38,382 nucleotides of DNA, taken from the NCBI GenBank assembly GCA_002841995.1, contig PHBS01000017.1, forward strand, positions 1 through 38,382, in the 5' to 3' direction. Below are positions 1-38,382 of the stretch, one piece after another. Under the pieces are notes generated by a model. The model saw nothing but the letters and a program-made list of their open reading frames with translations, had not been told where the DNA came from and did not search any database. This stretch comes from Chloroflexi bacterium HGW-Chloroflexi-8 (GTDB lineage: Bacteria; Chloroflexota; Anaerolineae; Anaerolineales; Anaerolineaceae). Each line of letters begins with the position of its first letter. Position 1 is the first letter of the stretch. The position numbers and the translations under genes were made by a program.

Positions 1-234
1 GTTACATTAATTGTCTCTCCTCAGGATGCGATATTGATGAGTTATCTGCGCCAATCAAATATTTCTTATACGCTCGCTTTGAGAAATCCAAACAATATTC
101 AAGAAATTGTGACTGATGCTGTTACACAACAATATTTAATGGATCAAAAAGACATCCCCCTTCCAGCAAAACTACCTTTTGGATTGGAAACAAGATCTGG
201 TGATTTTGCAACAACACCTGTTACACAACAATAA
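1..234 (+). CDS. cpaB: Tad/Flp pilus assembly protein CpaB (RcpC), C-terminal end only
   Basis: The reading frame is open from the first base of the window and ends at a TAA at 232-234, so only about 77 C-terminal residues are present. The segment begins VTLIVSPQDAILMSYLRQ, which resembles the last part of the CpaB/RcpC fold, where a short beta element is followed by a helix. Identification rests mainly on position: it lies 54 nt before tadZ and heads the order cpaB-tadZ-cpaF-tadB-tadC known from tad loci. CpaB is a periplasmic or envelope component of the Flp pilus machine. The last residues repeat the motif VTQQ, encoded by a 16-nt direct repeat at 119-134 and 218-233. Without the N-terminal SAF domain the assignment stays moderate. 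Confidence 0.6.
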   Translation, partial: VTLIVSPQDAILMSYLRQSNISYTLALRNPNNIQEIVTDAVTQQYLMDQKDIPLPAKLPFGLETRSGDFATTPVTQQ

Positions 235-288
235 CGATATACATCAACATAAAATTTTGACTGAAGAAAATGGAGTTTTGAAGGTATT

Positions 289-1527
289 ATGGCAGACCCA
301 GTAAAAATTCGGGTACTTATCGTCGATGATATTCAGGAAACGAGAGAAAACATTCGTCGAATGCTTCAATTTGATTCCTCAATCGACATAATTGGAGAGG
401 CGAGAACCGGGAGAGAAGCAATCGACCAATCCCATTCTTTACTTCCAGACGTGGTGATTATGGATATTAACATGCCTGATATGGATGGTTTGGTCGCCAC
501 AGAAGCTATTAGGAAGCGTTTGCCATATATCCAAATCATTATCCTTTCTGTTCAATATGATTCAAGTTATATGCGTCGGGCTATGTTAGCCGGTGCAAGA
601 GACTTTCTTTCAAAACCTCCAATGATTGATGAGTTGACCAATGCAATTCGGCAGGCGGGGAAATTAGCCATTGAAGAAAAAAGGAAAGCAGAAGTAAATT
701 TTGCTACACTTGAAGCCGCATCCAGTAGTGTCGCTGGGCAAAGGATTTTAGGAAAGATTATCGTAGTTTATAGTCCAAAAGGTGGAACTGGTTGCACAAC
801 AATCGCTACAAATGTGGCATTGGGACTTCAATCTGAATCAACACGGACGGCACTGATCGATGCAAGTTTGCAATTCGGAGATGTTGCTGTATTCCTTAAT
901 GAACAAGGACGAAATACGATACTAGACTTAACACCCAGAGCAGACGAGTTAGATCCGGATATTATCCAGGAAGTGATGATTAAACATCCAGCAACACAAT
1001 TAGACATATTAGCTGCTCCTCCACGTCCGGAATTTGCGGATGATGTAAATTCGGATGATTTTTCAAAAGTCGTAAGATACTTGCAACGATTATATAGTTT
1101 CATTGTAATTGACACATCTTCATATTTATCAGATGTAACGCAAGTATGTTTAGACATAGCAAATGTGATCATCCTTGTTGCAACACAAGATATTCCTTCC
1201 ATAAAAAGCACAAACCTTTTCCTGGGTCTTTCAGATGCATCTGGCATCAACCGGAAACGCATCCTTTTTGTCATCAACCAATTCGATAAACGAATTTCCA
1301 TTTCTGCAGAAAGAATTGGGGAAAGCCTAAAACAACCTGTCGAAGCGATCATACCTTTTGAAGACCGAATAGTAACCTCGTCGATCAACCGTGGTACTCC
1401 ATTCATCACTGAAAATAAAATGCTTCCAATTTCCCGTAGTATTTTTGCCGTCATAGATAAAATAACTGAAAAGTTGGAAGAACAATTCCAGGAAGAATCT
1501 GCTGCCCAGGTAGCAAATAGATATTAA
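289..1527 (+). CDS. tadZ: TadZ/CpaE: receiver-domain plus MinD/ParA-like ATPase of the Tad pilus
   Basis: This 412-residue protein probably localises the Tad pilus machine in the cell. Residues 1-120 form a response-regulator receiver domain with the acidic pair D13/D14, the phospho-acceptor position D59 in the string VVIMD, S87 and K109, so unlike many CpaE proteins it keeps all phosphorylation residues. Residues from about 155 form a MinD/ParA/SIMIBI-class ATPase with the deviant Walker A string KGGTGCTT at 164-171. The signature lysine K164 is present, but the P-loop lysine is replaced by C169 (codon TGC at 793-795). Atypical Walker A motifs are known in TadZ. The gene sits between the cpaB tail and cpaF; a GAAGG ribosome-binding site lies just before the ATG. 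Confidence 0.9.
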   Translation: MADPVKIRVLIVDDIQETRENIRRMLQFDSSIDIIGEARTGREAIDQSHSLLPDVVIMDINMPDMDGLVATEAIRKRLPYIQIIILSVQYDSSYMRRAMLAGARDFLSKPPMIDELTNAIRQAGKLAIEEKRKAEVNFATLEAASSSVAGQRILGKIIVVYSPKGGTGCTTIATNVALGLQSESTRTALIDASLQFGDVAVFLNEQGRNTILDLTPRADELDPDIIQEVMIKHPATQLDILAAPPRPEFADDVNSDDFSKVVRYLQRLYSFIVIDTSSYLSDVTQVCLDIANVIILVATQDIPSIKSTNLFLGLSDASGINRKRILFVINQFDKRISISAERIGESLKQPVEAIIPFEDRIVTSSINRGTPFITENKMLPISRSIFAVIDKITEKLEEQFQEESAAQVANRY

Positions 1528-1547
1528 AGGTTAATAAGGCAAAACAT

Positions 1548-2954
1548 ATGTCAATCTTAAGAAGAATCCAAGGTGAAGGACAACCAAATAACAATCAACC
1601 TCCGAAACCAGGGGGATCAGATCCCTTAAGAAATCCAGCCTTACAATCTCGCAGAATTAATGCGCCCTCAACATCCAGCGCAAATGATACTTATCAGGAT
1701 CTAAAGAATCGTGTACAGACCAAACTTCTTGGTACTTTAGATCCAAGTATGGATGTGACCCAAACTGCTGATGTCAAAAGAACAATTCAAGATCTTTTTG
1801 AACAAATCTTGAATGAAGAGAATATTATTCTTTCTCGTCCCGAACGCGCAAGAATGTTTGAACAAATCTCAGCAGAAATCTTAGGTTTCGGTCCTTTGCA
1901 ACGGCTTTTAGAGGATGAGACGATTACTGAAATTATGGTAAACGGTGCAAAGAATATTTATATTGAACGCTTTGGTAAAATCCTGCGTGAACCGATGGCA
2001 TTCGAAAATAACGATCATGTCATGCGAATTATTGAGCGTATTGTTGCACCTCTTGGTCGCCGTATTGATGAATCATCGCCTTATGTTGATGCCCGACTTC
2101 CGGATGGGTCTCGTGTAAATGCTGTAATTCCACCTATATCCCTTGTTGGTCCAGTTCTTACTATCCGAAAATTCGCTAAAACTCCAATTACTGTAGAAAA
2201 GTTAATAGAATTTGGTTCCATCACACCCGAAGCAATTCAATTCCTCGACGCTTGTGTCAAGGCCAGGCTTAATATTGTGATATCAGGAGGTACTGGCTCA
2301 GGTAAAACAACCTTACTAAATGTGTTATCTGGTTTCATCCCTTCTGATGAGCGAATCGTAACTGTTGAGAATGCAGCCGAGCTTCAATTACGTCAAGAGC
2401 ACGTAGTAACTTTGGAATCCCGCCCACAAAATATTGAAGGTAAAGGCGAGATTACGATACGGCAATTGGTTATCAATACGTTACGTATGCGACCAGACCG
2501 TATAATTGTTGGGGAAATTCGTGATGAAGCAGCCTTAGATATGTTACAAGCTATGAATACAGGTCATGATGGTTCAATGACTACCGCTCACTCGAATACA
2601 CCTCGGGACACATTAGCCCGTATGGAAACGATGACCTTAATGGCTGGTATGGACTTACCAATTCGAGCAATTCGTGAACAAATTTCTTCAGCAATTGATT
2701 TAGTTGTCCATCAATCTCGGATGCGTGATGGTTCCCGTAAAGTTGTAAACATCACGGATGTTACAGGCATGGAAGGTGAAATAATAACAATGACAGACAT
2801 TTTCCTATTTGAGCAAGCCGGCTTTGAAAATGGTCGGGTAATAGGAAGACTACGGCCAACAGGATTACGCCCTAAGTTCATGGAAAAAATTGAACAATCC
2901 GGAATTCATCTTCCACCTTCAATTTTTGGCATTGGAGAAAGACGCCGCTATTAA
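1548..2954 (+). CDS. cpaF: CpaF/TadA secretion ATPase of the Tad pilus
   Basis: A cytoplasmic hexameric ATPase of the type II/IV secretion superfamily that powers Flp pilus assembly. The 468-residue protein has a low-complexity, Pro/Asn-rich N-terminus (about residues 8-45), then the CpaF N-terminal domain ([21 protein letters not shown]), and a RecA-like core. Walker A is GGTGSGKT at residues 247-254 with K253. The Walker B region is [18 protein letters not shown], and a conserved His is seen in [11 protein letters not shown]. Length and motif order are normal for CpaF. It follows tadZ by 20 nt and precedes tadB by 21 nt in one operon. Nothing looks broken. Confidence 0.96.
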
Positions 2955-2975
2955 TTAAGAAAGCAGGCAGAGTTT

Positions 2976-3965
2976 ATGGATATTGCCCAACTGTTTAATC
3001 AAATCGATCCTTTAGCAATTATCATCACCGGTGGAGTTACTGCTTTTATATTACTAATAATTGGCATATCTATCACAGTGACAACCGATCGAAAAACGTT
3101 AGAATTAGAACGTTTAGGTAGATATATTGAGGAAGATGAAGTACTTTCGGAAAAAGAAAGATCAACACCATTAACAGATTGGTTAAACCGGTCCGTAGAA
3201 CGCTCCTCCATTGGCGATAAAATATCTAAAAGTCTTTCAAGAGCAGATCTAAAGTGGAAACCCGGTGAATTCATTGCCTTAATCCTTATTGCAGCATTCG
3301 TCGTTGGCTTTGTTTTATGGTATATCGGTGGTCGGGTGATCGCTGTAGGAATAATTGGAGCAATAATCGGCGGATTCCTACCCAGAATGTATGTAAACAG
3401 CCAACAAAAGAAAAGACTTGTAAAATTTGATCTTCAGTTGCCCGACATGCTAAACCTGATGGTTAATGGTTTGAGAGCTGGATTTTCTACGATGCAAGCT
3501 ATGGAAGCAGTATCCCGGGAGTTACCTGCTCCAATTTGTGATGAATTCCGCCGAGTTGTCCAGGAAATGCAGTTAGGTGTTTCAATGGAAAAAGCGCTTG
3601 ACAACCTTTTAGTTAGAATCCCAAGCGATGATCTTGACCTCACAATTACAGCCATTAATGTTCAACGAGAAGTTGGTGGTAATTTGGCGGAAATCATGGA
3701 GACGATTTCTCATACAATTCGTGAGAGAATAAGAATTAAAGGTGAAATCAGAGTTCTAACAACTCAGGTGATGTATTCAGGAAGATTCTTATCACTTTTG
3801 CCATTTTTCGTAATTGGTATTATTTACTTGTTGAACCGTGAATATATAATGGAATTCTTTAAACCCGAAAATGTTCCTTGTGGATATATTGCACTTGCAG
3901 TTGCGGGTTTACTGATATTCTTGGGCTATCTTGTGATGAATAAATTAGGCGATATTGAGGTTTAA
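2976..3965 (+). CDS. tadB: TadB inner-membrane platform protein (type II secretion F domain)
   Basis: This 329-residue membrane protein is one of the two platform subunits on which the CpaF ATPase acts. A hydrophobic segment lies near residues 13-35, a hydrophobic pair at about 98-138, and two more segments at the C-terminus (about 265-285 and 300-322). The soluble T2SSF/GspF-type domain lies between them, with the helix pattern LPDMLNLMVNGLRAGFS and REVGGNLAEIMETI, which is characteristic of TadB/TadC. It is followed 19 nt later by tadC, the expected partner, in the same operon. Confidence 0.93.
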   Translation: MDIAQLFNQIDPLAIIITGGVTAFILLIIGISITVTTDRKTLELERLGRYIEEDEVLSEKERSTPLTDWLNRSVERSSIGDKISKSLSRADLKWKPGEFIALILIAAFVVGFVLWYIGGRVIAVGIIGAIIGGFLPRMYVNSQQKKRLVKFDLQLPDMLNLMVNGLRAGFSTMQAMEAVSRELPAPICDEFRRVVQEMQLGVSMEKALDNLLVRIPSDDLDLTITAINVQREVGGNLAEIMETISHTIRERIRIKGEIRVLTTQVMYSGRFLSLLPFFVIGIIYLLNREYIMEFFKPENVPCGYIALAVAGLLIFLGYLVMNKLGDIEV

Positions 3966-3984
3966 GAAATAAGGAGCGAAAATA

Positions 3985-4935
3985 ATGGTAATTTTAATTA
4001 TCATCGTGGTAACTGTTCTTATTGGAGCGATTTTCTTAACGATCATTGGCCTAAGAAATCCAACAGGATCAGATGATCGAATCTTGGAAGCAAGATTAGA
4101 AGAATTAAGTCAGTCAGATGAACCATTAACGTTAAGGAAACTCGAACTCTCACAGCCCTTTCGTGACCGTGTTATTTTCCCTGTAGCACAAAAATTTGGT
4201 GAATTAGCCATTCGTTTTACACCACAAAATGCCCGCCAATCCATAGAAAGAAAATTGGAATTAGCTGGATCTTCAGCCAAAATTGACCCAACAATTATTT
4301 TATTCCTACAATTTGTTGGAATGGTTTTCTTCGGCGGAATTGTCTTGTTTGTGTTTTCTATTGGATCATTAGATTGGCCATTTGGACGTAAACTCTTAAT
4401 ATCTTTAGCTTTTGGATTAATCGGTTTCTATTTTCCACAACTCGTTTTATCCTCACAAATTTCACGAAGGCAAAAGGAAATTCGAAAAGCGATGCCGGAT
4501 GCACTGGATTTATTGACAATCTGTGTTGAGGCCGGACTTGGATTTGATGCAGCAATGGCAAAAGTCAGTGAGAAATGGCAAACTCAGCTTTCTATGGCTT
4601 TTGCACGTGTTATTCAGGAAGTTCAACTTGGCAAAGTCCGCAAAGAAGCTTTGAGGGATATGGCGGATCGTATCGGACTTTCCGAAATGACTAGCTTTGT
4701 TGCAGCGGTAATCCAAAGCGAACAATTAGGTGTAAGTCTTTCTAAAGTACTCCGAATTCAGGCGGATCAAATGCGGATTCGCCGCAGACAATTGGCAGAA
4801 GAGGAAGCACATAAAGCTCCTATTAAAATGTTGATTCCTATGGCAGGACTAATTTTTCCTTCACTAATGATTGTATTGCTGACACCGGCTGGGCTAAGGC
4901 TTTTCAAATCAGCTTTGGGTGGTATGTTCCAATAA
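3985..4935 (+). CDS. tadC: TadC inner-membrane platform protein (type II secretion F domain)
   Basis: A 316-residue partner of TadB in the Flp pilus platform. It has an N-terminal transmembrane helix (residues 2-23), a hydrophobic pair at about 103-155, a T2SSF domain with ALDLLTICVEAGLGFDAAM and QSEQLGVSLSKVLR, and a C-terminal hydrophobic helix. A GGAG ribosome-binding site lies in AAATAAGGAGCGAAAATAATG. It is the last recognisable tad gene; no tadD-G, prepilin or prepilin peptidase follows, so the rest of the system must be elsewhere or upstream. Confidence 0.93.
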   Translation: MVILIIIVVTVLIGAIFLTIIGLRNPTGSDDRILEARLEELSQSDEPLTLRKLELSQPFRDRVIFPVAQKFGELAIRFTPQNARQSIERKLELAGSSAKIDPTIILFLQFVGMVFFGGIVLFVFSIGSLDWPFGRKLLISLAFGLIGFYFPQLVLSSQISRRQKEIRKAMPDALDLLTICVEAGLGFDAAMAKVSEKWQTQLSMAFARVIQEVQLGKVRKEALRDMADRIGLSEMTSFVAAVIQSEQLGVSLSKVLRIQADQMRIRRRQLAEEEAHKAPIKMLIPMAGLIFPSLMIVLLTPAGLRLFKSALGGMFQ

Positions 4936-4954
4936 ATCCTGTTTTGGAGAAAAA

Positions 4955-5740
4955 ATGATAAGACGGGGTCAAATGAACAACCCCTTTTCGTCTAAAATTT
5001 ATCATTTTTTGTGGTCGAGTATAGATCTGATTTTTCCCCCCCATTGTGCGGGGTGCGATTTATTGGGTTATCGCTGGTGTTCAACTTGTGACTCGAAAGT
5101 ACATCCAATTTCCCTCCCGATATGTGATAAATGTGGTTCGCCAAAACACAAATCAAAATCAATTGACGATCAATGTTCCACCTATTTGGAATCTATTGAA
5201 TATATTCGGTCCTATTCAATATATGAGGAACCGCTATCAACTGCGATTAAAAAACTAAAATATCAAAGAAATGTTGGTATCGCGGAAACACTGGCATTTT
5301 ATTTTGTGGAATTGTACAATAATATAAATCAGGATGTTGACATCATCATTCCTGTTCCTCTTAGTAGTAAAAGGTTTCGAGATCGTGGTTATAACCAATC
5401 ATCCCTTATCGCCAAACCCTTTTCTTTGGCTATAGGACGTCCGATGAAAACACAGGCTCTTTTCCGACATAAAGAAACAAAATCTCAGGTGGGTTTATCA
5501 CGAGAACAACGTTCGGAAAATGTTGCAGATTCATTTATTGCTGATAAATCCCAGGTCTTGGGTAAAACAATTGTTTTAATTGATGATGTAACCACGACCG
5601 GTTCGACACTGGAAGCCTGTGCAAAAGCATTGAAAAAAGAAGGAGCAAAAACTATAGTAGGATTAACCTTAGCTAGAGCTGTTTCCACTAAATATGGATT
5701 CAGTGACTTTATATCAAATCAGGTAACTACCAAAACCTAA
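4955..5740 (+). CDS. comF: ComF-family phosphoribosyltransferase-like competence protein
   Basis: ComF proteins are needed for natural transformation and carry a zinc-binding N-terminus and a PRPP-binding fold. Here the N-terminal half has cysteine pairs in HCAGCDLLG, WCSTC and CDKCGSP that can bind zinc. The C-terminal half has RFRDRGYNQS and the PRPP loop VLIDDVTTTGSTL. An in-frame ATG at 4919 lies inside tadC, but the ATG at 4955 has a good site (GGAGA at 4946-4950), so I start there, giving 261 residues. The gene starts 19 nt after tadC, so it probably shares the pilus transcript. Whether it acts in DNA uptake here is inference. Confidence 0.88.
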   Translation: MIRRGQMNNPFSSKIYHFLWSSIDLIFPPHCAGCDLLGYRWCSTCDSKVHPISLPICDKCGSPKHKSKSIDDQCSTYLESIEYIRSYSIYEEPLSTAIKKLKYQRNVGIAETLAFYFVELYNNINQDVDIIIPVPLSSKRFRDRGYNQSSLIAKPFSLAIGRPMKTQALFRHKETKSQVGLSREQRSENVADSFIADKSQVLGKTIVLIDDVTTTGSTLEACAKALKKEGAKTIVGLTLARAVSTKYGFSDFISNQVTTKT

Positions 5741-5756
5741 TCCTTAGGAGGACCAA

Positions 5757-6320
5757 ATGGCAATCAAAGTTGATATCTTTGCAAAGAATTTAAAAGTTAC
5801 AGAGCGAATTGAAGAGTACTTAAATAAGAAGATTAGCAAGTTATATCGATATCTCAATGACATTGAAGAAACAAGGGTTGATCTTTCTTACTTGAAATCT
5901 GCTCGAAGTGCGTCAGATAGACAGGTTGCTCAAATTACAATTCGAGGGCGTGGTTATATCCTGAGAACCGAAGAAAGAGCAGAAGATATTTTTGCTGCAA
6001 TTGATGAAGCAATTGAAAAAATGCAAAGGCAAATTACAAGGCTAAAAGGAAAACGTGAAAAGGGCCGTGGAGATGGCACTCCACTTTCAGATTTAGCATC
6101 AGAATTGCCCGAACCAATGGAAATTGAAGAAGCTCCGGAAATTGCCCGTCGAAAGACATTTACATTGGTACCTATGGATGAATTAGAAGCTATAGAACAA
6201 ATGAAATTACTTGGTCATGAAAACTTTTTTGTTTTTTACGACATGCATTCTCAAAGTGTTAACGTTCTTTATCGCAGACGAGATGGGGGTTATGGGATTA
6301 TCGAACCAAAACTCGGATAA
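5757..6320 (+). CDS. hpf: Long-form ribosome hibernation promoting factor (HPF)
   Basis: This 187-residue protein binds the 30S subunit and, in long-form HPF, dimerises 70S ribosomes into inactive 100S particles. The N-terminal S30AE domain (about 1-100) starts IKVDIFAKNLKVTERIEEYL. After an acidic/charged linker, the C-terminal dimerisation domain (about 130-187) shows RRKTFTLVPMDELEA, QMKLLGHENFFVFYD and the final YRRRDGGYGIIEPKLG, all typical. The ribosome-binding site AGGAGG (5746-5751) is near ideal. A terminator follows directly. Confidence 0.94.
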   Translation: MAIKVDIFAKNLKVTERIEEYLNKKISKLYRYLNDIEETRVDLSYLKSARSASDRQVAQITIRGRGYILRTEERAEDIFAAIDEAIEKMQRQITRLKGKREKGRGDGTPLSDLASELPEPMEIEEAPEIARRKTFTLVPMDELEAIEQMKLLGHENFFVFYDMHSQSVNVLYRRRDGGYGIIEPKLG

Positions 6321-6337
6321 TTTCTAATTAGGATTTT

Positions 6338-6380
6338 AATGAGGTTGACCTGACTTTTTGATGGACAACCTCATTTTTTT
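6338..6380 (+). terminator. Rho-independent terminator after hpf
   Basis: A perfect 10-bp stem pairs 6338-6347 (AATGAGGTTG) with 6366-6375 (CAACCTCATT) around an 18-nt loop. A run of T follows directly (6374-6381). It separates hpf from the efp promoter. Confidence 0.85.
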
Positions 6381-6390
6381 TAAGATTAAT

Positions 6391-6414
6391 AAGAATTCTT
6401 TATAAAGAATTCTT
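6391..6414. promoter_or_regulatory. 24-bp perfect palindrome just upstream of the efp promoter
   Basis: Two copies of the self-complementary decamer AAGAATTCTT flank a central TATA, so the whole 24-bp block reads the same on both strands. It ends 6 bp before the -35 box at 6421. This is a plausible operator for a dimeric repressor or activator of efp, but no bound protein is known; an AT-rich chance palindrome is possible. Confidence 0.45.
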
Positions 6415-6420
6415 TATACC

Positions 6421-6449
6421 TTGCCACTCAAAACTCCATAGACTATAAT
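6421..6449 (+). promoter_or_regulatory. Sigma-70-type promoter of the efp operon
   Basis: The -35 box TTGCCA (6421-6426) and a consensus -10 box TATAAT (6444-6449) are separated by exactly 17 bp. Transcription should start near 6456, leaving a leader of about 28 nt before the efp ATG at 6484. This is the best-formed promoter in the window. Confidence 0.75.
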
Positions 6450-6483
6450 TCAACTGTTAAATTTTGAAGAAGAAGGTATGCGG

Positions 6484-7044
6484 ATGATAGATGTAAATGA
6501 ATTGCGTAAAGGTGTCACTTTTGAATATGATGGAAACTTATTTAAAGTAATTGAGTATAGCCATAATAAACCAGGCAGAGGTTCTGCAACAATTCGTATA
6601 AAAGCACGAAATTTATTAACTGGTTCAAATATTGAAAAAACATTCAATTCTGGCGAAAGAGTACAGAATGTTCGTTTGGATTACCATAACGCTCAATATT
6701 TATATTCGGATAGTGATTTCTATTATTTTATGGATAATGAAAACTACGAACAATATCCTTTAAAAGCAGATATTTTAGGTGATTCAGTAAATTTCCTAAA
6801 AGAAAATATGGATGTTAAAATAACATTTTATAATTCCCTGGCAATTGATATAGAACTTCCACTTTCTGTTGAATTAAAAGTTGTATGGTCTGAATTAGCC
6901 ATCCGGGGTGATACGGCTTCAGCTCAAACCAAAAAAGTTAAAGTGGAAACCGGTGCAGAAGTTCATACTCCCTACTTTATCGAGACAGATGATATCATCC
7001 GCGTCGATACACGTACGGGAGAATATATCACTCGCGTTTCATAA
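6484..7044 (+). CDS. efp: Translation elongation factor P
   Basis: EF-P relieves ribosome stalling at consecutive prolines. The 186-residue protein has the usual three beta-barrel domains: MIDVNELRKGVTFEYDG at the start and GAEVHTPYFIETDDIIRVDTRTGEYITR at the end. Two ATGs are close together. The one at 6478 is only one base after AGAAGG, while the one at 6484 is 7 nt from it and gives the standard MIDVNELR start, so I choose 6484. The residue at the tip of the domain I loop is R32, in KPGRGSA, not lysine. Arginine-type EF-Ps exist, some rhamnosylated by EarP; no modifying enzyme is visible here. Confidence 0.95.
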   Translation: MIDVNELRKGVTFEYDGNLFKVIEYSHNKPGRGSATIRIKARNLLTGSNIEKTFNSGERVQNVRLDYHNAQYLYSDSDFYYFMDNENYEQYPLKADILGDSVNFLKENMDVKITFYNSLAIDIELPLSVELKVVWSELAIRGDTASAQTKKVKVETGAEVHTPYFIETDDIIRVDTRTGEYITRVS

Positions 7045-7048
7045 AATT

Positions 7049-7381
7049 ATGCAAACCCCATTCGGTAAAGAATGCCCATTTTTTTATGGTGACTACTTCC
7101 GAGGTAAAAACCATGAGGAGTGTAGGCTTGTTGGTACTACAATCTCAGCTCAAAAATGGACGAATAAGCTTTGTAAAACTTGTGCTGTTCCAAATATTAT
7201 TCTTGCAAACGCTTGTCAATTTATGAACTTAAAAGGCAGTATTTCAGAAGGGTTCTTAGGTTTGGGAAAATCAATGCAAATCCGGGCTTATTGTGAAAAG
7301 AGCCAAACAATCGTAAAGGAACCACAAATTGGATGTGGTTTATGCCATCCAATTTCGGAGATTTTTCTAACCGAAAAATGA
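7049..7381 (+). CDS. Small conserved-looking protein with eight cysteines, function unknown
   Basis: I do not recognise a characterised family. The first good ATG, 4 nt after the efp stop, gives 110 residues; a longer frame that begins inside efp is implausible. The cysteines are C9, C25, C42, C45, C56, C82, C96 and C99. Two of them form CxxC pairs (LCKTC and CGLCHP), a pattern that suggests two metal sites, zinc or iron-sulfur. The N-terminus reads KECPFFYGDYFRG. There is no signal peptide or membrane segment. The stop overlaps the next start as ATGA, so translation is probably coupled to the HAD-DinB gene. An orphan metalloprotein or electron carrier are guesses only. Confidence 0.7.
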   Translation: MQTPFGKECPFFYGDYFRGKNHEECRLVGTTISAQKWTNKLCKTCAVPNIILANACQFMNLKGSISEGFLGLGKSMQIRAYCEKSQTIVKEPQIGCGLCHPISEIFLTEK

Positions 7382-8598
7382 CGATTACCCTTTTATTTGA
7401 TTTGGACGGAACACTTTTGATGAATTCGGTATCCGAATTCATTCCAGCCTATTTGAATCTATTAGGCAATTTTCTTGGAAAGGATCAATCTAGCCAGGAA
7501 ATTCAATCTGCTGTACTAACCGCAACCAATCTAATGGTTCATAACAACGATCCTGCCCGAACTTTAGAAGAATGTTTTGATGATTACTTCTATTCAAAAA
7601 TAAAAACTTCAAAAAAAGACCTTCTGAAGGATATTTTAGATTTCTATGAAAATAATTACCCACAGTTAAAAAAATTTACGAGTCCTTTTTTAGAAGTTAA
7701 ACCAGTGATTAACAATTTTGTTCAAATGGGAATCTCCTTAGTGATTGCAACAAATCCCTTATTTCCTAAAACTGCAATTACACAGAGAGTGAAATGGGCT
7801 AATCTAGATCCCAAGATTAATGAATATACATTGATAACAAGCTATGAAGCATTTCATTTTGCTAAACCAAATCCAGCCTATTTTGCTGAAATACTGGCGA
7901 AGTTGGGTTGGCCAGAAGGTCCAATTGGAATGGTTGGTAATGATTGGGAAATGGATATTTTACCCGCAGAAGTAATAGGGATTCCCACGTATTTTCTTGG
8001 AAAACCCGAGCATGTTCTCAATATCTCTCGCCACCCACTTAGTTCACAAGGTAACTGGGAAGAATTAGAAGATTGGGTGAAGAAAATATCAATGGTAGAG
8101 AATCACTTTGAACCGAATCAGTCGGTTGATTATTTCAAAGCAGTTCTTCTCTCAACCGCTGCAGTGATTGATAGTTTCATGCGGAGTCACCATTCATCAA
8201 AGATTTTGTCAATTCGACCTGTAGAAAGTGAATGGAGTTTGGTGGAAATTATTTCCCACATTGCAGATGTGGATGAAGAGGTTAATTTACCTAGAATCAA
8301 CATGATACTGAATGATGATACGCCATTTTTCCCAGCGATCGAAACTGATGAATGGGCATCGGAACGACGATATATTCTAAATGATCCTCTCAAAGAAATG
8401 CAACGCTTCATTAGTAACCGCAAAAAACTTGTTGAGACAATTTCAAATCTAAGTAACCAGGATTTATCTAAATTAGTGAATCACTCGATATTTGGACCAA
8501 CTTCTGTAAAGGAAATAATCAAATTTATTACCCAACATGATCGCATCCATATTCAACAAATCAATCAAACTGCATCAAAATTTGACCAAAATCTATAA
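7378..8598 (+). CDS. HAD-family phosphohydrolase fused to a DinB-like domain
   Basis: This 406-residue protein appears to join two enzymes. Residues 1-225 are a haloacid-dehalogenase-type phosphatase: motif I is FDLDGT with nucleophile D8 and general acid D10, motif II is VIATNP, motif III contains the lysine of FAKPNPAYF, and motif IV is VGNDWEMDI. From about residue 240 a DinB/YfiT-like helical bundle follows, with candidate metal ligands H294 (in ISHIADVDEE), H387 and H391 (in ITQHDRIHIQQI). DinB-fold proteins are metal-dependent, often thiol-related enzymes. I start at 7378, not at an upstream in-frame ATG at 7333, because the ATGA overlap and the short HAD N-terminus fit. Substrate unknown. 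Confidence 0.85.
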   Translation: MTITLLFDLDGTLLMNSVSEFIPAYLNLLGNFLGKDQSSQEIQSAVLTATNLMVHNNDPARTLEECFDDYFYSKIKTSKKDLLKDILDFYENNYPQLKKFTSPFLEVKPVINNFVQMGISLVIATNPLFPKTAITQRVKWANLDPKINEYTLITSYEAFHFAKPNPAYFAEILAKLGWPEGPIGMVGNDWEMDILPAEVIGIPTYFLGKPEHVLNISRHPLSSQGNWEELEDWVKKISMVENHFEPNQSVDYFKAVLLSTAAVIDSFMRSHHSSKILSIRPVESEWSLVEIISHIADVDEEVNLPRINMILNDDTPFFPAIETDEWASERRYILNDPLKEMQRFISNRKKLVETISNLSNQDLSKLVNHSIFGPTSVKEIIKFITQHDRIHIQQINQTASKFDQNL

Positions 8599-8665
8599 TC
8601 GTATAAGAGTTTCATTAGATTCCTGATTATTGTTGTCACAATAGCTAGTCCTACCAAATATAGAT

Positions 8666-8674
8666 TGGTATAAT
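8666..8674 (+). promoter_or_regulatory. Extended -10 promoter element for ftsH
   Basis: TGG followed by TATAAT (8669-8674) matches the extended -10 form TGnTATAAT. No good -35 box is at the right distance, as is common for extended -10 promoters. The GTG start of ftsH lies 51 bp downstream. Confidence 0.45.
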
Positions 8675-8724
8675 TCCTAAAAATATCAAATGAAAAATTT
8701 GACTTTCCTTGATGGGAGGCATCA

Positions 8725-10596
8725 GTGAATTCAAGAAATCAATCATATGTAATCTACTTGCTGCTATTTGTTGCCATTATTGTTATGGCAATTTACAGCT
8801 TCAACCAGCGTAGTAGTGCACAAGACCTGACCATTAATCAGGTAGCCGCAGATATCAAAGCGGGAAAAATCTCAGAAATTGAAAATAGTGAAAATAGACT
8901 AAGAGTAAAGTATTATGAAGATTTAACCGAAGGAGTTTCAAATGTAGAAAGCTCTGCAACACTGGTTGAGCAATTAATTGATTTGGGTGTTACACCAAAT
9001 GATCTTAACCCAGATAAAATTAAAATAATTATTAAACCTCCTAGTGCATGGGTTGGCGTATTAACTGCTTTAGGTTATATTTTCCCATTCATTCTTTTAG
9101 GTGGCGCGTTTTTCTTTATTTTCCGCCAAGCTCAGGGGAGCAATAATGCTGCGATGTCCTTTGGTAAATCTAAAGCGAGAATGTTCACAGGCGATCACCC
9201 AACAGTTACTTTTTTGGATGTTGCTGGAGTTGAAGAAGCTAAAGAAGAGCTAAAAGAAGTAGTTGAGTTTCTAAGAGAACCACAGAAATTCATTGCCTTA
9301 GGTGCAAGAATTCCAAAAGGCGTTTTATTAGTTGGTCCTCCAGGTACTGGAAAAACCTTACTAGCAAAAGCAGTTTCAGGCGAAGCAGGTGTACCTTTTT
9401 TCTCAATTTCAGGTTCAGAATTTGTTGAAATGTTTGTTGGTGTAGGTGCAAGTCGAGTAAGAGACCTGTTTGAACAAGCAAAAAGGCACTCACCTTGTAT
9501 TGTTTTCGTAGATGAAATCGATGCTGTCGGACGTCAAAGAGGAGCAGGTCTCGGTGGAAGTCATGACGAAAGAGAACAAACATTAAACCAAATGCTGGTT
9601 GAGATGGATGGTTTTGATACAGATACAAACATTATTATTATGGCAGCTACTAACCGACCCGATATCCTGGATCCTGCTTTACTGCGTCCTGGTCGTTTTG
9701 ACCGTAGAGTTGTTTTGGACAGACCAGATGTTAGAGGGCGTGAAGCCATTTTAAAAGTTCACATTAAAGGAAAACCTCTGGATAAAGAGGTTGATTTGAG
9801 TGTTATCGCTCGTTCAACGCCAGGATTTGTAGGTGCAGATTTGGAAAATCTTGTCAACGAAGCTGCCATTCTGGCTGCTCGAAGAAATAAGACAATGATT
9901 TCTCAAAGTGAATTCGAAGAATCAATCGAGCGTGTAATTGCTGGTCCTGAACGTAAAAGCAGACTTATCAGCGAAGATGAAAAAAGAATTGTTGCCTATC
10001 ATGAAGCTGGGCATGCTGTTGTTATGCATGTTTTACCAGAAGCTGATCCTGTCCAGAAAGTTTCGATCATTTCAAGAGGTATGGCTGCAGGTTATACCTT
10101 GGCACTTCCATCTGAAGATAGAACATTAATGGCCAAGAAGAAAATGATGGCTGATATGATCGGCTTATTGGGTGGCCGCGCAGCTGAAGAAATCGTATTC
10201 GATGATATCACGTCTGGCGCCTCAAATGATATTGAGCGGGTCACTAAACTGGCCAGAACCATGGTGACTCGTTTGGGAATGAGCGATGAACTGGGTCCGA
10301 TGGTTTATGGACAAAAAGAAGAACTCATCTTCTTAGGTAGAGAAATATCGGAACAACGTGATTATTCAGAACAAGTTGCAGAAAAAATTGACGATGAAGT
10401 TCGACAACTTGTAAACTATTCTTATACTCAAGCAAAAAAGATCTTGGTTGAATATCGCGAAAAATTGGATGCCGTTGCTAAAAAGCTATTAGAAGTGGAA
10501 ACACTCTCTAAGGACGAATTTGAAAAAGTTTTTCCAGCTCCAAATCTGAAGAAAAGCGGTATTCCGGAATTAATGACCAACGGAACACTTGCCTAA
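8725..10596 (+). CDS. ftsH: ATP-dependent zinc metalloprotease FtsH
   Basis: A membrane-anchored AAA+ protease that degrades misfolded membrane proteins and some regulators. The 623-residue protein starts with GTG at 8725 behind GGGAGG (8714-8719). Two transmembrane helices (about 8-25 and 110-132) bracket an extracytoplasmic domain. The AAA module has Walker A GPPGTGKT at 204-211 (K210), Walker [10 protein letters not shown], and the second region of homology with [19 protein letters not shown]. The zinc site is HEAGH at 426-430, with a third ligand expected in [11 protein letters not shown]. Length and motifs are standard. It appears to be a single-gene transcript ended by a hairpin. Confidence 0.97.
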
Positions 10597-10606
10597 TGAC
10601 TTCCAG

Positions 10607-10640
10607 GAACCGGCCTTAAAATGGCCGGTTCTTTATTCTT
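10607..10640 (+). terminator. Rho-independent terminator after ftsH
   Basis: A GC-rich 9-bp stem pairs 10607-10615 (GAACCGGCC) with 10623-10631 (GGCCGGTTC) around a 7-nt loop, followed by TTTATTCTTT. It lies between convergent ftsH and miaA and ends next to the miaA stop. In the other direction no T-run follows, so it should act mainly on ftsH. Confidence 0.85.
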
Positions 10641-11586
10641 TATCTGGTAACTGCCAACCTTTGTCAGATTGTATGTAGTCTATTAATTGATTGAAATCCA
10701 TTTTATTTGATAAGAACCAGTGGATATGTGGATCATTTTCTTTGAACCAATTCGCCTGACGTCGGACGTATTGGCGGGTGTTGCGTTTCATAATCACTTT
10801 TGCCTCGTCAAGAGAGATTTCATTCCGAAGGTAATTGCATATTTCGCGATAACCGATTGCTGTCATAGAGGAAAGATCAGATGAGTAGCCTTGTTCAACC
10901 AAATTACGTACCTCATCAACAAAACCATTCTTAAACATTTCCTCAATTCTATAATCTATCCTCGCATATAATTGGGTTCTATCCAGATTTATGCCAATAA
11001 TTTTCCTGCTAAATGGTGAAGAAGAAATTTTACGTTGATCTGAAAATCTTTTACCAGTAAGTAAAATAACCTCAACAGCGCGTAAGGTACGCCGAAAATT
11101 TCTAAAATCAATATGAGCAGCTGCTTCTGGATCAACTATTTTTAAGAATTCATAAAGATTATCTTTTTCTTTACTTTTAACCTTATTTTCCAGAACGGAC
11201 CGGAGGTTATCATTTCTTTCTTGTGCGGGCATGGACCAGGATTGCACAACAGCCTGAATATACTGACCTGTCCCTCCGACTAAGATTGGCAAATGATCTC
11301 TTTCCTGTATTTCATTAATAATAATTTTTGCCTCATTTTGAAATTTCGCCAGACTCCAGGTTTCATTTGGATCAGCAATATCGATAAGATGGTGTTGAAC
11401 CGATTTCCGCTCATCATATGTCGGTTTCGCTGTGCCAATGTCCATTCCCCGATAAAAATATCTGGAATCAGCTGAAATAATTTCTCCATCCAAAACACGT
11501 GCAAGTTCAATTGAAAGTTTAGTTTTCCCTGCAGCAGTAGGTCCGACAATTACCAATAATGGCTTAGGGTAATCATTCCAAGACAT
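10633..11586 (-). CDS. miaA: tRNA dimethylallyltransferase MiaA
   Basis: MiaA adds a dimethylallyl group to A37 of tRNAs that read UNN codons. The 317-residue protein begins with the P-loop VGPTAAGKT and the DMAPP/tRNA-binding strings EIISADSRYFYRGMDIGTAKP and LVGGTGQYIQAV. The C-terminal part has TAIGYREICNYL and TRQYVRRQANWF. An upstream TTG at 11592 could serve, but the ATG at 11586 gives the usual short lead MSWNDYPKPLLVIVG. It overlaps the end of yraN by 14 nt, so the two are one operon. Confidence 0.95.
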   Translation of the reverse strand: MSWNDYPKPLLVIVGPTAAGKTKLSIELARVLDGEIISADSRYFYRGMDIGTAKPTYDERKSVQHHLIDIADPNETWSLAKFQNEAKIIINEIQERDHLPILVGGTGQYIQAVVQSWSMPAQERNDNLRSVLENKVKSKEKDNLYEFLKIVDPEAAAHIDFRNFRRTLRAVEVILLTGKRFSDQRKISSSPFSRKIIGINLDRTQLYARIDYRIEEMFKNGFVDEVRNLVEQGYSSDLSSMTAIGYREICNYLRNEISLDEAKVIMKRNTRQYVRRQANWFKENDPHIHWFLSNKMDFNQLIDYIQSDKGWQLPDKE

Positions 11587-11941
11587 TATCAATCCATTTT
11601 ATTTCATATTTATTGGAAGAAGGATTCTTGATAATAGAGATGATGTCAATCTGCCAATCCACATCGTCAATATTATTCAATTCAAAATATTCCCAGGCAA
11701 CTTCCTCAATCCGATTAATTTTATCAATCGTAACAGCCTCCTCTGGAAAACCGTAATTAATTGTCTGTCGAGTTTTCACTTCAAAAAAAATATACCGATC
11801 AAATTTTTTACCTATAAGATCAATCTCACCCGAATTTGTCCTAAAATTCGATTCTAGTATTTCAACTTGATTGTTTTCAAGATATGTCCTGGCCAAAGTT
11901 TCTCCCCATTTGGCCAATTCGGTTTTTGTTAAAAAAGTCAT
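11573..11941 (-). CDS. yraN: YraN/UPF0102-family putative endonuclease-like protein
   Basis: YraN proteins have a Holliday-junction-resolvase-like PD-(D/E)XK fold; their cellular role is not settled. The 122-residue protein has the family order: GETLARTYLENNQVEILESNFR, then GEIDLIGK, then FFEVKTR, in which D of GEIDL and E/K of EVK make the nuclease-like site. The ATG at 11941 has AGGA a few bases upstream and gives the normal start MTFLTKTELAKWGE. An upstream TTG at 11962 is less likely. Confidence 0.9.
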   Translation of the reverse strand: MTFLTKTELAKWGETLARTYLENNQVEILESNFRTNSGEIDLIGKKFDRYIFFEVKTRQTINYGFPEEAVTIDKINRIEEVAWEYFELNNIDDVDWQIDIISIIKNPSSNKYEIKWIDNVLE

Positions 11942-12183
11942 GACTAGTCCTAACTTAATCAATTCACAAATTTGTCAATAAATCCTAATATATACAGTTC
12001 GAAGATTCATTTCAGTTTCAATTTTGTTTTTCTAATGTTTTAATTTCATTTACGATCTTCCTAATTTTATCGGAAAAAATCTACAATTCTTAAAGGTAGT
12101 AATTTGATTATCAATAAAAATAGAAATATGGCAATATTTCCTGATCATCTCATTCTTTACTTTCAATTCCGATTCAGTCAATA

Positions 12184-12189
12184 TATAAT
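12184..12189 (+). promoter_or_regulatory. Candidate -10 box upstream of cinA
   Basis: A consensus TATAAT lies 33 bp before the cinA ATG, in the 281-bp AT-rich space between divergent yraN and cinA. The hexamer 17 bp upstream (TTTCAA at 12161) is a poor -35. I see nothing else definite in this intergenic space. Confidence 0.35.
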
Positions 12190-12222
12190 CAAGGAAAAAT
12201 TTGTATACGTAATCGAGGGTGA

Positions 12223-13371
12223 ATGCCAACGGCAGAAATCATAACGATTGGAACCGAATTATTACTTGGAGAAATTCAGGATACAAATACGAGACATATC
12301 GCCAGGGTTTTGCGAAATGCTGGTATTGATTTATATCGGACAACAATTATTGGAGATAATCTCGATAGGATAGTAACAGTTGTACAAGAGGCAATAGCAA
12401 GATCCAATATAATCCTGACGACTGGTGGTCTAGGACCAACTGTTGATGACCCGACCCGTAATGCAATCGCCAAGGCTTTAGGAGTTGAATTGGAATTCCG
12501 ATCCGACTTATGGTTTGAGATTGAGAAACATTTTATTCGGTATGGTAGGCTTCCAACTGAAAACAATAAAAAACAAGCCTATATTCCTAAAGGTGCAATA
12601 CCAATCGAGAATCCCGTGGGTACTGCTCCTTCTTTTGCGGCGAAAACAAAAAATGGATTATTAATTTCTCTTCCTGGGGTTCCCAGAGAAATGGAATACT
12701 TGCTTGAAAATGCAGTTTTACCATTATTAAGGAAAAGTTTTCATCTGGAAGGAATCATAAAAACCTTTTCTATTCATACATCTGGAGCTGGAGAATCTCA
12801 AATTGATGAGTTAATTGGTGATTTGGAGCTTTTGTCCAATCCGACTGTAGGGTTGGTTGCATATCCGGGGCAAATTGATATTCGGGTAGCTGCAAAAGCT
12901 CCTTCTCTGGATGAAGCTAACAAAATGATTTCAGGAATTGTAAATACAATAGACCAAAGGTTGGGAAATTCCATTTTTGGTTACGAAGCAACAACTTTAG
13001 AACAAGTCGTTGCTAGCCTTCTTAAAAAAGAAAAAACAGGAATTGCTATAATCGAGTTTGGAATGGATGGCAATTTGAGTGCAAGATTAAATAAAGAACT
13101 TGTCCTTATCGAAAAATCCATGATATTAGAATCAATTCCGGAAATTGAAGTAATTAAAAAATTATCTCGAGATTTATACAAAATTGTTGAACCCAATATC
13201 GTTCTTGCTTCAATATTGAATGCGAGATCACAAGATGATATGAATTTATCTCTTTTTCTAATCCACCATAACATTGAAATCGAAAAACTACGGTCTTTTG
13301 GTGGTCATATTAATTTAGTAAAACCATGGGCAGAAAATTCATCTTTGGATTTTCTAAGAAAACATTTTTGA
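12223..13371 (+). CDS. cinA: CinA-like protein with intact MoaB-like half and decayed amidase half
   Basis: CinA joins a MoaB-like/ADP-ribose pyrophosphatase (COG1058) domain to a nicotinamide-nucleotide amidase (PncC). Here the first half is clear: AEIITIGTELLLGEIQDTNT, then TTGGLGPT at 66-73, VDDPTRNAIA, GTAPSF and LPGVPREMEY. The second half aligns at LEQVVASLLKKEKTGIAIIE, but the amidase motif AESxTGG has become IEFGMDG. The catalytic serine position is F279, and the later GIAGPGG and KPVGTV strings are absent. At 382 residues it is somewhat short. I infer loss of deamidase activity with the first domain retained. ATG at 12223 follows a GAGGGTG site. Confidence 0.88.
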   Translation: MPTAEIITIGTELLLGEIQDTNTRHIARVLRNAGIDLYRTTIIGDNLDRIVTVVQEAIARSNIILTTGGLGPTVDDPTRNAIAKALGVELEFRSDLWFEIEKHFIRYGRLPTENNKKQAYIPKGAIPIENPVGTAPSFAAKTKNGLLISLPGVPREMEYLLENAVLPLLRKSFHLEGIIKTFSIHTSGAGESQIDELIGDLELLSNPTVGLVAYPGQIDIRVAAKAPSLDEANKMISGIVNTIDQRLGNSIFGYEATTLEQVVASLLKKEKTGIAIIEFGMDGNLSARLNKELVLIEKSMILESIPEIEVIKKLSRDLYKIVEPNIVLASILNARSQDDMNLSLFLIHHNIEIEKLRSFGGHINLVKPWAENSSLDFLRKHF

Positions 13372-13394
13372 TGTCGTAACCCAAAGGAGAAATA

Positions 13395-15374
13395 ATGATT
13401 TCAGTCGATACCATTCTCAAAAACGCAACTATCCTCACGATGGATGAAGAATTTAAAACTTACCTATCAGGGGCAATTGCCATACTAGGAGAGAATATTG
13501 TAGCGATCAATGATACTTTATTTATTGAAAATAATTTTAATGCAAAGGAAGTTATTGATTGTGGCGGAAAAATCTTAATGCCTGGGTTAATAAATGCACA
13601 CACACATGTTCCAATGACTCTTTTGCGGGGTCTTTCAGATGACTTACGATTGGATGTATGGCTCCTGGGGTACATGATGCCTGTTGAGAGAGAATATGTA
13701 ACTCCTGAATTTGTAAGATTAGGCACCAAAATTGCCTGTACTGAAATGATACAAGCTGGTATCACCTGTTTTGCTGATATGTACTATTTCGAAGATGAAG
13801 TTGCAGAAGCAACTGCAGAAATTGGAATGCGAGCGGTTTGTGGTGAGAGCGTCCTCAAATTTCCAACACCAGACGCTCATTCGTACGAAGAATCGCTAGA
13901 TTATTCCAGAAGTTTTATAAAAAAGTGGAAGGGACATCCACTTATTGTTCCGGCAATCGCACCTCATGCACCCTACACATGTACTGAAGATATTTTACAA
14001 AAATCTAAAGATCTTGCAATTGAATTTGACGTTCCCCTCCATATTCACCTTGCTGAAACAGCTTTAGAAGTTGAAAACTGTAGAAGTGAGTTTGGTATGC
14101 CGGTCATCCCCTATGTAAAAAAGCAGAATCTCTTTGATGCGAAGGTTATTGCTGCGCATTGTGTTCACATTGATCCTGGAGAAATTCGTACCCTAAAAAG
14201 TTCTAATGCAGGAGTTGCCCATAACCCTTCTTCTAATCTCAAGCTCGCTTCTGGTATTGCTCCAATCAGACAGTTAATGGAATTAGGGGTAAACGTTGGT
14301 ATCGGTACAGATGGCCCTGCATCAAATAATGATTTAGACATGTTCGAAGAAATAAGACTAACAACATTTCTGGCAAAAGGTGTAAGTGGAGATCCTACCA
14401 CTTTACCAGCAAAAACAACTTTAGCAATGGCTACGCGCATCGGCGCTAAAGCTTTACATATCGGAGATATTACTGGATCTTTGGAACCTGGAAAAAGAGC
14501 TGATTTAATCACAATTAATCTAGATACAGTTCATAATTCTCCCTCTTTTAGGCACCTTCCAGATGCACCCTACAGTCAGGTTGTTTATGCCGCCAAAGCA
14601 ACAGATGTAAAGGATGTCATGGTAAATGGAAAATGGTTGATGAAAGATCGGGTCTTGCAAACAATAAAAGAAAAAGAATTGCTTATTCAAGCCCAGGATT
14701 ATGCCCTCAAAATTGACCAATTTCTTTCTCAGCGAGAATCTTCTGTTGTCTCTAAACTCATTGCCATTGGAGGCGCTCATGAAGAGGAGAGTTTTGAAGT
14801 GCAGGTGAAAGTGCCAATCCAAAATGCCCAAGAACTGATCACAAAAGTTATCAACAGTGGTCTGGAGATAAAAAGAACACGGCATTATCGTGAATATGAC
14901 ACATATTTCTTCTTTGAAGATCAAGATCAAGGACGCTTGCGATACAGGGAAGATCATTTAATTTCGGATCGAGGTGAAATCACAAATGTGAGATCACGGT
15001 TAACACTAATTGGCGTAAAAAGTGAACGACATTTCCAGGGAAAAGTTTTACTTTCCAGATCGAGATATTTTGCACCGGCAACTCAAAGTCTGCGGTTTTA
15101 TAAAGAATATTTCAATCCAGTACGTATGTTAGAGATTGACAAAGACCGTAAGAGATTTCTAATCGACTACAAAAATACCGAATTCTTTATAAATATTGAT
15201 CAATTCAAAGAACCACTAATTGGTACATTTTTGGAAATAAAAAGTCGCACCTGGAGTAAAGATGACGCAGAAATAAAATCCCGTTTAGCCATTGAATTAT
15301 TAGATTTTTTGGGAATTCAAGGTGTAAAACCGATCACCGAAGATTATATTGAATTAGTAAAAAGAATAGATTAA
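13395..15374 (+). CDS. Amidohydrolase (MtaD/SsnA-type deaminase) fused to a CYTH domain
   Basis: A 659-residue protein with two parts. Residues 1 to about 440 are an amidohydrolase of the methylthioadenosine/S-adenosylhomocysteine deaminase group: H69 and H71 in NAHTHVPMTLLRG, H218 and E221 in HIHLAET, H255 in AAHCVH, and D306 in GTDGPASNND are the expected metal and catalytic residues. From about 457 to the end is a CYTH (CyaB/ThTPase-like) domain: E468-x-Q470-x-K472 in the first strand, DTYFFFED, GRLRYRED, and a late LEIKSRTW strand. The canonical ExExK motif has Q in the middle place. A strong AAAGGAG site precedes the ATG. The substrate of either half is not shown by the sequence; the fusion suggests a shared nucleotide or polyphosphate pathway. 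Confidence 0.88.
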   Translation: MISVDTILKNATILTMDEEFKTYLSGAIAILGENIVAINDTLFIENNFNAKEVIDCGGKILMPGLINAHTHVPMTLLRGLSDDLRLDVWLLGYMMPVEREYVTPEFVRLGTKIACTEMIQAGITCFADMYYFEDEVAEATAEIGMRAVCGESVLKFPTPDAHSYEESLDYSRSFIKKWKGHPLIVPAIAPHAPYTCTEDILQKSKDLAIEFDVPLHIHLAETALEVENCRSEFGMPVIPYVKKQNLFDAKVIAAHCVHIDPGEIRTLKSSNAGVAHNPSSNLKLASGIAPIRQLMELGVNVGIGTDGPASNNDLDMFEEIRLTTFLAKGVSGDPTTLPAKTTLAMATRIGAKALHIGDITGSLEPGKRADLITINLDTVHNSPSFRHLPDAPYSQVVYAAKATDVKDVMVNGKWLMKDRVLQTIKEKELLIQAQDYALKIDQFLSQRESSVVSKLIAIGGAHEEESFEVQVKVPIQNAQELITKVINSGLEIKRTRHYREYDTYFFFEDQDQGRLRYREDHLISDRGEITNVRSRLTLIGVKSERHFQGKVLLSRSRYFAPATQSLRFYKEYFNPVRMLEIDKDRKRFLIDYKNTEFFINIDQFKEPLIGTFLEIKSRTWSKDDAEIKSRLAIELLDFLGIQGVKPITEDYIELVKRID

Positions 15375-15401
15375 TCAACGGATTGAGAAGGAATAAAACT
15401 C

Positions 15402-16868
15402 ATGAAAGATTCTTCAAAAATCAATGTTCTGTATGTTGCATCCGAAGCTGCTCCACTGATAAAAGTAGGAGGATTGGGTGATGTGGCCGGCTCACTTCCT
15501 AAAGCTTTGAGAAAATTATTACCTTCCCAGATCAATGGGTCCTCGATCGACGTAAGGTTGGCAATTCCATTTCATTCAAAAATAAATCAGAAATTGGACA
15601 ATTTACAGCTTATAGCGTCCTATTTTGTAAATCACCCAACTGGACAAATTCAAGCCAGGGCATTTCATACTACTGTTGACGATGTACCAGTTTATTTGAT
15701 CGAGGGTAGTTCAATTTTAACAGACCCGAATGTATATACAAACAATACATTAGCTGATGCCAGAAAATACATATTTTTTTCTTTGGCCGCCATCGAATTA
15801 ACGAAACAAATCAATTGGAATATTGACATATTACACGCAAATGATTGGCACACTGCACTTTCTGTTTACGAAATGAAATTACGTCGAACTCAAGATCCTT
15901 TCTTCTTAAATACAAAATCTGTTCTTTCAATGCATAATTTGCCTTACATGGGCTCAGGGGCTGACTCTGCCGTTCAGGAATTTGGTTTTTCGGAATGTGA
16001 TTGTATAAATTTGCCAGATTGGGGGCGGCATATACCATTACCAATAGGTATGTCCGCTGCAGATCAATTACTCACAGTCTCTCCAAGCTATGCAAAAGAA
16101 ATCCTTACACCTGAGTATGGTTGTGGACTTCAAGATTTTTTGGAAAGCCGAAGTGATACAGTTTCAGGAATACTAAATGGCATTGATGAACAAACATGGG
16201 ATCCTTCGACCGATGCGACAATTCACTTTAATTTTAATCAAAATAAATTTGAAAACCGGATAAAAAATAAAATAGCACTACAAACCGAATTTGGTTTGGA
16301 CAGAAACGAAAATACACCGCTTATTATATTAATTAGTAGAATGGATCAACAAAAAGGGATAGATATAGCAATTAATGGTCTAAGATTGGTAATGGATCTG
16401 TCGCTTCAGGTAATTTTTCTGGGTACAGGAGACCCATTTATCGAAACTTCATGTAGAAGTCTGGAAGCAGAATTCCCAGAAAAGGTTCGTGCCGCGCTTC
16501 GTTTCGATTTAAACCTTTCACGTAGGATGTATGCTGGTGGGGATATTCTATTAATCCCATCTCGGTATGAACCATGTGGTTTAACACAAATGATTGCCAT
16601 GCGTTATGGTTGTGTTCCTTTGGCCCGTGCAACAGGCGGTTTAAAAGATACAGTCGTCGATATTCCCGAAAACGAGTCAAACAATGGCTTTTTATTTACG
16701 GAAGCCTCTGCTGAATCATTTGCTCAAGTTATGAAAAGAGCTATAAAAACGTTTCATTTAAAAGATGAATGGAAGAAACTTCAAATCAACGGTATGAACA
16801 CTGACTTTTCGTGGGAAAAATCAGCAATTGAGTATGCAAAAATATACACTAAACTTAAGGGAGAATAA
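15402..16868 (+). CDS. glgA: Glycogen synthase (ADP-glucose type, GT5)
   Basis: GlgA extends alpha-1,4-glucan from ADP-glucose. The 488-residue protein has the GT5 N-terminal string KVGGLGDVAGSLPKAL at about residues 22-37 (ADP-glucose binding), HANDWHTAL, and the C-terminal Rossmann half with LISRMDQQKGIDI and PSRYEPCGLTQMIAMRYG, which contains the conserved E-x7-E-like catalytic loop. Length is typical. It is followed after 3 nt by glgC, so the glycogen genes are one transcript. Confidence 0.95.
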   Translation: MKDSSKINVLYVASEAAPLIKVGGLGDVAGSLPKALRKLLPSQINGSSIDVRLAIPFHSKINQKLDNLQLIASYFVNHPTGQIQARAFHTTVDDVPVYLIEGSSILTDPNVYTNNTLADARKYIFFSLAAIELTKQINWNIDILHANDWHTALSVYEMKLRRTQDPFFLNTKSVLSMHNLPYMGSGADSAVQEFGFSECDCINLPDWGRHIPLPIGMSAADQLLTVSPSYAKEILTPEYGCGLQDFLESRSDTVSGILNGIDEQTWDPSTDATIHFNFNQNKFENRIKNKIALQTEFGLDRNENTPLIILISRMDQQKGIDIAINGLRLVMDLSLQVIFLGTGDPFIETSCRSLEAEFPEKVRAALRFDLNLSRRMYAGGDILLIPSRYEPCGLTQMIAMRYGCVPLARATGGLKDTVVDIPENESNNGFLFTEASAESFAQVMKRAIKTFHLKDEWKKLQINGMNTDFSWEKSAIEYAKIYTKLKGE

Positions 16869-16871
16869 ATC

Positions 16872-18128
16872 ATGAGAATACGAGCGGTGATTCTTGCGGG
16901 TGGGGAAGGAACACGTCTGAGCGTATTAACAGCAAAAAGGGCAAAACCAGCAGTAATGTTCGCGGGAAAATATCGTGTCATTGATTTTACCTTATCAAAT
17001 TGTGTAAATTCTCAAATATCTGATGTGATGGTTCTTGCACAATATCGGCCTCAATCCCTCATTGAACACATTGGGTCTGGAAGTCCTTGGGATTTAAATC
17101 TGGATTTTACAGGTGGCGTAAGGATACTTACTCCTTATAAAGCAAAAGCTTCTGATTGGTTCGTAGGTACTGCAGATGCGGTACAACAAAATTTTGCTTT
17201 TATTAAAAAAGGGAATCCGGATCATATTATGATACTTTCCGGTGATCATGTTTATTCTATGGATTATCAAAAGATGATTAACTTTCACATTGAACACAAT
17301 GCCGATGTGACAATTGCATGCATTAGTGTACCAAAGGAAGAAACTTCACGTTATGGAATTCTGAAGTATGACAGCGAAAATAGAATAAATGATTTTGAAG
17401 AAAAACCAATTGAACCAACTTCTAACACCGCGAATATGGGTATTTATCTTTTTAAGAGTGAGGTATTAAATCAAGTTCTTTGGGATGACAGATCTTCCCC
17501 AGAATCGAAGCATGATTTTGGAAAAGACATCATTCCGGGATTATTAAAGAAAAACTACTTAGTTTGTGCATACCACTATGATGGATATTGGGTTGATGTG
17601 GGCACGGTTGAATCCTATTGGAAGGCACATATGGATCTAGTATCCGAAACAACTCCTTTTAGCTTATATGATCCGAATTGGGTGATTCACACCAGATCTT
17701 ATGAGAGACCTCCGGTATTCATACACAAGAATGCAAGAATTGAAAACTGTTTGATTTCGGATGGCTGTATCATTGAAGCAGATGCAGTAATACAAAACAG
17801 TGTATTATCACCTGGAGTCATTGTACACAAAAAAGCAGTCATAAAAGAGTCGATAATTTCAACTGATTGTGAAATTAATGAATATTCAAAATTATTTCGG
17901 GTGATCGCAGATAAACGTGTAAAATTTGGCCAAAATTCCAAAATCGGAATATCCAGAGACCATTCTCTTCAAATTACTTTGATAGGTAAAGATTCCTTGA
18001 TCCCGGACGGGACAATTATTTGTCCAGGTGGGATCATCGGAACAGATGTGATTGCCAGTGATTATCATTCCAAAATTGTTAAGTCTGGAGAAATTATTCA
18101 GACCAGGAGATTACCATATGAAATATAA
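16872..18128 (+). CDS. glgC: Glucose-1-phosphate adenylyltransferase (ADP-glucose pyrophosphorylase)
   Basis: GlgC makes ADP-glucose from ATP and glucose-1-phosphate, the committed step of glycogen synthesis. The 418-residue protein opens with ILAGGEGTRL and RAKPAVMFAGKYRVIDF, has LSGDHVYSMDY (catalytic Asp region), FEEKP, and YWVDVGTVESYWKAHMDL (sugar-phosphate site). The C-terminal left-handed beta-helix shows hexapeptide repeats such as VFIHKNARIENCLISDGCII. It lies between glgA and malQ and overlaps malQ by 11 nt. Confidence 0.95.
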   Translation: MRIRAVILAGGEGTRLSVLTAKRAKPAVMFAGKYRVIDFTLSNCVNSQISDVMVLAQYRPQSLIEHIGSGSPWDLNLDFTGGVRILTPYKAKASDWFVGTADAVQQNFAFIKKGNPDHIMILSGDHVYSMDYQKMINFHIEHNADVTIACISVPKEETSRYGILKYDSENRINDFEEKPIEPTSNTANMGIYLFKSEVLNQVLWDDRSSPESKHDFGKDIIPGLLKKNYLVCAYHYDGYWVDVGTVESYWKAHMDLVSETTPFSLYDPNWVIHTRSYERPPVFIHKNARIENCLISDGCIIEADAVIQNSVLSPGVIVHKKAVIKESIISTDCEINEYSKLFRVIADKRVKFGQNSKIGISRDHSLQITLIGKDSLIPDGTIICPGGIIGTDVIASDYHSKIVKSGEIIQTRRLPYEI

Positions 18129-19635
18129 ACGATCAGCAGGCATCTTACTTCATCCTTCTTCTCTTCCCGGACCAGATGGGATTGGCGATCTTGGTCCAGA
18201 AGCGTATCGATGGATTTCCTTTTTAAAAGAGACTGGCAGTTCACTTTGGCAAGTATTACCACTAGGACCAACTGGTTATGGTGACTCACCTTACCAGTGT
18301 TTTTCTGCTTTTGCTGGTAACCCCTATTTAATTAGCCCGGCACTTCTTGTGGACGATGAGTTTCTGGAAATGTCAGATTTGGAAAGAAGACCCGAATTCA
18401 ATGATGACCATGTGGATTTTGGGGAAGTAATTAACTGGAAACTTTCTTTGCTTCAGAAAAGTTATGAGCGCTTTCAGAAGAGGAAATTATTAAAGAAGGA
18501 GTTTGACGCATTTAAAATAAGCGAAGAAGAATGGCTTTTGGATTATGCACTATTTATGTCCATTAAAGAAACTTATGGTGGAGCTTCCTGGGAAACATGG
18601 GATAACAGTTATCGAATACGGGACAAGAAAACGCTAGATCGATTCAAAGAAAATAACCGGGAAAAGATTGAGTCTCATATGTTCCGGCAGTTTATATTTT
18701 TTAGGCAGTGGACTAATTTAAAAAAATATGCGAATGAAAATGACATCAAAATCATTGGTGATATTCCAATTTTTGTAGCATTTGATTCTGCGGATGCATG
18801 GTCTCACCCAGACCTGTTTTTCTTTTCCAAAGACCTGAAACCTACTGTTGTCGCCGGAGTACCACCGGATTATTTTTCTGCAACGGGTCAACTTTGGGGA
18901 AATCCACTTTATAGGTGGGAAATGCACAAAGCTACAGGTTACGAATGGTGGGTAAAAAGGATAATCTCAACGTTAAAACTTTATGATGTCGTCCGATTGG
19001 ATCATTTCCGTGGATTTGTAAATTACTGGGAAATACCTGCAGGTAATCCAACTGCAGAAATCGGGCGATGGGTTTCTGGCCCAAGCGCTGAATTCTTCAA
19101 TGTGTTGCTTACAAAATTAGGGAAATTGCCAATTATCGCTGAAGATTTAGGAGAAATTTCAAATGAGGTTTTCGAATTGAGAGATTTGTTTGATTTACCA
19201 GGTATGAAAATCTGTCAATTTGCTTTTTCTGGTGACCCAAACGAACTGTTTTTACCTCATAACTATCCGGTAAATTGCGTTGCGTATTCAGGTACACATG
19301 ATAATGACACCGCTTTGGGTTGGTATTTATCGGCGCCTGAGGTAGAAAAAGATTTTTATCGGAAATATATGGCTCAATCTGGTGACAATGTATCCTGGGA
19401 TCTAATTCGGGCAGTTTGGGCTTCTGTTGCTGCCACAGCTATTGCACCCTTACAGGACTTTCTTTCCTTAGGCAGTGAAGGCCGAATGAACTTTCCAGGA
19501 AGAGCGAGTGGAAATTGGAGTTGGAGAGTCACCACAGATCTAATCAATTCTCATTTAGCTTCAAAAATTGCAGAAATCAATTTTATATATGGAAGATCTT
19601 CAAAAATAATTGAGAAAAAAGGAAAAAATACCTGA
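18118..19635 (+). CDS. malQ: 4-alpha-glucanotransferase (DPE1/MalQ, GH77)
   Basis: This GH77 disproportionating enzyme moves maltodextrin segments between glucans. The 505-residue protein starts RSAGILLHPSSLPGPDGIGDLG and has VVRLDHFRGFVNYWEIP (nucleophile Asp), IIAEDLGEI (acid/base Glu) and YSGTHDNDTALGW (third carboxylate). The start at 18118 inside the end of glgC has AGGAGA at 18105-18110 with 7-nt spacing; an upstream in-frame start at 18052 is rejected. The three genes glgA-glgC-malQ form a glycogen/maltodextrin operon; no branching enzyme or phosphorylase is present in the window. Confidence 0.95.
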   Translation: MKYKRSAGILLHPSSLPGPDGIGDLGPEAYRWISFLKETGSSLWQVLPLGPTGYGDSPYQCFSAFAGNPYLISPALLVDDEFLEMSDLERRPEFNDDHVDFGEVINWKLSLLQKSYERFQKRKLLKKEFDAFKISEEEWLLDYALFMSIKETYGGASWETWDNSYRIRDKKTLDRFKENNREKIESHMFRQFIFFRQWTNLKKYANENDIKIIGDIPIFVAFDSADAWSHPDLFFFSKDLKPTVVAGVPPDYFSATGQLWGNPLYRWEMHKATGYEWWVKRIISTLKLYDVVRLDHFRGFVNYWEIPAGNPTAEIGRWVSGPSAEFFNVLLTKLGKLPIIAEDLGEISNEVFELRDLFDLPGMKICQFAFSGDPNELFLPHNYPVNCVAYSGTHDNDTALGWYLSAPEVEKDFYRKYMAQSGDNVSWDLIRAVWASVAATAIAPLQDFLSLGSEGRMNFPGRASGNWSWRVTTDLINSHLASKIAEINFIYGRSSKIIEKKGKNT

Positions 19636-19653
19636 TTTTTCAATGATGCAAAT

Positions 19654-20616
19654 TTATTGTTTTTGATTTTTTCCCGGATTATTTGCTATGGAAACAAGCA
19701 AAATCCCTAAAAGAATCAATATTCCACCCAATATTTCTCCCAATTTTGGATTCTCCCGCAAGAAAATAAAAGCCAAAATAATTGTTCCCATTGGTTCTGC
19801 CATAAAAACAATAGAGACAAAGGATGCAGGAATGTGACCTAGAGCCCAATTAAAGGTAGAATGTCCAATTAATTGTGGAATAATACCCAATAAAATCATC
19901 CAAAGATAAATCATTTTAGAATATCCTATGAATGAATATCCTAAAATCAAGGACCAAATGATAAGAAATACAGCTGCAATGGAATAAACACAAAAAACAT
20001 AAACTGTTAATGAGAATTTATTCCGCAATTTTCTTCCAATAATAATGTAACCTGCAATCATCCAGGCGCCGAACAACGCCAGAATATTTCCCAAAAAACT
20101 AGTGGTTGAAAATAATTCCCTCAAACCAGTACATTTCATCAATAAACCGGGTTCGAAAGAACATGTTTGGCTCCCAGCAACAACAACACTCCCCAATATT
20201 GCAATCGAAATGCCAATCCAAATCTTTGGGTTATTCTTTTCTCTTAAAAATATTGGTGAGAACAAAGCCACCCACAACGGAGTTGTCGTAACCAGAACAA
20301 CCGAACTTGCAATACTGGTATATTCCAACGAAGAAATCCAACTAGCAAAATGCAATGATAAAAATAAGCCTGCTAATAAGAATAAATAAATAACTTTCCA
20401 GTTAATTTTTTTAAATTCATCCCGACCATTTATTGCAACAATTGGCAATAAAATTATGGATGCAACGAACAGGCGAACTGATGCAATAATCAAAGAAGGC
20501 GCTTCTTGCTGGCTAAGACGAGAAAAAATAGATGAACTGGAAATAGCAAATATCCCAATTAAAAAAATCAAAAAAAGAAGAAACCCTTTTGGACTGGTAG
20601 ACTGTTTATGATCCAT
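19654..20616 (-). CDS. EamA/DMT-family transporter
   Basis: A multi-pass drug/metabolite-transporter protein of about 320 residues with some ten hydrophobic helices in two EamA repeats. The second repeat carries the typical QLIGHSTFNWALGHIPASFVSIVFMAEPMGTIILAF. I start at the ATG at 20616 because it leaves a normal short lead before helix 1; an upstream in-frame ATG at 20700 would add 28 residues and is possible, as neither has a strong ribosome-binding site. The cytoplasmic tail ends in a short basic run. The transported compound cannot be told from sequence. It converges on malQ with only 18 nt between the stops and no clear terminator. Confidence 0.85.
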   Translation of the reverse strand: MDHKQSTSPKGFLLFLIFLIGIFAISSSSIFSRLSQQEAPSLIIASVRLFVASIILLPIVAINGRDEFKKINWKVIYLFLLAGLFLSLHFASWISSLEYTSIASSVVLVTTTPLWVALFSPIFLREKNNPKIWIGISIAILGSVVVAGSQTCSFEPGLLMKCTGLRELFSTTSFLGNILALFGAWMIAGYIIIGRKLRNKFSLTVYVFCVYSIAAVFLIIWSLILGYSFIGYSKMIYLWMILLGIIPQLIGHSTFNWALGHIPASFVSIVFMAEPMGTIILAFIFLRENPKLGEILGGILILLGILLVSIANNPGKNQKQ

Positions 20617-20839
20617 ATCTTCGCTTGACAAAAAAAAATGAATAGCTAAAATTAATTTCATACAAAGATTATCTGAATATTTTTTTATAGAATTTTGCAT
20701 ATATCGGAAAATAAATATTTACCCAATAATTCATCAACAAATTCAGACGCCTCATTATATCAATCATCGATAAAATCACAGATATAAAATTTCTAACAGG
20801 ATTCTTTAATCAAAAAAATATCATTTATTGGAGGAACTC

Positions 20840-21250
20840 ATGACACATGTAATAACCAGTTTATGCCTAAGAGATGGCGGATGTGTAACTGTCTGTCCGG
20901 TCGAATGTATTGTCCCTGGGAAACCAGAAGATCAATACCCATGGTACTATATCGACCCAGATACCTGCATTGATTGTGGTGCTTGTGTCCCTGAATGTCC
21001 TTGGGAAGCTATTTTCCCAGAGGATGAAGTACCAGAAGATTATGTCGCAAAAGGTGAAGAAAGAATTTCTATGCCGGTCGGTACAAAAGGATTTGATGAA
21101 GTTTATGATGGATCAAATCATGATGGAGAACCTGTTCATCTCGAAGGCACAAAAACACTCGTAGCAGGTGAAAAAGTGGACCTTACTCCTGCTAAGAAAG
21201 ATAACGCCTTATATTTCACGGAAGGTCCAGGATACAGCGCAGCTGGATAA
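20840..21250 (+). CDS. Ferredoxin with two cysteine clusters and a long C-terminal tail
   Basis: A 136-residue 4Fe-4S/7Fe-type ferredoxin. The first cluster region has C9, C15, C19 and C23 (CVTVCPVEC); the second has C43, C46, C49 and C53 in CIDCGACVPECPWEAI. The C9-x5-C15 spacing differs from the usual first-cluster spacing, so 3Fe versus 4Fe cannot be settled by eye. After residue 70 comes a hydrophilic tail of about 65 residues ending YFTEGPGYSAAG, longer than in simple ferredoxins. The ATG at 20840 follows GGAGG at 20830-20834. A terminator follows, so it is probably transcribed alone. A redox partner is not evident from its neighbours. Confidence 0.88.
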   Translation: MTHVITSLCLRDGGCVTVCPVECIVPGKPEDQYPWYYIDPDTCIDCGACVPECPWEAIFPEDEVPEDYVAKGEERISMPVGTKGFDEVYDGSNHDGEPVHLEGTKTLVAGEKVDLTPAKKDNALYFTEGPGYSAAG

Positions 21251-21272
21251 AATTGATTGTGAGACAAATCAC

Positions 21273-21303
21273 AGAGGAAGTCAGCAGACTTCCTCTTTTA
21301 TTT
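21273..21303 (+). terminator. Rho-independent terminator after the ferredoxin gene
   Basis: A 10-bp stem (21273-21282 with 21287-21296, AGAGGAAGTC/GACTTCCTCT) closes a 4-nt loop AGCA and runs into TTTTATTT. It lies 23 nt after the ferredoxin stop. Confidence 0.85.
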
Positions 21304-21329
21304 CATACCAATTATTGCATAGGTAAAAA

Positions 21330-22766
21330 ATGAAAAAAACATTTCGATTAGAAAAAGATTCATTAGGTCAGATTGAGGTACCTCAAAACGCGTTGTATGG
21401 TGTTCAAACACAAAGAGCTGTTGAAAATTTCCCTATTACGAATTTAAAACCCTACAAAGCCTTTATTTGGTCTATGGCAGTGGTAAAAACCGCTGCTGCA
21501 AAAGTAAATGCTGATTTAGGTTTAATTGATAAAGAAAAGGCATCTGCGATCATTTCTGCCGGGAATGAAATCTTGAATGGTATTTGGGAAGACCAGTTTG
21601 TTGTAGATCCTTTTCAAGCTGGGGCTGGTACCAGTCACAACATGAACGCAAATGAAGTAATAGCAAATCGGGCAACCGTTATATTGGGCGGAAAATTGGG
21701 TGAATATCAGGTTAACCCAAACGATCATGTGAATATGGGACAGTCCACAAATGATGTGATTCCAACCGCAATACGACTTGGATGTCTTTGGAGATTATCC
21801 GAATTATTGGATGCAATCACAGCACTTATAGCTGCTTTAGAAAAAAAGGCAATTGAGTTTGATCCAATAGTCAAAAGTGGTAGAACACACTTGCAGGATG
21901 CTGTCCCAGTAAGATTAGGTCAGGAATTTAGCGCTTATGCCCGCGCAATCGAACGAGACAGGGACAGGATCCAGCGTTCAGCAGATAATTTGCGCAGGCT
22001 CGGTATCGGTGGAACTGCTACAGGCACTGGACTAAATGCTCACATCGAATATCATTCACGCATGGTTACTGAATTAATAAGAATCACAGGTTTAGAATTG
22101 CATACATCCGATAATTTATTTGAAAGCATGCAATCTATGGCAGATATGACAGATTTTTCTGCTTCTATGAGAACACTGGGTGTTACTTTAATTCGAATTG
22201 CCAATGATTTTCGATTGTTATCATCCGGACCTGCTACCGGGATTGATGAAATTCGGCTGCCGGCTGTCCAACCTGGTTCCAGTATCATGCCAGGAAAAGT
22301 AAACCCTGTCCTTGCCGAAATGCTTGATATGGCTATGTTCCATATTATTGGTGATGACACCACAGTTATGTTAGCCTCTCAAGCCGGGCAGCTTGAACTT
22401 AATGTTATGATGCCAATCATTGCACATAACCTTTTTGAAATGATGCAAGTAATGATTGGAAGCATTCGTGCTTTTACTGAAAAGTGCGTGATCGGCATTC
22501 AAGCAAATATAGAAAAAGCCGAGGGTTGGCTTGAAAAAAATTCGATTCTTGTCACTGCATTAAACCCCATTATTGGATATCAAAAAGGAGCAGAACTTGT
22601 AAAAGAATCGATTCAACGAAATATCACGATACGAGACCTGGCTTTGGAAAAAGCAAAGTTGGGTCAATTAATTAATAAAAATACACAAGAAAAGGTTTCA
22701 GAATCAGAAATTAATGCTGTTTTTAGTGATTTACGGCGATTTACCGAAGGTGGAATTTTATCCTGA
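21330..22766 (+). CDS. Class II fumarase/aspartase superfamily lyase, probably aspartate ammonia-lyase
   Basis: A 478-residue homotetrameric lyase. It has the superfamily signature GSSIMPGKVN at 316-325, AGAGTSHNMNANEVIANRA, PNDHVNMGQSTND and SGRTHLQDAVP. Features between the signatures, such as DEIRLPAVQPGSS and QLELNVMMPIIAHNLFEMM, look more like aspartase than fumarase, but NANEVIANRA is fumarase-like, so aspartase (aspartate to fumarate plus ammonia) is only favoured. Its end overlaps the end of the convergent ROK kinase gene by 9 nt. Confidence 0.85.
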   Translation: MKKTFRLEKDSLGQIEVPQNALYGVQTQRAVENFPITNLKPYKAFIWSMAVVKTAAAKVNADLGLIDKEKASAIISAGNEILNGIWEDQFVVDPFQAGAGTSHNMNANEVIANRATVILGGKLGEYQVNPNDHVNMGQSTNDVIPTAIRLGCLWRLSELLDAITALIAALEKKAIEFDPIVKSGRTHLQDAVPVRLGQEFSAYARAIERDRDRIQRSADNLRRLGIGGTATGTGLNAHIEYHSRMVTELIRITGLELHTSDNLFESMQSMADMTDFSASMRTLGVTLIRIANDFRLLSSGPATGIDEIRLPAVQPGSSIMPGKVNPVLAEMLDMAMFHIIGDDTTVMLASQAGQLELNVMMPIIAHNLFEMMQVMIGSIRAFTEKCVIGIQANIEKAEGWLEKNSILVTALNPIIGYQKGAELVKESIQRNITIRDLALEKAKLGQLINKNTQEKVSESEINAVFSDLRRFTEGGILS

Positions 22767-23510
22767 AACATTCAACTGATTTTCTGCATAAATTGCAGCA
22801 CCCACGATGCCTGCTTGATTCATTAATTGAGCAGGCAAAATATTTGTCTTAATTGTCAAATATTGAGAGATTTTTTCCCATTTCTTACTTACACCTCCCC
22901 CAATGATGAATATATCGGGAGAAAATAGCCCCTCCATCATTAACAAATAATCATTTAATTCATGCGCCCATTTTTTCCAACTCAAATCCCTGGATTGGCG
23001 GGCTGCATCGGATGCTCTCAGTTCAGCATCTTTACCCTTCATCTGCAAATGGCCAAATTCGGTGTTAGGAACCAGCACCCCATCAGAAAAGATCGCACTA
23101 CCAATTCCTGTACCAATTGTTAACAAAATTACCACCCCTTTTTTATATTCGAGTCCTGCACCAAATTTCATTTCTGCCAAACCCGCTGCATCTGCATCGT
23201 TTAGGGTAAAAGCGGGATAACCCAGCATACTTGATAATAATTTATCAACGTTAGTGCCTATCCATTTTTCGGATATATTTGCTGCTGATCTTGCAACACC
23301 ATGTTGGATTACCGCTGGAAAACCACATCCAACTGGTCCTTGATAATTAAAGAATTCGACTAATTTTTCAACGGTTTTCACAACATCTTTGGGATCTGCG
23401 CCTTCCGGAGTCGGAATTCGGTTTCGGTCAGTTAGTGTTCTTCCCGTCTGAGTATCAACAATTGCACCTTTAATTCCTGATCCACCAATATCAAGTCCTA
23501 ATATTTCCAT
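22758..23510 (-). CDS. ppgK: ROK-family kinase, polyphosphate-glucokinase-like
   Basis: A 250-residue sugar kinase. The phosphate-binding motif is LDIGGSGIKGAIVD at residues 6-19, the catalytic Asp lies in LNDADAAGLAEMKFG, and LLTIGTGIGSAIF is the second phosphate loop. The string EFGHLQMKGKDAELRAS replaces the cysteine-rich zinc motif of ordinary ROK proteins and matches polyphosphate glucokinases. It likely phosphorylates glucose with polyphosphate and/or ATP. I start at 23510 because GGAGG (23516-23520) precedes it; an in-frame start 24 nt upstream is weaker. It is the last gene of the J-like/ruvX/mltG operon, 14 nt after mltG. Confidence 0.85.
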   Translation of the reverse strand: MEILGLDIGGSGIKGAIVDTQTGRTLTDRNRIPTPEGADPKDVVKTVEKLVEFFNYQGPVGCGFPAVIQHGVARSAANISEKWIGTNVDKLLSSMLGYPAFTLNDADAAGLAEMKFGAGLEYKKGVVILLTIGTGIGSAIFSDGVLVPNTEFGHLQMKGKDAELRASDAARQSRDLSWKKWAHELNDYLLMMEGLFSPDIFIIGGGVSKKWEKISQYLTIKTNILPAQLMNQAGIVGAAIYAENQLNVSG

Positions 23511-23524
23511 TTTTTCCTCCGATT

Positions 23525-24667
23525 TTATTGACATTCGTTTTTAAGATGTTCATCATAATTCTCCGCAAAATTATGCAATCCTGAACCATCACATCGTGCG
23601 CGAAAATAATAATAATTTGACTCTTCCGGGAATACGACTGCTTGAATTGCAGAAAGACTTGGGTTGCAGATCGGGCCTGGAGGAAGACCAGTATTTAGAT
23701 AGGTATTGAATGGCGAGGATATTTGTAAATCTTCAATCGAAAGAGGGTTAGTCCACCAAGTAACTTGTTGCTTATTGTAACCAATAGCGTATTGTACGGT
23801 TGGATCACTATCTAATTTCATTCCAATATAGTATCGGTTAAGAAAAACAGAGGCAATCAAAGGCATTTCAACCTCATCAATAGTTTCACGTTCTACGATG
23901 GAAGCAATTATGACGACCTCTGAAAGAGTTAATCCTTTTTCCTTAATTTTATTTTTGACCTGATCAGAAATCCCTTCCTCAAAGCGGTCTGTCAGGATTC
24001 TTATAAAATCCGATAATACGAGATTTCGATCCAACAAATATTGGCCGGGGCTAAGATATCCTTCCAGAGAATTTACCTCATTTTCTTCGTTAGAAAACCA
24101 ATCAGTGGGAGGGTTTTTGACAAAATGTATAAAATCTTGCGGATCAATTGCTAATCCCGATCTTGGTAACGAAGCTGCAATTTCTTCTACTCTCCAACCT
24201 GGCAAAATATTAAATTGAACCAGTTCCGGAGTGGGGTTTGTGATTTTTTTTGCTACTTCGATTGCATTAATACCAGGTTCGATTCTAAAAACACCAATTT
24301 GAACATACCGATCATATCCTTTGTAAATTAAATATTCTCTAAAAAGATCTGCATCTCCCACAACTTTTGCTTCAGCAAGGCGAAATGCAATTTGTCCAAT
24401 TGTCTCTCCTTGGGCAATTTCAAAATAAAACTTCTCATCTGAAATTTTATTTTTTTGAAACAATTCATCGCCTTTAGAATACAGGTCAATAGAATATTTT
24501 ATTCGGTTAATTCTGCTCAAGTCAGCTGAAGGGGGGCCATACTTACTATTTAGGTTTTCTTTTACAGATGTTGAAACCCAAAATATTCCAATTACCAATC
24601 CACACAACATAATAAGAAATAGGGCTGTTAGTACTGTTCCTAATCCGGATCTTTTTTTCTTTCTCAT
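23525..24667 (-). CDS. mltG: Endolytic murein transglycosylase MltG (YceG)
   Basis: MltG cleaves nascent peptidoglycan strands in the periplasm next to the membrane. The 380-residue protein has a basic N-terminus and one transmembrane helix (about 11-31), a LysM-like segment (EIAQGETIGQIAFRLAEAKVV), and the YceG catalytic domain with SIVERETIDEVEMPLIASVFLNR, whose Glu is the catalytic residue, then LDSDPTVQYA and SPFNTYLNTGLPPGPICNP, all family hallmarks. It starts 3 nt after the ruvX stop. Confidence 0.95.
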   Translation of the reverse strand: MRKKKRSGLGTVLTALFLIMLCGLVIGIFWVSTSVKENLNSKYGPPSADLSRINRIKYSIDLYSKGDELFQKNKISDEKFYFEIAQGETIGQIAFRLAEAKVVGDADLFREYLIYKGYDRYVQIGVFRIEPGINAIEVAKKITNPTPELVQFNILPGWRVEEIAASLPRSGLAIDPQDFIHFVKNPPTDWFSNEENEVNSLEGYLSPGQYLLDRNLVLSDFIRILTDRFEEGISDQVKNKIKEKGLTLSEVVIIASIVERETIDEVEMPLIASVFLNRYYIGMKLDSDPTVQYAIGYNKQQVTWWTNPLSIEDLQISSPFNTYLNTGLPPGPICNPSLSAIQAVVFPEESNYYYFRARCDGSGLHNFAENYDEHLKNECQ

Positions 24668-24670
24668 TAA

Positions 24671-25165
24671 TTACTCCGCATTTGAGTCAATATTTGAGTC
24701 AATATTTGAGTCAATATTTGAGTCAATATTCGACTGTACACCAATCATTTGAACATCCAGATAGGATTGTAAGATCACAGTCGCAGCCAAATCATCCATA
24801 TGACCTTTGAGGTTTTTACGCTTAACCCCCATCAACTTTCGGGCAAGCCTAGCTTCATTTGTGCTTCCACTCTCGTCCCAGAGAATCACAGGAATTGTTG
24901 TAAAAGACTTGATCACATCTGCTAATCGTACCGCTTTCCTTCCGGAAGGAGTAATTTCCCCTTCTTCACCCATTGCAAAACCTACAATAATGAATTTCAC
25001 ATCATTCTTTTCTGCGATCGAAACAATTGTTCTTGCATCTTCTTCGCGTTTCACGTGAACTAATACGTTTAACGGATTTGCGATTGTGCCAGTAAGATCA
25101 CTGATTGCCAACCCAATCCTCTTATCTCCAGGATCAATGCCCAATATACGCAAATTCTCATTCAT
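24671..25165 (-). CDS. ruvX: RuvX/YqgF-type Holliday junction resolvase-like nuclease
   Basis: An RNase H-fold nuclease linked to pre-16S rRNA maturation and junction resolution. The 164-residue protein has GIDPGDKRIGLAISD (D11), VGFAMGEEGEITPSGRKA, WDESGSTNEARL and HMDDLAATVILQSYL. The order is normal, although the third motif is usually DERxxTxxA. The last 20 or so residues are a simple (NIDS)n tail made by a 12-bp repeat, absent from ordinary RuvX. Its start overlaps the upstream membrane protein by 8 nt. Confidence 0.92.
   Translation of the reverse strand: MNENLRILGIDPGDKRIGLAISDLTGTIANPLNVLVHVKREEDARTIVSIAEKNDVKFIIVGFAMGEEGEITPSGRKAVRLADVIKSFTTIPVILWDESGSTNEARLARKLMGVKRKNLKGHMDDLAATVILQSYLDVQMIGVQSNIDSNIDSNIDSNIDSNAE
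24681..24728. repeat. 12-bp tandem repeat, four perfect copies, in the 3' end of ruvX
   Basis: Unit TTTGAGTCAATA (plus strand) occurs four times head to tail with no mismatch and a decayed fifth unit continues at 24729. Being a multiple of three it keeps frame and encodes the repeated tetrapeptide NIDS at the C-terminus of RuvX. This is a minisatellite-like tract, not a CRISPR, as there are no spacers. Confidence 0.95.
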
Positions 25166-26657
25166 TTATAATGACCTCAATGCGAAATGGAAGAAAAGGT
25201 AATCGTTTCCAAAAAGATGGAAAGATATTTATTAAACTTTCTGGGAGCAGAATGCTGCTAACGCCAAGAATTCTCTTAGCGGAATCCAGATTCTTCCCAG
25301 CAATCTGCTGGATAATTTGATTTGGCTCTATTTCAGGTTTAACAACTTCAGAAACGGATAGAATCCATCGCAAATCCTTTTTCTCATCAAATGTCGGGAT
25401 TGATTTCAATTTAACAAATTGAGAATCTGGCACAATCTCATAGTCCTTTGGAAGATATGTCGAAAGAGCGTTATTAATGACTACTTCAATGTTTTCTTTT
25501 TTAACCATCCAAATAGAGAATTCAACATCTGCTTGATAACGAAATTTCTCTCCTGGAAAGTCTATCTCTGGAGTTCTTTCTTCGAAGATTGTTTTTGATA
25601 CTACCAGGGTTTCTTCAGGAAACAAAAAACCTTCTGGATACAAATTTCTAAATTCTATAAGTGCATTCTTCTTCATCTTTTCGATCAATAATTGTTTTGC
25701 TTTCTCATAATCACCAGTTGAGGGAGAAAGAGACTTTAATTCAGAACCGCCAATGAATGGCGTTTTGTTTTCAACAACAACATTTCCGCCAATTAAACCT
25801 TCGATTGCATTTAAATAATTTGCTGGTATATTTCCTATCACTCCGCCAATTAGGCAAGTTGCTTGAACTTCAGTTTCCGAATTATTAGAATTTTTTAGTG
25901 TGACTTCGTTGTTCGTTTGAAAACGCAGATTTGGATTTTCAGACCTTAAGACAACTGTCCCTTTCGGAATAACGATGGAAGAATTGGTAAGATTCCTAAA
26001 AACCAGTCTTCCTGATGCAAAATTACTGGGAATTCGTACAGATCCTGTACTAACCCCCTCTATTGTATCTGTCATCTCAATCGACACAATATCAATTGGA
26101 ACCGCGCCTGAAACATTTGGAAAAGCAATTTTTTCGTTTGCCCACATATTAAAATCGAGTTTGATTTCTTGAGTTACTGGTTTGATCCGAATTTCAGCGG
26201 AAGGAATAAAAAAACCGATCAATACCAGGAAAGCACATATCGCAAAAATAAATATAGTAACCCTTAGAAATACACTCAAATGATATTTTTGCTTCCGTTT
26301 GTTTTGATAGAAATTGGTGAGGGAAGTTAATTCTTTTTTGGGATCATCCAAAAAAAATCTTTTCAGTCGTTTTGACCTTCGCCATGGCTTTCTATAAGCA
26401 TCTGGAATTGAACTAAAGACTTGTATTCCAATGTAATTACATTTTTCGACTATTCTTTGTTCGTCACAGACAAATGCAATTTGTGAGCCTAAAGAAACTG
26501 ATTTTCTTAAAATTAAAATCAAATCCAATTCAGACAGTTCAATTTTTCCTGAATTTGGCCAAACCACCAAAATCCGATTTGCCCTACTCCAACTTAACTT
26601 ATCTAATATTGAATAGGAATCATCAAATGAATTGAGTTGAAGCAGGTGCGTTTTCAT
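25158..26657 (-). CDS. Membrane-anchored protein with baseplate-J-like extracytoplasmic part
   Basis: A 499-residue protein with one transmembrane helix (about residues 129-151) and no signal peptide. The first ~100 residues are cytoplasmic; RANRILVVWPNSG, LRKSVSLGSQIAFVCDEQRIVEKC and GIQVFSSIPDAYRKPW resemble a Rossmann-like sensor or nucleotide-type fold of unknown role. After the helix come beta-rich repeats such as SGRLVFRNLTNSSIVIPKGT and ATCLIGGVIGNIPANYLNAIEGLIGG, which match the baseplate J/gp47-like family often annotated in Chloroflexota genomes. It heads an operon with ruvX and mltG. A role in envelope or peptidoglycan work is only suggested by neighbours. Confidence 0.7.
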   Translation of the reverse strand: MKTHLLQLNSFDDSYSILDKLSWSRANRILVVWPNSGKIELSELDLILILRKSVSLGSQIAFVCDEQRIVEKCNYIGIQVFSSIPDAYRKPWRRSKRLKRFFLDDPKKELTSLTNFYQNKRKQKYHLSVFLRVTIFIFAICAFLVLIGFFIPSAEIRIKPVTQEIKLDFNMWANEKIAFPNVSGAVPIDIVSIEMTDTIEGVSTGSVRIPSNFASGRLVFRNLTNSSIVIPKGTVVLRSENPNLRFQTNNEVTLKNSNNSETEVQATCLIGGVIGNIPANYLNAIEGLIGGNVVVENKTPFIGGSELKSLSPSTGDYEKAKQLLIEKMKKNALIEFRNLYPEGFLFPEETLVVSKTIFEERTPEIDFPGEKFRYQADVEFSIWMVKKENIEVVINNALSTYLPKDYEIVPDSQFVKLKSIPTFDEKKDLRWILSVSEVVKPEIEPNQIIQQIAGKNLDSAKRILGVSSILLPESLINIFPSFWKRLPFLPFRIEVIINE

Positions 26658-26670
26658 AAGCTATCCATAA

Positions 26671-26676
26671 ATTATA
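26671..26676 (-). promoter_or_regulatory. Candidate -10 box of the J-like/ruvX/mltG operon
   Basis: On the minus strand a consensus TATAAT lies only about 14 bp before the ATG at 26657. Transcription from it would leave a leader of roughly 7 nt and no Shine-Dalgarno sequence. No clean -35 is at 17 bp. Confidence 0.35.
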
Positions 26677-26701
26677 CAATACCCAACGTTTTCAAAAAGT
26701 A

Positions 26702-27301
26702 CTATGAAATTTTTAATTCTCGTCTGAGCTGAGATAACTCACCTTCCTCAAGATATTTCCACTCGCCTGGATTCAAATTTGATATTTGAATTGGACCAAT
26801 TGCCACACGAACTAAGCGCAAAGTTGGCAAACCAACTGCTGCAGTCATATGTCGAATTTGACGTTTCTTTCCTTCATTCAATCTCATCACAATCCAGCTA
26901 GTAGGTCCATGTGGTGTGACCGATTTAACTCTTTCGGGAAGTATTGGATCTGATATTTGTTCTACTTTACAAGCTTTAGTTTTGTAACCCCCCTTGATAA
27001 TAGGTCCACTAGAAAGCAAATTGATGTGGTCGTTGTCCAAATTTCCTTCAACAAGAACAAGATAAGTTTTTGTTAAGTGAAATTTAGGTGAAGTAATGCG
27101 ATGATTAATATCTCCATTATTTGTCAACAATAATAGACCTTCACTATCCATATCCAATCGGCCAGCAGTATAAACACCAGGTACTTGAATAAAATTACTC
27201 AGATTGAGACGTTTATCGGGATCAGTGAAAGTACATAACACCCCATACGGTTTGAAAAACTTAATATAAATAAATCTTTGAGATTTGGAAATTTTTTTCA
27301 T
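26702..27301 (-). CDS. RluE/RsuA-family pseudouridine synthase
   Basis: A 199-residue rRNA pseudouridine synthase of the RluE type, without an S4 domain. The sequence IKFFKPYGVLCTFTD matches the family N-terminus, GRLDMDSEGLLLL holds the catalytic D50, and NEGKKRQIRHMTAAVGLPTLRLVRVAIG is the RNA-binding C-terminal motif. The ATG at 27301 gives the usual start; upstream extension would run through the promoter region and the lipoprotein gene on the other strand. Probable target is 23S rRNA U2457 by analogy with RluE. Confidence 0.9.
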   Translation of the reverse strand: MKKISKSQRFIYIKFFKPYGVLCTFTDPDKRLNLSNFIQVPGVYTAGRLDMDSEGLLLLTNNGDINHRITSPKFHLTKTYLVLVEGNLDNDHINLLSSGPIIKGGYKTKACKVEQISDPILPERVKSVTPHGPTSWIVMRLNEGKKRQIRHMTAAVGLPTLRLVRVAIGPIQISNLNPGEWKYLEEGELSQLRRELKIS

Positions 27302-27340
27302 TTGAATATACAGCCTTTTATGGCACCGCTTTATAGGGAT

Positions 27341-27346
27341 TATAAT
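27341..27346 (+). promoter_or_regulatory. Candidate -10 box of the lipoprotein gene, overlapping a divergent one
   Basis: TATAAT at 27341-27346 lies 42 bp before the lipoprotein ATG. On the minus strand TATAAT at 27339-27344 could serve the RluE-like gene, so the two -10 boxes overlap. -35 boxes are poor. Confidence 0.35.
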
Positions 27347-27387
27347 AATATAAGTTTGCTCGAAAAAAAAGGAGAATTGGAGATAAA

Positions 27388-28260
27388 ATGTATAAATTTG
27401 TTTGGCTAATTTTTGGGTTCCTCTTGAGCGCATGCAATTTGCCAATTACAAATTCCAATACACCGGATTTAATTGCTTCAGAGGTCTCCAATATGCTCTC
27501 AAACACCCCATTGATTATTGAATCCATCGAACCTACAATTACTCCTTCTCCCGTCAAATCTATAGATTCTCAGCCAACAATCAATCCTACGATGGTATCT
27601 TCGATCACACCATTAATAACGAATACGCTTACTCCCATTCCAACTTTCTCCGAAACAGCTACACCAACAAATGCCAATATCCCAACTGGAGAGCCTACAT
27701 GGAAGGATGAGTTTCTTACTGGAACAAGTTTTGGTATTACATCTGAGGGCTATAACGATGGAAATACAATAATTTTTTCACAGGAAGATTCTTTAACTTT
27801 GATCAGTGTAAATAAGTCCGGTTGGCGTGGGTGGAGGCTTTCAAGCCATAAACCTTTAAATTATTACTTACAAGCTGTTTTTATGACGGAGACATGTTCT
27901 GGCAGTGATCAATATGGGATTATCACGCAATCCCCTGATTATGAAAATGGGTATGGGTATTACTTTGGATTAACTTGTGATGGCAGATTCAGTATTCAAA
28001 AATGGGAAGAAAGTGGTCTTTCAAATTTGGCTGGTTGGGACCAATCTCCACAAATCAAAACCGGGAATTCCCAATCGAATAGTATTTCAATTCTCAAATC
28101 TGGAGAAAATTACAAATTCTTTGTTAGTGATACTTTAGTGGCAAGTGTGAATGATAACCATTTTTCCAATCCAGGCTATTTTGGCCCTTTTATTGCCGGG
28201 CTGGAGACTCCCAATTTTACAGTTCGATTACAAGAAATCGCATATTGGAACTTACCTTAG
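27388..28260 (+). CDS. Secreted lipoprotein with Pro/Thr-rich stalk and a LamG-like domain
   Basis: A 290-residue protein. The N-terminus is a lipoprotein signal with the lipobox LLSAC at about residues 12-16 (C16 lipidated). A stalk of about 80 residues rich in Pro, Thr and Ser follows. Residues from about 105 form a beta-sandwich-like domain (FLTGTSFGITSEGYNDG, YGYYFGLTCDGRFSIQKW) of the concanavalin/LamG or DUF1080 sort, often sugar-binding. I do not know its ligand. It starts behind an AAAAAAGGAG site and precedes the exonuclease gene by 18 nt. Confidence 0.75.
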   Translation: MYKFVWLIFGFLLSACNLPITNSNTPDLIASEVSNMLSNTPLIIESIEPTITPSPVKSIDSQPTINPTMVSSITPLITNTLTPIPTFSETATPTNANIPTGEPTWKDEFLTGTSFGITSEGYNDGNTIIFSQEDSLTLISVNKSGWRGWRLSSHKPLNYYLQAVFMTETCSGSDQYGIITQSPDYENGYGYYFGLTCDGRFSIQKWEESGLSNLAGWDQSPQIKTGNSQSNSISILKSGENYKFFVSDTLVASVNDNHFSNPGYFGPFIAGLETPNFTVRLQEIAYWNLP

Positions 28261-28278
28261 GTATAGGAAGGTTAATTT

Positions 28279-28854
28279 ATGTTTCAGGCAAATATCTCTC
28301 AGCAGCAAGTGATCGATTATGGTAGGAGGAAATTTTCACAAGACCCGGTTTATTTGGATACTGAGACAACTGGATTAGAACTAAATGATGAAATTGTTGA
28401 AATTGCTATTATTGACAAAAACGGCCTGGTTCTTATCGACTCACTTATCAAACCAAAACAACCTATCCCAGATTCGGCGATTGCAATTCATCACATCAGC
28501 AATGAGATGGTAAAGGATTCACCAACATTTATAGAAATATGGCCGCAAATTCAGGAATTCATTTTGGATAGACCTGTGGGAATGTATAATGCTGAATTCG
28601 ATGTTCGATTAATGAAACAATCTATGAACATCTATAACCAAAGCATTAATCAAAAAAATGTCGCTTTTGACGTAATGAAGATGTTTTCCGATTATCGAGG
28701 ATTAATCGACTCCAGACGAAAAGCTATGCGCAGATTCCGCTTAGAAGAAGCAGGCAGATACTTCGGAATTCCAATACCGAACAGTCACAGAGCAGTGGAT
28801 GACACCAAACTAACCCGAGCTGTTTTCCATTCCATAATTGGCGAACCATACTAA
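28279..28854 (+). CDS. DnaQ-like 3'-5' exonuclease (DEDDh family)
   Basis: A 191-residue exonuclease similar to the epsilon subunit of DNA polymerase III. Motif I is YLDTETTGL with D27 and E29, motif II lies in VGMYNAEFDVRLM, and motif III is HRAVDD at residues 170-175. It lacks tail motifs that would bind a polymerase clamp. It may be a proofreading or repair nuclease; it stands just upstream of the AddB-like/helicase/nuclease/RecJ block, separated by 286 bp. Confidence 0.9.
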   Translation: MFQANISQQQVIDYGRRKFSQDPVYLDTETTGLELNDEIVEIAIIDKNGLVLIDSLIKPKQPIPDSAIAIHHISNEMVKDSPTFIEIWPQIQEFILDRPVGMYNAEFDVRLMKQSMNIYNQSINQKNVAFDVMKMFSDYRGLIDSRRKAMRRFRLEEAGRYFGIPIPNSHRAVDDTKLTRAVFHSIIGEPY

Positions 28855-28893
28855 TTAATAAAAAAAAACCATATTAACCAGACTCGTCGAAAC

Positions 28894-28924
28894 AATCAGA
28901 TTATCCTAAAGAAAATCTGATTTT
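28894..28924 (+). terminator. Weak hairpin after the DnaQ-like gene
   Basis: A 9-bp AT-rich stem pairs 28894-28902 (AATCAGATT) with 28914-28922 around 11 nt, followed by a short TTTT. It could end the lipoprotein/exonuclease transcript. The rest of the 28855-29140 gap is AT-rich; apart from a stray TATAAT at 28934 I see nothing definite in it. Confidence 0.4.
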
Positions 28925-29140
28925 ACTAAAATCTATAATGCTTTTTTTTACTCGTCTGATTCCTTTGAACTAAGATTTTCTTAATACGTAGATTCGACCC
29001 GAATTTTTTTCTTTCGCCGAAACTATTCAACAGATAGTCTTGAATTGGCAAAAACTACCCGTATTTGTATTTAATTGAATTGGCATTTTTACATACACAC
29101 AGCTAAAATAAACAATAACCTGATCCGGATACCTATCCAT

Positions 29141-31243
29141 ATGAATTATTTTAATAACCAAACTGAAGTAGCAGAGAAAGCATTAACCAAAAAGGTGTTT
29201 CTGACCGGACCTGCTGGGACTGGAAAGACAACAACCGCAAAAGCATACCTAAACTTGTTGCGAAACAATAAAATATCGGGAAGTAGAATTTTAATATTAG
29301 TACCTCAAAGATCATTAGGACTGGTATACCAAAGATTCATAGATAATTTTGGTGATTTCAACGGTGGCATCATTACGATACAAACCTTAGGTGGTGTTGC
29401 TCAAAGAATGATTCGCCTTTTTTGGCCATTAATTGCCCCAATAACTTCCAAGTTTACTCCCAAAAAACCACCGATTTTCTTGACTCTTGAAACAGCACAG
29501 TATTATCTTAATAGAGTTTGTGAACCTTTCTTCGAAAGAGCTTATTTCGAATCGATCCGGGCAGAAAAACCACGAATACTTTCTCAAATTTTGGATAATC
29601 TTAATAAAGCCGCGGTTGTTGGATTCTCCCATGAAGAAATAAGTGAAAGATTAAAATCTGCTTGGTCGCACGAGCCTGGACATGTCCTGGCTTATGACCA
29701 GGCTCAAGAAATGGCAAATTTATTCCGTGAGTTTTGTTATCAGAACAACTTTTTAGATTTTTCTCTTCAAATCGAAACATTTCAGAAAACCATTTGGCCT
29801 TCGCATTTATGTAAAGAATATCTGACTCACCAATACGATTATTTGATTTACGAAAATTGTGAAGAGGACATTCCAGTATTTCATGATGTTATTCAGGAAT
29901 GGCTTTCAAAATTTATTGGTGGATTGATTATTTTTGATGAAAATGCCGGTTTTCGTTCATTCTTAGGTGCAGATCCGATAAGTGCACAAAGATTTAAAAT
30001 GAATTGCAATGAACAATACCATTTCTCTGATCCAATTCAACAATCAAAAGAAATCTTAACACTTAAGAATCTATTTTCTTCAACGATAAAAAACAATATC
30101 ATCTATGAGCCAAAAACTGACTTTCAAAATTCATTAACTGTTGCCTTCAATGCATATTATCCTGAAATGATTGAAAAAATCACAGGTCAGGTTTCCGACC
30201 TGATAGACCAGGGTGTTTCTGCTGGAGATATCGCGATTTTATCACCATTTGTCAGTGATGCACTTCGATTCCAGCTCCAAAACAGGTTTGAAAAAAAGCA
30301 AATTAGATTAACTTCACACCGCCCATCGAGAAGTCTTCGAGAAGAACCTTTAACTCATGTCTTGCTTACATGGGCTAAGATTGCCCATCCAGAATGGCAG
30401 CTTATACCTTCGACATATGATTTGCGTATTGCATTAACCCATTGCATTCAAGGAATGGATCCAATACGTGCAGATTTAATGGTCAGGTCAATTTACCGAC
30501 CAAGAAACGAATTTTGGCTTACTGAAATTGGAACTACAAACCTCGCGTTTCAAGAGCGTATCACGCTCTCATTATGCAATAAATTTCAATTCTTATATGA
30601 TTGGTTATTCAATGCGTTGAATGATCGATCCGATTTAGATGTTTTTATCTCACGATTTTATGGCGAGATATTAACCCAACGCGGATTCGGATTTTCTGAT
30701 AATTTCATTGCTGCAGATGTTACCTCTCGACTCGTCGAATCAATTCAAAAATTCCGTAGGGTTGTTTCTGCTGAGCAGAACCATGACTCAATAAACCTAT
30801 CGAAGGAATACATTAAAACTTTAGAACAAGGAATTATTGCAGCCCTTTATTTAGAAAGTTGGGATAAATCCGAAGAAGATTCTGTTTTTCTCTCGCCAGC
30901 ATACACCTTTTTATTGCAAAATCGTTCGGTGGCTTACCAGTTCTGGATCGATGTCGGAAGTATGGGTTGGTGGCAACGTCTATTGCAACCATTAACACAA
31001 CCATATGTGCTCAGTCGAAATTGGGAAATCGGACGAAAATGGACCGACAACAATGAATTCGAGACCAATCAATTGAATTTGGAAAAACTAATTCAAGGAT
31101 TGTTGAACCGCTGTCAAGAAGGGATATACATTCATTCTACCGGATACAATGAAAGTGGCAATGAAGAAAAAGGACCTCTACTTAAAGCGGTTCAGCGAAT
31201 TCTTCGGATCTCAACAAAACCAATGGAAATTAAAGATGTTTAA
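29141..31243 (+). CDS. AddB-like protein: UvrD-fold with intact P-loop and degenerate Walker B
   Basis: A 700-residue protein with the helicase-like fold of AddB/RexB or RecC-type subunits. Walker A is GPAGTGKTT with K29; ILILVPQRSLGLVY and IITIQTLGGVAQRM follow as in AddB. The Walker B place reads IYENCEED (E238, N239) where an active helicase has DExQD, and the motif III place reads FDENAGFRSFL, so catalysis is probably lost. There is no nuclease domain; that is a separate gene downstream. The first ATG at 29141 is used; an upstream in-frame TTG at 29075 is possible. It overlaps the next gene by 8 nt. Assignment to AddB is by features and context, not by a profile search. Confidence 0.75.
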   Translation: MNYFNNQTEVAEKALTKKVFLTGPAGTGKTTTAKAYLNLLRNNKISGSRILILVPQRSLGLVYQRFIDNFGDFNGGIITIQTLGGVAQRMIRLFWPLIAPITSKFTPKKPPIFLTLETAQYYLNRVCEPFFERAYFESIRAEKPRILSQILDNLNKAAVVGFSHEEISERLKSAWSHEPGHVLAYDQAQEMANLFREFCYQNNFLDFSLQIETFQKTIWPSHLCKEYLTHQYDYLIYENCEEDIPVFHDVIQEWLSKFIGGLIIFDENAGFRSFLGADPISAQRFKMNCNEQYHFSDPIQQSKEILTLKNLFSSTIKNNIIYEPKTDFQNSLTVAFNAYYPEMIEKITGQVSDLIDQGVSAGDIAILSPFVSDALRFQLQNRFEKKQIRLTSHRPSRSLREEPLTHVLLTWAKIAHPEWQLIPSTYDLRIALTHCIQGMDPIRADLMVRSIYRPRNEFWLTEIGTTNLAFQERITLSLCNKFQFLYDWLFNALNDRSDLDVFISRFYGEILTQRGFGFSDNFIAADVTSRLVESIQKFRRVVSAEQNHDSINLSKEYIKTLEQGIIAALYLESWDKSEEDSVFLSPAYTFLLQNRSVAYQFWIDVGSMGWWQRLLQPLTQPYVLSRNWEIGRKWTDNNEFETNQLNLEKLIQGLLNRCQEGIYIHSTGYNESGNEEKGPLLKAVQRILRISTKPMEIKDV

Positions 31244-31871
31244 TCCTAGACCACGACAGGCTGAAGTTTTGAAATTCACCAATGGAAAAATGGGTGTTTC
31301 AGCAGTGCCAGGTTCAGGAAAGACTCAAACGCTTTCATTATTAGCAGCCAACTTAATTTCTCAAGGTTTGATTAAGGACGATCAGGAAATTCTTGTTGTG
31401 ACGCTTGTTAATTCTGCTGTCAATAACTTTTCCAGTCGAATCTCAACCTTTATTCGAGAATTTGGGCTATTACCAAATTTGGGGTACCGAGTATTAACCC
31501 TACATAGCCTGGCTAATCAAATTGTCAGGGAAAGACCGGATCTGGTTGGACTTGATAATAATTTTCAGATTATTGATGAAAGAGAAGGAAACCAAATTCT
31601 CCACTCCGCTGTCGAAAGCTGGATTCAACGTAATAAAGAATTATTATCATCCTGGACAAATGAAAAACATTCGCTAAATGAACCCAAAATTAGTAATGGG
31701 TGGCGGGATGCAATTACATCCATTTCTAAAAGTTTTATACGACAGTCTAAAGATTTTGAGTACACACCACAAAAACTACAGGACAAGATCAAATCATTAA
31801 ACATCAATGACCCTTTCATAAATCTGGGGGTAGAAATCTACCATGATTACCAAAGGGCATTGAATTATTGA
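31236..31871 (+). CDS. Helicase N-terminal fragment, upstream of the in-frame stop
   Basis: Residues 1-211: Q-motif, Walker A P-loop and motif Ia strings (ILVVTLVNSAVNNF) of domain 1A plus part of 1B. It ends YHDYQRALNY before TGA. The ATG at 31236 overlaps the previous stop by 8 nt; an earlier in-frame start at 31149 lies well inside the AddB-like gene. Without domain 2A the fragment cannot be a helicase. Confidence 0.75.
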   Translation: MFNPRPRQAEVLKFTNGKMGVSAVPGSGKTQTLSLLAANLISQGLIKDDQEILVVTLVNSAVNNFSSRISTFIREFGLLPNLGYRVLTLHSLANQIVRERPDLVGLDNNFQIIDEREGNQILHSAVESWIQRNKELLSSWTNEKHSLNEPKISNGWRDAITSISKSFIRQSKDFEYTPQKLQDKIKSLNINDPFINLGVEIYHDYQRALNY

Positions 31872-31877
31872 TCCGCA

Positions 31878-33485
31878 GTGGATTTTGATGATCTGATACG
31901 TTTCACGTTAATGGCATTAAAGAATGACAAAGATTTTTTACAAAGACTACAGTACCGATGGCCATACATACTGGAAGATGAAGCTCAGGATAGCAGCTAT
32001 CTTCAGGAACAAATACTAAAGTTGCTATGCGGTGAAAATGGGAATTGGGTTCGCGTTGGTGATCCCAACCAGGCGATTTACGAGACTTTTACCACTGCCA
32101 GTCCTGAACACCTTAAGAACTTCCTGCTTCAACCGGATGTAATTGCGAAGACGTTACCAAATTCTGGGAGATCAACCCTTTCAATTATTGGTCTTGCAAA
32201 TGAATTAATCAATTGGGTAAATAATGCTCATCCTGTGGAGGAGTTGCGCACATCTTTAACAACACCATTCATTATTCCCACACCACCCGGAGACCCTCAG
32301 CCTAACCCCCAAGACGACCCAAAAGCAATATTTATTTACGATAAGAAAATGTCCGCCACCAAAGAACTTGAAATTATTTCAGATTCTGTCAAAAGGTGGT
32401 TGGATGAGAACCCAAATAAAACAGTGGCAGTTCTTGTTCCCAGAAATGACCGAGGAGCAAAATTAGTTGAAATTTTGCAAAAGAACAGTATTCCTTATAT
32501 TGAGTTGCTTCAATCCAGCCAATCAACGAGGGAGACTGCGAAAATTCTTTCTGAAATCCTGCGATTTATTGAAAACCCAACACTCACAGTCAATATTGTT
32601 CGTGTTTTTTCTTCCTTTTGCGAGATCTTTTTCAATATGGAAAATGTCAATAAAGATGAAATGATTCAACTGATGAAATCATGTAGTTTTCTAGAAGATT
32701 ATTTGTACCCACGCCTTCTTAGTGATTGGATAGATCGCATTGCCATTAATTCACCGGATCACGAGGAAAAAATCCTTCCAAAATTAAAATTATTCCGGGA
32801 ATATTTAAATCGATGGCTGGAGGCTGCAGATTTACCAATCCATCAATTACTTATTACCCTCGGGCAGGATCTCTTCAAACAACAAACTGAGTTGGCCTTA
32901 ACGCATAAATTAGCTTTATTACTAGAACAATCTGCTCACATTCATCCAGATTGGCAATTACCAGATTTTGTAAATGAACTTACATTAATTGCTGACAACA
33001 GAAGAAAGATTTTTGGGTTTACGGATGAAGATACGGGTTTTGATCCGGATCTTTATAAAGGAAAAGTTGTGGTTGCTACATACCATAAAGCAAAAGGCCT
33101 TGAATGGGATCGGGTTTACTTGACTTCAGTCAACAACTACGATTTTCCTTCAGCACAAAAAAGTGATGATTCCATCAGTGAGAAATACTTTTATAGATAT
33201 CCCTACAATTTGGAAGCGGAGATCATTTCCAAACTAAAAGCCTTGATAAATGAAGATGTCGAAAGTCTCTATTTAGATTATGGAGCTGCAACTGAGAAAT
33301 CCAGAATTGATTATGGATCTGAGAGACTACGATTGTTATACGTTGGAATTACCCGTGCAAAAAAAGAGCTGATCATCACTTGGAATACCGGCGATACGCA
33401 TCACAGCAACTCGTCTCAACTCACCTCATCCATCCCATTTCTTGCTTTAAAAACTTATCTGGAGACGAAAAATTATGGAAATTAA
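31878..33485 (+). CDS. Helicase C-terminal fragment, downstream of the in-frame stop
   Basis: The remaining helicase, from AVDFDDLIRFTLMA onward, with motifs II to VI. A GTG at 31878, two codons after the TGA, is the only early start; I see no ribosome-binding site, so independent translation is doubtful. It overlaps the nuclease start by 11 nt. Confidence 0.7.
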   Translation: MDFDDLIRFTLMALKNDKDFLQRLQYRWPYILEDEAQDSSYLQEQILKLLCGENGNWVRVGDPNQAIYETFTTASPEHLKNFLLQPDVIAKTLPNSGRSTLSIIGLANELINWVNNAHPVEELRTSLTTPFIIPTPPGDPQPNPQDDPKAIFIYDKKMSATKELEIISDSVKRWLDENPNKTVAVLVPRNDRGAKLVEILQKNSIPYIELLQSSQSTRETAKILSEILRFIENPTLTVNIVRVFSSFCEIFFNMENVNKDEMIQLMKSCSFLEDYLYPRLLSDWIDRIAINSPDHEEKILPKLKLFREYLNRWLEAADLPIHQLLITLGQDLFKQQTELALTHKLALLLEQSAHIHPDWQLPDFVNELTLIADNRRKIFGFTDEDTGFDPDLYKGKVVVATYHKAKGLEWDRVYLTSVNNYDFPSAQKSDDSISEKYFYRYPYNLEAEIISKLKALINEDVESLYLDYGAATEKSRIDYGSERLRLLYVGITRAKKELIITWNTGDTHHSNSSQLTSSIPFLALKTYLETKNYGN

Positions 33486-34299
33486 CAATCAATTCACCTT
33501 CAGTGCATACAAATTGCAGGATTATTTGGATTGTGAGAGAAGATTTGAACTTAAGTATTTATTAAAACAACAATGGCCAGCCATCCAGTCCGAACCGATT
33601 CATGAATTAGAACAACAAATGCAATTCGGTCAACAATTTCATTTGTTTGCCCAGCAATTTTTTTCCAATATCCCAACTGAAGAGATTCAAAAACAGGTCG
33701 ATAATGAGACTTTAAGTTTTTGGTGGGGTAATTTTGTTCCTTTTGCCAAAAGTTTATTAACTAAGGAATACTTTGCCGAGCGTAAAATTGGGATCAAACT
33801 GAGTAATACGCGTTTTATTGCGATATTAGATCTTCTGGTGATCGACAAGAAAAATACCTATACAATCATTGACTGGAAAACGAATAAGAAGAAACCTTCG
33901 AGTCAACAAATTAAGAATTCAATTCAATCCAGGTTATACCCTTTAGTTCTTTTTCTTTCCGAGAATGAACGGATTTCTCCAAATAAGATAAGCCCTGACC
34001 AAATCGAGATGATTTATTGGTTTGCTAATTTTCCAGACAAAATGGAAACATTTAAGTATTCAAATTACCAATTCGAAGAAGATTTGAGTTTTTTCCAGGA
34101 GATTATTCAAAAAATTTCCTTAAAAAAAACTGGTGAATTCTTAAAAACGACCAGGACTCTATTATGTAAGTACTGCCAGTACCGTTCTCTATGCGAAAGA
34201 GGAACAACCCCAGGTTCATTGGATAATCCGGAAGATGAAATTTGGAATGAAGAAATATTGGATATCGATTTTTCGCAAATTGGTGAAGTTGAATTTTAA
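33475..34299 (+). CDS. RecB/Cas4/AddB-type PD-(D/E)XK nuclease with an iron-sulfur cysteine set
   Basis: A 274-residue nuclease. The active site is D119 in ILDLL and D133-W-K135 in IIDWKTNKK, the D-(D/E)xK pattern of RecB-like nucleases. Four cysteines, C20 near the N-terminus (YLDCERRF) and C231, C234, C240 at the C-terminus (CKYCQYRSLC), match the spacing of the 4Fe-4S cluster in AddB, Cas4 and related nucleases. It overlaps the helicase by 11 nt and its stop overlaps the recJ start (TAATG). This would be the nuclease of the split AddAB-like machine; a stand-alone Cas4-like role is unlikely as no cas genes are present. Confidence 0.85.
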   Translation: MEINNQFTFSAYKLQDYLDCERRFELKYLLKQQWPAIQSEPIHELEQQMQFGQQFHLFAQQFFSNIPTEEIQKQVDNETLSFWWGNFVPFAKSLLTKEYFAERKIGIKLSNTRFIAILDLLVIDKKNTYTIIDWKTNKKKPSSQQIKNSIQSRLYPLVLFLSENERISPNKISPDQIEMIYWFANFPDKMETFKYSNYQFEEDLSFFQEIIQKISLKKTGEFLKTTRTLLCKYCQYRSLCERGTTPGSLDNPEDEIWNEEILDIDFSQIGEVEF

Positions 34300-36638
34300 T
34301 GACAAATCTAATAGAGTGGTCACCAAAACCCAAAAAAGAAGTTCCGCAAGAGATTGAAAAGCTATTTCCCAATAAATGGGTGCAACAACGATTTGTAGAG
34401 CTGCATTTGACAAATTCGAAGACTGCAGAAGCATTTATCAATCCATCACTTTACATTCCCACAAACCCGGTTGAATTGCCAGATTTAGAAAAAGGTGCAC
34501 AGAGAATCAAGAAAGCATTATTGAACAAAGAAGAGATTGGCATTTGGGGGGATTTTGATGTAGATGGCCAAACATCTACAATTTTACTAGTTCAAGCATT
34601 AAGAATTTTGGGTGCAAATCCTCGGTATCATATACCAAATCGTGATAAGGAATCTCACGGCATCCGATTGCATAACCTAAAAGATTTTGTGTCAGTTCCA
34701 ATAAAACTTTTAATTACTTGCGATACGGGAGTGAGTGAAAATGCGTCAATAGAATTCGCCAATAGCAAAGACATTGATGTCATAATCACAGATCATCACA
34801 GCCTACCAGAATTATTGCCGAATGCTTATGCTGTCATAAATCCGAAAAGATTACCTTCTGAACACGCATTAAATAAATTGGCAGGGGTAGGTACTGCCTA
34901 TAAATTAATGGAATATGTATTCAGACTCTTCAATATAGAAGAGGAAAAAGGCCGCTTACTAGATTTGGTTGCCTTGGGAACGATTGCAGATATTGCAGAA
35001 ATCAACCCGGAAAACCATTTTTTGGTTCAATCCGGTCTTGAAAAACTAAAAAGATCTGAGCGTTTATTACTTAAAGAAATTTTTATTATCAAAGAAATTA
35101 ATCCCGATTTGCTCAACGAAACTCATATTTCTTTTTCAATTGCACCATTATTGAACGCATTAGGAAGACTGGATGATGCCAATTCTGTTGTTGAACATTT
35201 CCTAACGGATGATTTACAAAAAGCCCGTATTTTTGCGAATATCCTCGAGAATCTTAATGAAAAAAGAAAGCTTATCACTGAACAAATTACTGAAGCCGCA
35301 TTAGCAATTTTACAAAGGGATGAATTAGAACAAAACCAGGAAGCAATTGTTCTTCATCATTCGGATTGGCATCCTGGGGTTTTGGGAATTGTCGCAAGTC
35401 AATTAGTTGAAATCTTCAAAAAACCTACGATTTTATTATCGGGTTTTCAGGATCAAGTTATTCGGGGATCTGCGAGATCAGTTGATGGGATTAATATATT
35501 TGAAGCAATACGTGAATCAAGTCAAATGTTGACGCAATATGGTGGACATGCCATGGCAGCCGGGATTTCCCTTCGGTATGATGCCTTAGCATTATTTAAA
35601 AAGGAATTTAATAAATCAATCCAAAAACAAATACAGAACAAGAAAATCTCCCAAGAAATTTTGGTAGATGGATTTTTGGAATTGGATCAATTAAACATCG
35701 ATTTTGTTAACCAGTTGAATATTTTGGCTCCTTTTGGACCAGGGAATCCACCGTTTATTTTTGCCACCAGAAATATCAGCATAAACAAATCTACAACATT
35801 TGGTAAAGCCAGGAACCATATCCGATTCAAAGTGTCGGATTCTACTAATATTTCATTGGATCTACTTTGGTGGAAAGGAGCAAATAAATCCATTCCAGAA
35901 TCAATGGTTGATATTATCTACCGACCCGGGAAAAATTCCTATAAAGGCAAAGATGAGCTTCAAATTGAAGTCATCGAAATGCAACCTTCTGAAGAGGTTT
36001 TAGAAGAATTGCAATCCGCCAGCCAAAAACTAGAAATAATCGATTTACGTTCTGAAGATTTCAATCTTCAGGCTCTATTAAATAACTATCAGGACTTGGT
36101 CATTTGGGCTGAGGGTTTGAGTGAAAATAAAAGATATCGATATGAGACCCGGATAAATTTACATCCCTCAAACGCGCTCCTTATTTATTCTTGCCCACCA
36201 AGTTTAGTGGATATTGCCAAAGCCTGGAAAATCGTAAATCCCAAAATATTGGTATTAGGAAAAATGATGCCGGAGATGGATTCAATGAATTCACTGCTGA
36301 TGTCTATTTCTGGAATGATAAATTTAGCGGTAAATCGAAGAGCAGGAGTTTTTGATATTCACAAAGCTGCAGCTGCAACCGGGCATCGCGTTAAAACAAT
36401 TAATACTGTACTGAGATATCTTTGTTCAAAGGGGAAAATCAGTATAAAGGAACATCCGGACACGGAATTAACCATTTCTTTTGGGGGAATTGAAAACGTA
36501 AATCAAGCCAGCCAATACGAGAATTATTTACGATTCCTCATTCAAGAGACAATTTCTTTTCGAAAATGGTATCAAAAAGTAGACACTTCACGATTAATGA
36601 GTGAAATTTATGAATTATTCTCTATCGACAAAAAATAA
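34299..36638 (+). CDS. recJ: Single-stranded-DNA-specific exonuclease RecJ
   Basis: RecJ digests single-stranded DNA 5' to 3' in recombination and mismatch repair. The 779-residue protein has DFDVDGQTST at 85-94 (motif I), DHH at 165-167, and GRLDDANSVVEHF, then DHHA1-type motifs HSDWHPGVLGIVASQLVE and YGGHAMAAGISL. The last 200 residues hold an OB-like part and a region ending in a winged-helix-like segment (AATGHRVKTINTVLRYLCSKG), longer than short RecJs. The ATG at 34299 shares one base with the preceding stop. Confidence 0.94.
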   Translation: MTNLIEWSPKPKKEVPQEIEKLFPNKWVQQRFVELHLTNSKTAEAFINPSLYIPTNPVELPDLEKGAQRIKKALLNKEEIGIWGDFDVDGQTSTILLVQALRILGANPRYHIPNRDKESHGIRLHNLKDFVSVPIKLLITCDTGVSENASIEFANSKDIDVIITDHHSLPELLPNAYAVINPKRLPSEHALNKLAGVGTAYKLMEYVFRLFNIEEEKGRLLDLVALGTIADIAEINPENHFLVQSGLEKLKRSERLLLKEIFIIKEINPDLLNETHISFSIAPLLNALGRLDDANSVVEHFLTDDLQKARIFANILENLNEKRKLITEQITEAALAILQRDELEQNQEAIVLHHSDWHPGVLGIVASQLVEIFKKPTILLSGFQDQVIRGSARSVDGINIFEAIRESSQMLTQYGGHAMAAGISLRYDALALFKKEFNKSIQKQIQNKKISQEILVDGFLELDQLNIDFVNQLNILAPFGPGNPPFIFATRNISINKSTTFGKARNHIRFKVSDSTNISLDLLWWKGANKSIPESMVDIIYRPGKNSYKGKDELQIEVIEMQPSEEVLEELQSASQKLEIIDLRSEDFNLQALLNNYQDLVIWAEGLSENKRYRYETRINLHPSNALLIYSCPPSLVDIAKAWKIVNPKILVLGKMMPEMDSMNSLLMSISGMINLAVNRRAGVFDIHKAAAATGHRVKTINTVLRYLCSKGKISIKEHPDTELTISFGGIENVNQASQYENYLRFLIQETISFRKWYQKVDTSRLMSEIYELFSIDKK

Positions 36639-36730
36639 TAATCCAAAGACAAATAAAGAGTTACTCGCAGAATCTTGAATTTTATGATAGTATTGGAACG
36701 TTTTAGGCAGCAACAAACAACCGTTGCTAT

Positions 36731-36782
36731 CTTTCCGCTCTCGGCTCATTAATTTGTTGTCCGAGGGCAATTCCGTGGAAAG
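36731..36782 (+). promoter_or_regulatory. S6:S18 ribosomal-protein leader (autoregulatory RNA) upstream of rpsF
   Basis: The leader forms an outer stem CTTTCC/GGAAAG (36731-36736 with 36777-36782), an inner stem GCTCTCGG/CCGAGGGC (36737-36744 with 36761-36768) and a 3' bulge of 8 nt that carries CCG at 36773-36775. The conserved S6:S18 complex-binding motif is exactly a CCG in a bulge flanked by a stem and a hairpin. The outer stem runs into the Shine-Dalgarno AGGAGG (36781-36786), so protein binding should repress rpsF translation. A second small hairpin lies at 36709-36728. Confidence 0.8.
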
Positions 36783-36795
36783 GAGGAATACGTTC

Positions 36796-37080
36796 ATGCG
36801 TAATTACGAATTGCTCGTTGTTTTACAACCAGATCTTGATGAGACAGCATTAAATGAAATCTTGACCAAGATTAACAATTGGGTTACTGAAGCTGGTGGA
36901 AAAGTCGAAAAAACGGATAATTGGGGAAAACGTCGAATGGCTTATCATATCCGCAAACAACGCGAAGGTCTATATGTTTTGTTTCTACTGAACATGCTAC
37001 CATCGGTTACTAATGACTTGGAACGAAATTTACGTTTCTTGGAACCGGTAATGCGACATATGATCACCTTAGCTGAGTAG
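36796..37080 (+). CDS. rpsF: Ribosomal protein S6
   Basis: A 94-residue small-subunit protein that binds 16S rRNA together with S18. The string MRNYELLVVLQPDLDE starts it, and KRRMAYHIRKQREGLYVLFLL is typical of the beta sheet. I use the ATG at 36796 with AGGAGG 9 nt upstream; an in-frame start at 36724 would extend through the leader hairpin and lacks support. First gene of rpsF-ssb-rpsR. Confidence 0.96.
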   Translation: MRNYELLVVLQPDLDETALNEILTKINNWVTEAGGKVEKTDNWGKRRMAYHIRKQREGLYVLFLLNMLPSVTNDLERNLRFLEPVMRHMITLAE

Positions 37081-37139
37081 TTTAGATATTGTTTTGAAGC
37101 ACGTGGTTATTGATTCATGTAAGCTTTCTGGAGTCCGTT

Positions 37140-37535
37140 ATGGGTCGTGGATTAAATAAAGTGATGATCATCGGTCAACTTGGCCGAGATCCTGAAATGA
37201 GGTTTACCCCATCAGGTAGACCCGTTACCACTTTTACGATCGCTTGTAATCGAACTTGGAGTTCTGCAGATGGAGAACGGCATGTTGAAACTGAATGGTT
37301 CAACATCGTCACTTGGGGAAATTTGGCAGAAATTTGTAAACAATACCTGACCCGAAACCAACAGGTGTACATTGAAGGAAGATTACAATCAAGAAGATGG
37401 GAAGACCTTGAAGGTTGTAAACATACCAGTCTGGAAATTGTTGCAACAGAAATGATGATCCTTGGTGACCGTAAAGAAAATAACCACCAAATTGCTTCAC
37501 CCGAATTAGATATAAATGAAAATTACCCCTTTTAG
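37140..37535 (+). CDS. ssb: Single-stranded DNA-binding protein
   Basis: A 131-residue OB-fold protein: [47 protein letters not shown] and [13 protein letters not shown] are SSB hallmarks. The tail is short and ends ENYPF, close to the DIPF tip that recruits repair partners. The ATG at 37140 has GGAG at 37130-37133. It lies between rpsF and rpsR, the usual order. Confidence 0.96.
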
Positions 37536-37546
37536 GAGAATTAACA

Positions 37547-37822
37547 ATGACAAATGAAAATGGTCAACTTCGAAAAGGCCCATTTGGCAACAGACGTACT
37601 TTTACCCCTCGTCCAAAAATATGTCAATTTTGTACAGAAAAAGACACAAAAATTAATTACAAAGATATCGACCTATTACGTCGATTTGTAATGGAAGATG
37701 GAAAAATTCGACCACGCCGCCAAACTGGAACCTGTGCGAAACATCAACGTGAACTTGCTGGAGCAGTAAAACGTGCACGTCAAGTAGCTTTATTGCCCTT
37801 CGTTTCATCTATTGACGATTAA
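37547..37822 (+). CDS. rpsR: Ribosomal protein S18
   Basis: A 91-residue protein with CQFC, the region [26 protein letters not shown], and [22 protein letters not shown], all diagnostic. A TTAGGAGA site precedes the ATG. Partner of S6 in regulating this operon through the leader. Confidence 0.96.
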
Positions 37823-37847
37823 CCATATAAGTTAATAGAATCCTGGT

Positions 37848-37882
37848 GCATGGTGTGGATTTATCCACCCATGCCATTTTTT
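37848..37882 (+). terminator. Rho-independent terminator after rpsR
   Basis: An 11-bp stem pairs 37848-37859 (one bulged T at 37854) with 37864-37874 around the loop TTTA, followed by CATTTTTT. It ends the ribosomal operon. Confidence 0.85.
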
Positions 37883-37905
37883 ATACCTGTTTCTGAGGTT
37901 ACTAT

Positions 37906-38382
37906 ATGACAAAAGCTCCTACACCAAAAGTAATATCAAAAAAACACAAAGCCCGTCTGGAAAGAGAACAAATTCAACGAAAAAGGATCTTAATCGCTGC
38001 TTTTGCTGTGGCCGCTATAATCGTTGCCATTCTTCTATATGGTGTACTTGATCAAACAATTTTGAAAGCTCAACGAGCAGTGGCGAAAGTGGGTGACCAA
38101 ACAATTCGAAGCGATGAGTTTATCAAGCAGGTGAAGTTCCAGCGCTATCAATTGAACCAACAAGCAACCCAATACCAAAGTTTAAAACAAATCTTTGGAG
38201 CAGATTCGAGCAATACTTCGTACATTGATAACCTCATTCTTCAGATCCAGTCCCAAATGGCAAATACAGAAGGACTTGGATCAAATGTATTAGATAACAT
38301 GATCAATGACATTATCATTGCAAATTATGCAAAAGCGAACAATATCTCAGTAAGTGATCAGGAAGTGAAAGAAGAGTTCCAA
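37906..38382 (+). CDS. Membrane-anchored SurA-like chaperone or peptidyl-prolyl isomerase, 5' part
   Basis: The frame runs to the edge of the window (159 codons, no stop). Basic residues 12-26 precede a transmembrane helix at about 27-48, then AKVGDQTIRSDEFIKQVKFQR, the SurA N-terminal domain pattern, and INDIIIANYAKANNISVSDQEVKEEF. The parvulin isomerase domain would be beyond the edge. A likely extracytoplasmic folding factor, tethered to the membrane. A TGAGG site precedes the ATG by 8 nt. Confidence 0.8.
   Translation, partial: MTKAPTPKVISKKHKARLEREQIQRKRILIAAFAVAAIIVAILLYGVLDQTILKAQRAVAKVGDQTIRSDEFIKQVKFQRYQLNQQATQYQSLKQIFGADSSNTSYIDNLILQIQSQMANTEGLGSNVLDNMINDIIIANYAKANNISVSDQEVKEEFQ

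Follow-up and report, generated by a model that had tools for sequence, protein, structure and literature searches.

A single in-frame TGA interrupts an otherwise normal UvrD-like helicase gene in the window, the whole stretch of 38,382 nucleotides that was analysed and to which all positions refer unless another contig is named. The explanation we favour, with a probability of about 65%, is a genuine and very recent nonsense mutation that arose in one lineage or in the sampled population. The TGA looks ordinary in kind, with no special decoding trick, and we infer that the base is real in the organism.

The interrupted helicase gene

Reading of the sequence places the TGA at 31869-31871 in frame inside one gene (Table 1). 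The open frame before it extends from 31149 to 31871 and the frame after it remains open to a TAA at 33483-33485; the start codon, ATG 31236, was picked at the point where homology in relatives sets in. The first piece matches positions 3-180 of the Pfam UvrD-helicase profile (PF00580) and the second piece matches positions 185-266, followed by UvrD_C. Matches to UvrD-helicase and UvrD_C exceed the gathering scores in both pieces, with the motifs in order, and the two pieces are one helicase domain cut in two. The Walker A sequence of the first piece is AVPGSGKT, TLHSLA occupies codons 88-93 and DEAQD codons 248-252. We take the last two to be motifs Ib and II; the motif names given to this gene (Q-like, Ia, Ib and II-VI) are our own assignments. 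A search of the genome with the helicase DNA returned a single copy, in an assembly that is a draft of 256 contigs and 93% complete.

The protein shares the SF1A domains and motifs of PcrA, Rep and UvrD, yet falls far below their equivalog cut-offs in NCBIfam, none of which is reached. The best matches are pcrA (147.6 bits against a cut-off of 911.2) and rep, and addA_Gpos scores 83.7 bits against 707.65. With PADLOC the top matches of the second piece were GajB models, at 104 bits, as expected of UvrD-like helicases generally; a GajA-like match was absent among the three proteins scanned.

Table 1. Features of the interrupted helicase gene and of its neighbours, with motif names as we take them to apply.
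Feature	Positions	Strand	Evidence
Upstream partner gene, AddB/AdnB-like SF1 ATPase lacking a nuclease domain	29141-31243	+	Profiles, alignment, model
UvrD-like SF1A helicase gene, interrupted, approximately 750 codons	31236-33485	+	Profile matches, alignment with relatives
Helicase first piece, with the Q-like motif, Walker A and motifs Ia and Ib in 211 codons	31236-31868	+	
In-frame TGA, codon 212 from ATG 31236, after motif Ib and ahead of the VDFDDL stretch that precedes motif II	31869-31871	+	
Helicase second piece, 537 codons; VDFDDL, motif II (DEAQD), III, IV, V and VI; no further stop	31872-33482	+	
GTG, closest candidate restart codon, 6 bases past the TGA	31878-31880	+	
RecB/Cas4-type PD-(D/E)XK nuclease, separate, four invariant cysteines	33475-34299	+	PDDEXK_1, 97.8 bits, cut-off 22
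RecJ single-strand exonuclease	34299-36638	+	TIGR00644, 482.1 bits, curated cut-off 396.9

The helicase in relatives

In the 29 aligned relatives, which are the best-scoring genomes of the family set, the helicase is one open frame of 746-877 codons from stop to stop, the longest ending at a contig edge. At the position of the TGA, 28 of them encode arginine and one serine; none has a stop. All seven same-genus relatives have an open helicase gene with arginine at this codon. Their identity to the second part of the protein is 58-64%, and no strain closer than approximately 64% protein identity was found. The original prediction held that an in-frame TGA at codon 212 splits one helicase whose motifs are intact, and the frames, the Pfam matches and the open frames of the 29 relatives confirm it; the comparison of relatives at codon 212 that it proposed has thus returned a sense codon in every case and a shared stop in none.

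With the source genome counted, the helicase is present in 135 of 147 family genomes at E 1e-30 or better. Internal stops were flagged in three rows of this set, those of the source genome (TGA), G030 (TAG) and G025 (TAA). Inspection leaves two interrupted genes among the 135, in the source genome and in G030, at different sites. The TAG of G030 (G030:C82:28944-31157; L051 945-3164) lies before motif VI, with homology resuming beyond it, and may be a real mutation, under the same reservation as the TGA of the source genome. The TAA of G025 was ruled out as an interruption, being a natural gene end with a second stop behind it, and the two-piece helicase of G124 was not counted, as undetermined bases separate the pieces. 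When 151 genomes were sampled evenly across the phylum, 16 had the helicase at E 1e-40, all from the same class, and among these only the copy of the source genome carries a stop flag. No stop is flagged in the upstream partner gene in any of the 136 genomes where it occurs; in G123 this AddB-like gene was found in three pieces.

Age of the break and quality of the surrounding sequence

A stop in frame at a codon that is sense in the orthologues is what a pseudogene would show, and the helicase gene is a candidate for one. It resembles nonsense-mutated bacterial pseudogenes in its single in-frame stop, in having intact orthologues in all seven same-genus relatives and in carrying no other damage as yet; we note no known difference, the break in the source genome being very young. 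Relative-rate counts, for which G001 served as the sister genome, gave 10-21 own changes in the first half, compared with 16-20 in the sister, and 38-47 compared with 44-50 in the second. With five outgroups neither half showed an excess of changes (no p below 0.13), and identity to the same-genus relatives is similar in both halves. The 537 codons downstream of the TGA offer 254 single-base routes to a new stop, not one of which has been taken. Were this second part neutral and no longer translated, the break would date back less than approximately 0.035 substitutions per site (95% limit under a uniform substitution model). By comparison, 61% of third codon positions differ between the gene and that of the nearest relative; pairwise dS is saturated and NG86 returned no value, hence no dN/dS figure is given. 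Since both halves have kept to the rate of the sister genome and no further stop has arisen in 537 codons, the break is, on these sequence comparisons, judged to be very young.

Thirty-four genes of the window have a sense-strand counterpart in 40 kb of G001, and the helicase alone among them has a mid-gene stop. The comparison covered sense matches, stops in antisense matches being left out, and stops in the sense matches of o14, o24, o38 and o52 were discounted as they lie upstream of the starts of those genes. A lone mid-gene stop fits a base error as well as it fits a mutation. A codon-usage scan for stops within coding sequence gave no usable signal and missed the target stop itself; the hits it produced across 194,902 bases from sampled contigs were therefore set aside. 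Elsewhere in the window, a protein encoded on the minus strand (24671-25165), presumably RuvX, ends in tandem Ser-Asn-Ile-Asp copies.

Genetic code and tRNAs

Release factor RF2 is present above its curated cut-off, and among 32 other window genes TGA is the terminator of 5. These 32 intact genes were picked as open frames, so that the list shows how stops are used but cannot reveal interruptions. Genome-wide, no internal stop was seen in 116 ABC-transporter domain matches (150 of 188 candidates scored). Neither many internal TGA codons nor a missing RF2, the marks of genome-wide TGA reassignment looked for, was observed.

The general tRNA model identified 41 tRNAs, none with a TCA anticodon (150 of 266 candidates scored), in a list that is incomplete: it holds no Ala, Ile, Asn or His tRNA and it also missed a tRNA-Sec. 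The latter is located on contig C15 (L144, G000:C15:25024-25116, minus strand), scores 69.1 bits against a cut-off of 47 and has the anticodon TCA according to ARAGORN; its surroundings contain 10 open frames of at least 150 codons. With this tRNA in the genome, selenoproteins may be made. A single tRNA-Trp was found; its anticodon stem has five pairs and, by our own reading of its sequence, it carries A9 and G24. In the available part of PMC13092985, a tRNA-Trp type with a four-pair anticodon stem, linked to UGA reading, and an A9C/G24A type are discussed; the tRNA-Trp of the source genome is of neither type. A standard genetic code is supported, with the reservation that a tRNA-Sec is present. 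The original prediction had argued for a standard code from TGA ending cinA, malQ and the lyase gene; reading of the gene ends shows that it does terminate all three, and RF2, the use of TGA and the absence of stops in the ABC domains agree with its conclusion.

Origin of the stop codon

Several questions should be addressed in accounting for the TGA. Is the base real? Could two working proteins be made from the gene? Could the codon be read as sense? The main rival to a nonsense mutation, unlikely though to be taken seriously, is that the draft consensus has taken up a wrong base, or the variant of a minority strain, and so hides a gene that is intact in the organism. A wrong base call would look alike in a draft of 256 contigs, 93% complete; the relatives have Arg codons at the site, so one wrong base could suffice, and the gene is otherwise evolving like a working gene. 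Against this the sequence is clean elsewhere, with no internal stop in the ABC domain matches and no mid-gene stop in the 33 other window genes that have a counterpart in G001, although a single error would still be compatible with such a record. Improbable by comparison is a split helicase, in which translation terminates at the TGA and restarts at the nearby GTG, the fragments pairing into a working enzyme. The restart codon is only 6 bases past the stop and the second piece would retain motifs II to VI. PcrA is present in the PDB as separate 'subunit' chains (1qhh_A, 167 residues; 1qhh_B, 273 residues), and the matches place the break of 1qhh approximately 20 residues upstream of the TGA site, which suggests that a cut in this region of the helicase may be accommodated in the folded protein. 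However, inspection by eye found no Shine-Dalgarno-like sequence at the usual distance from the GTG, the sole purine-rich stretch seen upstream being an AAGGG approximately 20 bases off, and none of the 29 aligned relatives is split at this site; a split helicase would be an accident and no evolved split. The distance also counts somewhat against it: the part of PMC10666635 available describes a restart efficiency that drops steeply with distance and is nearly nil at approximately 20 bases, on which 6 bases are unfavourable, yet compatible. That two co-translated fragments might still form a complex with the separate nuclease and the AddB-like partner encoded alongside, extending the modular splitting of the cluster, is a conjecture to which we attach very little weight.

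Basal UGA misreading occurs in bacteria, and the residue at the site is variable, serine in one relative, so leaky or programmed readthrough of the TGA might yield a small amount of full-length helicase. We consider this very improbable. The base following the stop (+4) is T, as it is in 3 of the 5 TGA-ended genes of the window, and according to the available part of PMC5289835 a T after the stop lowers readthrough in E. coli. The tRNA-Trp has its five-pair anticodon stem with A9 and G24, and the stop is conserved in none of the aligned relatives. The RNA 3′ of the TGA folds no better than shuffled sequences (z +1.08), as do shorter stretches (z +0.50, +1.00 and +0.56). A literature search on readthrough together with MAG pseudogenes found nothing. 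Insertion of selenocysteine at the TGA needs considering as the genome has a tRNA-Sec with the matching anticodon, but this, or the insertion of another residue through a changed code, is the least probable of the readings. Folding against shuffles revealed no stable SECIS-like stem-loop directly 3′ of the TGA; the relatives encode Arg or Ser, never Cys, and the site is outside the catalytic motifs. A changed code is further opposed by RF2, by the use of TGA as a terminator and by the lack of a TCA anticodon in the incomplete general-model list. Of the three origins offered by the original prediction, a strain-level mutation and a sequencing or assembly error are the best two, whilst leaky readthrough that limits helicase levels finds no support in the relatives, the +4 base, the full tRNA-Trp stem or the unstructured downstream RNA.

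Consequences of the interruption

If a nonsense mutation is the origin, translation would stop at codon 212, past motif Ib, and the resulting fragment, devoid of motifs II to VI, would be unable to act as a helicase. From the known SF1 mechanism and the missing motifs we infer a loss of helicase function. The neighbouring ATPase, nuclease and RecJ genes are themselves open. The ATG of the helicase gene is inside the end of the upstream gene, whose stop is at 31241-31243, the nuclease ATG (33475) is inside the end of the helicase gene, and the RecJ start shares one base with the nuclease stop codon, the final base of the latter. The overlap of the two halves with the flanking genes is as originally described and, since the genes overlap, a polar effect of the TGA is possible. 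The further claim, that loss of the helicase would hit the whole repair block, holds only to that extent; the flanking genes are open and other helicases are encoded elsewhere in the genome.

Those helicases are an AddAB-like pair on contig C228, consisting of an AddB-like protein of 1030 residues with PDDEXK_1 and an AddA-like protein of 1106 residues, neither of which reaches its NCBIfam equivalog cut-off, and a PcrA-like helicase of 827 residues on C75, for which pcrA scores 732.5 bits against the cut-off of 911.2 with a run of undetermined residues lowering the matchable length. With both in the genome, loss of the interrupted helicase would plausibly be tolerated. The apparent absence of the gene from some family members and a precedent in Thermus thermophilus HB27 add to the plausibility. 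The available part of PMC9751324 describes HB27 ppol mutants with spontaneous addA frameshifts and one addAB deletion, addAB mutants being viable. The likeness is in the loss of a helicase-nuclease subunit, viable in that organism; the losses in HB27 are frameshifts or a deletion in ppol mutants, whereas the source genome, that of an environmental bacterium, has a stop in a separate, additional system.

A conserved cluster with a separate nuclease

The order AddB-like ATPase, helicase, nuclease, RecJ is found in all 25 loci read from relatives, some of which are cut at one end, for example L051 and L080; in L074 approximately 1.1 kb separate the nuclease from RecJ. The model of the AddB-like protein has a mean pLDDT of 86.4, and the consensus of the alignment (A1, 22 sequences) retains the Walker A of this protein. 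In Foldseek the lowest E-values for the model belong to UvrD, Rep and PcrA chains, with TM 0.52-0.58 by query length, and higher TM values are reached with the B chains of AdnAB (0.60-0.70) and AddAB (0.58-0.61), which we take to be AdnB and AddB, respectively. By sequence profile the protein matches the PDB weakly, the best E-value being 0.00034 (PcrA). Pfam gave no nuclease-domain match in the AddB-like ATPase or in the helicase. In the separate nuclease C20, C231, C234 and C240 are invariant in 23 sequences (alignment A2), and it also has D, D-x-K, Q and Y residues, presumably those typical of RecB-type nuclease motifs.

Across the family the helicase is unmatched in 12 of 147 genomes, the partner in 11 and both together in eight (G060, G066, G067, G068, G078, G081, G120 and G121). 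Several of these eight are incomplete, yet G120 is 97% complete in six contigs, and some family members appear to do without the system. The joint absence suggests that the helicase and its AddB-like partner may work as a unit.

The cluster looks like an AddAB/AdnAB-type machine, putatively of three proteins, with the nuclease as a separate subunit. It has in common with AddAB and AdnAB two SF1 ATPases and a four-cysteine RecB-type nuclease encoded together; it differs in that the nuclease is a protein of its own, both ATPase genes being free of a nuclease domain. PMC5704561 describes UvrD and Cas4-like genes that share an operon in Clostridiales without being fused, and the likeness is that an unfused helicase adjoins a pfam12705 nuclease; an AddB-like partner or RecJ is not mentioned in the available part of that paper. 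In the literature searched, a partial look, there was no description of the present cluster.

The stop itself matters little, other than as a caution against reading recoding into single genes of draft genomes. Its surroundings matter more: the genome has this conserved Anaerolineae cluster in addition to a conventional AddAB-like pair and, if the cluster encodes a three-protein machine, the helicase and nuclease functions could be studied as separable subunits.
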